A stretch of DNA of 64,000 nt from Paramacrobiotus metropolitanus (taxonomy: Eukaryota; Tardigrada; Eutardigrada; Parachela; Macrobiotidae), in contig NW_026570222.1 of the NCBI RefSeq assembly GCF_019649055.1, forward strand, positions 3,596,001 through 3,660,000. The letters are read 5' to 3'. A program made the position numbers and the translations under genes. The notes under the pieces were generated by a model. The model did no database searches. It was not told where the DNA came from and saw only the letters and a program-made list of their open reading frames with translations. Below are positions 1-64,000 of this stretch, in pieces (the first letter of the stretch is position 1; each line of letters opens with the position of its first letter).

Positions 1-3000
1 CATCATACCTGGAAATTACAATAAATTTAATAATGTTTCCGACATATTCGTCTACGTAATCTTAAAGGCAGACATAAATAATCTTAAAGGCAGACCTGTA
101 TGTACTGGCTGTGTTGTAACTGATTCCATAACATTTTCCATACCAAAATTCTTTTGATTTCTCAGTCCTAGTTATAATCTCATTCGCATACTACCTTATC
201 AGTTATCAGCAGTTAGGATCGCGGTTACAAATGCAAAGGAAAAAACCTAATTAATGAAAAGACTGGACAACAGAGCCTTGGAATATGCTTTTCGTAAAGC
301 CCCGCAAACGTCAGGTTACTTATAAGGTCAAAAAACAAATCGCACCAACAACATGCATGCAACCTCGCACCTGTGGGAAGACACGGTTAAACAATCAGAA
401 TCAGTCATTATCAGTCAAATTCTGCAGAATCTTGGAATGCAAATCAGCGTTATCTATCTCCGCGGCACGCGGACACGACAATTCCAAGCGTGCCAAAAAG
501 ATAGATTTCATTCAGGCTGTGATAAAGGTGCTGTAGATCTTTGTGATATTCTGATCGTACAGATGCAAGCTGGAGTAAATATTAAGCCTCCTGAAAATCC
601 TAACTGCAAACGGGTCAGCACAGATTCTGCTGTGATACTGACCAAAAATGCATGCACGGCTTGCGCTGCAGTAGCATAATGTCGGCGACTCGGCAGTGAC
701 ATGCTTTTAAGCAAAAGCAGATTAATTCCACCGGATCGATAATTTCCTTTTGCCGGTCAAGAACATAAGAATGTCGTCAAATCCGAGTTCATGGCTACAT
801 TGTATGTTACATCCGTATCCCACCATATGAAATCGTTGCATAGTCGTCCCTTCTCGTACCCAGAGCATTCCTATGCACATGTAGCATATCTTTTCTCGGA
901 TGCAAGGACGGAAAGCCACGTTGCGAAAATTTCATAAGTCAAAATCATTTAGCGTATGTATTTGGTATGTATTCGTACTTGAAATACGACGAAGCAGATG
1001 GTACGGTATCCAAAAGTTGCGCATATGCTGAGCGGTAATACTGTATCACATCGAGTGAGTGCTTACATTTTCCCCTCGGGATGCAGGATCATATGTCTAT
1101 TTTGCAACCATTATACGTACTAATTAAGCGTATTGTGCTGGAGCTTTTGTGAGAGTTTACGAATGACATGCAATAAACATAAACAGTAGCCGAAGTCTAC
1201 TGTGCGCCGTGCGGCCGTTGCGCTTCTTTCGCTTTTTTAATCTGTGTAAAAAAATGATTAATCAAACTTTTGTTTGCAACAGTTTCGGTACAAAAATAAG
1301 CTGACTTCTTCTTTCAACAAGAAATTGCCGGAAATGTTCCTTATTAATAAAATCTTAAGGCTGCATTTCAGTTCGGTTACACAATCAGTGGAGGCGGTGT
1401 CGCTCGCGCATGGCGCTGCCGCTCTCATACACAAGAGTTCCTATAGTCAAAAAGGTGATATAGATATACGCCAGTACAGTACGTACATACTTATATCACG
1501 AACAATGCTACTTTTCAGGTACCTCGTACGCCATTCATTTCCGTTTAACAAATATTAGTAAGTAGACTGCCGCCTTTGGCATATATCGCAGTACGTAAGC
1601 TTTAAAAAACCACAAAACTGTATGTACTACTTTAAGAGGATAAAATTGCGTGGCAGCATTAAAAAATAAAAACAACAATGCAAATAGACTTCCCCAGCAA
1701 CGACGTAGAAAACGCTTTGGAACGGCGATAAACTATTCAGGTTAGATAATATCTAATGTGCTTAATTTAATTAAGTACTCAAATGAGTTATCCAGTTATG
1801 CGCAATAACGAACTGAAGGCTTACGATACTGTAGTAAGCGCATAACATAAAAAAACTATGGCGATACTGATTGTGAAATCCACACTCATCCCAACTTACA
1901 GACATGCATTAGAAGATGGGAAACAACAAGATGCAGAATTTCGGCATGCTTGTTGCACCAAACATTGTACGCTATCGTGATATAAGCCTACCTTCCACCA
2001 AACTTTGACCGAGCAGGCATGTTTTGTTCGTCTCCGAACGCTCCATTCGGAGTGGGCTGTGCGTGAACATCCGTTGAAAAAGTCCCATTATCACCATGTT
2101 CCGGCTTGGTCTGAACTGGTCCAACGCCTACAATCGCAAGCTTCGTATAAACAGTCCGCATCTGACAAAACAGTGCGAGTATAGTAACGATCAGAACAAA
2201 AAGTTCTCCACCAGTAGCAAAGTACAAGGTTGGCGCAGGTACTTACTAATGAATTTTTAGCTAAACATTACGTGTTTATTTAACGTCGTTCCCAGATGTA
2301 CTTGTATTAATGAATAATGCAGTGGTACTGTAGAGGTACTCAGGTATTTACCTACCTAAACAAACAAAATTTAATAAAATTATTAAGACAAGCTACTGAA
2401 CTGCATCGTAACTGATAACTGAACTTATTACTATTTCCGTACAGTTCGTGGTGATTTAAGATGCAAAAGCATAGAATGCATGCGTGCAAGGTACCGAACA
2501 GAACCTGTTTATAATATAAAATTATGGATATTTTATTACAGAACATTAGCGCTTCATTGGTAGTATTGCAAAAGTCAACGTAAATAAAATGTACAATATC
2601 CTAAAGAAACAAAAAAGAACAAGCTAAGTTACGAAGGGAGTTAATCTATCCTTCATCCCTATCGCCCTCTTCAAGGGAAAACTTCTCCCAGTTAACAGAC
2701 CAAATGACCAAAAGACCAAATGACCAAACTTTCGATCTGACCAAAAATGACCAAATGTTGAAAAAAAACTACAATGTTTTATAAGTTTTCATCGCTCACT
2801 GGATCCTGAAAACTGACCGTAACTACTCGCAGGAGATTTTAAGTAATTCCACATATTTCCGAGCATGATTTAATCCACCACAATAACGATCAGGATAAAC
2901 ATTCAAAAACTTAACACACAAAATTAGCAGCTCCGTGCGCCAGCAGTCTGTTAAAATTATGAACAAACAAAGGTCCCTCAGGCGGCACTATAGTCAGATC

Positions 3001-3931
3001 AGACACCAAGCAAAAAATCGAGCGCGGCAGAGCCACGAAAAGTGTCTGACAGTTTTGCGCAAGAACGGTGTGGCATCACATAAATGTACAGTACATATCG
3101 AAGCGAAGCAAACAGCTGATTCAGCGTCGGAATGTTCAGCATAAAATATCGCTACCGGCATGGCCCATCAAACTTTGGAATTTCGGTGGTACGCTATCGC
3201 ATAGCTTTATCGGTGTTGTACGGCGCGATATTTTTTGTCAAAAGTCACTGCGCCAGTGATAGAACGGAGCGGCAATAATAACTAAGGGTGTAAACCAACA
3301 GAAGCGAATATGAACACATGTGCTTTTATGCATGAACTTTGATGCGACCTTTCATCTGACGAAGCTTAACCAAAATTACTGAGTAAACAAATAAAAAGTG
3401 AGTCAAATATTTTGCCAAAGTAGCACAAGCCTGCCGCCTGCGTGTATAGTTTTAATTGCTCACGCTAAACGCAAACTAAAGATGCAAGTATTTCTAGCTT
3501 ACAGTTAGTAAAAGAATTGTTACTGTCTCGAAAATACTCTTCTTAACTTATGACACGCTTAAATTTGAAACTGCATTTTAAAATCAAGCGCGCGAAGATT
3601 TTGTACAATTTTCAAAACCTTAAGTTTTTGACCGCGGGCATCAAGAATCCACGATTAATATAACCAATTCATTAATTAAAGGGAAAATGATGATCACCAA
3701 ACGACTTGGTAATACAGTTTAACTTCTTTTTAACATCTGAAGGGAACAATTCAAATTAATCAAACGGACTAAAAATTAATCGGGATGAATTAAAATTTAA
3801 AATAACACGAAAAAACGATACTGTATTACTTACTTCACAGTCCATGTATTAAATAAGGTCTACTGGACTACCGAATGAAACACATAAACTTGGCAAGGAA
3901 AAGCATCAGTTTTCGCAGTATGCACCGACTA
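1..3931. other. AT-rich region with little coding signal
   Basis: No recognisable protein was found on either strand. Open frames are short and lack domain-like composition. Two local items stand out: a short imperfect tandem of GACCAAAT-like units around 2697–2757, and a possible minus-strand exon at about 1992–2163, bounded by a CAG acceptor and a GTAGGC donor. The lipid-binding domain expected downstream of the ORP1-like gene at 4084–7082 was looked for here and not found, so this stretch may be intron or 3' flank of that gene. Confidence 0.5.
1992..2163 (-). CDS. Possible isolated exon, unassigned
   Basis: On the minus strand an open block of about 57 codons begins after a pyrimidine-rich tract ending TTTTGTCAG and ends at GTAGGC, so both edges look like splice sites. 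The composition is linker-like (Pro, Gly, Asn, Gln rich) with no domain recognised. It lies downstream of the ORP1-like gene on the same strand, but joining it directly to the last clear exon there (phase 1) gives a stop in frame. It would need another exon in between, or it belongs elsewhere. It may be spurious. Confidence 0.2.
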
Positions 3932-4083
3932 CTAAATATGAACAGTTTCCACTAGCTTATCAATAAATCTGGACACACTATACTGCATCAGGCAAATGCA
4001 AAGTATCAAACAAACACCACACTGCTCATAATCAGAATATTCTTTTCCAACGAAACAAAAGTTTATGAAGTATTGCCACTTAC

Positions 4084-7082
4084 TCATGTTTTCCAAACTT
4101 TCGGCATCGCGGAATTCGTCATCCGCTGATATCACAGATTGGTTATCATCCAAATAAGCCTCATCGTCCACATCAGCAAGAGATTCTGGTGGTGAAAAAT
4201 AGACCGATCCAGCACTGGATACATTTCCTAGCGATGAAATATGCTCCATAGAATTCAGCACAGCGTCGTGCTCAGTAGCCAGAACCTGCAGGGCATTCTC
4301 CAACACTCGACAACGTTCGCGCTCTTCTGCCAGTTGCTTTTCCCGTATCTAGTTCAATATCTTATAAATAATCTCAACGTTTTTAAGCTAACACCAAATT
4401 GAGACAAATGTTATTAAATGTCCTTCTCGCTATTAACAAACAGCTAGAGTAGTTCTTGTTCTAACAATTTGCAACTGCATAATACGACCAGTAGTGTAAC
4501 TCTCCAAAAACACAAACTACACACCTAATAACAACGTTGATTTACGTACTCTTTCTTGTTCCCGCATCATATCAAAACACAACTGCAATGCCAAATGGGA
4601 TCGCTCAGCGGCATTATATATATCCAGTAGAGATAAGTTGTGGGTGTTTTGATGCTCCCAGAGATGACCACTCCGTAAGGCAGTAAGACATTTCTGCAGA
4701 TCCGCTAATCTTATTTTCGCTTCTACAAAAGACTTTTCGATGCTATGCAAAGTCTGCTCCGGAACATGCCGCTTAAGGTCTGATAAACCAACATAATGAT
4801 TGCTGTATACAATGTGTTGTTCAATATGTTGCATCCAGCTCTGTGTACAAAACAACGAAACCGAAATGAAAATCCAATTAATAACGGTCGTCCAACTGGG
4901 ATTTGTCAATTTGCGAACCTCGCGAGCGTGTGCTTCGGTATCTCTCGGTATCCGTAGAAAAAATGTAGTTCCGTCAGAAAACCGAATAGCAAAATCAAGA
5001 TCCCTCTGTCGTTTCTGCAAAATTTCAAAAACATAGCAGCTATATTGTCAATCTTTGGCGCTACGCATATCGGCTTACATGTAAAACACTGCCATCCAGA
5101 TGGCGGTAAATTTTCCGCATGTGTTCATTTCCCACATCTCTTCTAGAAACAAATAAAATTTTTAATTTTTATGTATAACAAATTTAGTAAGAAGAGCAGA
5201 AACAGAAACGAGGACACAAACTTTGGAAAACGTAAAGCAAATGAATTACCGTGCTCGGTAAAATGATATGGTTCCGTTATGCAAATGCACCCAGTATCTC
5301 CGCCAAATATTCCATATTCTGTTGCACTACAAACGAAAGAAAATAAAATTACTGGCAGAAATCAATCGCACAACATGCTAAAGTGAGGCATAAAATCAAA
5401 GTAGAATGAGGGTGTACAAAGCCATACCTTCGACAAAACTCCTTCAAATGGCTCACAGGTCGGAACGGAAATGGATGGTGATCTAATTTCGAGAATCTTT
5501 TGCATAGGTTCGCTAACAACCAGATCGAAAGAAGACTTCCCTATAAAACACACAGTTCACCACGGAATGAAGCCGAAGCTTCTTTAGCGAAAACGTACAA
5601 CAATGCTCTCACCGAAGAAATTTTTCGTATTCGGATTGGACCCATGTCGCATTAACAACGATGCAACTTCCCGTTGATCGTGGCGCACAGCGTGATGCAG
5701 AGCTGTGTTTCCGTCTGTATCCATATCGGCCACGTTTGGTGCGTGGTGGCTATCCAACAACGTCCTAAGCAGCTGCACATTTCCCGTTCGACAACAGTGA
5801 AATAAAGATTCTCGCTGGCGGCATTTCTGGGCTTGTTCTGCGTCTGCAAAGAAGTTCGTGAATAAAACTTTTTTATGACTATTTTTACCCGTCTTCATCC
5901 TAGTGAAACTACCAAACGCTAAAATGTTAACCGCATAGCGCCCGCGCGCAAACGCCGGTAAACAAACACCGGAAGAGTTCATACCTTTGATCATACTTCG
6001 GATTTCGCTATTTAGAGCCGTATCCGATGGTCTTTTGCCCGTATCATCAGGGATCAACGAGTTGGCTTCGTTGGCTAATAGGAGACGCACAATTTCGCTC
6101 CTTCCGGTCAACGCAGCCTTATGCAGTGCGGTTTCGGAATGGTTGTTTTGCAAGTTGAGATCGATATCCGGTTCGGAGATCAACAATTTAATCACGTCCA
6201 AATGCCCAAAATACGCCGCCACGTGCAGTGCTGAACAGTCACGGTTCCATTTCAGTGTACCTACGCAAAACATTCATTTAATACAAATCACAGGCAAGGC
6301 CTAGCTTGCGATGCAAGCGGCACGTACGGTAATCGTACGCTAAAATAATGTAGTATTATGCTTCAGAGTCCTTAAATCGCTGAACATGAAATAATACTGC
6401 CAAAAAACAGAAAAGTGTGGAACCTTCGGAACAGAAAACTTACTGCAATCTTTAAATCGTAATTGTCATTTATTCTTCCTTTCGCCATTAAGTCGGGAAG
6501 CAAAAATGTTATCTCCGAGAATTAATGAAAACTTCTGAAGAAAAACAGACAAAAAATGCGCAGTACAGGCTGACAGCTTGTGTAGCGTAGGCAGGCAGCC
6601 ATAAATTTTTAAAATTAAACATATAAAAAAACATAAACATTTTAAAACATTTCATAAACATAAACATATAAGTATTAGATGATACGCTCATAAGTACAAA
6701 TTTTCAGGTATATGTAATTAAACAGTTTATGAGCTGAATGTCAGAAGTATTTGAATGTAGTAGTGTATATATTATATAATCTGAACTTGTGTAGCCTGTT
6801 TTACCAGATTAATTTCATTTTACCTAGATGGTTAATGTTAAGGTTCGCCAATCCCGCTGTTTTGTTCGCTAACATTTCGCGGATGGCAGTTGTATTGCCG
6901 ATTCTTGCGTGGTAAATTAGGGCTTCATCCAAAGGAACCTTTCCACTGGCAACTCGCTGCGAAAACTCTCCCGCCGAATCAGCTGTTTCGACCACCGCGT
7001 CCGTGTATTTCATCATAGGTGTTTCTACGGATTCTGACAGCGGCTTCGCAGTCCGGTCGGGAATATCAGGCTCGTCAAACAT
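4084..7082 (-). CDS. OSBPL1A: Oxysterol-binding protein-related protein 1-like (ankyrin–PH–FFAT part)
   Basis: Nine exons read in frame: 7082–6824, 6260–5985, 5843–5613, 5540–5428, 5326–5250, 5142–5079, 5014–4919, 4840–4550, 4348–4084, giving 557 residues. Ankyrin repeats span about residues 45–285 (motifs SALHVAAYFGHLDVIKLL, TALHKAALTGRSEIVRLLL, TALHHAVRHDQREVASLLM). A PH domain follows at about 287–390 (EGVLSK start, RRYWVHL strand, SWMQHIEQH helix), then a helical/coiled-coil stretch. Near the end an acidic stretch with EFRDAE resembles the FFAT motif that binds ER-resident VAP. This order is that of long ORP1, which links late endosomes to the ER and senses sterols. The ORD lipid-binding domain is not in the window; the last exon ends in phase 1 at GTAAGT, so the gene continues downstream. 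Start chosen at ATG 7082 because a 5' UTR exon ending at 7199 (GTAAGT) can splice to 7101. Confidence 0.85.
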
Positions 7083-7100
7083 TGTACCACCTTGGCGTTC

Positions 7101-7320
7101 TCTGGAACCAAAGGTGTAGGTAGACGTGTGGATTTTTATCAACTTTATTTCCCTTTCGCAACAAAGCAGATGATGGCGAAAGGGGGATGCACACTTACCT
7201 ACGGCGTATCCGTATTCCGTAGTAAGACTACGTCGGCTTGCGGCTGGAAGGGCAAATGCCAGTGGTCTTGACTCTACCTGCAGTAGTAGATGCAGAAGAA
7301 ATCCCGAAAAAAGTTCAAGG
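7101..7320 (-). promoter_or_regulatory. Probable 5' UTR intron of the ORP1-like gene
   Basis: On the minus strand a good donor (GTAAGTG, exon end 7199) and an acceptor (TTCCAG, exon start 7101) flank a 98-bp intron just upstream of the chosen ATG. The F-box gene on the other strand starts about 0.5 kb further on, so the two genes are divergent and may share a promoter region. A short ATT microsatellite lies at about 7338–7368. Confidence 0.4.
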
Positions 7321-7742
7321 AGACCTGGCGATCTATGAATTATTATTATTATTATTATGATTATTATGGACTACTCGCACATAACTTCTAGAAGTTCTAG
7401 TGCAATAACAACGGTACATACGAGTATAGAAGGCTCAATGATATGATGCTCAAGAAACTGCCGTACGGAGGCGGATCGTAATAAACATTTGCATAAATTA
7501 ATAGAATGAGAACAAACACGGATCGCCTTTTACATACGCTGCACTGCGCAGGCGGGTGTCCCCACATTCCCCAAAACGTGTCCAGACTTGTTCGTTGTTT
7601 TGCGATTTTGTGACTTTTGTCATATATTACTTGTTAACTTGTATTTATACATATATTACTTTTGTGCTGTTAATGTTATACGGTGTGCTCACAAACAGGT
7701 GTATCTCTCCTTTTTGCTTTTGGCCCTTATGATTAAACTAAT

Positions 7743-8601
7743 ATGGCGCAAGTATCGAAGAAGAGAAAGATTGGCGAAATCACACCTGCATCACACCGGG
7801 CAGAGACCGAAGCTTCCGAGATGGAAAAGAGCCCCATGTATGCCAGGGATCTGGATCAGGAATACGCCAACGGCACTATGACAATTTCGCCGAATTTTGG
7901 TTTTTTGGTTAATAGTGGTGTCACAGCTGGAATTGTTGATCTTCCAGTTGAACTTCTGGTTCGAATTTTTAAATTCCTCCCTGTTGATCATCAGGCACTT
8001 GCCCGATGGTAAGCTAGCGATAGTGGTTTTGTCAACTTTCCTATTACGTACTTATAACTTACTTATGCTAATTTATCTTCAAAATATGTATACGAGTAGT
8101 GCGTACGTGGTTCTCATGCGTGCATCACTGTAAACAATTTATTTTAGTGTGTGCCAGCGATGGAAGGCTGTCTTGAGTATTTCGGATTTTTTTCGGGATG
8201 TTACCATATGTAACGCAGCAACTCGAGGACACCGCTGTACACATCACTACGTCAAAATCGCGACCAATGCGGAAACGAAGCGGTTAACTCTGTCCTGCAC
8301 GACGAAAGCCGCCTTGCATGAATTGGTGAGCCCGAGCACCATGAAGTCGTTCTGGAGATGCCCATTGCTGGAAGAAATTACGTTTATTAATGGGAAAATA
8401 TCACAGGAAGCACTGAGCTATTTACCTTCGAGTGTGAAAGTGGTGCAGTTGCAGGATTGTGCTATTACCAGTGGCAGCGCTAAGAAACTTACGAGGATGA
8501 TCAGAGGCAAAGTCGTCATTCGAACGACTAGTGACTTGTTAAAACTAAAACGTGGAAGTTTTTCTGCCATAGCCGCCGATGGAGCAGCACATCACCACTA
8601 A
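7743..8601 (+). CDS. F-box protein
   Basis: Two exons (7743–8008 and 8148–8601) joined across a 139-bp GT–AG intron give 239 residues. The splice joins inside a Cys codon and completes a typical F-box at residues 65–105 (VDLPVELLVRIFKFLPVDHQ, then CVCQRWKAV). F-box proteins bind Skp1 and bring substrates to an SCF ubiquitin ligase. The remaining ~130 residues look like a short leucine-rich-repeat-like region (CPLLEEITFING, LPSSVKVVQLQDC), which would recognise the substrate, but no strict LRR consensus is visible. The N terminus is charged and Lys-rich. A polyadenylation signal AATAAA lies at 9004. The specific orthologue is not recognised. Confidence 0.85.
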
Positions 8602-9843
8602 CAATAAGAGTCTTGTGAGTTATCCCGGGTGGGACTATTGGTGGATCTGCGGATGATTGCATGCCTTTTCTGAAACCGGTATAGATTAACCAACTGTGAC
8701 TTTGACTTGTACCGGTGATAGAATTTAGTACAAATTAGTTATTTTTCTAGAATTAGTGTATATCCCCGTTTACGTTTTATTTTTTTATTTATTTTATCGA
8801 AGTTTTAAAGCAATCTTGTGCGAAATCCGTTTTATTGTTATGGTAAGCAGTCTTTAGTCCCGCGTTTGACCTATGATCTTTGTTTGTTTACAAATTTTAA
8901 CGTTCCTGCAAGTTTCAGTGGTCGAGGCATGCTTTGATTTGTTCCATGTTGTATGTTTTTATGATCTTTGTTCTGGGATGTTGTAAATTTTGAATTCTTA
9001 ACGAATAAAACCAAATGTCTTATGGCAATATAGGAAGTACGGTACAGTTATATTTTACATTAATTTTTACTTAACTTATCATCTGTTCCAGTTTTTATGT
9101 CACTGCATGGCGCCTTAATAATACTGGCAATGTGGAGTGTGGACTAGTAATACTGTACTGCATGAGGCCATGAGCATCATTTATCACGCGAAATTCCCAT
9201 GAATAACAGTATTAACATTTGTAGTTACTGTGCTATAAATTCTATAATTAAGGTCTTATTATGTGCTTACCTATCTGGACCGGGACCGACCGTCCTTTGG
9301 TTTTACGAGCATTCAGTCCTCGTATATAATATATATTCTTGTTAATAATATCGGGTGATGTACCACTACCAACATACACAAATCCTAATCCGAAGGCATA
9401 AACAGCATCTCGAAACAACAGATTCGACCTGCATCAAATTCGAAGAACTTTAAGAGAATCGTAATAAACACCGAACCAAACTTGTTTATTTTATAAGACT
9501 CTCATTGTTCCCCAAACTTGTAAGACCAACACTGAAGTACGAACTGTATCATCGAGTTATACAGAGCTCGCTTGTTCACAATACTACAATTGCAGGAATC
9601 AGCTTGCAAAAACATCGTCCCATTCCCAACAAAGGCATGAACAATGTTTCAGCGTACACATTTCAATTTCCGAAAATAATATGGTAACACCTCCGACATA
9701 ATTCATAACATGATTAGTTTTTTAGTACAGCACATCTCTTTGGAAACGTAAAAAACTAGCTTTTCTCTCTCAGATAATTGAAGAGCACAACAAAATATAA
9801 AAAACAAGGACAACAATACGGACTTGCGACGGCCTTTCCTATT
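8602..9843. other. Intergenic: 3' flank of the F-box gene
   Basis: AT-rich, with short open frames only. A canonical AATAAA at 9004–9009 on the plus strand is about 400 bp past the F-box stop and is the best candidate for its poly(A) signal. Nothing else is supported. Confidence 0.4.
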
Positions 9844-10831
9844 TCAGTCGTCGTCTTCCTCGTCGTCGTCATCATCGTCATCTTCGTCGTCAGATTCCGG
9901 AACAGGAGCATGGCTGACAGCGACCTTTGCTGCAGGAGCAGCGCCGCCACGATTTCCGCCGCCTCCAGCCTTGAACGCTTTATTCTCCTGCATTACAGAT
10001 TCACAAAATTCATAACATAAAACCATGTTCTAAATAAAATGATGCACAGATGTCCACCGGAAGTGTTGCACGTACTCTCTCGTAGCGTTCTTTATCTTTG
10101 CCAGCCAACGCTTCGTACTTGGCCTTATCGGCCGCAGTAGTAGTTGCCCACCGTTTGCCTAATTCTTTGGCGATTTCTCCAACATTTGCAGAGCCAAGTA
10201 AAGCCTTAACTTTGGGGCGCTCATCATTGCAGTACCAGAAAAATGCAGACCTGAAATAATAACCTCAGGATATATATATTATAGGCTAGTGATATGCGGA
10301 CGAAGCAACTCAACCGCAACAAAAACAACTCAAAAAATAAAAACCAAGCAGTAAAATCTTTTGCAAACTTACAATGCCCGCTTAGGCGCATTGGGGTCTT
10401 TTTTCCCGCGTTTTCGTTTGCGAGGCGATCCCTCCGGAGGCACATAGTGCCGCATTTCGTTTTCGTAGCGCACTTTGTCCTGAGCGGCCAAATCCAAGAA
10501 TCTCTTCTTCTCTTTGTCACCCATTTCCTATCATCGTTTCGCGATTTATTCCTTTATTCGAACTCAATATAACATAATATTTGAGTATTTCAGCGTTTAA
10601 TAATAGGTGCTACCGGCACGCATGAGTCATAACAGCATAAAGGTAGAATAACAACTATTACAATGTAAATACCTTCCATTTCTCTGCACACTTTTTGGAA
10701 AACTCAGCGAAATTAACTTGGTCATTGGGATGTTTTTTCTTGTGATCCTCGCGGCAGATCTGAAGGAAAAAAGCGTAGGCGGTCATTTTTCCGCGTGGTT
10801 TGTCCACATCCTTCGACTTCGGTCTAGGCAT
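9844..10831 (-). CDS. HMGB: High mobility group B protein (two HMG boxes, acidic tail)
   Basis: Four exons (10831–10673, 10527–10373, 10250–10076, 9987–9844) give 210 residues. Box A lies at about residues 9–78 ([20 protein letters not shown], then MGDKEKKRF), box B at about 98–163 ([20 protein letters not shown], ending KDKERYE), followed by a Gly/Ala-rich linker and a C-terminal run of Asp/Glu at about residues 193–210. This is the layout of HMGB1/2 and insect Dsp1. These proteins bend DNA without sequence specificity and act in chromatin and transcription; the acidic tail tempers DNA binding. The start is the ATG before PRPKSKD; an in-frame ATG 27 bp upstream would add nine residues. The acidic tail creates a GTC/ATC-rich run on the plus strand, which is coding and not a microsatellite. 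Confidence 0.95.
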
Positions 10832-12649
10832 TTTGTCGCCAGCAAAAACTGTAAACAAATCCCCGCTTTTTTATAAAACTCACACACATACATATCCTAC
10901 AATTAAATTCTACTACAGTCTACAATTAAAACTCGACCACCGACCAGGGATAAACATATCACCAACGGGTTGATAAACACTTTTAGCAAACGGTCGAACC
11001 GCACAAAAACAGACTACAGAATCACAGACGTCGTACAAAGGAAAAAAGTAAACTAAACGAAGCGAATGCATCTTTACTTTATCAGCTGACCACTGAAATT
11101 AGTTCACGAAAGAACATACCCCCAAGACTGTTTAAAGCCGGTATTACAAACACAGGATAAAAAAAAATAATACTGTAACTATATTTTAATTTTTATATTT
11201 TGTACACAACCCAAGGTACAATTTTGTACACAATCCCACAGTGCATCTTGAAAAAGCAATTAAAATACAGTTAAAGTACAAACTACATATCAGTAAACCA
11301 TCCCCTTGTGCCCCGGGGAATTATCACGAAAGACCGAGAATCGATCACCCTACAGAATAACGTTCCGACAGCTGCAGAATTCGGTAGTACCCCGACGTTT
11401 GATGTGGATAAAAATTAACAGCAATCATAACTCTATCTTTAGAAAAGACAGAGTTTACTTGCAATCAATCAGCGGTCTGAATAATACTAAATTATTCACA
11501 ACGACTTTGATGCGTTTAACGTTTCGAACTGGAGTTTCTGGAATTTTCCTTAAACAGACCTGCACCGTCAAATTAAATTCCATTTAATAACCTTACTCTT
11601 ACTTATTTTTCCCAGCACATGTAATAAAATAAGACAGTATGGATAACGTATCCTCTCCGAGCAAAATCTGCAGAAAGTGGAAGTGGTACATTCACTTACC
11701 GTCTTTCAAGGAAGGAAATTTTTGGAAAATTGTTGAAATTCTTTGCTCCTTGTCAGTTTTTGGAATCGATCTGGAAAATCTAGGAAAATTGTGCGCTTTA
11801 TAACTGTAGCCGTACACTGACTATAGGGCTGCATATGCTGTGAGGTCCGAATGGTAAGTGCCGTACAGCATTGCACGCTAGGCTCGCAAGTTGCAGCCTT
11901 GCACTACTGAACAGTGATGTAATAATGCAACATGCACCAAAGCGCGGAGTCCCAAATTAATAAGTACTTACTTAAAAATTAACTAGAATACTGTAATATG
12001 ATTTCTGATTATTTTATGAGGGAAAAGGTTAACTGGTTAAAAACTTGCCAGTTGTAACAGTACTAACATATCACAGCCATGTGCGTTCTAGTAGTTTGTA
12101 ATTTTGTACTGCAAAATAAAAGCATCGTAGCCTTACTATTTTGCTTGAGTTAAGACTGCGAGACACGATCAATTTGCGCTCCGATTTGAAAACTGCTTAC
12201 AGTACCTCGTACTTCAATTTTTATACTTCAAGCTGTCGCGTAATTATTTCCTGTCGGCTAATCTTTTTTGGAAAAAAAAATCAAAATGCATATTTCCGTC
12301 AACATCAAAACTGGATCCTTTTGTGGAGTGCACTGTGAATAAGCCAGCGGTATGCTTTTTCATCGTCCACAAGAGGTAATGTTGGCGTTGGGACGGTTTT
12401 GAAAACATTACAAAGTCACAAACATTAATAATTAACAAATTACAGGCTTTACACATACGAGTACCGTGAATTCCAGGCAACGGTCATCTGGTATATCTGC
12501 GGTCTCCTTTAATACTTTATAGTACAGTATCAGAAAGTCAAACATTTTATGAGTTAAGCTCTACTGCCTACATTATCCATCAAAATCAACGACTGCTTAG
12601 TTCTTCGCACAAGGTCATCTCAAGTCCAGCGGAAGCCGGAAGGCAATAG
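10832..12649. other. Intergenic between HMGB and HGH1
   Basis: AT-rich. Short open frames on both strands show no domain or codon structure. It holds the upstream region of the HMGB gene and the 3' flank of HGH1. No repeat, RNA gene or element was recognised. Confidence 0.4.
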
Positions 12650-14182
12650 TTACGGGTTTGCATTAGCTAGCTGATTGTTCATTTCGTCAAACTGAGCAAC
12701 TAATTTTTCCGGAATATCAATCTGTCGTAAATTTTGCATATTTTCCGGAGGTTCATCACTAATTAAAGGATCCACAACGTTTTCGCAGGCCAATATCACG
12801 GCGGCGTCCTTTTCAACCTTATGCAATTCGCGCAAGATGTAATACACGCCGTTATCTTTTAGGGTCTTCCGTCCCGCAACCGTACAACATAACTAGAATA
12901 CAAGGATTTATTTATCAGTTAGAACAATTTTCTTGAGTCGAAAGACGTTTGATTCGAACCTGAAGTAGAGTTTCAAGCAATACAACGCGCAAGGCGCTCT
13001 CGGGTTCCCTCGCCTTGTGTTCCGGTAAATACTGCAAATCAATTGGTAATTTCTCCATTTCATCTTCATCCAGCTCTTCTGGACCAGCAAGCGGCAACAA
13101 CAGACAAGGAAGAAGCCCAACTTCTTCGCTTAACAGCCACGGATGCACATCTACAACGAATCGCAATAATCAATATGTACCGCTCACGGATCGGTATCCA
13201 GGAGCAATTACTTATAAGCACGCTACAGTGATAAGTAAGTTATTTTTTAAACAAATTACGAACATCCAAACAAGTATGGGAAAAAAACTGTCAGCCAAAT
13301 TTTGCACAACTACAAGTAAGTAGTACACTAAATATCCACTACAGTGAGGGGCCCGAAGAAAAAGGGAGATGATTAACTTATCACTAGTCACTATTCAAAA
13401 AGTGCGCATGATCATTCAGGAAAGGGTTCTGTGCAGAAAACTATAAACCGGGAGAGTGTAAGGATGACAGACGCTATAAAAAATTCAAACGCACCCGGAT
13501 CAAACGAACAATTGCGCACTAGCCGCATCACGGCCGCACGAATGACGACAGGGAATTTTTGATCCATAAAAGGTAACAAACGCTGAAACACCAAGCGCTG
13601 ATGGTCCAGTAAAAATCTTCGGAATTCCGTCAGCCTGCTCAAATTGACCAGCAACGAGGGAAAAAATACCAACTGCACAGAGCTGGGATCGCGATTAGCG
13701 GCATCAAAATGGCCAAGCAGAAATCTCCACTGTTCGTGGCTAATACTGCTAAATACCTCCTGTGCCGGTATCATCCGCTGCGTAAGATTGTTCAAAATGG
13801 CGAATGTCTTATTCAACAAAGAAAAATCCTTTAACGCAGGGTTCTCATTGAAAGATAATAGGGCTGCGCATATGCATTTGCGTAATGCAATAAACGTCTC
13901 CAAACTCCTGTCGCCGTCGTGAGACGATATGTTCACCAAAATTTCCAGGAGGTAGCTTTGCTGTCGTATTTCTAACGGTGCATCCTTTTGGAAATCAATC
14001 ATGCCGATAAGCTGTGACACCAAATCAGAATGAGCTGCGACGTTTTCCAGATTCGCCGGTACGCATGTTGCTTCAGCGAGGCTCCGTAGAGCGATAGACA
14101 TCAGTGGAGCGTTTGTTTGATGGGTCTTCAATAGGCCTACCATTTCATCCAGGCTAGTGGACGTGGTCTTTCCAGGCTCCAT
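12650..14182 (-). CDS. HGH1: HGH1 homologue (eEF2-folding cochaperone)
   Basis: Three exons (14182–13495, 13150–12960, 12892–12650) give 373 residues, close to the ~390 of the human protein (FAM203/BRP16). The strongest match is in the C-terminal half: HPWLLSEEVGLLPCLLLPLA, GPEELDEDEMEKLPIDLQYL, then YYILRELHKVE and the DEPPENMQNL segment, all hallmarks of the DUF383/DUF384 pair. The N-terminal part is helical and armadillo-like. In yeast and human cells HGH1 binds nascent elongation factor 2 and helps the TRiC chaperonin fold it in the cytosol. Both introns are short with consensus ends, and all phases agree. The start is the first in-frame ATG and is preceded by ordinary leader-like sequence. 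Confidence 0.93.
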
Positions 14183-15393
14183 GATGAGGCACCCGTACTT
14201 GGAATGTTGTTCCTGAAATTGCGGAACGAATCAGTGTCCAAAATTTACAGCACAGCAATGTGACAACATGTGCAATGTGACAGCATGTGTATTATTTATG
14301 TCTATGTAGATATATAGATATGCCTGTTGCTGGTGCCACAGATAGGTTGCGTAACGCGTGTTCTATCGGGACGTATTACTTACTGTGCTCCTATCTACTC
14401 GATTATATGTATTGTTCAGAACTTCGGAGCTATTCCTGAGTTCAAAATGATACCATTCTATAATAACAAGTTATGAATATGCCCTAAAACAATTCACATA
14501 GTTATTCTACCTAGTGCGAATTATAAAACTAAACCTCAAACTTCCTGACAAAAAAATTAAAGAAACGGTGAAACAGCTGTTCTCAAACGAATTTTTAGAT
14601 TTAAAATTTTAATAGGTGAGTTGACACAAGTGTACCTGCCACCCGCACAACGTACGCCCAAGGTAGCTTGACTTTTAACGGGAGGCAGTCGAATAAAGGA
14701 CGTAATGTACTGACTGGCCCCCATTTGGCCATTTCCGAAAAACAGAAAAAGGTTCTTCAGTTAGGACACTTATTATTATTATTAGTCTTATTAGGTATCA
14801 GCAGCTTTTCCCGGACATATCCATATCGAAGCATCATCTGGTGAAATTGGTAGAAATCTGTTTACAATCCAATAAGGGAGTGGCTGAGGTAAGAAACGAG
14901 CGCTTGCTTGATGTGGCAATGTCAGGGTTAGAAGTTGGTGCCTGACAAAATTATAGAAGCACCACTGTCGCACTTGCTGGAGCTTTGGAGCGAGTGAAGA
15001 CAAGGCAGCCATCTTGTCATTTGCCGTCTGACAGTTTCTCATAATTTCTGATTACTTACTTTCAGCAGTTTTTTTATTAACTTATTTTGAACGGTAATGC
15101 AGCGAATGTGGCATTAGCGTGTCCGTTCGTCAAGTATAGCGAAGGGCTGGAATTTGGCTTTTGCACACAGCTGGCATTGTCCTTGAGTCATCTTTTGTGG
15201 CTTCAGTGTAATTTGGCTAGTTTACTCCTTTGACAAGTAATTTTATTGACTCTTCCAACTTTCCTGGGCTTCACAAAATAGGAACGAGTCCTTTTAAATT
15301 TAAACAAATAGTTCCGAAAGTTGAAAAGCCTTAACGCTTTGGGCTGATGGAATTTTTGGTCTTCGCTCTTTAGTGCTGTAACTGGTGATCGAC
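14183..15393. other. Intergenic between HGH1 and SPT6, with one small open frame
   Basis: This stretch separates the divergently transcribed HGH1 and SPT6 genes. It holds a minus-strand open frame at 14791–15042 (listed separately) and otherwise no recognised feature. The ~350 bp before the SPT6 ATG must carry its promoter; no motif can be named with confidence. Confidence 0.4.
14791..15042 (-). CDS. Hypothetical small protein
   Basis: An ATG-to-stop frame of 83 codons, divergent from SPT6. A second ATG at codon 11 precedes a basic, hydroxylated, Leu-rich segment (SSLAPKLQQVRQWCFYNFVR) that could be a mitochondrial targeting or membrane-associated helix, followed by a Pro-rich stretch (FLPQPLPYWIVNRFLP). 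No family is recognised. It could be a real short gene, one exon of a larger gene, or chance. Confidence 0.3.
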   Translation of the reverse strand: MRNCQTANDKMAALSSLAPKLQQVRQWCFYNFVRHQLLTLTLPHQASARFLPQPLPYWIVNRFLPISPDDASIWICPGKAADT

Positions 15394-18300
15394 ATGGCTC
15401 AGTTTTTGGATCATGAAGCCGAAGAGGCGTCTTCTGACGAAGAATTGGAAGATGACGAAGGAATCCGAAGGAAGAAGGACAAACCGAAGAAGAAAAAGAA
15501 GGTTATTGACGATTCGGAAGATGAGGACGAGGACGAAGAGATGGACCCAACGGCAGCGGCCGAATTGGCGAATTTTATTCAGGACGAAGTTGACGAGCCA
15601 GAAGAGGATGCAGGCGTGGGAGACGATGGGGAAAAGCGGAAACATGAGGACGATGAGTTTGAAATGGAAGATCTCGAGGAAGAAGATTACGATTTGATCG
15701 AAGAAAATTTGGGCATTCAAGTACGTGCCTCGATCAGTTCCAGCTGTTCTCCTTTTCTCAAAGTTTGTTTTACGTTCTTGCCCTTGAACCTGGTGTACTT
15801 CTGCAATTTGTTCAAAATTAAACGATGTTCGATGCAACAGCTTTTATGCTTCCAATGACATCATCTTAAAATTTACAGAATTACCGTTGCTTTAAGGTGC
15901 CGCGTTCTAGCACGTGGCAAATCTGGTCGTCGGACCCCAATCCTTTGTAATTTTCAAGATTAAATTAGTTTTAGAATTAGAACTAGAGCCAAAATTTATA
16001 GCTCATGTTTCATTAATTATATGGTGTAGGTAATTTTTTGCACCAGCCAACTTATGCTGATGCTGCTGTTTCGCTGATAGATCAACAGACGAAAACGACG
16101 CAGAGTACGTGCTGTGGAAGACGACAGCGACGACGAGAAGGAGAGAAAAGACCGTGATGCCATCGCTAACGAACTGTTTGAGGAGGGTGATGAAGCGGGA
16201 ACGGCGCCGGTTCGAACCCAGGAAGATAAGCCGCGTACAACAGTGGCGGATGAAGAGATTGACGAAGAAGGAGAATCCGACAGCGACTCCTTCATTGTCG
16301 GGGACGACGGCGAACCTATTAAACATCGTCGTGCCAAAGCCGACCGCTACGAAGATGCTGCTTTGCAAGAAGCCCAGGAAATTTTTGGCTTGGATATTGA
16401 TTATGCAGATTTCCTGGATCAAGGAGATGAGGAATACGATGAAGATGGCGAAGTATAACTGGCTGATAATATAATTTTTTTAATAGGCCATTAAACTTGG
16501 GATGTCTAAAGAAGTTAGTGGTCTTAAGTCTGAATTGAATGTTGATATTAGAACTCATTAAATAACGTGTTAGTTAATTCTTGCATTTTGGTATTATCAG
16601 TTGCCAAAAACATACAATTTTTATGCTAGTATGAGGAAGAAGACGAAGACGGAGAGATTGTCAGACCACAGCGCAGTCGGAAAACGAAGAAGAGTGTCAT
16701 GGACGTCTACGAGCCGAGTGATCTGGAGCACGGTTTGCGAACTCGGTTGGACAACGAAATTCGGATGGCTGATATTCCAGAAAGGTATTTATACGGATCT
16801 CAAGAAATCATTTTCGATCAGCATGATGACCATACACAAATAGGTATGTGACATTTGTAACCATTTCCTGCAGATTTCAGTTGCGTAGCATTCCCGTTGA
16901 ATCCCCGCCAGAGGACCGAGCGGCTGCTGAGCTGCAAGACGAAGCTAGGTGGATTTATTGCCAGATGTTTGTGGATGAGAATACAAGCAATCAGGTTATC
17001 TAATGCGTTTTGAGTGCATTTCGCATTATTTTGCCTTTTTAAATCTCGCTACACATCGGAGTGGTTAAAATTGGCAGACTCAGTTCAGTCATTTTAACTG
17101 TTGATTTGTAAAATCTACCCCTTTGTTGCGTCTCTTATAGGACTTGCAGCCAGTTTCGTTTAATCTAACGGATCTCTTTTTTTGTCTATTGCAGAAAGAG
17201 GCCGAAAAGCTGAAAAAGCAGATGGCTAATCCAGATTACAAGGAGGAAAGTTACCAGAATCTAGAAATTCCTTCGGAAGAACAGAAAATTAATCGTATTA
17301 AGGATATCCTTGATTTCATTCGAAACCAGTTTCTCGAGGTATTCTTATTCGCATTGTACTTTTGAGTGAAATGCTACAGTTATATTCATATTTTCAGGAC
17401 CATTTCATTGCGACGTACCGTAAAGAGTATCACATGAGCGCTGTCAACTACATGGCCGTAAACCAAGGCCAGAAAGACCCGAGCAAGCGCATGAAAGACG
17501 ATCCTTATGGTTTTAATGCTGAAGATATCCGAGAGATCTACGAAAGAGATTTAAATTGGATGCAGCTGCAAAAACGGCGATCAAACTTGTTGAAGCTTGT
17601 AACGAAGATGCAGAGTTATTTAAATGCCAAACGAATGAATCAGCCGGAACTTTTTCAAGGTAACTTCCACGTGATTCGTAACTTCGCTTTTTATTGTATA
17701 GAATCATTCTGATGTTGTTACGGCTGTTTTAATTTGAACAAAATTTTCGAAGATTCGGATGAGATTTCCGACGAAACAGTGGACTTCATCCGCAATGCCA
17801 CTTCCATTACGGAACTGCAGGATCGGTTTATTGAACTGAAATTGACTTACGGACAACATTTTCCCAATCTTTTGAAAATGGAGCCAAAGAAAAAAAGTGG
17901 GGCAGTTGCATCTGCAAATGGCGAATTGGATGCTGCCTTGGGAAACGGTGACGCACCAGTTGCCGAGGAAGGTGACGCTACCGCTGAGGCCATAGGTGAA
18001 GATGCTGCAGAAGTGGCGCGGTTAAAAAGAGCCAGAAGGACGGATCCATATTTCATCTGCAAGGAAGCTGGATTAGGTGAGTCCTAAATATCAGTATGAT
18101 AACATAATAAGTATATGTGCTTTTTACGTCGGTCTGCACACAGATGCAGACTTAACACTATGTATGAAAAGAAGAAGACTAGTCTTCGCATAGGAATAGT
18201 GTTAACGTCTTGTTTTTGCTTTGTCTATGGAGATTTGTAACCAAAATGTTACGCGCCTTTGATTCGCCCATTTTAGGGGAGTGGTTTAGTATTTTCCAGA

Positions 18301-21300
18301 GGGCAAAATCCTGCAGAGCGCAGTGAGTCATCCATACATAAAGATACTGTACACGTTATGCATACAAAGACTAAGTATATACGGCTTGTTTTTGAATGGT
18401 TAATACTTTTTAAGAGGGTAATTTAGCATTGCTGGCAGTGTAACTGTGCAACCATCCACAGTTGGTTTAGTTACTTAAGTAAGCCGCTGACCGCTGGTTG
18501 CGTTCCACACTCCATCGAATGAAACGCTAGCTTTGTGTGTTATCGACTCATTCAATTTTGCTGAATCACCCAAGCATGGACTTTGTAAGGATATTAGCAG
18601 TTACATTCAACGAAAAAGCCAAAAACACTTAGCAAAAACAAATTCTAAATTAGAAAAACAGCTGAGTGTTTTTAGAACATGCTGAATTTCTAATTTTAAA
18701 TTTTCTAATTTAGAACTTGCCTTTTCATTTAAAACCGATCAAGGGAAAATTCTGATTGCCGGTTCCCGAGCACCATAAAAACTGAAGGCGGTGGCTGTGG
18801 AGTAAAACGTACAAAATCGATTTTGCATTCTAATCACTTACTCAAAATGAACTTAAACGTTTCATAAGCGTGATTCCGCATGTTTTGAAATTTCCTGGCA
18901 GCGACAAAAGTTGTCACAGAAAGCAGCATGTTCTAAATTTTTGAAGTTGGATTGTTTTAAACAATGACTGATCGAGCCACAAGAGTTGGAGTCATCTTGC
19001 AAGTACGAGAAAAACAACCAGCCGTGAGAAACTGCATTAAACCGTCGCCTGTTTGCGATTGCGTCAGTTACAGTGCACCTGTTAGCGGGTTTTTTCAAAA
19101 TATCAAATTTTTGATTTTGGTTCAATCCACACCAAAGGGGCTAATTTCAATATTTCAGGCAGGAAATGGGTGCTAAAATGAGCACATTCTCGTTCCAGCA
19201 GCACGCTGCTGGAATGAAAATCTTCGAAATTTCGTAACTTTGTTATTTTCCGTGCTGAATTTTTCTATATGCGCTTAAGAAATTTAAAATAATATATACT
19301 ATTAGGAAGAATAACTGATTTTCTGGTTTGATCTCAAGGTTTGGCACTCAGAGCATACGTGCTTAGCATAGCCGCCTATGAGAAATCTCGAATGAGTCTT
19401 CCATAGACAGGTACTTATGTTAGCAGCAAAGGCTCACAGTGAATAACCCGAAAACAACTGAGAATCAGTTTTTTTGCCTAACGGTATGCGTTATTTTGTT
19501 TTTTTTAAGCTTATACAAAAGAATTTAACACTAAAATTTATAAAATTACGAATTTTTGAAGATTTTTATTCCAGCAGCGTGCTCCATGGGCCGCCGCACG
19601 CGTACTTCAGCTACGTTGCTGCTAGACAGCTGGCAAAATTTTGCCAGCGGCCCAGCAGTATGGCAAACAAAATCAACAATAAATTTAAGAAATAAGAATG
19701 GACTGCTTTGTAAATAGTATGCTCTCGTCGTACATTGTATAGTACTTAGCTACCCTCCAAAATTGTTGCAGAACAGGTGCGTGTCACAATTTGGTTACTG
19801 ACTCCCGTACACTGTTCAGAAACAAGCCGTATAATTATAGACTATAGAACGTCTCATGTATTCTCGATATATACCACGACCGACGGAACTATTTCCGCGA
19901 GGAAATGCCACGAAGTGTTTTTTGCTACAACGAATAAAGTGTTATGCTATGTCATGTCTGGTGAGGTCTTGGTAAACTGAACGTTCATTATCCACATACT
20001 TTGCTCTTTTGTCTTAGATAAATTTGTAAACAAGTTCGGTCTGACTGTCGAAGAGTTCATTGCCAATGTGGACAGCGATTACACGGTGACGGAGCCAGAT
20101 CGAGATCAACCTGATCCGGAAATACTGGCCGAAGGATTTGTCTCTCAGTAGGCTATGGTTTTGCATCCTTTCTCATGTACAGGTTTTATCCTTTCGGTTT
20201 TGTTATAGGCGCTTTCCAACAGCGAACGACGTTTTAAACGGCAGTGTTTTTATGCTGGCTTCCTCGATTGCTCGCAGTGCAAAATTTCGCGCAATTGTCA
20301 GAAAAAAGTATTTTGAATATGCCGTCGTCAATGTCCGGGCTACGAACAGAGGAATCAAGGTACGATGGCATAGGTTTGGCAATTGTGTCAGTGTATTTTG
20401 AATTTCAGAACTCTTTTTGTAGGAAATTGATGAGAATCATCCCTGTTTTCCGATGAAGTTTTTGAAGAATAAGCCGATAAAATCGCTCCAGGATGATCAG
20501 TACATCAAGTTGTTACAGGTGTGTCTGATCGACCTTTGGTGTGTCTTTGCTGTTCATGTACTGATGTAGTGTTTAATGTTTTAACAGTCTAAGCAAGAAG
20601 GCCTTTTGGAAGTTGAAATCGGCGTGGGCCCAAACGAAAGCGGCAACGATCCTCTGTTTGCCAGCATTGTTGCGTTTTTCACAGTGGTACGTTACCGTAC
20701 GTACATGCTTTCCAGGATACTTTCCGTAGTGAACCTTTTTTTAAAATTTAATTGTTCAGGATGAATTTGGCAAGGACATTCAGTCATGGAACGTCTACCG
20801 GTCGAAAGCAGTGGAGAAAGCATTGAAGGGGTTTTTATACCCGGTATTTGCCAAAGAAGTCCACGAAAAGTTGATGGCGGAAGCGAAAGTTTTTGTTAAA
20901 TTAAACATCCGAAGAAACCTTTTCGAATGGATCAATATTGCGCCATACACCAGAAATGTCGAGACAAGTGGGGAGAAAGATCAGTGGGATAATTTGTGGG
21001 ATCTCTCCAACGGCATCAGAGTTGTCGGAGTGGCTTTTGAAAATAATTGGTATGTTTATGTTTAAAAATCTGCTTAACAAAGCGTGTTTCAGGGGTGAAT
21101 ATTTGCATTTTAGGGATCAACCAGGATTTGCTGTAGCTACAGATGCATACGGCGATGTGATCGAAAGCATCAAGCTTCCGACTCTACTGAACGTTAGGAA
21201 AAAAGTCGGCGAACGTGTCAATTCCGATGATATAGCGAAGCTTATGGATTTCATTTTGGAGCGAAGGCCCCACGTTATTGCTGTTGCTTCCGAATCAAGG

Positions 21301-24300
21301 AGAGCTATAGACGTTCGAATTGCGATTCACAGTAAGTCTGTTTCGTGGTACTGTAAATAATTATGTTTGTGTTTGACACCTCTGAGTCTACTCCTGCTAG
21401 CAGTTATACTGAATTATGCTCCTTGTCAGTGCAGTATTATGTACGGAAATTTTTGTTGACTAGATGCAATTGATCGGCTTCGTCATGAAGAAAAGCTTCC
21501 GGATATTCAAGTTGAAGTTGTGGATAATCGACTCAGCTTGTTGTATCAGAATTCTGAAACTGGACGGGCGGAATTTCCAAATTATCACCCAATTCAGCGA
21601 CAGGCTGTTTCCATCGCACGTCGCTTGTTGGATCCTCTGCTGGCTTTTGCTCAGTTGTTCAATCTGGATGATGACCTGCTGAACTTAAACATCCATCCAC
21701 TTCAGGTGACAACATTCCGACTTTTTTCGAATAATATTTTACAGAAGTACTGTATATTTTAACATACCTACGCTTTGGTACAGGGCCGCGTTTTTAGCGA
21801 AGTTATATTTTTGTAGGAGGTTTAAACGTACGATTTACCTCAATTACCATATTTCTCGAATGTTTTCAGCACTATAACGAAAACATTACTGAAGTCAGTT
21901 TTTTAAATTATAAACTACTGGAGCCAAAATCGGATTAGCAATTTTAACTTTACCTAAACAAGTCATTGCGAGATGCTGATATATAATTCCGAGTATGAAA
22001 CAATAATTTCTGAACTTTACAGAACATGTTGTCAAAGGACGAATTCCGTCGCACTCTGGAAGTTGAATTTGTCAGGCGGGTTAATGAAGTTGGAGTTGAT
22101 CTTAACGAATGTGTGAACCATCCAGCAACTCATGGAAACGTCGTACAGTTTGTTTGTGGTTTGGGACCGCGGAAGGCTCAGCGTCTGCTTAGTTTGGTTA
22201 AGCAAACTGGTGTCATCGTCAGCAGGAATCAACTGGTGATGGTGTGCCGTTTGGGACCTAGGGTACGTTTTATGCAAATTTTTTTCAAATGTTATTATCG
22301 TATGATATTTTCTCAAGTGTAATTTTTGGTCCAACTGCCTGCAGGTCTTCATTAATTGCGCTGGATTTTTCAAGATTAATGTGAACGATCTAAGTGATAC
22401 TGTTACTGGAGAGCAGTACGTTGAGGTTAGCTTAAGTTCTCTCTGACAACTGTTATACGATAAATGACCTTCTAATCTGAAAGTGGTCGTTGTTGTTCTG
22501 GATATATAGCCACTCGATGCTACTCGAGTTCATCCGGAAACTTACGACTGGGCTCGTAAAATGGCTGTCGATGCTCTGGAATACGATGAATCCAACGAAG
22601 GTGCCAATCCAAGCGAGGCTTTGCAAGAGATTCTTGACAATGATGCCGCCAATAAGAAATTATGGGAACTTGATTTGAACGCTTTTAGCGAGGAACTAGA
22701 GCGTCAGGTTTGTTTTATCGCGGCTGAATCATAATCACTGGCTAAATTATAAGGGGAGTTGCTCTATATATTTTAGAATTTCGGGAATAAGAGGATTACG
22801 CTTTTGGATATTCGCCATGTTTTGACTAAATCTTTTGCTGATTACCGACCGCTTTATGAAAGCGCAATACAGAATGCATCGCTGATGTTCCAGCTCATAA
22901 CAGGGGAAAATTCGAAGGCCTACGTTCCTGAGCGGTTGTTTACAGTTACGGTATGCGCGTAGTAATAACTGTTAGTAATAACTGTTACGCCAGATGTTAA
23001 TCAGTTTTTGATACTGACATTCGCCAAACAAATGATAAGTAAAGCGATTGAAAATTATCTGCAGGTTACGGGATTTTTCTATCATCGTTCCGATAAGAGT
23101 GAAGACGACCTAAGGTCAGACAGCTGGCGTGACGATGCGAAGTACGTTAGGAAACGAAAGAATGAAACATGGTACTGCGCGCGTTGTCGACAGCGAGATT
23201 TCGCCTCAAAATTGGAGGTGATCGGTCATATTCTGGATGAGCCCAGCCAATGTCCCGGGAAAATTGCTGGAGTCAAAGTAGCTCTGGATAATGGAGTGAC
23301 AGGAGTGATTAAGTTGCAGAATATTAGCGATAAATACAACAGCGAAGAAGAATTCTTTCCTCAGGATCGGGTTAAAGTAAGGCACTAGTTTCTTAGGGCA
23401 TGTTTGCGAATTGTAGTAAACGATATTCTGTTTAGGTTGGAATGGTTATCCATGCCCGCTTAGTAGGCGACTTTTCAGCTGAGAAGTTCTACGGCGAGTT
23501 TACATGTAAAGGTTCGGATTTGGCTAAAGACAAGTCGGTTCGAGATGCGTTCTATGATCCGGCAGCAGAGAAAACAGCCGTGGATAAAGAAATTAAGAAA
23601 CAACAGAGACGAGCACCGAAAATGTAAGTTTTGTACGGCACATTTCATTGCTTGTGGCACTGTGGATTCATTCGAAAATAGTTCATTCATTTCAAAGCAC
23701 TGTTTTATAGAAATTATCTGAAGCGTGTTATTGCCCATCCGTCTTTCAAAAACTTTGATTATATGGAAGCAGAAAGCTATCTTAAGACGCAACCGCTGGG
23801 TGAATGTGTAATACGTCCTAGCAGCAAAGGCAATAACAAACTGACTTTGTCATGGAAAGTCGCGGAAGGCATTCATGATCACGTGGAGATTGTTGAACAA
23901 GAGAAGGAAAACGTTTTTAGCCTTGGCCAGAAGCTGGTCATCGGTGATGAGGTTAGAGCTGAGGATTTGCCATATTTTATGATTATCTCTGCAGCATTTT
24001 CGTTGCAGACTTTTGACGATCTGGATGAAATTCTAGCACGATATGTGCAGCCAATGGCTGTATTTGTTAAGGTACATGAGGTTTTCAGATTTTAGTTAAA
24101 TCCGAAGTTTACAGATTGTGTAGAAACTTACTGCGAACTGAATCTGTTTAGGAAATCATGGACCACAAATACTACGTCGATTCGCACTTCGGCCAACCGA
24201 CAACTCACGCTGCGCAGCGGACCGTTATCGATGCATGGCTCCGGGAAGAAAAGTCCCGCAATCCGGCCCGCATTCCTTTTTGTTTTAGTGCTTTTGCCAG

Positions 24301-25347
24301 TTTACCCAGAAGATTCTTCTTGTGCCACTTGCCTCGACAGAACGTTCGTGAGGAGTTCGTAACCGTGACGCCGGCAGGATACATTTACCGTCGCCAACCG
24401 CTCTCCAGTATGCTGAAGTTGCTTGCGTACTTCAAAAATCATTTCCAGGAACCACCACCAGGTATGGTTTTGTGCATTAAAAGCCTCTTTACACGCGTTC
24501 TTCACTTTTCAAGCGCAATCTGCTGTTAGCTTCCTTGAATACTCCGCACGGTACTTCTGTTACACCGGGCACTGGATCGATGTTGATAACACCTACTCCG
24601 TCTCACATGGGAGTTCCAAACATCGCCCATTTAACAAGCGTCGTACAAAATATGCCGCAGCACGTCTGGGATAAGCTTAAAGTCGCTGGGGTGAGCGATA
24701 AGATATTTTCATAGTTTTATCGTGAAAATACTGAATGGAGTGCTGGATGCATTACTTTGTTCGTGAGTTTGTTGACTGAAGTTAACTCTGTGTATGGTAT
24801 AAAAGGAAAAACATTACGTATGATGTTAAAGTTGGAATCCTGCGAATTATGAGTAGAAGTGCAGCCTTATATCTGTAAATTGGGAAATATGGTTGCAGTT
24901 TAACTATTAAACTCACTCTGGAAGTAACTGAATTTGATACCTCTACAGACGACTGCCATGTCTGCTACTCCGATGACGTTCGCCACTCCCCGGACTCCGA
25001 GCGGCAATGCTAATGCGGCGGCTGTCCATCAGACACCGGCCGGCGTCACTCCCTCGGGATCGAGCGTGGCGGGAACGACAGCCTGGAGCTCGGCGGCGAA
25101 GATGTGGCAGCAGGCTATGACGGGTCAGCCATCGGGGGCCACTCCGGCAACCCCGCAGTCTGTGGGTGCCACGCCAGCCTCATCGACCAACTGGAGTGCG
25201 GCAGCCGCTGCCTGGGTTAACAAGTCTAACACGGCGGCCCCCGCGGGCAATGCTGCTGAAGAGGGGGCCACACCGACAACGGCGGCGGTGTCGGCGTGGA
25301 TGGCCGCGGCGCGCAACCGGAATCCAGGCGATGCCACTCCGCGCTGA
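15394..25347 (+). CDS. SUPT6H: Transcription elongation factor SPT6
   Basis: Twenty-four exons with consistent phases give 1784 residues (human ~1726). Exon limits: 15394–15720, 16081–16452, 16630–16784, 16874–16994, 17195–17338, 17398–17659, 17753–18076, 20018–20147, 20209–20359, 20423–20518, 20588–20686, 20760–21049, 21114–21331, 21464–21705, 22023–22262, 22345–22425, 22510–22707, 22777–22950, 23065–23376, 23436–23623, 23711–24071, 24152–24461, 24530–24690, 24949–25347. Order: acidic N terminus; helix-turn-helix core; YqgF-like domain ([28 protein letters not shown]); helix-hairpin-helix ([14 protein letters not shown]); death-like region ([20 protein letters not shown]); a C-x2-C pair (WYCARC) before an S1 domain ([16 protein letters not shown]); tandem SH2 ([25 protein letters not shown]); and a Thr-Pro/Ala-rich tail. 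SPT6 is a histone chaperone that travels with RNA polymerase II; the tandem SH2 binds its phosphorylated Rpb1 linker. Start: the ATG of [11 protein letters not shown]. Confidence 0.97.
18621..18715. repeat. Nested inverted repeats in SPT6 intron
   Basis: TTCTAAATTAGAAAA (18643–18657) is exactly complementary to TTTTCTAATTTAGAA (18701–18715). A second pair, AAAAACACTTAGC (18621–18633) and GCTGAGTGTTTTT (18661–18673), matches at 12 of 13 positions. The two pairs interleave, so only one hairpin can form at a time. This may be debris of a small element. Confidence 0.6.
19200..19583. repeat. Inverted repeat, arms ~125 bp (foldback-like element)
   Basis: The left arm (about 19200–19326, starting AGCACGCTGCTGGAATGAAA) is similar along its whole length to the reverse complement of the right arm (about 19458–19583), down to a shared AACTGAT(T)TTC/TCTCAG end. 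The arms have several mismatches and small gaps and are separated by ~130 bp. This is the signature of an aged foldback or MITE-type insertion inside the SPT6 intron. No target-site duplication could be fixed. Confidence 0.6.
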
Positions 25348-26141
25348 ATGATTCCGTAGATTTTGTTGTGCTTTTGCAGTTTTCTGCGTTGCTGGCGCGA
25401 ATGGTAGCTGTTATTGCGCAGTGTTCGTATTCGTACCCGTGGTTTGATGCAACGGGATTTGACCCTCCAGGCAAGACGTGTGGACTTTATATCGTTGTGT
25501 AAGTTTTTGGTTTTCCCAGTAACGAATTGACGCTGTAAGGACAGATACATTTGGTATGATTGTTCTTTCGGTAGCGGTTTTTTTAGAATCTTATGTTAAC
25601 GACTGTGTTAGTGTTGCTGGTATTTCGGTGTAAAGATTGCTAGAACTTTCGCAATTTGTCTGAGGAGATCAATAAAATTGTTAATCGAAAATCGAAACGA
25701 ACACAATAATTCAGATGCCGAGAAACGATCAAACGAATACAACTAATCGACAACCGCCTCGAATGGCGGCTCGCTTGGTACACGCGTTTTCTCAACGACG
25801 CTCGGACTTCAACTGATTTGAAAAATTTACGGTACCATTACAAAATTTAACATTACAAAATTTACGGTCACACCAGCGTATTAAGTACTTGCATTTCGCT
25901 TATCAACAAAGTGGTTCAGAGCTTTTTTTGACGGTTTGGTTTTGTTGATGTCCCTTCTTTTCACAGTTATAGGTCTGCTAGTAGCCTAGTTTGCTCTGCA
26001 CCACCGTAGCTTCGCGAATCCACTGCAGTTTGCACAGCAATCAGTCGATTGAATTCTCTTCACATCTCAAGAACCGACTTGGTTTGATCCGTTATCAACG
26101 GAATTTGGATACAGATTGTTACCGGTTGACGGTATTGTAGA
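25348..26141. promoter_or_regulatory. SPT6 3' UTR and SNRPF upstream region
   Basis: AATAAA at 25671–25676 is a canonical poly(A) signal for SPT6, about 325 bp past the stop. The next ~450 bp up to the SNRPF ATG must hold the SNRPF promoter and 5' UTR; no specific element is named. Confidence 0.5.
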
Positions 26142-26408
26142 ATGTCTTCTGGTACTCCCTTGAATCCCAAGCCTTTTTTGAACGCCCTCACTGGCAAATC
26201 AGTGATTGTGAAGCTGAAATGGGGCCTGGAATATCGGGGGTTCTTGGTGTCCGTGGACGGCTATATGAATCTCCAGTTGGCCAATACCGAAGAGTACGTG
26301 GAAGGCGCCCTAACGGGAAACCTGGGCGAGGTGCTGATTCGCTGCAACAATGTGCTTTACCTTCGTGGAGTGGACGAAGAAGAGGAAGACGGCGAAATGA
26401 AGGAGTAA
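26142..26408 (+). CDS. SNRPF: Small nuclear ribonucleoprotein F (SmF)
   Basis: A single uninterrupted exon of 88 residues; the human protein has 86. Sm motif 1 includes [20 protein letters not shown] and VDGYMNLQL, and Sm motif 2 includes [15 protein letters not shown], followed by an acidic tail. SmF is one of seven Sm proteins that form the ring around U1, U2, U4 and U5 snRNAs in the nucleus. It lies on the same strand as SPT6 and is convergent with the ATP7 gene. The lack of introns contrasts with its neighbours, but it has no poly(A) remnant or flanking repeat to suggest a retrocopy. Confidence 0.97.
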
Positions 26409-26936
26409 CTCCCTTTGCTCGCCATTCAGCTTCCGCACCAACCAATGCGGGATAATTTTTTATGTTGAGCGCTTCGCGTTCTGGCCTCGGTCTCTTCCCC
26501 CGTCATTTCCTAATGATTTTTCGTTGTTGTTGATATTTCATTAAGTTTGTTCATTGCACTTAATTTTTTAAATATTGAGGGGAAATTAAAGAATTCCCAG
26601 TTTTCCATGTTGCTTTTAATTTGAGCTTTTGTCGTTTGCCTCTCACTGCTCTCAGTTTTTCATTAAATGCACTCGAAGAAATCGCTAAACTAAATCGATT
26701 TATGTTTTCATATTCACAGCTGTTTCTGGACATTTACAGTTATCACCATATAATTTGCCATGTGCAGCGAGAGCACACTGCACATCATCAGTAATAAAAA
26801 GTAAAAATGCAACTTAACGCAGAAATCAGTGGACTAGTTTCCATTAAAACCGTGTCTCACAGAAAAATCAACTAGAATCAACGAATAAATACATTTTCCA
26901 GACACTTTAGAACGCCTTCCACGCATGTCGAGGTTA
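26409..26936. other. Convergent 3' flanks of SNRPF and ATP7
   Basis: The two genes face each other across 528 bp of AT-rich sequence. ATTAAA at about 26585 could serve as the SNRPF poly(A) signal. No other feature is seen. Confidence 0.35.
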
Positions 26937-29900
26937 TCACGCCATCGAGACAGAACGATAGCCTTGATCGCTGTTCCTTCTGATATTCTTGCCACCGTGC
27001 ATCACCTTCTTCAACCGTCGCGTCAACGAGTCATTCATGTCAAAAACAATGGAGTCGGTCTCCACGTCGCTGCCGCTGGCGCTGCCCGTCGGCGTATCGG
27101 ACGCGCGATCAGGATAAAACTCAATTTGATTACTGGGACTAACGCCGTTGAGGAATTCAGGGGTTTCCAGTTGTTCCCTCGTGGGCTTACGGAAGTTTTT
27201 CAATAAAAGCGAGGACGTTACGACGGACACGGAGGACAACGCCATGGCCGCCGCGCCCATCCACGGATCGATCACAATCCGCAGTGGCCGAAGCGCCCCT
27301 GTGCACAGCGGAGAAATGAAAAACCATTAATAAATCTGCGTATCCAGTCTACGCTATCAAGCGAACGGAAAAAAGCTATACGGCGCAATGCTGCCAAAAA
27401 ACGATCAAAAATTCAGAAATTTCTCCAAAGACACTAACCTGCAGCGATTGGAATGCCGATAATATTGTACACAATAGCGAAAATAAAATTAATCCGTATG
27501 CGTTTCACCGTTTTTCGGGATAAGAGAACAGCTGCTACAACATCAATGAGATCATTCTGCAACAGAAACCGGTAACTGTCACCTTGTTCTCAACGGAATA
27601 GCAAAATTGTATCTTTCTTACTCGTATCAGGACTATCTGCGCTGCCTCCACGGCCACATCAGTTCCCGACCCAATGGCTATTCCCACATCCGCCTGCGCC
27701 AGCGCCGGCGAATCATTAATCCCATCACCCACCATCGCTACCCGCACTCCATTCTGCTGCAGCTGACGCACCTTCTCCGCCTTTTGTGAAGGAAGAACTT
27801 CGGCGTATACTTTTCGCCGGCGAATCCCTACCTGTAAAGCACAGAAAACGTGCTCGTCAAATCAGAACTTGCCAAATCAGAATTCTTGCAAAATAGGTAA
27901 GCTAGTTATAACAGTGTACCTCAGCAGCGATAGCTCTCGCGGTCCGTTTGTTGTCGCCGGTCAATAAAACCACATCCAGACCCATCTTCTGCAAAGTGTA
28001 TACCGCCAGACGAGCTTCGGGCTTTACTTTGTCGGCCACCGCCATCATGCCGATTAACAATCCTGAACACATAATAATTAATATTTAAATATACTTAACT
28101 GCTCTGATATACATTTCAGATGTGTGCGAAGCCAGTGCGAAACTGCGAAGTTAGTCTGAATTCCGACAAAAAAACACTAGGAACAAGCGCGAAAATCTAT
28201 GACAAACACAATAAAGGGTTCGGCTAACAATCGCTATTCTGAAAAATATACGAGTTAAGAATGTCACAAGCTACCCGTACTATCTGAATACTTATACGAA
28301 TTGCACGGAAAGACAATATAATTACCGTCAATGGCCACCAGGACAGCGGTTTCACCACGGCTTTCTTGTCGAACCATCATCTCATCGACTTCATCCGATA
28401 CGGCGACATCATTCTGTCGCATCCACTCACGGGTTCCGATGAGTATTTGGTGCGTGGCGCCATTCTGCTGTACAAGCGAGGTTCGGTTCTCCGTCTGCGG
28501 CGTAGCGTTACGACTACTCAGTAGAGGCAGTGACTCCACGGTCACTCCGGACAACTTCACATCTTTCGAATGCATGGAAATTTCTAACCGATCCTTTTGC
28601 TCGTATAACGATACCAATGATTCGAAATTGCCCACTCTACAACTCAGGCCATACCCCGGGGCGGCGTAGAAATCGCTGCACTTAGCAAAACTCTCCACCT
28701 GGAGAATCTAAACGGAAGAAGCAGTGAAGCAAAAACAGTCCAGTACCAAACTACTGATCAACATTCCTTACCTCCTTCACGAATTTGGTAATAGCAACGG
28801 CTATAGGATGCTCACTGTTGACTTCCGCCGTTCCGACGATGGCAAGGAATTTTCCAATGGAGCAAACAGCATGGTCAACAAAAAGACATAATTTGGTCAG
28901 CTGTGGCATTCCGTATGTTAAAGTACCGGTTTTATCGAACACAATACACTTTATCTGCAAAACAATTAGCATGACTAACTATGCGCTGACTCGTAATACC
29001 AGTCCGAAGCACCTGACCTTGTGTACGGTTTCCAGTGGCTCGCCGCCTTTGATTAAAATGCCGTTCAAAGCCCCAACTCCCGTACCAACCATCACAGCCG
29101 TCGGAGTGGCAAGACCTAATGCACATGGACAAGCAATGGCAAGAACGCTAAGGGCGCAGCGGAAGGCAAACTCGAAAATCTGCTCGTCAGTGGGGTGGTA
29201 CGAGGTGTCCACATGGTGGATACCCGGCTGCAAACAAACAAAAACACCGTGAAATCAATTCGGTTTTTTTTACCAATCAACGAAACATTACGAGGTTGGT
29301 AGTGTGAAGTTGTGAACATACCGACAGCATAAGAACATAACTATCGTGAAAACGTTATAACGCCAACAATGCCACTACAGAAAAATCGGGGTTTCTTGAA
29401 AATACGAATAACAACCGTATGCAGAGCGCAGGTACTGTACAGATATCTGAAGATAATTATAATAATAATTTCAGATGACATTGATTTAATTCGCTTTACG
29501 GCCAGAAATATTTTGAATTCCGACTATCCTCTGATCAGCATTTTTTGATAAATACCGTGCTATTTGTCATGGCGCTCGAAGTTGCTGACGACATGTGGTG
29601 CTGCGTGGTACTATGGTCATTCCCGTTGCCTCCAGTAACGAAAGTGTGCCTATCACCAGCCATGGAGTCTGGAATGGCCTCGGGATCCACATAGCCAACA
29701 ATGATCCAAGCCACGACAGTGATCATGGACACACTGATGATCATCGGCACAAAGTAGCCGGCAATTTTATCGGCATATTTCTGAATTGGCGCTTTGTTTG
29801 TTTGAGCTTCTTCCACTAATCGCGCGATCTGAGCCAAGGCGGTATCCGATCCAACATGTGTGGCTCGAATAATCAGAACACCGTTCTGATTGACGGACCC

Positions 29901-32160
29901 ACCGATTACCACATCATCTACCACACAGAGCAAAATTATGAGACCTTCCACCAAATAATGTGCACACACAAAACAATAACAAAATAAAACGGCAGAAAGC
30001 ATACAAACTACAATTTTGAAAAACTTCATCTTCATTCTGTATTTGAAGAAACACAAAACAGAATTATGTTCTCCACATGGAATTCGGCCTGCACTGACCT
30101 GGGCGCTTCGGCGCCGGCATGGCTTCGCCGGTAATTAATGATTCGTCAACACTGCTGCTGCCATCGATCACAACACCATCAACCGGGATTTTGGTTGCAG
30201 GAACAACCTTCAATACATCTCCTCGCTGCACCAATTCGATATCTATGGATCTTTCGGATAAGATATTATTCTGTCCATCTATTTCGCATAGTATTGCTTC
30301 CGTAGCCTGAAGTGAGCGAAGTCGGGCAAGAGCTTCCGACGTTTTACTCTGTAAACAAAACCGCATTTAAAGAATTTTGTGCATTATTGGTACAGTACAG
30401 TTTTTCTCAATCTCCGGTGAGTTTTCAACAAAATACAACGTTTAATAAAGCTACATCAGAGAATAAACAAATGCAACCACAAACCTTAGCTTTATGCTCC
30501 AGCCAGCGCCCAAGAGAAATGAACATCAGCAGCATCGGAGGCGTATCGAAAAAGACCATCGGGCTTTGCAATCGCAGCGCCATTGCTACGATAACCATAA
30601 CCAAGGAGTAAACATATGATATGGTTGTGGCAAGCATGATCAGTACATCCATGTTGGCCGATTGATGTTTAATTGCTTTAAAGGCCTGGACAAAAAATAA
30701 TCGTCCACCGAATATCTGAAACAACAACAGCGCCCTCCATCATTACTTCAAGCAAAGCAGCAGGCAACAGGTAACTTTTACCAAAACGGGTGTGCTGGTT
30801 AAGAAAAGCAGAAGGTTTTCCAACGAAAGACCAGGCACCAGATCCTCGCTGTGGAATCCTTGTGAATGGCGCGTCATGAAAATCAGCATGATAATCATGC
30901 AGGGGAGACCGAATATTAATGACCACAAAAAGGAGTGGAACCATTTGCGAATACTTTCTCGGTGTTCTTTTTGAGGATCAAACACCTTTTTGGACGGCAA
31001 CGAAGCGGAAAAACCCATATCCTACAATTCACAATCCAAAACGAAATAATATCTTTGCGCCATACGTAGTACATATAATATGGCTTACACGCACTTACAT
31101 GACCTCATATATATCACAAAAATCGATAAAAATATATCAACTTCGCAAACGGAGCAAAACATAATGCCAAGCGAACAGAAGGCAGCAAGGTACGCACTTC
31201 TGGGCTACGGCAACAACCAAAAATAACAAGAAAGGGTACGATAAATCAGCATTTTACGGTAAAACCAACGTACATCTATGGCTTCCATAATCTTTCGAGC
31301 GTTGGTTTTCGTCGGGTCAAACCGGAAATGACCCTTACTGAGGGACAGCGCTACAGACGCTGATAAAACGCCCGGCAGGTCCGCCAGTCCCGATTCTATC
31401 GTGTGGACACATGACGAACATGTCATTCCAGAAATCTACAGAGCACAATTTTTCGTCATCAAGTAAGTACAATTTTTGTTTATAGAGACAACAATCATGG
31501 CACCGAAAAGAACGCGATTACTATAAGATCAACGGTTTCCTCGGTGCGGTCGATGTCGTAAGTTTTATGTTCTCCTATCACAGTGGCATCGAATCCCATG
31601 TCCTGACAAAAACGCAACAATGCATCGTTATCAAAGAGTGACAAAAGCACAACATGCATGTCAAATAACGCAAGCAGCATACCGATATTTCTTCCGCTAT
31701 GCGTTCGGGCGTTATCAGTTTCGGATTGTACTGAAATCGGCCTTTGCCCGTGGTCAGAGCGACGGAAGCGGATTTGATGCCTTCCACCTTGCGCATTCCA
31801 CTCTCGATGGAGTTCACACAGGAAGCGCATGTCATTCCCGTAATCTGAATGAACAGCAAGCACTTTTTATTGTTTGATAAATTATTTCAGATGCATTACA
31901 AGAATAACACCGACATTCTTCGCTGCAAAAGCCCATAATTAGGCATTTTAATTTCACCTAACAAGTAACTAATGGTAACTTGGTAAGTAAACTCTGATAT
32001 CATACCTGTTTAAATTTTCGATGAATGTATTACGTTAACTGAGGTATTTCGCAAAAATGTTCCAAGTAATAATCAATAACTTCTCTACAAATGCACTGCA
32101 ACTCACGGAAATGTCCACTTCCGCTGAGGGCTGGTTGAGATCGACCAATTCGAAATTCAT
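26937..32160 (-). CDS. ATP7: Copper-transporting P1B-type ATPase (ATP7-like)
   Basis: Fifteen exons with matching phases give 1049 residues: 32160–32107, 31844–31683, 31602–31522, 31435–31274, 31021–30782, 30715–30485, 30348–30099, 29917–29556, 29227–29018, 28954–28772, 28707–28326, 28062–27920, 27831–27622, 27556–27439, 27298–26937. Two heavy-metal-associated domains carry GMTCASC (Cys24/Cys27) and GMTCSSC (Cys105/Cys108). Then come eight expected membrane segments, the actuator ITGEAMP, the CPC copper motif (547–549), DKTGT (phosphorylated Asp591), SEHP (631–634), GDGIND (855–860), the YN of TM7 and MxxSS of TM8. ATP7 pumps Cu(I) into the Golgi lumen or out of the cell and is fed by Atox1. 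Vertebrate ATP7A/B have six metal-binding domains; two is fungal/bacterial-like. Exon 1 codes only 18 residues and was placed because its GTGAGT donor and phase give a smooth join; an upstream start is possible. Confidence 0.95.
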
Positions 32161-33074
32161 TTTTCCGAAGCGAAGCCAGGCAGCAGACGGGCTGCCAGTC
32201 GATGATGGCAGAATTCAACGTTATCGCAAAAGATATTCCTTTGCGAAAATGGTGGAAATTCATCCGATAAACCGCCTCACACAAGGAGACTCAACACATG
32301 CGGATTCCACTGAACTACATTATTTGAAGATATTTGCAGCGCCAAGCTGCGCCATATAAAGTGCTGTTCCTGTAAAAAGCAAACCGGTTTTCTATTAGCA
32401 TACCACCAGCTCACCAATGCGAGAGCGAATTTTCCTTTTCTGCTTTTAACTTTACCAACCAAAGTAAACATATGGTCACGCCGTATAAGATCAACTGCTT
32501 CAATACCGTACTTTCAAAAACCTTTAAGGCAAAAAACGGAAGGAATCCAAGAATAAAATCGGAAAACCAAGTAACCCAGAACCCTGATTTCGGAAATTTA
32601 TTTTCATGAATGTATTATATTTGAACAGTAGACAAAAAATGGTAAGTCAGTGTTACCAAAATCTTAAAGGTAACAGCAATGGATGCCTCAAATTCTGTCA
32701 ATCAGTCAAGCCCGCACACAACTCCACAAACATTAGCTTACCAGGCTACCAGCACCCGAAATTGTCCTCTGCGTACTGTGCAGATACTGCGAGATAAGAC
32801 ACGAAAATCAAATCCAATGGGAACTAGCCGAAGATTCTGAATCTGGTTATCTTGTTCGTTCAAAGTCTCCTTTGGCAAGTGGCTCTCCAGCAGCAAAGCA
32901 TCTATCTCATTGTACGGACGTCCTTACAACTCTTCTAAAAATTATTAAAGCCAACAGTAAATACAGCAATCGATAATACTCCAGATCGAAAAATGAAAAT
33001 AACGCACAATTTCTAAAAAATTGGAACGTGTATTGACCTAATTATGAGAATCACTAATACAGCAGTACCTATTA

Positions 33075-33230
33075 CTTACTGCCAGTGGCGTAACGAGCCT
33101 AATAATTTGGGGGCCACGGCCCACCCCAAACGAAAAGTTATAGCATAGAGTCTATGGGAACGGCCTACCCCAAAGCCAGTACTTGTGGCCCACCCCAAAC
33201 CTTTGCGCTTGTTACGCCGCTGCTTACTGC
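33075..33230. mobile_element. Short hAT-like MITE with 8-bp target duplication
   Basis: The element runs from 33083 to 33222 (140 bp). Its ends are inverted: CAGTGGCGTAACGAGC on the left and, read in reverse complement, CAGCGGCGTAACAAGC on the right. It is flanked by an identical 8-bp duplication, CTTACTGC, at 33075–33082 and 33223–33230. An 8-bp duplication and CA...TG ends are typical of hAT transposons. It is too short to encode a transposase. The interior has repeated GGCC(C/T)ACCCCAAA units. Its ends resemble those of the element at 41403–41800. Confidence 0.85.
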
Positions 33231-33790
33231 TAACAGCTGGAAAGTGGAAACTGCAGTTAGCTGACACAGAAGTTGCGCTATGCTGTTTATCAGCTGCTGA
33301 CGCGATTCAAACACGATGTGAATCTGTCTGAAGCAAGCAAACGCGATGATAGAATACAACTGTTTGTACTACGAGTCCGGAAGGCTTTTAACCAAAAATT
33401 GTTGCGAAATATTGATATTTATAAGACGGTATGCCCTTATGTGCACGATACAAAAAAATGTACATTATGTACATTATGGTAAAATGTACATTACAAACAT
33501 ATTAAACCGGCTAAAAAAGCATAGAACTTGATTGATTACTAATGAGCTTTACGTGACAAATTTGCGTTAATGGCATTTAGTGAAATTCTTTAGAAGTGTG
33601 CGCGAGTACAAATTTATACGAGCCACATTTTACGTCCTTAAAATTAGTACAGGATTTAAAATGGGATGACTGCTGACATAGATTTGTATTCTATCTATAT
33701 TTACTTTTACTATACCGCAGCTTGTTATTTTACTCTTAAAAATATTCATTTAGGATTTATTATTAGTTGGTGAGGTGATTGATCAGTCAA

Positions 33791-33820
33791 TCTTGGGATC
33801 ATACAGATATGATCCCAAGA
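33791..33820. repeat. Perfect hairpin
   Basis: TCTTGGGATCATA (33791–33803) pairs perfectly with TATGATCCCAAGA (33808–33820) across a 4-base loop. It stands alone in intergenic DNA. It is too short for a miRNA precursor and its role is unknown. Confidence 0.7.
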
Positions 33821-34193
33821 ATATCTACCCTACAGACATGTAACAGTCACATTCATATACTTTTATATTATTAATACACTTTTATTATATTCATTTGCAC
33901 TTGAATCTGCTCAAAGCGCTTATCTGTTTACAAAAATAAGATGCGTAGAGAATAATACTTTCACTTCCAGAATCCTGTACAGATAAAAACTAGAAAATCT
34001 TATACAACAATAATACCGACAAGCACAAACCACCGTCAAACTAAATGCTCTTCATGCTGTAAAATTGTAAACACCAACAGTAAACGACGGGTTTGTCCAT
34101 TGACTTGTCCATTGTCTGGCAAAATTTGGTCGATCTGAATATGCAAGGAACACGTCATTCGGTCAGAAGTTCTTAACGTACCGATGGCATCTG

Positions 34194-36227
34194 TTATTGC
34201 GTTCCGGCTACACAAATCGGTGCAGGTTGAACAGCTGGAAAAAAACGTCACAGGTTCGGTTTTCCCGGCTTGATACTTTGTCAACGACTCAAAAACACTT
34301 ACGACGGTAAAAGATATCCGCCTGGATGATCCGGTATAATAGCACAAAATTCATGATAAAAACCAGAACAATTCCAGTACACGCCACCGTAGAGCAGAAG
34401 AGACTGGTCACTTTATGGAAATTAATGTAATGCCAGAGCAGCATGTAGACGAACGTCGATATCCGGAACATGATGAAACTGCCTACATGCCAGAAACAAA
34501 TAAAGAAAATCACCTCTACTGAAGTGTGACTACACAGTTTTCATTACCAATGTTCAAATATTTTACAACCGAATACTGGGTGGACATTTTCGGCACTCCC
34601 GTGAGAAGGAACAACTGCCTCCAATGAAGAAACATGCTGTTCACTTCCACCATTAAAGAGATGATGGCAAATCCTATGTAGTGGTGCTGGATAGCGGCTA
34701 TTCCCAAGCAAGTGGTCACCTGAGCAATACAACACCGCTTAAATAATAAGTTAAAAGATCAGTTCTTTGGTGTGATTTCTGTATCCATTATTTCGTTTAC
34801 CTCTTATCCAGGAGCGTCTGAAGCACAAAACAGCACTTGTACCGCAAGACGAAGAAGAAAATTACAAGATAGGCACACCGCAATTTCACCGTCCCCAGTT
34901 CAACTTCAGTTTTAAAATACTATCACGACTGCGCAGAATAATGCGTTTTATGAGCAGTGAAGTGAACAAATAATTACACAGTTCTTCCTTTACAATGAAC
35001 AGAAAAGTTATAAGGTTATGCGGTTGAACTGTTGGGAGAAAATTTAAAGCGAAAAATTTTCAGCGTGTTAAAAAATAACGATGTAACAGTTTACTATAAC
35101 ACTGACTGGAATACCAATCGTTGAAATACTTATTACCTTAAATACAACTAATTTTCTTCTTCTTTCTAAACAATGACAGTGTATAAAAAATTAAAAAAGG
35201 TGTTAACGTCAAATTTTTTTCTCAGCCAGTTGCTGAATCCACAACATTGAACATACCACAACGTGGTGCAACATCATTTCCAGTGATTTCCGGTTTGGCT
35301 TATGTGTGGCTATATCGACGAAATCGTACACAAAATACCCTGAAAACAGTCGACAATGAGGATTATTCTGCATCTACATGACTACAACCAAACAAGTTTG
35401 ACGACATTAAGCTGCATTTTAATACCGTGCTAAAATTCGTAATGTTGGTTAATTTGAATTTTAATCATAAACTACTGCAGTCCGTTTTCTTGTACGCACG
35501 GATAGATATTTGATGATGTATCATATGTGCAACCACTCCTAAAGTCAACACTGAAATCTACTGTTAACTGTGTAAGCTGAGCTCAATTTGTAAATTGAGC
35601 AACAGGTGCACCGGCAGTACTTGAAAAAGCGACTTACCAACGGAGACCGCAACTGCTGCCTGCGAAAAACTTGAGTACGGTTGAACCAGATCGGCTATTA
35701 TTTCCGGTGTCAGCCATGCACTGAAAATACGGCAAACAATACAGAAGCAAACGTTTACAAATTATTTACTCGAGCCGCCGATTGCGCAAGATGTTAAACG
35801 TTAAATTAACGCATGTGACATTACTTATCATGCGAGGTAATTTTCACTGAAAATTCGGTAACGCTACTTAGCGATTAAAAGTTAGGCTAAATTCACACCT
35901 AAAAATTAATGAGAATGCACTGAAAGTGAATAATACAAAAAAAAGCCAAGGATGCTGCCGTGCTGCATACATATACTGTACATTTTGTCATGTACACAAC
36001 AGTCAACATGAAACTGCGTACCACGTCAAACACCAAATCCCGGAAACCGTTCCATGTACCAGCGATGTTGCCGTGTTGCACCATCGCCATGAGGTCTTTT
36101 CCGAGGCTCGGACACTTTCCGGCTGAATGCGCTTAACGATATTATTTACCAAAGCGAATCCCAGAAATCCATTCAGAATCCAGAAAAAAGCATTACATGA
36201 CGATCCATCCTTTATCGACAGAGCCAT
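34194..36227 (-). CDS. TLC-domain membrane protein (TLCD4/TMEM56-like)
   Basis: Six exons (36227–36022, 35720–35638, 35339–35257, 34719–34548, 34518–34303, 34234–34194) with consistent phases give 266 residues. The TLC (TRAM-LAG1-CLN8) domain is clear: SLVHGTVSGIWCL, then SVGYFVYDFVDIA, RKSLEMMLHHVV, HHYIGFAIISLMVEVNSMFL, and YMLLWHYINFHKV, with several hydrophobic segments. The LEMMLHH and EVNSMF segments match the TMEM56/TLCD4 branch rather than ceramide synthases, whose Lag1p motif and Hox-like domain are absent. Proteins of this branch sit in ER/Golgi or plasma membranes and influence lipid composition; exact substrates are not settled. The start is the ATG of MALSIKDGSS; an upstream ATG in the same frame would add a hydrophobic segment. 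The last exon codes only 13 residues. Confidence 0.85.
35580..35599. repeat. Short palindrome in a TLC-gene intron
   Basis: GCTCAATTT and AAATTGAGC flank a 2-base centre just beside exon 2 of the TLC-domain gene. It is probably incidental. Confidence 0.4.
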
Positions 36228-37413
36228 GGCCAATGGCTGCCAACTCCTGCGACTCCAGTATTCGGCAGAAATTATGGCTAATAGTCCGCCCGGTCTACAA
36301 GAATAGTACAACACTAGCAGTGGCTGTATAACAATATGAGCGATAATTAATGACCAATGAGCATAAAGTGGTTTTAAAACCAGCACGGTTTAGAAAAGCG
36401 GAAATATTATGAGAAAAATTCTGTACACAGCTGCTATTCAAACATGAGACTGGTGTTTACTGCTTACTGCTAATTGGAATAACAGTGCCAGCGGCATAAC
36501 AACACATCGAAACAATTGAAACTTTTATTGCAAATGAGTGCAGCAAATCGCAGCCGTTTCATAAATCAAAATGTGCCTGTATCAGGCTATATGTATCGAC
36601 ATCCTATAGTCCCGACTCGCATAATGCAGTAATAATAAATATTAACATCTGTTGTAAAGATTCTGTCTAATAAGTCGTACGTAACGATTTCAGAAAAGTT
36701 TATTTGCAACGCGGCATGCAACAGTTTGGACTCAATCGGCGCTTCGACTGTGTTTTTGAATGGACTGTTGCATATGAATCCATCGAGGGAAATCAAAGAC
36801 CCATATTCGGCCCATTCATTCACTTCTCGCCAACAGCCACGCCTGGTTATAGTACACACTTTCACACCGACCACTAGGAGTCGAGAGTCGAATCCGATCT
36901 GGATTTTTGTCGGAAATGTGATGAGAGGGGAAGTACAAGTATATTAATGACATAATACAGTAACTTATTTTATGTTAATTGGTTCTGAAGTTATTTTCGG
37001 CTAAACCATCGAAGCAAACAAAAGTGACGGAAAATAACGTGCTATACGGTAGTTGTACAATACCATTATTATAATTACAGTATAGTCTGTACTATAATGA
37101 TAGTAAATTTAGTATCACAATTTTGTACTTACTCGCGTAGAGTATCCTTTAGTTCGTAGGACTGTGTCACCTGAGGTCTGAATTAGAGTTAGTTTAGAGT
37201 CTAGACACATCGACTTTATGCTTTCTTTAGGAGTGCTTTTTTCTTATTGTTAGTTTTATTTACAGTAACGGGTTAGCATTGTGTTACCAACCTTGTCCTT
37301 GCTTCACTTTTTCACAGCATGCCTGACAGTGTACGCTGTAATCACTGTAATGTTTAATTAGATTTAACACTGTTGGAAGTTGTCGGTGACTTTTAATTTT
37401 TTTTATTTTCAAA
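36228..37413. other. Divergent intergenic region (TLC gene / DRAM-like gene)
   Basis: About 1.2 kb separates the two divergent genes and must carry both promoters. An open frame of 95 codons on the minus strand (36587–36874) has no recognised domain. No repeat or RNA gene was seen. Confidence 0.35.
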
Positions 37414-38799
37414 ATGCCGAGGTTTCGACTGACGTTTCCTGTTCGAGTATCTCTTTTTATTCACCATATCCCTTTGGCTGCTGGAGTCGTTTTTGCCGTC
37501 GCCATATTGATCTCTTATGTGTGGGCAGTGCTGAATGATCATGTTCCCCCTATCTTCCCGTACATTAGCGACACAGGAACATTCGCCCCGGAATCCTGCT
37601 TTTTTGGTCAGCTGTTAAACATTGGCGCTGTGCTGGTTGCGTTGACGGTTTATTTACGTTACATTGAACTTCGCGATTTCGTGCATGTCGATAATTTTCC
37701 TCGTTTCGGATGTTTAAGCAGACTGTCCGTAACACTGGGCTTGATCAGTTCATTCGGAGTTAGTCTTGTTGCCAATTTTCAGGAGGTAAGATTCCGTAAG
37801 AAGGTATTTCTGGGATTGTGTTTGAGTTTGTTAACTATTTTCTTGTGGATATCAACAGGTTAATCAAATTGAACTGCACATCGTCGGTGCTAATATGGTT
37901 TTCGGCCTGGGAGCCATCTACATGTGGGTGGAAACCTACATTACCTACAAAATTCACCCTGGACGAGAGTCCAAGTGGATGTGCCATTTCCGGTTGATTT
38001 GTGCAGTTGTTGGATTGTTGGCGTTTGTCAACATGATGGTTACCATTGCTGTCGCTTTCCATTATTACAAGCCTTTGGACAATCGACAACCGGTTTACTG
38101 GCTACCGGTACGTAAAAATTGAAGCGCTCTGATAGATTTGATAATGCTTGATTTTTAAGCTGGCTTAACAAAGTTGGCAATGGTAGGGAACTAGCAATAT
38201 TTTCACGGCATTTTGTGGAGTTAATTTACGGTGAAGTCGTAATTATTTTGCATTACTGTATTATTAATTGTTAAGCGTATCACGTATGAACCTACTGTTT
38301 GGTGGAAAAGAAAGTGCTTACTTTGCTTCACGAAAGATTGTTTTCACATGAAACGTGAGGTGTAGAGTACGAGTACGCAGAATTAACGGACACAGAAAGA
38401 ATAAAATGACTTGGTTCCTTTCGAATTTTGTTTCTCTGAATTGCTTTTAGGTGTGTGGCCTGTATTTCGCTGTCCAAGTTTATCTGCGGTTCTGAACAAC
38501 TGGGATTGCTAATATATTTTTCTGCTTTCATGATAACTGGATAGTTACATAAATTTATCTGTAATTCGCTTTGTTTTGTGTTGCAGGAGGATGGCGGATG
38601 GGAATGGCACACTGCCAGTTCGGTGTCGGAATGGGTAGTTGCTACGATGGAAGTGCTGTTTTTTTCGTCGTACACAAAAGAATTTAAGCGCTTCAAACTT
38701 ATTTTCCCCAAACTAGTCCTGGCTGAAGCCACACCATCCGACAGTATTTGTGAAAGCTCAGATACGGAACCAGTGTATCCCAGTTTTGCTGCCGTGTAG
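37414..38799 (+). CDS. DRAM / Frag1 / Sfk1 family membrane protein
   Basis: Three exons (37414–37785, 37859–38107, 38587–38799) give 277 residues. Features match the Frag1/DRAM/Sfk1 family: an N-terminal membrane helix (HHIPLAAGVVFAVAILISYV), a luminal PYISDTGTFAPESCFFGQ segment, repeated hydrophobic spans, the AVVGLLAFVNMMVTIAVAF helix and the cytosolic-side EWHTASSVSEWVVATMEVLF motif. DRAM proteins lie in lysosomal membranes and promote autophagy; the related TMEM150 proteins act at the plasma membrane. PYISDTG and the conserved SEW segment are typical of DRAM2 and relatives, but a specific orthologue is not assigned. The second intron (479 bp) is longer than most here. The C terminus is acidic and Ser-rich. 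Confidence 0.9.
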
Positions 38800-39760
38800 G
38801 TTGTTATCTCGAGCTATACTGCAAATTGATTAGCTTTGTGATTTTTACACACTCGTCGATTTTGTTATTCTCGTGCAATATTAGAGGGTCAGTATAAATT
38901 GTAGTTGATTGTTATCGTTATACAGTTGGCTGGCTATTCTTAGTTTTAAACTTTTGTAATAATTGGTTTTGAAATCTTTTGATGGTGCAGCAAAAAAACG
39001 CTTGAAAATTTTATAGCACTGCTGGTATGTTCAGAATTGACCGTGGTCTGCTGAAGTGCTAATGCAAGCTTGTTTGTAAATGAACTGTACATCTACATTG
39101 TGCATTGTGCATGCAAATTTCTCATGATAACAGATAAGGTCGTGCAGAGTGAAGACTATCTATACAGTATCCATTCATCAGTTCATATGCAGTATCTTCA
39201 TATCTACAGGTACAGTACAAGTGCATCTGAGATAATACACAACTATATATAAAAAATCCTAATCCGAAAATACGAGTTTCCAAAATCATAAGTTAATAAA
39301 CCACAAGCCCACAAAACTCACCATCGCTGAACTGCAAAGCAAATCCAGTAAAGAAATAACTGGAGTAATAAAAGCGCGGTAAAATGTTAATGGAGGGAGT
39401 ATAGTACCATCAATAATTCAAAATCATTGAAACATGAAAAAAATTAGTTAATCAAAGGAGTTAGCACGTAGCAAAACAATCCCAAGTCGAAGAAAAGGAA
39501 AAAAACTAAAATTGAAAAAGTGTAAATTGAAGAAGTGTACGTTGCCGCCAATGCGGCAGTTACTTCCATATTAAGCATACGCTACGTGTCGTATCTCGTC
39601 TGCGTGCTACATACATACGTGCTACGTTTAACGCGCACGTAAGCCAGCACCGTACCAAGCGGCATGGTGTACCAAGCGGCATGATCAGCGTATGTGTTCC
39701 CGGTCGGAAACTCTTTTGGAGACCCAAGTGAGAACTTGGTCATTTTTGTTTGACTTGTGG
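38800..39760. other. Intergenic between DRAM-like gene and RPL15
   Basis: AT-rich with many ACAGTAC-like and TACGTAC-like words. Open frames are short and unconvincing. It holds the 3' end of the DRAM-like gene and the RPL15 promoter. Confidence 0.35.
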
Positions 39761-40187
39761 GATAGTTTGTTTTTCCCTGTAGTTTCCCAGAAAGGTAAGT
39801 TGATCTTAAAAGATTCATGGTCTGTCTTGCATGCTTTCGAGAATGATGAAGAAACTGGTGTTGAACATCCTGTACTGCTAGTCTGCTGCTTGCTAGGAAC
39901 TGTGAAGGTGCTTGAAAGCGTCTCTCTTCTTTTTTTTAAAATTACACTGGTATATTGATGTTAAGTTATTTGTGTTCTCCGTGAAACGTTGGAAGAACTT
40001 CCCGGCTGATATCTTGAGAAGGCGAAGTAATTCTGGAAAGTCTGTGCCTTGTCCATCGTGTTATGAATGACTTTCTTTCCGCGACCCATACATAGATCCG
40101 AAAATGAATGATTCTCAGTCTCTCTCGTTTTCCTTCATACTCTTGGTTTAGATAAATCGATTGATGATGGTTTTCACCTTGCAGAAA
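39760..40187 (+). promoter_or_regulatory. Probable RPL15 5' UTR exon and intron with pyrimidine-rich leader
   Basis: A pyrimidine-rich stretch (TTTTTCCCTG, ~39770) followed by AGAAAG and GTAAGT (exon end 39794) could be a TOP-type first exon. The matching acceptor CACCTTGCAG ends at 40184, three bases before the ATG. TOP leaders are usual for ribosomal-protein genes and bring them under growth-dependent translation control. The 390-bp intron was inspected for a snoRNA but none could be supported. Confidence 0.45.
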
Positions 40188-41218
40188 ATGGGTGCTTACA
40201 AATATATACAAGAAATCCACCGAAGGAAGCAGAGCGAAGTGATGCGCTTCCTGAAGCGCATCCGTTGTTGGCAGTATCGTCAGCTGAACAGTGTACACCG
40301 TGTTAGCCGACCAACTCGCCCGGAAAAGGCGCGCCGTGTAGGCTACAAGGCTAAACAAGGTATCCGCATAACCACCTGCGTACTGAATCCGGGATAATGC
40401 AGCAGAGATTGGGTCTCTTGCAGGGTACGTAATCTACCGTGTGCGAGTGCGCCGTGGAACCCGCAAGCGACAAAATTCCAAGGGACAGGTGTACGGAAAG
40501 CCCTCCAATCAGGGAATCAACCAGCTGAAATGGCAGCGCAACCTTCAGTCCAAAGCTGAGGTAACAATACTGAATCGCGCAATCTATATTTTATGCGACT
40601 CATTAACAATAATCGGCGGTAGCGTAAGTGTCGATGAACAGATCGACCGATGTAGTTCTGCCAACAAGTCGAAATGTGATAGTAATTGTGGTTTACCCCC
40701 TTTGCGTTCTTGGCGTAACAGTTTGCTAATTACGCCAAGAACGTAAGTGTTGGGTTGGGGGTTTTGTTTCCATAATCTTTCAGTGCGACGTTGTAGTATT
40801 TCTTTTTTGTAAAATCGTGATGCAACAGTTTAGCCCAAATTACGGAATCTGCAGATGTAAGGCACTGTAAAATTTTTGTCCTGGTTTTCCGTGAATCCGA
40901 CGTGTGTTGCAGGAGCGCGTTGGTCGGCGGTGCCCAGCGTTGCGAGTGGTCAACTCGTATTGGGTGGGACAGGACTCTACGTTCAAGTTCTACGAAGTAG
41001 TCCTGGTGGATCCAGCGCATAACGCCATCCGTCGCAATCCGGAGACGCAGTGGCTGTGCCAGCCAGTGGCTAAGCACCGCGAGATGCGCGGCCTCACCTC
41101 CGCTGGACGCAAGTCCCGTGGATTGGGCAAGGGACACAAGTACCACCAAACCATCGGCGGATCGCGTCGTGCTGCCTGGAAGCGCCATCAAAAGCTCTCC
41201 TTACCCAGAAAGCGTTAA
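40188..41218 (+). CDS. RPL15: 60S ribosomal protein L15 (eL15)
   Basis: Three coding exons (40188–40359, 40424–40560, 40913–41218) give exactly 204 residues, the usual eL15 length. Diagnostic segments are [53 protein letters not shown] and [15 protein letters not shown] near the end. eL15 is a basic protein buried in 28S rRNA of the large subunit. The second coding intron (352 bp) carries a strong hairpin (see 40702–40746). A poly(A) signal AATAAA lies at 41287–41292, about 70 bp past the stop. A MITE sits just downstream at 41403. Confidence 0.98.
40702..40746 (+). repeat. Perfect stem-loop inside RPL15 intron
   Basis: CGTTCTTGGCGTAA (40705–40718) is exactly complementary to TTACGCCAAGAACG (40730–40743), with an 11-base loop. 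A G·U and two further A–T pairs extend the stem to ~17 bp. Intronic stems in ribosomal-protein genes sometimes belong to snoRNAs, but C/D or H/ACA boxes could not be placed here. It could also be a regulatory structure or a small foldback insertion. Confidence 0.7.
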
Positions 41219-41286
41219 GATATTTTCTGTACTTTCGGTTCTCTTTTGTCATTCTTATCTGCTGGCGGTAGTGTATCGGTTTTCGA

Positions 41287-41292
41287 AATAAA
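41287..41292 (+). terminator. RPL15 poly(A) signal
   Basis: Canonical AATAAA about 70 bp after the RPL15 stop codon. Confidence 0.7.
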
Positions 41293-41394
41293 AGATACAA
41301 TTAAAAAGTGGTGACTGAGTTATGGTGTGCAATGCAGTGGGTTGGCATCTTTTTATAACTTATGCATGAAATTCGTCGTCCTCCAAGCATCCGT

Positions 41395-41808
41395 GCCACC
41401 ATCAGGGCCGTAGCGAGGGGGGGTGCGCACGGGCGCACGCACCCCCCTCCTCGACTAACTTGTGAATTTATTTTGCGCCCGAAACTGGCGTATGGGCGCA
41501 AGGGCGCAAAATTCAAGAGATTTTTTAAGGGCGCAACGGGCGCCGGTACCAGTGCGCCCGTGGCGCATGCGCAATGCCGTGTTAAATTTGAATAAAATTT
41601 TTGTAAATTTGGGAATTAGGCACACAGTAGACTTTGAACTGCTGTCCAAAGGGAGCAGGGTTGAAACGAAGCCCGAGGAATAGGGGTGCGCAACGGGCGC
41701 AGGCTTTCAAATCCAAGGGCGCAGTGGGCGCTGGCCGAACTTCAAAAGGGGCGCAGCTAATTTGCGCACCCCCCATCCGTCGGACCTCGCTACGGCCCTG
41801 GCCACCAT
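41395..41808. mobile_element. hAT-like MITE with 8-bp target duplication
   Basis: The element runs from 41403 to 41800 (398 bp). Its 16-bp ends are perfect inverted repeats, CAGGGCCGTAGCGAGG and CCTCGCTACGGCCCTG. It is flanked by an exact 8-bp duplication, GCCACCAT (41395–41402 and 41801–41808), the hallmark of hAT insertion. The interior is unusually GC-rich for this window and built from repeated GGGCGCA-type words; open frames in it are artefacts of that repetition. No transposase is encoded, so it depends on an autonomous relative elsewhere. Confidence 0.92.
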
Positions 41809-42565
41809 TGACATGACGAACCTTTTTTGGATTATAAGGTTTTCAAGAATAGAAGTACTACTTCGTGCTTTTTGAAGCACGAATTCAGCTCGTACCATTA
41901 ACACAGATATAATAATTTTACTACGAATAATTATTACTAAACGTGCACAAACTAAGGATACTAGGGTGGCTAGTGGCTACCCCGGTCTAAGGGATCAACA
42001 AGATCCTCATGAAAATTTATGTTATTGGTTGCCTAGAATAAAGTTCCGGTTAATCAATTCGAAGAGTTTAACAGAACTACCCGTACTCCTCTTGTCACTG
42101 CAAATCGCCTGGGAATCGTGAATGACCTTTGCCATACACAATTCGTGCAAAGGGGAGGCCACGTAATTGACGTCCACACTCCACAGCACTGTTTTTCTGG
42201 TTACTACCCATCAGTATGTTCGCAACAAATAAAAACCTGGTGTATTGAATATTGTATGACGTACTGTATTTAACGAGAATGTAGTCAGACTTTGTAGATG
42301 ATATATTATAACAGTAGATCATATTTCTGTTATCTAATGTGTTGCAGTTCGCTATAAAAATGGAGCAGAACGGGGTTAATCAGCGGAAAACATTATTCGC
42401 TGCTAGCAAACCACTCAAAAACATGGAGAGATAACAAATCAGACATAAGAATGTCAATTAAAAATTGATGAGCAGTGAGCACTAACAAATACTGAGCATG
42501 AGAATTTCATAAAATCTACTGTCCTCAGGAATTTGAACAATACTAGTAAAATAAAAGATAACAAT
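41809..42565. other. Intergenic between the MITE and the PfkB kinase gene
   Basis: AT-rich, nothing recognised. It holds the 3' flank of the minus-strand kinase gene. Confidence 0.35.
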
Positions 42566-45500
42566 TTAATGGGAATAATCGGGTGTGCTGTGCGCACTGA
42601 AGAGAATGTCCGAGCTGATCGATCTGGGAACACTGACGTCGGACTTCAGAGACAAAGCAGCAGCCGCTGTGCCGATGATAACTGCTTGGTCCAAGTTGTA
42701 TCCACTCAAAATTCCGGATATAAGCCCGGAAACCATGCTACAAAAGAAAGCAATTTTGTTGGCTTAATTGTTTTTAAACCAAATCAATAGGTAGAAATTA
42801 GAAAAACCTGAAAGAAATCTGGCTAAATTAATTCCGACAGTATCATAAAAAAAACAGAAGTCGTTTTCTGTTTCTGATTTAAGTAACCTTTATGATAAAA
42901 CGAGCAAGTTACGCATCATAAGCGTACCAATCTCCGCCGCCGGAAACACTGACAAGTTGGGAACTCGTCACGGGAGGTGCGGTGTAGTGGCGAAAATGTA
43001 AAGCACGCGTAACATTTGGCGAATCGCAATTAACCGGTTGATCCGGAGGACTTCGCGAAACTACCCACGACCCTTGTTTGCCAAATTTAACAAGGAGCAC
43101 TCGAAGTTGGGGAAGCTGGTCGAATAGCCTTTGAAAAGATTCTTCCGCGATCGACAAAGAATGCGGCCCTAAAAACTCATTATTATATCATAAGATGTTC
43201 ACAGTCTAAAAATTTGAAATGTACCGGCTGCAGTGGGATGGAGGCCCCGGTCTATATCGAAATGTGCCATTATCTTTTGCAGTTCCTTGATATTTGGAGA
43301 TAGAAAAGCAATTTCTTTCCAGTGAGAAGTTAAAAATGCCTTTGTAGCTTTGTTGATATCCGTTGGCTCGTAAAACACTACAAAAAAATATTTTTATTTA
43401 TACTGCACACTCTACACGTATTAAGCAATATATAAAACAGTATAAAGATTAATAAATGCATGCATATTTAGATAGTGTAGTAGAATACTCTGTACAGTAC
43501 ATGGTGCACGTGAACGATAAGGTCAGAGCTGTGTCACGGTCGTTAACAATACTATTATAATTATGCACAATATCAAACCATGAAAAATCAAAGCGACTCT
43601 TGAGAAAATGTAAATTTTCGATGTACCGGTAGTTTCGCTAAAGACATGGAACTGAAGTAGATTCAAATTTGAATGTAAGGAGTTATTTCGAATTTTTGTG
43701 CAGCAACCGACAACCGCGTTTGCACTGCTTCGTTGCAACAGGTACGAGCTTAGGCACTTTTCAGAAACTGAACTCCGGTTCTTCGTATCTTAACCTGGAA
43801 TACTGTGGCTACTTAAAAATGAGCAGCTACTTAAACCACGTTAAACCAGATGAGTGTATGGAGATTGTTTCTACGTTTTTACCTCGATCGAAAACCTTTT
43901 ACTGTGCCACAGGCAGCAGTTTATTATCTTTCGTTGGCCTTATGGTTTCTCTTTGTACTCCCAATTGGATCGAAGCCGACAAGCGGCTGTACAACAACCA
44001 TTTTGACAAGCTAGGGTTGTGGGTATTTTGCTTCCGATCTTTCACAGATCCGAAACGCCGTTACCCACAGTATTTTGCATCTTGTCGTTGGTTTTTTGAC
44101 TATGAGTGGAAGTTTATGTACGATATCTTAGCTCCACGTAAGTGCTAAAATTAAGACAACAAGTACATAGAAATAACTGTCCCATTTCATTCTGTGTAAC
44201 AGCTAAACGGGTACATCTTCGCTTGCACCGGGTTCTCACCTTCTATCTGGGCGTACGAGTCACTGGAGTCTGGAGTCATAAAATTTTTACAGATTTTTTC
44301 AAGGCAGTGCAAGCGACATTCTGCATTGGTTTTGGATTGGGTGTGGTTTCCATGGCCTTTCTCTCAATCTTGTGGATCAATAACTACGCGCCACAAAGAC
44401 AAGCGGAGCTGCGCTACATTACGGCATTTACACATCTTGCATCAAGTAAACTCAAGTTACTTAAATACGGCTGGCTGAGTATAATATTTTTATTAATTTA
44501 AAATTTGTGAGAATGACAGGCTACTCAATATCAGCAAAAAATGATCTACAGCGCATACATATATTGTACAAATGATAAAGCTGTATACAATCCAGTGCTG
44601 CAATACAAAATTGCTCTACTTTGGTTCTGTTTTCCTGAAAACCTATGATGTTTTACAGGTTTCTGGATATTCGTAGCCTACACTATTTTTGCTGCTAATG
44701 CATACGTCCCTCAGTGGCTACCGGGATGGCAGAACAATTACCTTTCGTGGTCATTTGGAATATGTGTGGTCAGCGGCCTGCAGATGTTTACCAGCAGCGC
44801 CTTGTTTTTCTGGGATGGTGTGAATGTGCAGAAACGCACAGAAAAGCGAAAGCGGGCAAACGGGACCAGTGGTGGCATATCGCATAACCACACTCCCTTA
44901 TCCGAAGAATTAGAACTTTGTTCGGATCAGCAAAATATTCTTCTCGAGAGCGATGTCTGAACAGTTCATATCAAATTTTTATAATTACGAGTATTATGCA
45001 CGATTCGTTAGACTCTCAAAAATAGTACGGTACAGCATGAATAGAATATCTTCAACTAAGATTTCAACATTTTTTCCTTTAAATATATTTTAAAACGAAT
45101 GTAATCTAGCGGCACATTTATTAAAACTGCGAATGTCCGAAATAAAAGGAAAAAACTGCTTATGTATTTGGGCAACCGATCGCAAACACACAATAACTTA
45201 AACACTTGCTCAATCCATGGTTGCGCACTGCACCCACATTATTCATCAATAAAGTCTGTGTCACATGCAGAAAACATATACCCTAGAAATTAGGAATGCA
45301 AACTACCTGGGCAAGGTCTGCCGAACAATACATACCTGAGTATGCAACTGGCAGCGGAAACTTAAAACAAAGTTCAATGTTCATGGTAGCTATTGATAAT
45401 ATTTCGCACTTCGCAACATGTGATTTGTAGAATACCCTTAAAGGAATCCTCTACAAATACAATGTAAAACTAATTGCAGTTATCCTGGATGTTAAAAATA

Positions 45501-48500
45501 ATACTCTTGTTCTCCCGTATAGGACAGGAGAACGTCTACGATTTTTCCAGTTAATTTTCTGTCAAATCTGAAACCTCGGCTAACTATAAACGAACCGAAG
45601 CAGAATATAAACTACGAAGTCCTGCGCTTTTCAGACATTACAGCCACGATGCTGCTAGCTTCTACCAATTATGCAGTTAATTTCGTTTTTATATAAAAGA
45701 AAAATGCGGAAGATTGAAGGCCATCAAATGTAAAATCAACCGGATAAAATCACACATTATTTTCTCACATTTCTAAGGTTAGCCGTAATGTGGCATTACT
45801 TAACTCAAATAGTGCGGTGTACGTTATTTTTATAAATGCTATTTGGTCAGAATACTCTCAGAGTTCTTTTAGAATCGGCACCAGCATTATGCAAATCGCT
45901 GTTCAAGACGTATATTGTTACGAGACGTGATCTAGTAAGAAACCTGCCATGACAAACCAAAGTTACACACGCAAGCATTTTTTAAGCTAAAAATTATGTT
46001 GGGAGCTTGAACAAAGGTTATGTTTTCGAGTGACTTGCGCATAAGACTTAGTAATTCTCGATACCGTGAAAAAGACCTTTGAAATTTTACAGAATTGCGA
46101 GAATTTGAAAGGTTTGTTGTGCCTCGTTTTCACCATGGCCATGTCTGGGAATTGTGAGAGAAAGCCGAACACTAACGGTACGTGCAAGCGGTGCAACGAT
46201 ACGTGTCTGTAGATTAATCACGTGTATCCATGGCCACTGGCCAGTTAAAATTATCATAATTAGGGATAGTAAATAGAAGTACGCTGCGAGTTTTCATAAA
46301 ATTAACGGAAAATAGTAATACAAAGTGTATACCGGCTAATATCCGATAGCTTTCTTAAAGAATTATTAAATCGCAAAACACCGCAGTATACAAGCACGGC
46401 ATCAAGGAATGACAGAGCCGTACGCATAATATGCAATAAATGTGCCGTTAGATTACAACGTATCGCCGGACGCTAGGCGTAAATGTAAAGACTAATAACA
46501 GCAGTAAGTACTTACACAAATGCAGTGTAGATTCACAAAATCAAATAGTTTTATTGGGAAGCTTTGGGGTATTGTAGAATTAATGCCATATTAGTAAGCA
46601 CTACTGCCTCATCGAAATCATCACCGTGAATCATGCATATTTAGATTTCGCTTTCAAGGTGCGGTGCTAGCTGGCGTTGAGTACAGACTGTAATTATATT
46701 GTACTGTCAGCGAATCTTGCAGGTATCTCAAGGATACATAACATTCTGAAGGGAAAGTATGGCATCTGCATACTGACATTCTATCGGAATATAAGTCCAT
46801 AAAATCAATACAATGCTTCCGTAAACTTAAAATCTAAACATATTAATTTGTTAACTGTGAAGTAAATTAATACATCAATGAATAATATAGATATTACAGA
46901 GCATGCACGGTAAAAATAACAGGATTCGAACAGGAACAGTAACAGGATTCGCCACACCAAAGTAGATGTTTGGGTTTCAAGCAAGCTTAATTATGGTTTG
47001 CTGGGATTCAAAAATCTATTAAGAAGAGATCACGAACAGTCCTGGTTCTCAAAATTCAGTATAAAGCGGGGAAGTATTACACAGATGTATGCGCATTCGC
47101 AAGAAAGGTTGGATTCTTGTTGCTCGCGTATGAGAAGAACATGTCAGTTCAATTTTTTAATTTATCAGTTTAACTAATTCCGGAAAGAATGTTTTGATTT
47201 GATTTCAACAAAACAATAGGAAACCCTATCATAAGCCATAACGTATGAAGACCGGCAGTTGTTTAAGGCTTCCAAACTGCACCAAGGCAGGGCCATTCAA
47301 TTTTTCTGTAATTACTGTATGTGTGATTCAGTGTGAAAGGTTAGTTTGCAACATATGGTCACAACTGAAAACCGGTTTCCGGTTGCAATATATTTTAATG
47401 CTTCTACGTCTACCTAGTTTCTGTTTAATCCTGAGACGACCAACAAGACTATAATAATGTTAACGTTGCACTATGCAGGTACAGGTAACCGCAGGTTGTT
47501 ATGCTTTCCATCAACGTGTAAGTCAGATTTTGACGATTGGGTAGAGGGTGAAGCAGACCATGCCGGGTAGTACAAACGGCAAACATCGTTCGATTGGAAC
47601 GCTCGCTTATATTATAGGTTTGTCCGAAACGTTTTAAAAGCACACAGGTAAAAATCAATATTGTCCATAGCATGTCCATCTTGAACACGTACATAACAAT
47701 ATTACCAAATAAACGCGCCCATGGTTTGGTCGGAATGATTCACCGTTCGTACGGAGCATTATATGTGTGCGCCATGTCCATGAGTACGCACACCGCCATT
47801 TCGGATAGACCATATTATCTATAAATGCAGTCAATGCTCTTGTAGCATATTTAGTCGACTATACTAAAATCTGCTAAACGTAAAGCGTCACAAACATGTT
47901 GATGTGAGAAGGTGAACTCTAAGTACGGAGAGTTCAAGTTAAAAATTTCTGGTTTTACCGTCCATTAATATTTCTTGCAGCTCGCTCGCAAAGCTAAGCC
48001 ACCAGACACCACGCTAAGATACATTTTATCTGCATCCTCGAAAGCAATTATCCACGTACACTGACCGGTGTATATGTTCTATAATCTGTATCAGTACGCC
48101 GCTAATGGATGTATAGTCACCGTAAAATTTCCTCAATGATTTGGCGATAAGAGCCAGCCAACGGAATGACGGAGTAACGTGGAATACGTACTGATTTGTA
48201 TTGCATCGTTATCTATATCGGGGATTATTTGGATTATACAGCTTCTTCATAAATCTGACGTTTTTATACCCACTACAACCTAATAACTGATAACCCAAAA
48301 TCAATATGGCTGGAAGATTCGGCACGCGTACGGCTACCGTTACACCCATTTCCAGGACCATAGGCGGATGGTTAGCATTAGCATCGGTATCGTCTATTGT
48401 GGCCATTATTCTCATACTGATCGCCTTTGCCACACCGGTCTGGCTGGAGGCCGATCGGAATATGGTGGCTAACCCGGTGCCGCCCTTCAATATTCCCTTC

Positions 48501-51500
48501 GACAAGCTGGGACTATGGCAGTTCTGCTTCCGACTTTATCAAATAGGCGACCCTTTTCTACGCTATTCGGTTATATGCCGATGGTACTTCAGTTCGGGCT
48601 GGCCACCAATGATGGAGTTTTTGGCACCGTGTAAGTGCGCGTAGGTATTCTGCATACAAAGCATTTCTTTCTGTTCACATTTTACAATGCACCAAAACTT
48701 ACTGCGATAGTTCTACTATCTGTTATGTAATTATATTTTTCGTCGTGGTGTACACACGGCGATCACATAGAGCTTTTGAGACTGGAAAAAATAGCATTAA
48801 CCGCCGAATTCAGACATGCATATTGTTTGAAATCTTTCTTATTACCGTACGGCTTCGCTTAGTCAAGGCGTTTACAGCCAGTATATGTACTTGGGTAATT
48901 AGAGCAGCTAGTGCGCCACCGCATGATTTTCCCAAGCTTTAAACAAATAATGTTTTAGGTTAGGCATCGGTAGAAAATAGCAATACGTAAATCTATAATG
49001 CGGCAAATTTCATCTGTCCCAGGCCGCACTCAATCGATGACCCATATACGATCGTGCCTTACCTAGCCCATTGTAATTTTTCATTTATATGCCGGTTTCA
49101 AGATTGCCGAGCACTGTACAATACTTAGCGCATAATGAAGATTGTGGATACGGTAGACATCCAAAAAAGCGAAAAGAAACTAGAAAATTAAATACGAAAA
49201 GAAAATTGACCTATCGGCAATTATTCACGCTACTACTTTTAGTAACAATATCAACAATACGAAAGATTTAACAGCAGAGAATGTTTCGAAAAATATAAGC
49301 AAAATATTTGCATTTGTCGAAAGAAAGGCAATGACAATATACCAATACATATTTGAAGCCGATCAAATCTGTTAATTATACACAGCTACTTTGTGACGCT
49401 GGCAAAAAGACAAGATCAAAAAGCATAGCAATTTGAACAATTTTCCCGTTTCTCTGGGTTTACACTTTTTCAGAAACCTGCAAGTTTGTTATATCTCACT
49501 TTAACCAAGGGGAAAAATAGGGAATATGCACATATCTATACACGGCATATGCGTTATATACGGTATAGTGCGGTGTCGTCGATTTTTATGAAAACTATGG
49601 CTTCATCGCTACGTAGCATAAACAACATCGTAAGATTCGTAACAACGCCCAAGAGCACCCAGTAAGAAAACACACTATTCCCAAATTTGGGAATCTGAGC
49701 TTTTAAAAGCTCAAATTTTTTTAGTTGAGTCCATGTCAGATTCTGAATTAACGTTTGACTAACTGGGTGATTTTTTAAACAGCCTTTTTCATCGCGACAC
49801 AAGTCATCTATACAGTGGGCTTCATCGTAAGCATAGTAGGATTGATCATTCTTATTTTGGTGCTCGTACGTGGACCTGAAGCTCGTTTGCTGTTTGGACT
49901 TGGTGCAGTATTCATGATAGCAGGTGAGTGCACACAACAGAATTATGCCCATTAAAGTAACATTATGGTCGTAACCGGTTTCCGAAGATGGTATGTATTT
50001 TGAACAAAAATTCATAAGCCATGACTTAGATTTCAAAGCCAAATAACATGATTGCGGTTTTTAATAGCCATACTGATCTGCATATCCTTCATTGTGTTTG
50101 CGGCGCGAGTATTCGATCGAGAATGGATATTCGGATGGCAGAACAATTACTTATCATGGTCATTTGCGCTGGCCGTTGCCGGTGGGATCTTATTATGGGT
50201 CTGTGCCGCACTCTTCCTGATCGAAGGACGTCGTCAGGCTTATTACGATGAGCGTGGCCCTGGTCAAGTTACTGTTGTACATCGCCCACCGGTTGTAACC
50301 GAACCCACAGCTAAACGTGATCAGGCTTTCGTGGTTCAAGAACCTCTACGTAAGACCAATCCTGAACACACCACTGCTGTAAGATTCTACTAACATTCAC
50401 ACTAACTTTCTGGCCACAATGCTCAGCTGCGCATAATTGTGACTTCATTAATAAACTAACACATAAAACTAACATGTATTGTACCGGCGTTCTCGTGCAA
50501 TATTTACCATAACCAATATTTACAATAACCGTTCTCGTGCAATATTTATTTGTTTATTTATTTATAATAACCGTACTTATTAAAATTAATAAGTATCAGT
50601 ATTTAAATATACGAGTATAGTAACGGAACCATTACCCTGCTGGTCTTCGTTGCTCAAATATATGCGTTTATGTTGTATGGAAATTATTTGATAACTTTCT
50701 ACCAAAGCTCTACGATTTTGATATCCCTGATATTAATCCTAGCCTTACTAGGCCAGTTCTATTGTGTCCCACAAAATAAGAGAATTAGATTTCCTTGCAG
50801 CCGTAAGTGCTAGGTGGTTTCTGAACTGCATTAACTTCTGTAAAGTTCTAATATCTTATATTAAACAGTATCAAAAAGTCAATCGCACATGCGCAGCGGC
50901 AGTATCGTGGCAATCGTTTCCTTTACAATTTGCTCAACTATGGTGAGACATTTTCTGCCTCATTTTCAGTCTCAAACGGACTTCAAATTAACGAATGGTG
51001 ACCGTGAGTACAAGAACATATCCGTCAAAGCTCCAATATTACCGCCAAAACCCGGTAGCACGAATGGTGATACCTATTCCTATGAATATCGCAGGGAATA
51101 CCAGTATGCCGTTAAGGACAGCGATCTGTAAAATAGCCGGGGAGCTCAAACCATATTCAGTTGTTATTTTTTTCTATTGTCTGAAAACCGCTGGATAGTA
51201 TTGTGTTTGTGATTGCCATTTTAGGATTATTTGACGAATGCATGGGTGAATGGTTTTTTCTCGTTTCCTTATGGAATCTCTCTATACAGCCTGTTTTTGT
51301 CCTCTTGCATTTATTTTTGTTTTCCAAAACTATCTGTCGGCCAAAGTTGCTGGTTTACGTACGTTGTTCAAGAGCTGAAAATATTGGCTTTCGCTTTTTT
51401 ACGTTTTTCCATTGCCCTGTAGTGATTTACAGTGGTGCCTGCAAGACCACATGGGCTTATATTATAAGATGGCATTGGATCAAGGATGGACCATTTCCGG

Positions 51501-54500
51501 TTATAAATGTTAAACAGTCTGGTATGCAGCAATAACCTGCCAGTGCATGTCCAATCGGCAACAGTATTTTTTATGTGAATTGTACAACGCTGAAACCTTA
51601 TCACCTCTGCTCTCGACTTCGTGATGAATGGACTGTCAGTTGGCTTTTCATACCTGCACAGAAAATGCTTTACGACGGTAGCTCGATACCTGCGCGCACG
51701 TACCCTGGCCTTCTTCCGTCGAGTTGCAGCTTGCTGCTCTTTTCCGGCAGACACATCAAAACACCATTGACCCAAATATCTTTTAACTAGCGTAATTTCA
51801 GTGTGCTCACGATAAAAATATTATCATCACCGCTTACTGTCTGCGTTCTGTATTAATTTCATAAGGACTTTACTTGTTATGTAATCCTCATTTTGTGTTG
51901 TTAATGTACTTGTTTGGATTATTATTAGCACTTTGTTAAATAACGCATATTCGTTCACTGTGGCACTACCAATCTGAAATTAAGTTGGACTCAGGTAGTC
52001 CAGCCTATTCAGTCGTCAAAAGCATTAAAACATTTACTAATCGTATTATGAAAATACGCGTGTTCTATATTGCACTTCACGCTTCGATCATGCGTCACAT
52101 TATGCACGGTAACTTATTGAAATAGTTCACAATCGGTGTAGTTTTGCAGAAACCTGCCCAAGAATATTCCAAAAGACTTAACAATGCACAGCTTCGCAAA
52201 AAACACAGACACATTCAATTCGTGCAGGCACATTAAAATTCTTTTATTACGGGTTGATAGTTGTAGGTTCTAATTTTACAACAGAGCGGAAATCTGCCTC
52301 GTAAAATTCGGTTATAGAACTTAAACCTGTACGTTTTCGCTAGGTTTGTAAAATGTAATTTATTTTTTTGTTACGGCAAAAAAATACAGTATTTCATAGC
52401 AATGTGATAGCTTGCGTCAGTTTTTTCTTGGCTCAAAGGGATTAACTCTTCCCGAGTCTTAAGGAGAATACAGCAGTATGCTACCGCCTCTTTCAGATTT
52501 GCCGTTCCCCTCAGTTTCGCTGTTGAACAGATTCTGCTCGTTATCGATCAACAATGGAAATGACACAAGTCAAGTACGGTGTGGTGGACAACGACCCAAA
52601 CTGACTGTTACGGTATCGCTGCATAGCCTGCACCCATATAAAAATTTGCCTTTTTGCGAAAGCAGAGTAAACCGCAGTGAGTCAGTAGAGGGAAGTAGGT
52701 TAGACATGTATCGTCATAATAGGTGTGAATCCCGAGATTCATAGATGTGTGCAACATCCACAAAGCGACGGCGGCGGCACAAGTACATTTAAGCAATCAC
52801 TACGCCACAAACATGGATTTGTCAAATAATGTACTAGTCTCCATACACCAATATGTGCCACACCCAAATCAAACCCATGTGCAACTGTTACGCTTATTTA
52901 ACAAAAGAGCTCAACTGATCAAAGTGGAAAAAATATGGAAACAACCTCTGTTTAGATTTTATTCACAACAACCTTTTTAACAAACGGCCATCAATCTGAT
53001 TTTTTATAAAAAGAACCCAAATGTTATTTATAGGCAAACAACGATTAACACAAATCTTCAAGAAATGTTAACCTTTCAAAAAATCCACAAAAATTTTCAA
53101 GAAATGTCCACCTTTCATCCTTGGCAAGAGAAGATACAATTAAATCGATTTCCAGTTTACTTGGATAGTTCCAACACGTCTGAAGAGGCAGAAATCGATC
53201 TTTAATTACATCGTAATTTATAAAGGTCAGTGGCCATGCAAACATCCCGTAAAATAGGTAATTAACAGAGCTCAAAAATTTGCATATTTTAGTTATCCGG
53301 TTTTTCTTGTAAAAACGGTTTATTTGTGCATTTTGATCTATAGAAAAATCGGGACTTCTCAAACATTTAGCCGACTAAAGATATGCTAAAGACTAGATCC
53401 AGAAATAGTAGTTTCAAATACTAAATTATATACACGCATACAGACACACGTGTATCTGTAGGTTGTAGGATACGGTGGATCGTACATGGACAATAATATC
53501 GTGCATGGGCTAATCTGCTTAATTAGTAAGTATATTTAGTACCTTTATTAAAATTACGTAAATCGGGCATTTACTCTAGCAGTGAAAGCAAATTATTCTT
53601 TAATTTTCCCATGAATCGCGTAAAAATCTTAAACCGATGATCACCATTTGCTATTAATATCATTCGTTTAAACTTTACAGTACGACGTGCATTAATTATC
53701 AAAAACTTTGCTGACTACTCTAGTTTAGTAGATACAACATCCGCGCGCCAAAACCACGACTATAGTGCCTCAACGGTGCACGTACAGATACAGGTGCTGT
53801 ATGTGCTTTATGCTGCGCATATTAATATGCAAATTAATTGTCAGTACAACCTGTACTCACTCCAAAAAGCAATAATTTTGTGCATAACACGGCTAGTACC
53901 ACGGCTAGCAGTGCTGTCTCGACAATTACGCATTGCTTGCAACAAGAAACTTTAAAAGCAACGTCATGAAATTCAAATTTTCCAGGATATTTATTGTTAG
54001 TTCGGTTTTCGCTTTCTTATCTGGCTTCATTGCCCTGTGCAGTCCTGCATGGTTGGAAACACGGGTTGGCAACAAACATTTCAAACGAGCCGGGTTGTGG
54101 GTATTTTGCTTTCAAGCATTCGCCGATCCGACCTTTCGGTTCCCAACAGTGGTCACCGGCTGTTCTCATGTGTTCAATGAACGCTGGTGGCATTTTAGGG
54201 AAGTTTTCATGCCAGGTAGAAAGCCGATCCGATTGTCGCCGATATTTAAATAGTTTTATCACTTTTATGTACATCTAATACATAAATATTATCTTTTACG
54301 TTTAAGACTTTAAGTTGACTAATGATTCTTTGCAGATTTCTTCTTAACCGTACAGATCACTTTTACCACCGCCTTCGTAATTTCAACAGCTGGCTTAGCC
54401 ATACTGCTTCTGACGAAATCCCAACAAAACAATAGCGTTTTATCCTTTACTTTGGCATTGTTCCATTTTATATCAGGTGCGTTACTGCGAATACGTACAC

Positions 54501-57500
54501 TGACGCACCGTCAAGAACGCCTTAGAATTTACATAAAGTTTAAAAATTACTAAAACTTATCCGGTGTTTATCTAAAAACTTATCCAAAAATTACTAAAAC
54601 TACAAACAAGATAATATAATACTTATGTGATATATTCCTATCAATATGATAAAATCGTAAATCTGCTTACTATGTTGATAGAAAACAAAGGTTACAGATT
54701 AGGCTTGGAAATATTTTTATTCAAAGGATCTTGCAGGTGTCTTCACAACATTAGCCGTCACACTTTTTGCTGTCCGCGGTGACGGAAGAGACTGGATGCC
54801 TGATTGGAGAAGGAACTATATTTCATGGGCTTACGCGTTCGCTGTCGTTGCGGGAATTCTACAGTACTTTACCGCTGCTTTGTTGTACTGCCATGCTCAT
54901 CATCAAAGAAGAAATACTGGACATGTTCTTTTAAAGCAGGATAAAATGGAGCTAAAAGATGTTAAAATTCAAATCTTTCGTGTAAATCAGCTGAACAATG
55001 CAACGCAAAGTGCCAATTGCGCTAGAACATATGCAATGCTTCCGCAGAAAGAACGGGTTTAACAACCGCTTCGATAATCCACACGAGTTTAATTGAAAAT
55101 CTGTATTTCCAAAAATTTACTGCATGCCAGTGGATTCGCAGTTGTACTCGTACATGCTTTTATGCAGTATGCAACTATGCATTACTCAACACTGTATGGA
55201 AAATTTGGCTGTTATCGATGATTTTTCCACATTTCCGTCATAAACGACTTTTATTCACCAATGGCTACTCAAAAAGCATACCGAATTAATCGTTTGGATT
55301 CATATTTTTTTCCAACATGTCATAATCAACAAACACACGTAATTCATACTTATCATGCGAATAATGCGACATGGTTCTACAAAGAAAACATATTTTTTCG
55401 AAAGCTCCATTTTAATTCCGCATATACGCTTTAAAGCTGCACAAAAACCACATAATAATTGTAACAGACGTATTTAAAAGTCTGTTTACATAAAGTGTTC
55501 ATTTTACTTTCATATTCAGTACATGCACTGTGCACAGTACAGAATGTTTGTTAAAATTTTTAGCGGTCCACTTGTGCAAACCTTGATCTTTATATACCAG
55601 CTACTCGTAAAGTCATAAGTCTAGTTTGTGTATAGATAAAGCGCAAACAACACTCTTCAAAATCTAATATATTTTTACAAGTAATCCTGTGACGTCCTAT
55701 CTTGCAAACTGCGAAACTGCAGCATTATCTAAACTGAAGTTAGGACAACATGAACCAGAACACAGTACCAATGTCCGGCAGATGTTTATTAAAAAATGCC
55801 AGAATGATTCATGGACTGGTGCTATCTGCCTTGGGAACACTCTCATTGATTATATCATATTTTACTCCCCATTGGTAAACCCTAAATCCGCATAAGGGCA
55901 CCGCTGGCCCTACTTTGAATAACGATGCGAAATGACACCGATACAAATGCTACTTCTTCTTTTTAGGCTTCAATCTCATCGTCAGGCCTACAGCGAATTC
56001 GTCAAGCTTGGATTGTGGGAAATCTGTTTCAATAACTATTTCCATCACTCTTTCCAGATTCATCATGCCTTCTCAGGATGCCACTGGGTTCATGGCAGGG
56101 AATACCGGCCCATATACGAGTTTATTCAACCCCGTAAGATCAGAAACTTTTGCGTCAAAATAAAGTTGACCAGCCAATCATTTTTAGCATGGCTACTAGC
56201 AGTTCAGGGATTCATGACCATCGGTTTAGCTTTTAGCCTAGCCGCTACTGCTCTCGCTTCCGTAACATTCTTGCACTCCCGAACCGGAAACAACATCACA
56301 AGGTTCAAACTCACTATTTGCAGCTGCATTATGACAGGTTTGTTAAGTATTGCACCCAATACAATTATGCTTCCAGGCTTGCAAAGCCACAGCTCCGTAC
56401 GTCATATTACGTACTACGGGTAGTACAATATTATAAGCCGTTGCAGATGCACCTATCCCACATTACTGAAAAAATAATGTACAGTAACTGAGAATTACAA
56501 ATTTACTCATGATTTCAGTTTACAATAATTTCAGCTGCTTTCCTATTCTTTTCGTTGGCTCTTTTTGGAGCTAAGGCCAACGACCAAAGCTGGATGCCAC
56601 ATCAGTTGTACAACTATATCTCCTGGTCATTTTGGTTAACATTTGTTTCAGTTTTGCTGCACTGCGTGGCGGCAGCAAATTTTACTATAATTATTAAAAA
56701 TTACGAAAATGTTTCGCGGAATGTTTTGTTGATAGGTGACTGACGGGTGTTGACAACGACAGCCAAATTATATTAAAACATTTGGGTTTTACTTTTACCC
56801 ACAAGATAAAAACATCGTTAAACAGGAAGGCCTACCATACCTGGCACTCTATATTTGGCAGCCATCTCCAAAGCACAGTCGAGGGCTTCAAGTGACAAGT
56901 TTCCATCCAGTATTAACATTGGCGACTCTTGTACGCATTCTTCGTGCTGATGGATCTGCAAAAAGGAGCTTTTTTTACCACCGGCACCACCTGGATGTGA
57001 GTGCGCTCTGCGTAAATCATGAATTTTTCAGCTGACATAATCAGGAGAAATCATCTGATGTATGGACATATTCATGAGTCCGCCAAGCAGCTGGCCAGAT
57101 GGTGCCAAAATACCAATATAACAGGAAGTGGGGTTTCCCGGACATTCCATCAGATGGGACAAATCCTATGGAGTAAACTGCTTTTTAAAATTGTAAAAGA
57201 GTCCAGGTCATACTTTAAAAGTACATGCAATGCTTCAGCCTTTCAGAAGCGTTATACCGACATACTGCAAACACTAACTTACAAAAGCTGTGCTTTTAGA
57301 AACCTGCACTTTGCTATAAGATCTTTATTTCAGCCGTGTACCGCATGATGAACAAATTGTCTATCAGTACTTATGTAGATGCAATATCATACAGCGTAGC
57401 AATTAATAAATGAAATTAAGCGGGTCAACATACGGCTCTGCACACCGTAAGAATATCCCTACAAACAATCAACATTATCTGCCTTTGTAAGAGGTCACAA

Positions 57501-58085
57501 GCGCCCAAACAATATTCAAGTATGGATTCTTATACGGAGTTCCTTATTCTAAATGTGAAATACGAATATATTTGCATAGTGTGAAATATGTGTATTATGT
57601 TTCTCGTATCTTAAACAAATCGATTCAATACTATCTCAACCATTCGACATCTTCCGCTTTCTAAGCTTGTGGGACTACAGTAGTAGTGTAAACAGAAAAT
57701 TTACCGATTTACGACTAAAACAAGATCGTTTTTGCTCAGTAGTATAGGTTATCTTTGTGATTCGAGCAAAATATTGTATTTAAGTATTTCGATGTGTTAC
57801 ATGATGTACGGTATTTACCATATGCGAACACGACTGCTTTATAAACTGTCCATTGTAATCATCTCCAACAGCGCTGAGGAAAACCGCGCTTACTCCCAGG
57901 CGACCTAAACAATCCGCAACGTTCCTGCCTGAAAAACAACAAACGTTCCACATAGCTAACTACCGTAAAATAGCGTTCGTTGACGTCAGAAGAGCAGAGC
58001 GATGATAAACCCATAATAACTGTCATCCCGTACCAACACCTCCACTTGAGAAGTTGATGTCACCACCATGCGTGCTCCCATTCAT
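42566..58085 (-). CDS. PfkB-family kinase, probable pseudouridine kinase; 13.5-kb intron
   Basis: Seven exons join in frame into 323 residues: 58085–58034, 57928–57819, 57165–57037, 56955–56841, 43377–43225, 43168–42928, 42737–42566. Motifs: SSGGVGRNVADCLGRLG (PfkB signature 1 region), FLSAVGDDYNG, CPGNPTSCYIGIL, MSIHQMISPDY, PMLILDGNLS, then across the long intron VPVFYEPTDINKATK, SPNIKEL, VLLVKFGKQGSWV, and the catalytic SVSGGGDC with Asp266. The VFYEPTD and DGNLS motifs and the S-I-H-Q step are those of pseudouridine kinases, which phosphorylate pseudouridine from RNA turnover; many animals fuse this to a glycosidase domain. The first β-strand (usual V-G-G-x-x-x-D) is missing, so an N-terminal exon upstream of 58085 was not found. 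The exon pair 56841/43377 is joined by phase (G|TG giving Val), placing a claudin-like gene cluster inside the intron on the other strand. Confidence 0.85.
43819..44960 (+). CDS. Claudin-like four-transmembrane protein, copy A
   Basis: Three exons (43819–44137, 44203–44445, 44659–44960) give 287 residues. The first extracellular loop carries the claudin signature W–GLW–C–C: Trp50, GLW 66–68, Cys71 and Cys89 (KLGLWVFCFRSFTDP). Four hydrophobic segments follow the family order, and a conserved GWQNNYLSWSF stretch precedes the fourth. The cytosolic tail is basic then acidic (KRTEKRKRAN, SEELELCS). PMP22/claudin proteins form paracellular barriers; arthropod members include septate-junction proteins such as pasiflora. 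Which subgroup this is cannot be settled from sequence alone. It lies inside the large intron of the kinase gene, on the opposite strand. Exon 1 begins at the first in-frame ATG. Confidence 0.85.
44961..48305. other. Spacer between claudin-like copies A and B
   Basis: AT-rich, 3.3 kb. One minus-strand open frame (47449–47694) begins with a signal-peptide-like stretch (MDMLWTILIFTCVLL) followed by Asn-X-Ser/Thr sites, but no second exon was found. Nothing else is supported. Confidence 0.35.
48306..50393 (+). CDS. Claudin-like four-transmembrane protein, copy B
   Basis: Three exons (48306–48630, 49783–49923, 50068–50393) give 263 residues. The signature is complete: Trp46, GLW 69–71, Cys74, Cys91 (FDKLGLWQFCFRLYQI, CRWYF). 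TM1 is GWLALASVSSIVAIILILIA; exon 2 codes TM2–TM3 and exon 3 begins in TM3 and includes FGWQNNYLSWSFALAVAGGI as TM4 entry. The tail is charged and Pro-rich. Exon 2 (141 bp) and exon 3 (326 bp) have exactly the lengths seen in copy D, and all introns fall at the same phase 1 positions, which shows tandem duplication. The first intron (1,152 bp) is long for this window. It is antisense to, and inside the intron of, the PfkB kinase gene. Confidence 0.88.
50621..51131 (+). CDS. 3' exons of an unassigned membrane protein
   Basis: Three blocks (50621–50802, 50869–50942, 50970–51131) are each bounded by consensus splice sites and join in one open frame of about 138 codons to a stop. The first contains two hydrophobic stretches (TITLLVFVAQIYAFML, ILISLILILALLGQFY), the second a third (SGSIVAIVSFTICSTM), and the last is a polar tail ending in acidic residues (YRREYQYAVKDSDL). 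This reads like the C-terminal part of a multi-pass membrane protein, and its position in the claudin-like array suggests a diverged member, but the W–GLW–C–C loop is not visible. The 5' exons were not found; the gene may be partial, divergent or decayed. Confidence 0.4.
51132..53965. other. Spacer within the claudin-like cluster
   Basis: Mostly AT-rich. Between about 51570 and 51790 the composition becomes more GC-rich, and a plus-strand frame reads LSVGFSYLHRKCF and RYLRARTLAFFRR before a stop, but no gene structure could be built. A minus-strand frame at 53045–53362 has no recognised domain. Confidence 0.3.
53966..55062 (+). CDS. Claudin-like four-transmembrane protein, copy D
   Basis: Three exons (53966–54215, 54336–54476, 54737–55062) give 238 residues. 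The claudin loop has Trp29 (CSPAWLE), GLW 43–45, Cys48 and Cys66 (RAGLWVFCFQAFADP). TM1 is RIFIVSSVFAFLSGFIALC. TM4 is introduced by PDWRRNYISWAYAFAVVAGI, equivalent to the GWQNNYLSWSF motif of copies A and B. Exons 2 and 3 are 141 and 326 bp, the same as in copy B. The basic tail (HAHHQRRN) follows TM4. It is nested in the kinase intron on the opposite strand. The start is the first in-frame ATG. Confidence 0.87.
55063..55749. other. Spacer between claudin-like copies D and E
   Basis: AT-rich, 687 bp, no recognised feature. It must include the promoter of copy E. Confidence 0.35.
55750..56743 (+). CDS. Claudin-like four-transmembrane protein, copy E
   Basis: Four exons (55750–55874, 55967–56133, 56188–56337, 56535–56743) give 216 residues. 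Joining exon 1 to exon 2 inside a Trp codon restores the loop: Trp42 (FTPHW), GLW 57–59, Cys62 and Cys80 (VKLGLWEICFNNYF). TM1 is HGLVLSALGTLSLIISYF. Exon 3 holds TM2–TM3 (FMTIGLAFSLAATALASVTF); exon 4 holds TM4 after QLYNYISWSF. This copy has one extra intron, splitting the loop-Trp codon, and a much shorter C-terminal tail than the others. Its stop is only 98 bp from the neighbouring antisense exon of the kinase gene, so the two transcripts may overlap at their untranslated ends or in the intron. Confidence 0.85.
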
Positions 58086-58397
58086 CTGTCATAAAGCGAT
58101 ACAATAATTCACAAACGCTGCATAAAAACGCATATTAAGTATTCATGCTGCATAAAAACAGAGGTAGCATTGCGTGATTTCGCACGTAGACCGACCTATA
58201 GAACACCGGTATCCGCTTCACCTTCAGAAACGCATCTCACACGAAATGATACGCGTTTTTTGCTGCTTATAAACTATCAACTCATATTGCAAAAGTATTA
58301 TTTTATAATTAATAACGGTAAATGCTGAAGTGCAATAGATTCAAAATGCTATCTAATTCATACTGACAGTAAACTGCATAACAAAAGAATGATGAGA

Positions 58398-58424
58398 ACT
58401 TCGATCTGATCTTCAGATCGAAGT
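58398..58424. repeat. Perfect 12-bp-arm hairpin
   Basis: ACTTCGATCTGA and TCAGATCGAAGT flank a 3-base centre. It is isolated and of unknown role. Confidence 0.65.
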
Positions 58425-61400
58425 CAAAAACAAGTAGTGCTTAAAAAAATTGTAGTACTTTAATTTACTGCACGTTTATGTGAGATATCAAGCAATGACC
58501 GGATGCACCTTTACTCTGCACGAGCCGATTTCACAAAATTAATGGCAGCAAACAGTATTTATAACAAAACTGCTTTTAAAAAAACGCTCATTGGCCACCC
58601 CAGCGCCGAACTATTGCATAAAATGTTTTTCAAATGCATTTCGAAAACACGCTTCGATAAAGTAAAGTATTCTGACTATTCTCAGATTTCATAATATGAA
58701 ATCTGTTTGTTTTGCGACACAAAACTGGAGAAAACATAACAAGCCAAAGAAAAATGTGCTATTTTATAGGCATATGCTGTCGGCTGAAACAGCCTTTTTT
58801 ATCTTCGGAGTACGCCACGGCATGCCGACTAAATTTTCTGCTTCAGAAGTTATCAAAGCCATGAGCATATTGATAAATTCCCTTGCTGAACCCATTCATC
58901 CTTCTACAAACTGCTATATTGTGCAAATTGCGCGGGTGTTCAGGAAATGTCTGTCAAAACCGGGACCAGAGAGACCGGAGCGGAAGCTGGGTCTTAGAAC
59001 AACAGAAAACGTACTCCATACGGCCCTGCATGCTGCCAACTGTCATGTTTTCGTACCACCCTCCCCGGTTGCAAGCCAATCGGTCCGTCGTAATTGCATT
59101 CGGCAAGCCTTTAATTATACTCATGAATCCCGACGAACGTAGCAAAACTTCACTATTTCGTCCAGAGCCACTCACATATGCCTTATACGTATGAAAATAT
59201 ATGATCAACGCATACTTCTTTTTTCCAGTTTTTCACGTCCCATATTCAACAATGCACTTACGGTTTCAGGCACTATTTTGATTAAGAGCTCCCTCTGAGA
59301 ATATTATGCTTCAGCGCTTAAGCTTTTTGACTATTTTACCACCAAACAGCCAAAAATGTCTCAATAATTTGACACCAGCGTATCTCCACTGCTATATATG
59401 CGGTTGAACCACAATACAATATTCCCATAACTCGAATCAACAGCCGGTACGCGGCGTTATTCGCATTTGCAGTTCGTGATCATGAATGGCTGCGGGTCAC
59501 AGAAAAAGGAGCATATAATAGCACCTGTTGTATACTGTACGATTTAATACTGGGAATAAGCTCTTGGATTAAGTCAACATAATCTTCCCATCCCAGCTAC
59601 TGCGTCTTCTACAAAAACCCTACCTATATGCTCCTGTTTCCCTTACGCTTATCAGCCTATTATATTCTGCTATGCACACGCGGATGGGATTACCGCCTCC
59701 AAGCAAGCGTTCTCGTGGATATTCCAATCGACTACGTTAACGCCATGAACATGTTGTGGATGCTGAGTAAAACCCAAGGAGAAAACTGCTGTCTTTCAAC
59801 ATAATGCTGCGTTTATGCTAAAGAGAAAATGTTACAACAGCTCATTTGAACTTTTATGATTTTGGTACGTATGAGCTTTGCCGGCACATACGCTGCTATC
59901 ACATGGAAAAGATGCTAATTAATTACGGAAACGATCTCCAATGACCTGCCTTGTACACGTTCGACTTCAAAAAAGCCATCACGTAAGTATTTTAATCGAG
60001 CAAATACGTCTTAAAACTAAACAGCAAGCAAAATTTTCGTGTGTGTAGGCGGAAGTCCAAGGAAGAATTTTGTAAGTACCTTTACAAGTTCGCAACGCGG
60101 GTGTCCAGGGGTCTTTAAAACTCTAGAATTAGGCTGTACATTCCATACTTCGCCTTTTTTATTACAGATCTGTTTACAGTAGCCAATACTAGCCATAGAT
60201 GCAACAGAACAACATGTGATGATGTTGATTTACGCAGCACAGAGCACATAACAGTAAAACGTATGAATATAAATCTTGTTCGAAATTGCTGAGTGTACTT
60301 AGTGAGTATGCGGTACCTGCATGCAGCACTTGTACCGACGTATTGAACCAGTTTTAAAAGTTCATGTTAATTACACTATCGGCCTTCAAATTTTCTTGAA
60401 CAAGATAATTTTGAACTTTCGTACTTATGTGCAAGTAAAAGGTGAAAGCCAAGAGTAGCAATGCAGCGTGCATTTATTAACTATATTTTTTGCTGCTGTT
60501 GATCAGTGTTAAACCACTCATTAGAGTGATTAGACCACTAACTAACTGGCATGAGCGCATGATAAAAAAATATCAAATACGCGCAACAGAAACATTTTTG
60601 TAACAGTAAGGAAAAAACATTATCGTTTTTATCGTCTAACGCACATTGCACACTTAATTCTAAACTGCCGTTGTGCGTTAACCAATACTGTCATACAATA
60701 CGAATTTTCACTTAAACCAGTGCATATGCTTGTACCTGTACTGTATCCTTCAAAAAGATTCAGAGCGTCCAGCGAGCGCGTGATCAATATTTTATTAATT
60801 TCTGCTTCCGTAAAGTGCATATTTAAAATAAATAAAATAATAAAATACGTACGTCTGCGTCAGTGAAAAATTATCGTACTGCTTAATTTGCACTTTGCAG
60901 CAGCCAGTCAACTTTTCAGTTTCCAGTATTAAAAAGTCATCCTAGCTTACAAGTACATTAACTTATTTAAATCCCTGTTTCCCGAATAACTTACAGGATC
61001 CCAATTAGTAATTATTAGTAAGTACTGAGCTGAGGAGATGCGTATATGGCGTATATATACCGCACAATCACTGTAATTACGAACGAATTTACCCTTTTTT
61101 ACAGCCAATTAAACGATTGAAGTAACTTCAGCCAGATAGCAATATTTTATTATTCAGATACCAGAAAAACCACGATACGTGCACTGCTACTGTACGGCAT
61201 ACGTACAAGTACAGTACATATAAATACAATAATAGAACTGTAAATAATTATTATTATCTCAATGACACAATCCACTAGCTACTTAAACGATATATATATA
61301 TAAATATAATATCTATATATATACTGTCATTTAGATCTACTATCAAAGTCTGCTGCAAAACTGTTGTATTCACGAATACTTTCGTACCCCCAAACCGTTT

Positions 61401-61458
61401 CCATTTTTTTAGTATTACACGTTGGCTTTTTTTCGGTAGCGTTTTTTAAAACCACTGT

Positions 61459-61489
61459 CAAGGTGGATAGGTCTACCCTATCCACCTTG
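61459..61489. repeat. Perfect 13-bp-arm hairpin
   Basis: CAAGGTGGATAGG (61459–61471) pairs with CCTATCCACCTTG (61477–61489) around TCTAC. Its role is unknown. Confidence 0.65.
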
Positions 61490-62027
61490 CCACTGTATAT
61501 GACAACACCCAGTGAAATGAGAACTTTTGGCCGTTGGGTTCGCACGAGAACTGTAGATTGTGAACCACATAATTATAATCTCATTTTTTCGACTCAGGTG
61601 TACAGAACAGGTACGGTATGTGCAGACTTGCGGTATAAGTACTGTATTACACAATAATATTATGTAACTGTGTAGTATGCACTTAAGAGACAGTACAGAG
61701 TACTAACGACCAAGACTGCATGCTGCCTGTTACCTTATATTATGAGTTATATCTACAAGTACATACTAATTATACTGTAGGACATAATATTTATATAGTA
61801 TGGAGCGCAACTCGATCTCGTACTATCACAGTTTGCAACTATGGGCACCAGGTAGTACTACAACGAAATTCATTTTTCAAACGAAAACGCTGATTATTTA
61901 TAAAGAAGGAATTTATTTATTTATAAAAGAGTTCATAGCAACTATAACAAACAGACCAGGCCAGCGAGTGCTACCGGGTTTATCTGGTCGGAAATACTCC
62001 AAAATAAAATTTTATAACAGTTGACAG

Positions 62028-62050
62028 TACCCATAATAATATTATGGGTA
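62028..62050. repeat. 23-bp palindrome beside the foldback element
   Basis: TACCCATAATA-A-TATTATGGGTA reads the same on both strands around one central base. It lies 23 bp before the foldback element at 62073 and next to two copies of ATTACTAAACTA, so it may be part of the same insertion. Confidence 0.55.
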
Positions 62051-62072
62051 TTACTATTACTAAACTATCTTT

Positions 62073-62775
62073 ATTATTACTAAACTAACAGGTATTCAAT
62101 CGAGCATGCACCTTGTACGATGACGTCATGGTAGAGAACACGCACAGTGAGACGCAGTGGGCAACCCCTGCGGGTTCTGTGTTTATCAAAACTTTCATAT
62201 TCGTACAATCCGTTCGTACTATGACTCAAAAAATGCGGAAAAAATTTGAAGTTTGGAAAGTGAAAGTTGGTAAGTAAAAAGTTGTCATATAAACGAAAAG
62301 TTTACGATTTACGTAATTCTTGTTTACCATAGAGGTCTATGAGGCAGTGTGCCTTAGCCCTCTTCGCTAAACAAAAATGACTTGTTTTGATCAAATCTGA
62401 ATTGTTTGATGGTTTTCATTGATTGATTAAATTTTAATTGTTTCCTTTTGATTGACTGATCAGGTTCTGGTCACTTCGTTTCACCACAGATCAAGAACCA
62501 AGGATTTTCGTTTAGCATGGAGATCTCTGGACTGGCAAACCACCTCATAGACCTCTATGCTAACGAGAATCGTAAAGTTTTCGTTTCCTTGAGAACGTTT
62601 CACTTGTCAGTTTTAGTTTACAAACTTAGAATTTTTTTCTGCATTTTTTGAGCCATAGCACGAACGGATTGATAAACACAAAACCCGCAGGGGTTGCCCA
62701 TTGCGTCTCTCTGTGCGTGTTGCCTATCGTGACGTCACGTAAGTCGATGGAATACCTTTTAGTTTAGTAATATTA
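62073..62775. mobile_element. Foldback (long inverted repeat) element, ~700 bp
   Basis: The left end (TATTACTAAACTAACAGG... at ~62075) matches the reverse complement of the right end (TATTACTAAACTAAAAGG..., ending ~62774) with few mismatches. The match continues inward through GGGCAACCCCTGCGGGTT, ATCCGTTCGT and TAGAGGTCTATGAGG, giving arms of about 240–290 bp around a spacer of ~180 bp (about 62360–62530). The left arm carries a ~20-bp insertion relative to the right. Each arm contains a GACGTCA-type palindrome (CRE-like). No protein is encoded. Flanking TA could be a Tc1/mariner-type duplication, but this is not certain. Confidence 0.8.
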
Positions 62776-63513
62776 TGCACTACCTTAAAACGGTCACTCT
62801 AAACTTTTTATTATAAAAGTGCTTGGTAGACGTGCCTTTGGAGTCTGGACAATACTTTATTCTCTCCAACTTCAGAAAACAAAAACCATAAAAGAAAACC
62901 GCTTTTTCGCACCGAATGTGGTTTTAATAGTAGTCTGTCCTAGAGTAGTTTGTATCTGTACATGAAGACGCAAACTGCAAAGCTGCAGCCACTGCGTTAC
63001 TATTGTATTAGCCTCGAACAACACACTGTGTGAGAGAGCTTTAACGAAAGACGTCCCACACACGACGTATCGTTTAGCCGGCACAATTTATGAGGAAGCG
63101 TTTTTCGTGTGGAACAAACTCGGGCGTAACAAATCATTTCACATTTCATCAATATTTTTCAATGAGGACGACGGCTGAATATTGCATCTTCCATCACTGA
63201 TGCCCACTGTCGCCTTTTGTTGCATCCTTTGATTTATACGTTCCCATCTCCCATGCTGAGATCAATAGCTTAAATTTTCTTTATGCAGCCAACGCACTGG
63301 CATTAGCTAGCATGACTCAAAACAATTTTGTTAATGGACCATATACACATCGAAGAAGTATCCAGTGTTTTTATCCATTGTTTCCATGAAACCGTACAAA
63401 TATCCAGATATCGCAGCACGCCACGGCTTAATCGAAAATTTTAGTGCTGTTTACAAAGCCTAACAACAATACTAAGCCGTTAAATATTTCCTTCAACATA
63501 TTAATAATACACG

Positions 63514-63694
63514 ATGCTTAATGAAAACGACACCGATAATCCGCGCGGATTCCGTTTATCGAATCTCATTGATTTGGTATTCCCTAGATGGAAGGATGTA
63601 GCAGTTGTCCAGCATCACGATCACTCTATGGGACAAGCTATGCGTTATTACCGTGTCTGGATTTACATCAGCGTGACAGTAACGGTAATTCCAG
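63514..63694 (+). CDS. Possible first exon of a membrane protein running off the window
   Basis: An ATG frame of 60 codons ends at a good donor (CCAG|GTAAGC). Residues 38–60 (GQAMRYYRVWIYISVTVTVI) look like the entry to a first membrane helix, as in tetraspanin-like proteins, preceded by a polar N terminus. No further exon is seen before 64000. An alternative donor exists 12 bp earlier. The family assignment is a guess. Confidence 0.35.
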
Positions 63695-64000
63695 GTAAGC
63701 ATACATGACACAGGATTATTACACCGTAATGAGGTATCATTAGTCAACATAAATTTGTTGTTTACTACGTATAGAGTGTATCTGTATGTGATACACACAA
63801 CTGCCATAGCTTCTTTCATATTATGATCAATTCTACTCGGAGTCAATAATTACTTGAGAATATGCGCATTAATCGTTACAAAACTTTGGTCACGCACCGT
63901 ACATGCGTTAATTTTTGAAGAATATCAAAAGTAACTGACCATGAGGAAAGTACAGTGTAGTCTATACTATACTACTCGTACTATATATATATATATATAT
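63695..64000. other. Window end, AT repeat
   Basis: AT-rich; the last ~20 bases are a (TA)n microsatellite cut by the window edge. Confidence 0.6.

Follow-up and report, generated by a model that had tools for sequence, protein, structure and literature searches.

In the tardigrade Paramacrobiotus metropolitanus, the coding regions of four claudin-like genes (CL1-CL4) lie wholly inside a single intron of an unrelated gene, PsuKG, on the strand opposite to that of their host. The reading that we favor, with a probability of roughly 90%, is that PsuKG is one intact gene carrying four old claudin-like genes in antisense within its intron 14, which would be spliced out. It draws directly on observed features of the locus, namely the gene structures, their open frames, the completeness of the encoded domains and a single genomic match for each host exon. 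The window, a stretch of 64,000 nucleotides, holds the 3' part of the host gene, which was modeled past the window edge in extended coordinates.

The spliced model of PsuKG comprises 17 exons encoding 709 amino acids on the minus strand (73992..42566). Its product is a complete PsuG-PsuK fusion according to the model and Pfam, with predicted activity on pseudouridine and its phosphate. The N-terminal PsuG part matches Pfam Indigoidine_A (E 1.8e-122) over profile positions 6-290 of 291 and the PsuG structure 8k05 (E 1.5e-82), while the C-terminal part of the same chain matches Pfam PfkB (E 2.3e-28) over positions 5-291 of 302, both domains being almost complete; the best PDB matches of the kinase part are the PfkB-like 7c1x, at E 5.4e-34, and 7vkp, a pseudouridine kinase, at E 3.6e-28. 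A preliminary description had treated the host as a PfkB/pseudouridine kinase gene, which is correct as regards the kinase domain but overlooks the full PsuG domain that accompanies it. The host also does not begin at 58085, the upper limit of the span given there, since ten further exons (exons 10-1, 68693-73992, beyond the window) lie upstream and the ATG of exon 11 (58034..58085) is internal in the model. Downstream of exon 11, the gene continues through exons 12 (57819..57928), 13 (57037..57165) and 14 (56841..56955), and then, across intron 14, through exons 15 (43225..43377), 16 (42928..43168) and 17 (42566..42737), the last of which contains the stop codon. Exon 16, which lies within the Pfam PfkB match, ends in SGGGD, which we take to belong to the PfkB signature; the GGGD signature region of PfkB kinases presumably has a catalytic role. 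All 16 host introns are of the GT-AG type, a count that is partly by construction because exon borders were selected visually from the available GT and AG sites, and intron 13 has a weak donor (GTCAGC); independent support for the borders comes from the Pfam and PDB matches. When the genome was searched with the host protein, 17 matches were obtained, one for each of the 17 exons and all within the locus, and PsuKG was thus found once in the assembly. Further PfkB-family matches occur at other genome sites (five of the six rows of a search), none of which was matched by the host protein.

Intron 14 (43378..56840, minus strand) is 13,463 bp long, interrupts the frame in phase 1 and has the ends GTATGG...TTTGTAG. 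Exon 14 ends in KYRVP plus the G of a split Val codon (G|TG), and exon 15 opens with the TG of that codon, followed by FYEPTD; the in-frame joining of the two groups of kinase exons (58085-56841 and 43377-42566), proposed from the letters alone, is thus borne out by the spliced model. The junction is homologous as well, as the alignment to 7c1x crosses '..AAKYRVPVFYEPTD..' without a gap. As 13.5 kb separates the two blocks, the exons up to 56841 and those from 43377 might instead belong to different transcripts of two separate genes. However, each block holds only part of one PfkB domain, and exon 15 begins in mid-domain with an open frame that has no ATG before VFYEPTD, which makes this alternative scarcely credible.

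Haploid merging steps of the HaploMerger2 type can misjoin sequences, and the claudin-like cluster might therefore have been wrongly placed between host exons 14 and 15 during assembly. The published pipeline for what is probably this organism, as described in the excerpted text of PMC8277472, ran Canu and then HaploMerger2 to yield a haploid assembly. Against such an artefact, the 80-kb stretch examined contains zero N, the DNA at the exon-14 border has one match in the genome, and no second copy of this border or of the host exons was found. In addition, the outer nested genes approach the flanking host exons to within 441 and 97 bp with splice sites intact, and host intron 10 repeats the pattern with an unrelated gene. 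A misjoin is accordingly regarded as highly improbable.

The presence of four complete claudin-like genes on the plus strand within intron 14, noted in the preliminary description, was upheld by open frames and by Pfam scores over the whole domain that all exceed the Claudin_2 (PF13903) cut-off (57.1-76.1 bits versus 29.1). CL1 (43819..44960; exons 43819-44137, 44293-44445 and 44659-44960) encodes 257 amino acids (Claudin_2 E 9.3e-18), CL2 (48306..50393; exons 48306-48630, 49783-49923 and 50068-50393) encodes 263 (E 4.1e-21), CL3 (53966..55062; exons 53966-54215, 54336-54476 and 54737-55062) encodes 238 (E 9.5e-17), and the four-exon CL4 (55750..56743; exons 55750-55874, 55967-56133, 56188-56337 and 56535-56743) encodes 216 (E 2.8e-15). 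Hydropathy analysis predicts four hydrophobic, putatively transmembrane regions in each protein, with overlapping segment pairs in CL2 and CL3 counted as one. A W-GLW-C-C motif in the first loop is present in all six modeled family members, which comprise CL1-CL4 and two proteins encoded elsewhere, P138 and P30. Both features are shared with the Claudin/PMP22/MP20/CACNG superfamily (Pfam Claudin_2). In classical claudins, 8-10 residues separate the two loop 1 cysteines, whereas the spacing is 16-17 residues in 6/6 modeled members, which do not show the classical C-x(8-10)-C pattern.

A claudin-like family profile was also run over 2,691 six-frame open reading frames of at least 20 amino acids from the 80-kb stretch; since this profile was built partly from CL1-CL4, Pfam serves as the independent test. 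The twelve frames bearing claudin exons scored between E 1.9e-38 and 1.1e-07 and the next frame E 0.53, and a fifth claudin gene in intron 14 was rejected, only exons of CL1-CL4 having been retrieved. The "partial membrane gene" of the preliminary description, near 50.6-51.1 kb, may correspond to a two-exon candidate frame of 131 amino acids (50670..51131, plus strand), but it was not matched by the claudin-like profile, its two open reading frames gave no Pfam family above the cut-off (best E 0.16), and no paralog was found in the genome (best off-locus E 0.65).

The nested genes were said to fill intron 14 almost end to end, which is apt for its two margins but not for its interior, as the genes, measured from start to stop codon, occupy 39.5% of its length and leave gaps of 3,345 and 3,572 bp. 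Plus-strand AATAAA/ATTAAA motifs follow CL1 (45120, 45141 and 45248), CL2 (50450) and CL4 (56772), a weak indication given 20 such motifs in the whole intron; none occurs between the end of CL3 and the start of CL4, the next being at 55788, within CL4. No RNA genes were matched by Rfam in the window at gathering thresholds.

A new addition to the earlier observation is a tetraspanin gene (Tetraspanin E 3.8e-19) nested in antisense in host intron 10 (58086-68692, 10,607 bp; 58086..64000 within the window). Its first exon lies at 63514..63694 on the plus strand, and exons 2-3 are modeled beyond the window at 64214-64411 and 66855-67756. Only two PsuKG introns, 10 and 14, exceed 3 kb, and each contains one or more antisense membrane-protein genes.

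The claudin-like genes are old, diverged members of the superfamily, sharing only 24.5-31.8% identity with one another. A recent tandem duplication was rejected, as a search of 41-60 kb for direct repeats of 40 nt or longer (seed 14) detected a single one (40 nt, 85%, CL1/CL3). P138 (contig C138) and P30 (contig C30) score 42.2 and 67.3 bits against Claudin_2, both above the cut-off, and all six modeled members share two phase-1 introns at matching alignment columns (128 and 179, the latter at 178 in CL4); further Claudin_2 matches on contigs C13, C66 and C84 lie outside this modeled set. P138 is flanked by a MACPF and a GPCR open reading frame, and an LLGL frame lies about 8 kb from P30. No host gene was seen around either within 9 kb on each side, as judged by a locus-trained coding score and by Pfam on 3 of the 16 listed frames.

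How the cluster came to be nested may be explained in two ways. One claudin-like gene may have entered intron 14 and duplicated there to four, with the copies on C138 and C30 leaving later, a scenario to which we assign slightly less than even odds. Consistent with it, CL1-CL4 are arrayed head to tail along a single strand and have intron phases in common, a six-row unrooted tree has a branch that separates them from the other two rows (73/78; 74% of 200 bootstraps), and CL2 has a short branch adjoining P138 and P30, as expected of a source gene. On the other hand, CL2 is closer to the unlinked P138 and P30 (38.2% and 40.4% identity) than to CL1, CL3 and CL4 (31.8%, 29.1% and 26.7%), and when a partial outgroup was included, CL1-CL4 grouped together in just 8% of 200 bootstraps, although an AU test with the outgroup did not reject the grouping (p 0.416). 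The "tandem family expanding inside a host intron" of the preliminary description is therefore retained as a nested antisense family, while its expansion there is not established. Alternatively, the cluster may have existed first, with the host coming to straddle it through rearrangement. The age of CL1-CL4 and the family members at other genome sites would suit such a capture, but the last three kinase exons would need to have moved across the cluster with the phase-1 intron preserved, and a PfkB gene deprived of these exons would lack the GGGD signature region; we consider this origin unlikely.

Under the favored reading of one intact host, PsuKG (pseudouridine-5'-phosphate glycosidase plus pseudouridine kinase) would give rise to a leftward transcript of about 31 kb, from which the 13.46-kb intron would be removed between kinase exons 14 and 15. 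CL1-CL4 would be separate multi-exon genes transcribed rightward, as would the tetraspanin gene in intron 10, and we infer that the nested genes are expressed, from promoters of their own. Because intron positions and phases are held in common, the cluster probably arose by DNA-level duplication. It may persist because host and nested genes occupy opposite strands, and the splice and poly(A) signals of each gene set would therefore be silent in the transcript of the other. Why the arrangement has been kept, in what order nesting and duplication occurred and whether any regulatory link exists are likewise matters that we infer.

In kind, the arrangement is already known. It had been called unusual, a view tempered by published nested families within one host intron. 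In the excerpted text of PMC1891103, the GMC oxidoreductase cluster of insects lies in antisense in an intron of flotillin-2 and resembles the present case as a tandem family occupying a single large intron of a gene to which it is unrelated, with (almost) all members on the opposite strand; its members are 27-69% identical, the host protein is conserved, and the nest is conserved across four insect species. It differs in the gene families and phylum involved, in the size and position of the intron (83.2 kb in D. melanogaster, early in the host coding region) and in the presence of one non-GMC gene. Similarly, as excerpted from PMC3240667, the TipE family of sodium-channel auxiliary subunits is nested in the last intron of CG18675, a single-copy and widely conserved host, and escape from nesting and dispersed members are known; however, other families are involved and the nested genes occupy both strands, with Teh2 and Teh3 running in the other direction from TipE. 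In dunce, one host intron likewise contains several genes, Sgs4 and the ng genes, three of which resemble a glue-gene relative, although these encode glue proteins (excerpt of PMC10835880). More broadly, C. elegans alone has more than 560 opposite nested gene pairs (PMC12274878). The host itself resembles metazoan PsuKG fusion enzymes in joining an N-terminal PsuG to a C-terminal PsuK in a single chain, with no difference in domain order seen, and no mention of nested genes, in the excerpted text of PMC9247573.

Taken together, the locus provides a clear tardigrade case of a gene family retained in antisense within a single host intron, and altogether two introns of this enzyme gene hold five nested genes. 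As a long shot, PsuKG might have become a lasting home for antisense membrane-protein genes in this tardigrade lineage, kept together because host and nested barrier-protein genes form one regulatory domain, for example through mutually exclusive or coupled transcription in desiccation, a state that may alter RNA turnover as well as epithelial sealing. Gene finders often break up the hosts of nested genes, and the locus is a warning for annotators, since a split of PsuKG at intron 14 would leave the kinase in two pieces. Should other tardigrades share the arrangement, it could be used to date the nesting and to test how splicing of a 13-kb intron proceeds during transcription of four genes in the direction opposite to their host.

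The nested arrangement within PsuKG, a minus-strand gene that fuses the PsuG glycosidase to the PfkB-type kinase PsuK, is real and well formed. A genome search placed the PsuG (Indigoidine_A) exons on the kinase's strand, at 3665705-3669754 of the contig holding the window (window coordinates 69.7-73.8 kb); since these matches lay past the window's right edge, the sequence was extended with stretches L001 and L002 (coordinates beyond 64000 are window-extended). The resulting host model runs from 73992 to 42566 in 17 exons encoding a stop-free protein of 709 aa, with GT-AG borders at 16/16 introns, although the exon borders were chosen by eye, so that the borders and the open frame arise in part by construction. 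Support independent of border choice comes from the two enzyme domains, both nearly complete in Pfam, and from a kinase alignment to 7c1x that is gap-free at the intron 14 junction. Intron 14 (13,463 bp, phase 1) interrupts a Val codon, and the kinase blocks join across it as the preliminary description had claimed. Searched against the whole genome, the host protein gave 17 matches, one per exon and all at the host locus; the kinase halves therefore do not come from two copies. The exon-14 border DNA has a single genomic match, and PfkB-family genes also occur elsewhere (five of six rows in a PfkB search). A metazoan PsuG-PsuK fusion is already described in PMC9247573.

In the surroundings, the nearest recognised ORF beyond the host 3' end (40904-41206, plus strand) matches ribosomal protein L15 over that protein's C-terminal half (E 3.7e-41). 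Neighbouring ORFs at 4-38 kb, 10 scanned of 26 listed, include ankyrin repeats, DUF383, HHH_9, P-type ATPase pieces, Frag1/DRAM and a weak F-box, with 2/10 lacking a match at E 0.01. Host intron 2 carries inverted repeats with arms of 89 and 100 nt (L002 840-1197; window-extended 72840-73197).

Antisense to the host, four plus-strand claudin-like genes lie inside intron 14, as first proposed: CL1 (43819-44960), CL2 (48306-50393), CL3 (53966-55062) and CL4 (55750-56743), with 3, 3, 3 and 4 exons, respectively. Each exceeds the Pfam Claudin_2 cut-off, contains the W-GLW-C-C motif and shows four hydrophobic regions, overlapping segments in CL2 and CL3 being merged as one. Against solved structures, the three best matches of their joint profile were lens fiber membrane intrinsic protein (E 9e-06), claudin-18 (E 9.8e-05) and calcium-channel gamma-1 (E 8.8e-04), the remaining 24 of 27 rows (E <= 10) being named as other families; CL2 alone gave two weak matches, calcium-channel gamma-1 (E 0.011) and claudin-18 (E 0.014). 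The motif cysteines are separated by 16-17 residues, a wider spacing than in classical claudins, and the genes are therefore termed claudin-like rather than claudins.

With gene limits corrected, the four spans occupy 39.5% of the intron, leaving gaps of 441, 3,345, 3,572, 687 and 97 bp from the exon 15 side to the exon 14 side. Poly(A)-like motifs lie downstream of CL1, CL2 and CL4, and a scan of intron 14 found none between the end of CL3 and the start of CL4; as the whole intron contains 20, those behind the genes weigh little. Of the partial membrane gene initially reported there, what stands is a 131-aa, two-exon open frame (50670-51131, plus strand) with a phase-compatible GT-AG intron and hydrophobic stretches judged by eye, but it has neither a family match nor a detected paralog.

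A second nest, additional to the original account, is formed by a three-exon plus-strand tetraspanin gene (63514-67756, window-extended; E 3.8e-19), antisense in host intron 10 (10,607 bp). Fourteen of the 16 host introns measure 56-2,981 bp (median over all 16, 178), and the only two above 10 kb are those in which nested genes were found, an observation compatible either with nested genes having lengthened the introns or with already-long introns having let genes in. Intron 10 also contains a palindromic element of MITE-like appearance (62072-62775), with nested inverted repeats whose arms span 30-109 nt.

The claudin-like genes were compared with P138 and P30, unlinked paralogs on contigs C138 and C30; among further Claudin_2 matches on C1, C13, C66 and C84, a partial C1 join alone was modelled. 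Both paralogs, as full models, have both phase-1 introns at the alignment columns of the nested genes (CL4 is off by one column), and these common positions indicate duplication at the DNA level. P138 is flanked by MACPF and rhodopsin-type GPCR ORFs (L008 4935-5837 and L009 688-1770 in the sequence fetched around it). By sequence comparison, the cluster is old. That it grew inside the intron, as an expanding tandem family, would fit four related genes sharing one intron and a six-row unrooted tree in which a single branch (73/78; 74% of 200 bootstraps) separates CL1-CL4 from the unlinked paralogs; an AU test did not reject the nested clade (p 0.416). However, pairwise identity within the cluster is 24.5-31.8%, whereas CL2 is 38.2% identical to P138 and 40.4% to P30 and groups with both in the same tree (99/99). 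Once a partial outgroup was included, support was 85/87 for the CL2 group and 57/5 for the deeper forks, and CL1-CL4 came together in 8% of 200 bootstraps. In-situ growth is thus not established; the cluster may have expanded in place, or it may have been captured, the host gene coming to enclose it.

Nested genes are common among animals: Hormiphora has 2,357 (PMC8527503), C. elegans, in which a nested gene is able to induce its host, has 566 opposite pairs in addition to ceh-10/polq-1 (PMC12274878), and nesting in flies and mammals favours the opposite strand (PMC8467205). In the literature on tardigrade claudins and nested genes, the search results listed (15 of 134, none with 'claudin', and 10 of 196, none with 'tardigrade') gave no account of this locus, which does not prove that none exists. 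The arrangement had been considered unusual, a view that gives way to published single-intron nests: the GMC cluster in a flotillin-2 intron, a gene family in opposite direction with members 27-69% identical (PMC1891103), the TipE family cluster within one intron of CG18675 (PMC3240667), and several genes, ng/Sgs4, within one intron of dunce (PMC10835880). A gene family nested in one intron is an already known arrangement, of which this locus provides a further example.
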